Shown here: piece by piece, positions 1 to 5,191 of the stretch
How the letters are laid out: each line of letters starts with the position of its first letter
How positions within the stretch are numbered: position 1 is the stretch's first letter
From: a bacterium
GTDB taxonomy: Bacteria; CAIJMQ01; JAADFP01
Direction of reading: 5' to 3'
Assembly: GCA_027021085.1 (NCBI GenBank)
Contig: JALUVB010000300.1
Span: forward strand, 1-5,191
Length of the DNA: 5,191 nt
Notes under the pieces: model-generated
What the model was told of the DNA's origin: nothing
Seen by the model: only the letters and a program-made list of their open reading frames with translations
Databases searched by the model: none
Made by a program: the position numbers and the translations under genes

Positions 1-2
1 AC

Positions 3-848
3 CCCATAACGCTCAGCGGAAAACTCCAGGGATGGTACCTGGTACATGTCAATGCCAACGATGTGGTAACTTCCGGGGCAGAACCCCGCTGGCTCCTGGT
101 TACTGCACTACTGCCAAAAGGATACCTAAAAAAGGAAGCAGAGGAACTGATGAGGGACCTGGTGGAAGCATGCAGGGAGCTGAACATCTCCTTGATAGGA
201 GGTCACAGCGAGGTTACTGAGGCAGTTAACCAGCCCACACTCATCGGGTTCATGCTGGGAGAAGGGAAAAGGGAGCTGCTGCTCACCCCGGAAAAGGTAG
301 AGGCAGGAGATGATATTATTCTGAGTAAGGGAATCGCTATTGAGGGGACATCCATAATTGCCAGAGAGAGGGAAAAAGCACTGGCCAGATTTCTGGCGCA
401 GAGCACCATAGATAGGGCAAAGAATTTTTTATTTGACCCGGGGATAAGCGTGGTTAAAGAAGCCATGATTCTCTCCCGGGCAGGCGCACGCTATCTACAT
501 GACCCTACAGAAGGAGGAATAAAAGCAGGGGTTTACGAGGTGGGATATGCCGCTAAAAAAGGTGTTGAGGTGAAAGAGGAAAGCATTCACGTCTACCCGG
601 AAACAAGCGAGATATGCCATATTTTTAATCTTGACCCCTATGCACTGCTTGCCTCCGGAGCATTGTTAGCAGTTATCCCCAGGGAGAAAACCCCTTCCGC
701 TCTTGAGAAACTGGGAAAATCCGGTATACTTGCCCAAAAAATAGGCAAAATAGTGGAAGCAGGATACTGGTGGGTAACAAAAGAAGGGAAGAAAGTACCG
801 CTAATTCCTTCCTCTCAGGACGCACTCCTGAGTCCTCCTCTTCTTTAA
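3..848 (+). CDS. AIR synthase-related (PurM/HypE-like) protein, 5'-truncated
   Basis: The frame is open from the left edge, so the gene starts outside the window; 281 codons are visible. The GTG at 63 is not a credible start, because conserved family sequence (YLVHVNANDVVTSGAEP) lies across and before it. Visible landmarks are the NDVVTSGAEP segment near fragment residue 20, which resembles the ATP/metal-binding region of PurM/HypE; GGHSEVTE at about 66-73; GDDIILSKGIAIEGTSI, typical of the domain hinge; and HDPTEGG near 166-172 opening the C-terminal AIRS domain. PurM-fold proteins bind ATP and make or use acyl-phosphate-type intermediates, acting as dimers in the cytosol. The protein ends LLSPPLL, without the C-terminal cysteine (PRIC-type tail) that canonical HypE needs to carry the cyanide precursor. 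I therefore call it AIR synthase-related rather than HypE. Substrate and pathway are unknown. No hydrogenase or purine genes are visible beside it. About 40-60 N-terminal residues are probably missing, judging from family length. Confidence 0.85.
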   Translation, partial: PITLSGKLQGWYLVHVNANDVVTSGAEPRWLLVTALLPKGYLKKEAEELMRDLVEACRELNISLIGGHSEVTEAVNQPTLIGFMLGEGKRELLLTPEKVEAGDDIILSKGIAIEGTSIIAREREKALARFLAQSTIDRAKNFLFDPGISVVKEAMILSRAGARYLHDPTEGGIKAGVYEVGYAAKKGVEVKEESIHVYPETSEICHIFNLDPYALLASGALLAVIPREKTPSALEKLGKSGILAQKIGKIVEAGYWWVTKEGKKVPLIPSSQDALLSPPLL

Positions 849-872
849 TAAACCAGCGTATTATTATATAAT
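844..872 (+). promoter_or_regulatory. candidate sigma70-type promoter for lysA
   Basis: A perfect TATAAT (-10) lies at 867-872. A weak -35 (TTTAAT, three of six consensus bases) sits at 844-849, giving a 17-base spacer; it overlaps the stop codon of the preceding gene. Transcription would start near 879-880 and leave a leader of about 57 bases before lysA. The -10 is in a generally AT-rich patch, so a chance match is possible, and lysA could instead be read through from the upstream gene. Confidence 0.35.
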
Positions 873-895
873 TCAACTAAAGCAGAGAAGAAAAA

Positions 896-917
896 GTAAA
901 CTAAAAGGCAGTTTTAC
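896..917 (+). other. weak AT-rich hairpin just before the lysA ribosome binding site
   Basis: GTAAACT (896-902) can pair with AGTTTTAC (910-917) around a seven-base loop, with one bulged T. The stem ends seven bases before the Shine-Dalgarno core. It is mostly A-U paired and short, so it may have no function. No T-tract follows it, so it is not a normal intrinsic terminator. Confidence 0.2.
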
Positions 918-923
918 AGAAAG

Positions 924-932
924 GGAGGTGAT
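924..932 (+). promoter_or_regulatory. near-perfect Shine-Dalgarno sequence of lysA
   Basis: GGAGGTGAT is nine contiguous bases complementary to the usual bacterial 16S rRNA 3' end (anti-SD CCUCC region). It decides the lysA start: the GGAGG core ends at 928, and seven bases later, at 936, is the in-frame codon ATC, the normal spacing for initiation. No ATG, GTG or TTG in the lysA frame lies within reach; the first is the TTG at 1047, about 120 bases further on. Confidence 0.85.
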
Positions 933-935
933 ATC

Positions 936-2201
936 ATCCATTATTTTCATTACGTTTCAGGTGAACTCTTCGGAGAAAAGGTTGCACTCAGGGAAATTGT
1001 AGATAAGGTTGGCACCCCTGTTTACATTTACAGCTCCCGCACCGTATTGAGGCATATCAACTTATACGAGGAAGCATTCCGGGGTATCCCTCACCTATTT
1101 TGCTATTCCGTCAAGGCAAATTCCAACCAGGCGCTTCTCAGGCTTATCGCACTGCAGAAGTGGGGAGTAGATGTTGTTTCTGGCGGAGAACTATATCGAA
1201 CCATAGAAGCAGGATTCCCCCATTCCCGTATTGTTTTTGCCGGTGTGGGCAAGACTGACGAAGAGATTGAAATGGGGCTAAGGCAGGATATTCTCCTCTT
1301 CAACGTAGAGAGCGAAGAGGAATTGGAAAGGATCAATACACTGGCAAAAAAACACAGGAAGCCTGCCCGGGTAGCTTTAAGAATTAACCCTGACGTAGAT
1401 GCTCATACCCACAAATTTATTACCACAGGCAAGAAGGAAACCAAGTTCGGTATATCTTACCCGGAGGTTAAAAAGATTATTGCCCGCAGGAAAAATTATT
1501 CAAAGGTAGAAATAATGGGGCTTCACCTGCACATAGGTTCCCAGATAACAGAGCTTGCACCCTACAGAAAAGCCCTGGAAAAGACCATGCATCTCCTGCA
1601 GGAACTGGAAGAGAAGAACAATTACCATCCTCAATACCTGGACCTGGGAGGAGGAATGGGCATAATTTATCAAAACGAGGAGCCTTTTACCCCACATGAA
1701 TTTGCAGAGATGGTAACCCCTTACATAGAAAACAAGGGGATAACCCTTATCCTGGAACCAGGAAGGTCCATTGTGGGGAATGCGGGCATACTTATATGCA
1801 GGGTAATTTATAAGAAAAAGGGCGTAGGAAAAAACTTCCTCATTGTGAATGCGGGAATGAATGACCTTATCCGCCCTGCCCTTTACGGTTCCTATCACCA
1901 GATTCTGCCCCTGGAGGAAAAGAAAAACAGCCAGGAAGTATACGATGTAGTGGGACCTGTATGTGAAACAGGCGATTTTTTAGCTAAGGAAAGAGCTTTA
2001 CCCTCCTTGCAGGAGGGAGAGTTTATAGCAGTTATGGGCGCAGGTGCTTACGGTTTTTCCATGTCTTCAAATTATAACTCGCGTCCGCGTGCTGCCGAAG
2101 TTTTAATTGAGGAAGACAAGTTCTACTTAATCCGGCGAAGGGAGACCTATCCTGACCTTATTCGCCTGGAAGCCATTCCACCCCATCTCCAGGGAGAGTG
2201 A
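936..2201 (+). CDS. lysA: diaminopimelate decarboxylase, apparent ATC start
   Basis: This PLP enzyme (fold type III, alanine racemase-like barrel) decarboxylates meso-diaminopimelate to L-lysine, the last step of the DAP pathway, in the cytosol. Numbered from 936, the protein has 421 residues, the usual family length. It shows the PLP lysine K60 in YSVKAN; HLHIGSQ at 196-203; the phosphate-binding DLGGGMG at 236-242; EPGRS at 274-278; the active-site CETGD at 343-347, with C343 supplied across the dimer; and Y372 in GAYGFSMSSNYNSRPR. The start is odd. From the in-frame stop at 897-899 to a TTG at 1047 there is no ATG, GTG or TTG, yet the frame encodes typical LysA N-terminal sequence (HYFHYVSGELFGE..., VGTPVYIYSS). 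The ATC at 936 sits exactly where homologues begin (M-H-Y-F-H-Y) and seven bases after the GGAGG core. Starting at 1047 would remove 37 conserved residues. Gene identity is very secure; the ATC start is inference. Confidence 0.95.
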   Translation: MHYFHYVSGELFGEKVALREIVDKVGTPVYIYSSRTVLRHINLYEEAFRGIPHLFCYSVKANSNQALLRLIALQKWGVDVVSGGELYRTIEAGFPHSRIVFAGVGKTDEEIEMGLRQDILLFNVESEEELERINTLAKKHRKPARVALRINPDVDAHTHKFITTGKKETKFGISYPEVKKIIARRKNYSKVEIMGLHLHIGSQITELAPYRKALEKTMHLLQELEEKNNYHPQYLDLGGGMGIIYQNEEPFTPHEFAEMVTPYIENKGITLILEPGRSIVGNAGILICRVIYKKKGVGKNFLIVNAGMNDLIRPALYGSYHQILPLEEKKNSQEVYDVVGPVCETGDFLAKERALPSLQEGEFIAVMGAGAYGFSMSSNYNSRPRAAEVLIEEDKFYLIRRRETYPDLIRLEAIPPHLQGE

Positions 2202-2202
2202 G

Positions 2203-2216
2203 TATAGCAGGCTATA
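2203..2216 (+). repeat. short inverted repeat after lysA
   Basis: TATAGC (2203-2208) and GCTATA (2211-2216) are perfect reverse complements with a two-base gap (AG), directly after the lysA stop codon. The paired arms can extend outwards by AG/CT if a two-base bulge is allowed. No run of T follows, so it lacks the form of a Rho-independent terminator. It may be a weak 3'-end hairpin, a protein-binding palindrome, or chance. Confidence 0.35.
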
Positions 2217-2254
2217 GACTGGAGACATTAGAGGGGGAGAAGCAGGCGGGTATG

Positions 2255-2269
2255 TTGGGGTAACCCCAA
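2255..2269 (+). repeat. perfect 7-bp inverted repeat in the lysA-deacetylase gap
   Basis: TTGGGGT (2255-2261) and ACCCCAA (2263-2269) are exact reverse complements around a single central A. As RNA it would form a six-pair, GC-rich stem with a three-base UAA loop, centred about 40 bases before the deacetylase ATG. No U-tract follows (the next bases are TCGGTTGCC), so it is not a standard terminator. Its near-perfect dyad symmetry also suits an operator for a dimeric repressor. Function unknown. Confidence 0.5.
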
Positions 2270-2300
2270 TCGGTTGCCGGTAGTTAGTAGATAATATTAT

Positions 2301-3113
2301 ATGAGAGTATCCCCGAATGGTATCCTGACAGTTGATGTGGAAGATATCTCCTGTGCTAATTTCCCCTTGCGGGAAGCATATCCCCCCGAGGAGAAAAACG
2401 TAGAAAAAGGGGTGAAAGAAATTCTTGCCTTGCTTGCCTCCACACAATCCAGGGCTACGTTCTTTATACTGGGCAAGACAGCAAAAAAGAACCCGGCCCT
2501 GGTTAAAGAGATAGTAAAATACAAAAATAAAGTAGCCTCGCATGGAATGACCCACCGGCTGGTGTACCGGATAGGCAGAAAAGAGTTCCGCAGAGAGATA
2601 CAGGATTCCCGTAAACTCCTGGAAGATATAAGCGGGGAGCGCGTAACAGGATACCGCGCTCCTTCCTGGTCAATTAATGAAAACTCCTTATGGGCGCTGG
2701 ATATGCTCCAGGAAGAGGGATTTTCTTATGATTCCAGTATTTTCCCGGTGAAAAATTTTCTCTACGGAATTGACAACTTTCCTCCCTATCCTCACCGCAG
2801 AGGAAAACTCTGGGAGATTCCTCCCTCCACCTTACCCTTTCCCGGGAAACGGATACCCATAGGAGGCGGATTCTACTTTAGATTCTTTCCTGCCCTCTTT
2901 ATTTCTCAGGGGTTAAAATGGTTAAGCCAACGAAAAATACCGCTGGTGTTATACTTCCACACCTGGGAAATTCTTCCTCCGGCAAAATTACCTGCCTATT
3001 CTTTACTTCACCAGTTAATTGTCACCTATAATCTCTCTTCTCTGAAAAATAAGGTAACCAGGATACTTAAAATGGGCAAATTTGTTTCCGTAGAGGAATA
3101 CCTGCATGCATAG
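2301..3113 (+). CDS. polysaccharide deacetylase, NodB domain, PEP-CTERM/XrtA-associated type
   Basis: A 270-residue carbohydrate esterase family 4-type enzyme that removes N-acetyl groups from glycans, usually with a divalent metal. The start of the NodB domain is ILTVDVED (8-15), with D12 as probable catalytic base and D15 nearby, in place of the classic TFDDG. Motif 2 is HGMTH, with metal ligands H81 and H85; motif 3 is RAPSW (119-123); the C-terminal part has WEIPPSTLPFPGKRIPIGGG (171-190) and LYFHTWE with H220. The DVED form, the EIPPSTLPFPG...GGGFYFR block and the FHTWE end match deacetylases found in exopolysaccharide clusters of PEP-CTERM/exosortase bacteria (DUF3473 type). There is no signal peptide or membrane segment, so the protein is probably cytoplasmic. 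ATG 2301 is the only sensible start: a stop lies in frame at 2292-2294 and no Shine-Dalgarno is visible. The gene overlaps the next one by eight bases. Substrate is not predictable. Confidence 0.9.
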   Translation: MRVSPNGILTVDVEDISCANFPLREAYPPEEKNVEKGVKEILALLASTQSRATFFILGKTAKKNPALVKEIVKYKNKVASHGMTHRLVYRIGRKEFRREIQDSRKLLEDISGERVTGYRAPSWSINENSLWALDMLQEEGFSYDSSIFPVKNFLYGIDNFPPYPHRRGKLWEIPPSTLPFPGKRIPIGGGFYFRFFPALFISQGLKWLSQRKIPLVLYFHTWEILPPAKLPAYSLLHQLIVTYNLSSLKNKVTRILKMGKFVSVEEYLHA

Positions 3114-4281
3114 AATAAAGGTTTTACATGTTATCACCCGCTTAATTCTCGGGGGAGCGCAGGAAAATACAATTTATACAGTCAAAGGCTTGGAGAAATT
3201 CGGTTACGAGGTAACTCTCTATACCGGCCCCCCCTTAGGGCCTGAAGGAAGCCTGGCCGGTAAGGCACGAGAACTCGGGATTCACCCGGTTATCATTCCC
3301 TCCCTGCGCAGGAATCTCCATCCCGTGCTTGATTACGCTTCCTTCAGCACGCTTCTTTCCCTTTTCAAGAAAAATAAATATCACATAGTGCATACCCACT
3401 CTTCCAAAGCGGGCATTCTGGGCAGATGGGCAGCCCGTTTCAGTAAAACTCCTGTCATTGTGCACACCATTCACGGTCTCCCTTTCTTTCCCTACCAACC
3501 TCCCTTTCTGAATTTTCTCTACCTGAACAGCGAAAGAATTACAGCCCCCATCACAGATAGAATTATCACCGTATGCGAGGCCATGAAACTCCAGGCACTC
3601 TCGGCAGGCGTGGGAAAGGAGCACCAATACGTCACTGTTTATAGCGGAATGGAGCTGGACCCCTTTCTTACTGCAACTCCCTCTTCCCGGCTCCGGGAAA
3701 AGCTGGGAATAAAGGAGGGAGAAGTGATTATCGGTAAAATTGCCCGCTTGTTCCCTCTCAAAGGACACGAGTTTGTGGTGAAAATTGCCCCGGAAGTGAT
3801 AAAAAAATTCCCCCGGGTCAAATTTCTCCTGGTAGGGGATGGTATACTAAGAGAAAAGTTAAGGGAGAAAATAAAGAAATTAAAAATGGAAGACAAGTTT
3901 ATTTTTGCAGGTTTAGTCCCCCCGGAAAAGATACCCGACTACCTCGCCTTGATGGATATTGTTATCCATACCTCGCTCAGGGAAGGATTAGCCCGGGTAA
4001 TTCCCCAGGCTATGGCAGCAGGCAAACCGGTGGTTACCTGGGACCTGGATGGCTCCGGTGAGATTGTGCGGGAGGGAGAAACCGGTTTCCTCATCCCCTC
4101 GCAGGAAGAGAAGCAACTGAAAAGAGCCATTCTCCGTCTCCTGGAGAATCGGGAGCTAAGGGAAAAGATGGGAAGAAAAGGGAAAAAACTGGTGGACCCT
4201 CTTTTTAGAAAAGAAGAAATGGCCAGAAGAATTCATGAGGTTTATCAAGAATTACTAAAAGAGAAAGGGGTAATAAAATGA
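3106..4281 (+). CDS. glycosyltransferase family 4 (GT-B fold)
   Basis: A 391-residue retaining glycosyltransferase that moves a sugar from a nucleotide donor to a lipid-linked or polysaccharide acceptor at the inner face of the membrane. The N-terminal Rossmann domain has the glycine loop VITRLILGGAQ (9-19), VHTHSSKAG near 95-103 and HTIHGLP near 120-126. The C-terminal donor-binding domain has GKIARLFPLKGHE, with R214 and K219 as probable diphosphate ligands, then LLVGDG and SLREGLARVIPQAMAAGKPVV. In the EX7E motif the first Glu is E293, but the second position is Q301, giving PQAM in place of PEAM. No transmembrane segment is evident. A GAGGAA ribosome binding site (3093-3098) lies inside the end of the deacetylase gene, whose TAG overlaps this ATG by eight bases; the TGA at 4279-4281 overlaps the next ATG. 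Donor and acceptor are unknown. Linkage to the deacetylase and SDR genes supports exopolysaccharide or cell-envelope glycan assembly. Confidence 0.93.
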   Translation: MHRIKVLHVITRLILGGAQENTIYTVKGLEKFGYEVTLYTGPPLGPEGSLAGKARELGIHPVIIPSLRRNLHPVLDYASFSTLLSLFKKNKYHIVHTHSSKAGILGRWAARFSKTPVIVHTIHGLPFFPYQPPFLNFLYLNSERITAPITDRIITVCEAMKLQALSAGVGKEHQYVTVYSGMELDPFLTATPSSRLREKLGIKEGEVIIGKIARLFPLKGHEFVVKIAPEVIKKFPRVKFLLVGDGILREKLREKIKKLKMEDKFIFAGLVPPEKIPDYLALMDIVIHTSLREGLARVIPQAMAAGKPVVTWDLDGSGEIVREGETGFLIPSQEEKQLKRAILRLLENRELREKMGRKGKKLVDPLFRKEEMARRIHEVYQELLKEKGVIK

Positions 4282-5191
4282 AGTTTCTGATTACTGGAGG
4301 AGCAGGCTTTATAGGATCATACCTTAGTGAAAAACTTTTAGCAGAAGGGCATGAAATAATAGTCCTGGATAATCTATCTACTGGTACCCAGGGAAATATA
4401 GAACACTTAGCAAAAAACCCCTCTTTTCACTTCGTGGAAGGCTCGGTTATGAACAAAGAGTTACTGAGCAAAAGTGCAGAGGGAGTGCAGGGGATATTTC
4501 ACCTGGCAGCTGCAGTAGGAGTGAAATTCGTAATGGAGAACCTGGTTACCTCCATGGAGGTTAATGTAAAAGGCACGGAGAATGTCCTGGAAACCGCACT
4601 TAAACTGGGCGGGATAAAGGTGCTTATTACCTCCAGTTCGGAAGTATACGGAAAAAGCAGTAAAAAGCGGTTCCACGAGGAGGACGATTTAATCATAGGG
4701 CCGCCCCACAAGTTTCGCTGGAGCTATGCCACGAGCAAGTTATTGGACGAATTTTTAGCCCTATCCTACCATGCAGAAAGAAATCTTCCGGTAACCATCG
4801 TGAGACTTTTTAACATATGCGGCCCCAGGCAAACCGGCAGATACGGCATGGTAATCCCCAGGTTTGTAAGGCAGGCACTTAAGGGAGAAGCCATTACAGT
4901 TTATGGAAGCGGAAAGCAGTTAAGGAGTTTTGCCCACGTTAAAGATGCCGTAGAAGGCATGGCAAAGCTTATGCTGGAACCCAATGCAGAGGGAAAGATA
5001 TTCAACCTGGGAAATCCCCGCGGAATTACCATCGAGGAACTTGCCATCAAGATAAAGGAAATGACCAAGAGCACCTCTCCCATTACTTACCTTCCCTACG
5101 AAAAGGTATACGGCCCACATTTTGAAGACCTCATGTACCGGGTGCCAGATATTAATCGTGCCAAAGCGGTTATTGGCTTTATGCCGCGTTA
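4278..5191 (+). CDS. NAD-dependent sugar-nucleotide epimerase/dehydratase (extended SDR), 3'-truncated
   Basis: The frame starts at ATG 4278, four bases (ATGA) into the end of the GT4 gene and seven bases after an AAAGGGG ribosome binding site, and stays open for 304 codons to the right edge. The Rossmann nucleotide loop is TGGAGFIG (6-13), and D31 follows beta-2 in VLDNLSTG, indicating NAD preference. HLAAAVGV follows near 81-88. The catalytic set is TSSSEVYG (118-125), Y150 and K154 (YATSK). NICGPRQTGRYG, VYGSGKQLRSFAHVKDAVEG and DINRAKAVIGF are sugar-nucleotide binding signatures of the GalE/RmlB/UDP-glucuronate decarboxylase superfamily. Glu122 after the serines occurs in decarboxylases and dehydratases as well as some epimerases, so the reaction cannot be fixed from sequence: UDP-hexose 4-epimerase, UDP-glucuronate decarboxylase or a dehydratase all remain possible. 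It probably supplies an activated sugar to the adjoining glycosyltransferase. About 5-20 C-terminal residues are probably missing. Confidence 0.9.
   Translation, partial: MKFLITGGAGFIGSYLSEKLLAEGHEIIVLDNLSTGTQGNIEHLAKNPSFHFVEGSVMNKELLSKSAEGVQGIFHLAAAVGVKFVMENLVTSMEVNVKGTENVLETALKLGGIKVLITSSSEVYGKSSKKRFHEEDDLIIGPPHKFRWSYATSKLLDEFLALSYHAERNLPVTIVRLFNICGPRQTGRYGMVIPRFVRQALKGEAITVYGSGKQLRSFAHVKDAVEGMAKLMLEPNAEGKIFNLGNPRGITIEELAIKIKEMTKSTSPITYLPYEKVYGPHFEDLMYRVPDINRAKAVIGFMPR

Follow-up and report, generated by a model that had tools for sequence, protein, structure and literature searches.

A probable AUC start codon for lysA in an uncultured bacterium, with AUH codons at the same site in its family

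The lysA locus and its upstream region

The window, i.e. the whole stretch of 5,191 nucleotides analysed here, is contig 300 of a genome of 1.93 Mb assembled in 307 contigs (G000). We compared it with G001, of the same genus, and G002, of another genus of the same family (f1; n=3 with G000), and with the four genomes G003-G006 of the other family of the class (f2; n=4), which brings the class to seven genomes. All three f1 genomes are metagenome assemblies, and their data are drafts from uncultured organisms.

The major feature of the window is lysA, coding for diaminopimelate decarboxylase, which most probably occupies positions 936..2201 of the forward strand (421 codons plus stop) and is under purifying selection. 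Its frame is open from position 900, after a TAA codon at 897-899, and reads ACT AAA AGG CAG TTT TAC AGA AAG GGA GGT GAT ATC(933) ATC(936) CAT TAT TTT CAT TAC. As described in the earlier note, this frame is devoid of ATG, GTG and TTG codons between 900 and 1046, and its first canonical codon is a TTG at 1047..1049. The program-made list of open reading frames does place the lysA start at that TTG, as had been anticipated for automatic gene callers, at the cost of 37 residues.

The translation from the ATC codon at 936..938 begins with IHYFHYVSGELFGEKVALREIVDKVGTPVYIYSSRTV, and the N-terminus predicted with this codon as the start is (M)HYFHYVSGELFGEK. In a profile search, the resulting protein scored 499.8 bits against TIGR01048 (cut-off 297.9), with residues 8-412 aligned on profile positions 6-416 of 417, which bears out the earlier proposal that conserved LysA N-terminal sequence is encoded from about position 936. 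Both the PF02784 and PF00278 domains were found, and the motifs SVKAN, which contains the PLP lysine, HIGSQ, EPGR and CETGD are all intact.

An extended Shine-Dalgarno (SD) sequence, AAGGGAGGTGAT, is located at 921..932. Its core, GGAGGTGAT at 924-932, matches the anti-SD at nine of nine bases, or over 12 bases if one G-U pair is counted, and GGAGG lies 7 nt from A936, in agreement with the well-spaced nine-base match initially reported. The 16S 3' tail used for this comparison, GGATCACCTCCTTTCT, was read in the congeneric genome G001. The computed energy of the duplex with this tail is -19.1 kcal/mol, a value equalled by only one of 287 gene starts of G001 (top 0.3%). The extended SD is kept in G001 (-18.5 kcal/mol, within the top 0.7% of its own genome) and is present as GGGGGGTGA in G002 (-16.9 kcal/mol, top 5%). 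In some predicted folds, the lysA SD is partly paired.

The leader at 849..920 separates this SD from a HypE-like gene, the frame of which stops at TAA 846-848. It appears to be weakly structured, and an Rfam search of it returned no match and no riboswitch. For the segment 860-1000, the predicted fold has a z score of +2.0, all 200 shuffled sequences folding at least as well. The 5' neighbour of lysA is the HypE-like gene, 87 nt away, in G000 and a TsaD-like gene (named by eye), 48 nt away, in G002; the AUH start of lysA persists in G000, G001 and G002 despite the changed upstream gene and spacing.

Two additional observations concern the surroundings of lysA. The gap between the HypE-like gene and lysA is ~450 nt in G001 versus 87 nt in G000, pointing to an insertion or deletion between close relatives. 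Downstream of lysA, the genes at 2301-5189 resemble polysaccharide genes of the PEP-CTERM/XrtA type; they include a deacetylase that scores 231 bits against TIGR03006, under the cut-off of 276, together with a glycosyltransferase and a sugar dehydratase/epimerase.

The start site in related genomes

The homologous start site was examined in 33 other LysA loci. Comparing this site in related genomes, as the earlier note had proposed, gave ...AAAGGGAGGTGATATT ATC CAT CAT TTT... in G001 and ...AAAAAGGGGGGTGAGAAA ATT CAT TAT TTT... in G002. The codon is ATC, ATC and ATT, respectively, in G000, G001 and G002, i.e. in three assemblies from two genera. The four f2 genomes have ATG at the homologous position, with little SD. 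In the three f1 genomes and in f2, the start codon stands directly 5' of a conserved (H/N)-(Y/H)-F motif. The LysA proteins of G001 and G002 are 95% and 69% identical, respectively, to that of the window, and the three f1 proteins group together with full support in the LysA tree, which does not resolve their placement relative to f2.

We also compared the substitution patterns on both sides of the ATC codon between G000 and G001. Codons 936-1046 differ by two, zero and seven changes at the first, second and third positions, respectively (dN 0.036, dS 0.282), and they evolve like coding sequence. Upstream of 936, the corresponding numbers are one, four and two, in a short stretch of 12 codons only. 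Past codon 37, dS is about 0.76 and dN/dS is ~0.03, and the synonymous divergence to G002 is beyond saturation. Taken from these sequence comparisons, AUC 936 is very probably the start codon of lysA.

Further AUH starts and the initiation machinery

A scan for other genes of this kind covered ~1.0 Mb of G001 and 0.73 Mb of G002 and yielded 416 non-overlapping reciprocal best pairs, 357 of which were usable. A gene was retained if a codon of the family under test was aligned between the two genomes with a strong SD in each, if conservation started at that codon and if no canonical start was shared. For the ATH family, exactly two genes were retrieved, lysA and rsfS. Ten control codon families (GTH, CTH, ACH, GAT/GAC/GAA, AAH, TTH, GCH, TCH, GGH and CTG) gave zero genes in the same 357 pairs. 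Two is a lower bound for AUH genes, since those with a chance shared in-frame canonical codon upstream escape the scan. A genome-wide switch to AUH starts was rejected on this count. At L099 (reverse-strand frame near 8869), the G001 match to a ComM-like Mg-chelatase frame of G002 begins inside the gene without a start, suggestive of a frame break that is either real or due to assembly.

The rsfS gene, coding for the ribosome silencing factor, was read throughout the class (L185 on G000:C47, L182 in G001, L181 in G002, and L183, L184, L186 and L187), and in each of the seven genomes canonical codons are absent between the SD and the first conserved residues. The frame is TAA GGA GGA AGA ATA AAA ATA GAC TTT... 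in both G000 and G001, and AAAGGAGGGAGAGAAAA ATA ATC AAT TAT in G002. In f2, the corresponding sequences are AAGAGGTGGGAAC or AAGAGGTGGGAAG followed by ATC ATT AAT TTC in G003/G004, GGAAGGAGTTAGGTAA ATC ATT AAT TTC in G005 and AAGAGGTGAAAAA ATC TTT AAT TTT in G006. The start would be AUA in f1, where the exact codon is uncertain (the first or second ATA, or ATA or ATC), and AUC in f2. The SD helices of rsfS range from -10.6 to -13.2 kcal/mol, which places them from the top tenth to about the top quarter and makes them not extreme. The predicted AUH start is class-wide for rsfS and family-wide, within f1, for lysA.

We considered infC as an additional AUH gene and rejected it as ambiguous, with a GTG shared in f1, a TTG shared in f2 and weak SDs. 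At most of the infC loci (L035-L039), AUH codons directly follow the upstream stop.

As for the initiation machinery, G000 has an IF3 gene, and the initiator tRNA of the sister genomes combines a CAU anticodon with a GGG/CCC anticodon stem. No altered anti-SD was found in the 16S tail of G001, and no altered initiator anticodon in the initiator tRNA of the sister genomes. The initiator tRNAs (L046:3936-4010 (-) and L102:7904-7978 (-)) show an apparent C1-U72 mismatch, the position being read by eye; that of Escherichia coli usually has C1-A72.

Proposed initiation of lysA and comparison with known systems

We propose that the ordinary initiator tRNA starts lysA at AUC 936, or at AUU in the sister genus (G002). 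The 12-nt SD helix, with its 7-nt spacing, would hold the 30S subunit in place and compensate for the weak pairing of the third base; the first two bases of the AUH codon would pair with fMet-tRNA and give an fMet start. The yield is expected to be well under that of AUG. La Teana and colleagues (1993, cited in PMC4611024) are said to have found that IF3 more often rejects complexes of this kind. A codon-anticodon survey is cited for such rejection as well (PMC10158994). With AUH complexes rejected more often by IF3, lysA output should be low and IF3-dependent; IF3 would repress the site and might thereby tune LysA. By analogy with infC, sigR and ccpN/cvfC1, we lean towards lysA expression being lowered and IF3-sensitive. 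The suggestion in the earlier note of low or IF3-sensitive expression, compensated by the strong SD, is plausible in this light and has close parallels in the literature.

A less probable but still weighty alternative agrees on the start codon and disputes its purpose only. The AUH start would be real and without regulatory role, the strong SD having made AUG dispensable and the codon having drifted. The variation of the third base (ATC vs ATT), the rank of the lysA SD among the strongest of the genome and the lack of a leader element all fit drift. However, AUG, GUG or UUG was never regained in two genera, although AUG is a single mutation away, and rsfS retains AUH throughout the class with merely moderately strong SDs.

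The other alternatives concern the position of the start or the integrity of the gene. Initiation at the neighbouring ATC codon, 933..935, would use the same SD, and this codon is in frame and has an AUH counterpart, ATT, in G001. Nevertheless, it is improbable, as the codon is AAA in G002, lies only 4 nt from GGAGG and is followed by the position at which the relatives have their Met; 936 is therefore favoured as the conserved site.

The N-terminus without a canonical start might also indicate that lysA is a pseudogene, or that ribosomes enter it by frameshifting after initiating in another frame. We consider both very improbable. The frame is full-length with intact motifs and the strong constraint seen past codon 37, and it is the sole TIGR01048 match in the G000 genome; as for frameshifting, ATG is absent from all frames of 849-935, and the SD is directed towards 936.

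As the alternative to a real AUC start, the earlier note had allowed for an assembly error or a change from ATG to ATC. A single base separates ATC from ATG, and the assembly is fragmented, the window being a short contig, so that an error in sequencing or assembly, or a mutation newly arisen in this one genome, had to be considered. Yet ATC and ATT occupy the same site in two other assemblies, at dS distances of about 0.8 and beyond saturation, and neither of these has a usable canonical start. In a numbering that begins at the AUH codon, G001 and G002 reach their earliest canonical codon at codons 112 and 114, respectively, past the PLP lysine of SVKAN, and that of G000, codon 37, is not conserved. 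This excludes error and recent mutation as realistic explanations, and of the two possibilities in the note, the real AUC start is the one that stands. Finally, a start at TTG 1047, giving a LysA shorter by 37 residues, is scarcely credible even though it is the earliest canonical codon of the frame, since its counterparts are CTG in G001 and CTT in G002, and the 37 preceding codons encode conserved protein sequence that aligns with the LysA family from profile position 6 onwards.

With AUC 936 as the start, the occurrence of AUH in a core biosynthetic gene, together with the class-wide case of rsfS, suggests a recurring gene-specific device paired with good SDs. It also suggests that gene callers truncate or drop genes with AUH starts; a canonical-start call in G001 or G002 would trim lysA by 112-114 residues and remove the catalytic lysine. 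It is conceivable, if rather unlikely, that a few AUH-start genes have been retained in the class, rsfS as the ancestral one and lysA as an addition in a single family, and that their output tracks IF3 or initiation capacity; start-codon identity would then co-tune ribosome hibernation with the supply of lysine and cell-wall precursors.

Few genes are known to have conserved non-NUG starts, and the best studied of them is infC. It starts with ATT in E. coli and ATC in Streptomyces (PMC5472188), and with AUA in Staphylococcus aureus, where AUH starts with extended SDs are also found in cvfC1 (AUU) and ccpN (AUA) (PMC13009471). Like infC of these three bacteria, lysA uses an AUH initiation codon; infC differs from lysA and rsfS in forming a feedback loop with its own product, IF3, and infC of the lineage described here has no clear AUH start. 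In reporters, cvfC1 and ccpN, whose starts are conserved between species, reach ~10% of the AUG output, and ccpN as much as 30% when the medium is rich (PMC13009471). They share with lysA the combination of AUH and an extended SD, both conserved across species. In contrast, the genes are different, and the output figures were measured in S. aureus.

In Streptomyces, sigR is an IF3-repressed gene that starts with GTC, or with GTT in two species, downstream of a conserved AGGAGGTG (PMC5472188). The resemblance to lysA lies in a start codon ending in C or T, a long conserved SD and an exchange of the third base (GTC/GTT there, ATC/ATT here). However, the first base of the lysA start is A rather than G, the product is an enzyme rather than a sigma factor, and IF3 repression is experimental for sigR and putative for lysA. 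An AUU start supported by mutation has also been reported for a Yersinia gene (PMC10191623). With respect to ordinary lysA genes (TIGR01048), the protein, the N-terminal motif and the position of the start are the same, but those genes start mostly with ATG, and the relatives in the class do so without an extended SD. Conserved AUH starts with extended SDs are thus already known, and it is the genes, lysA and rsfS, and the lineage that are new as far as the literature was searched.
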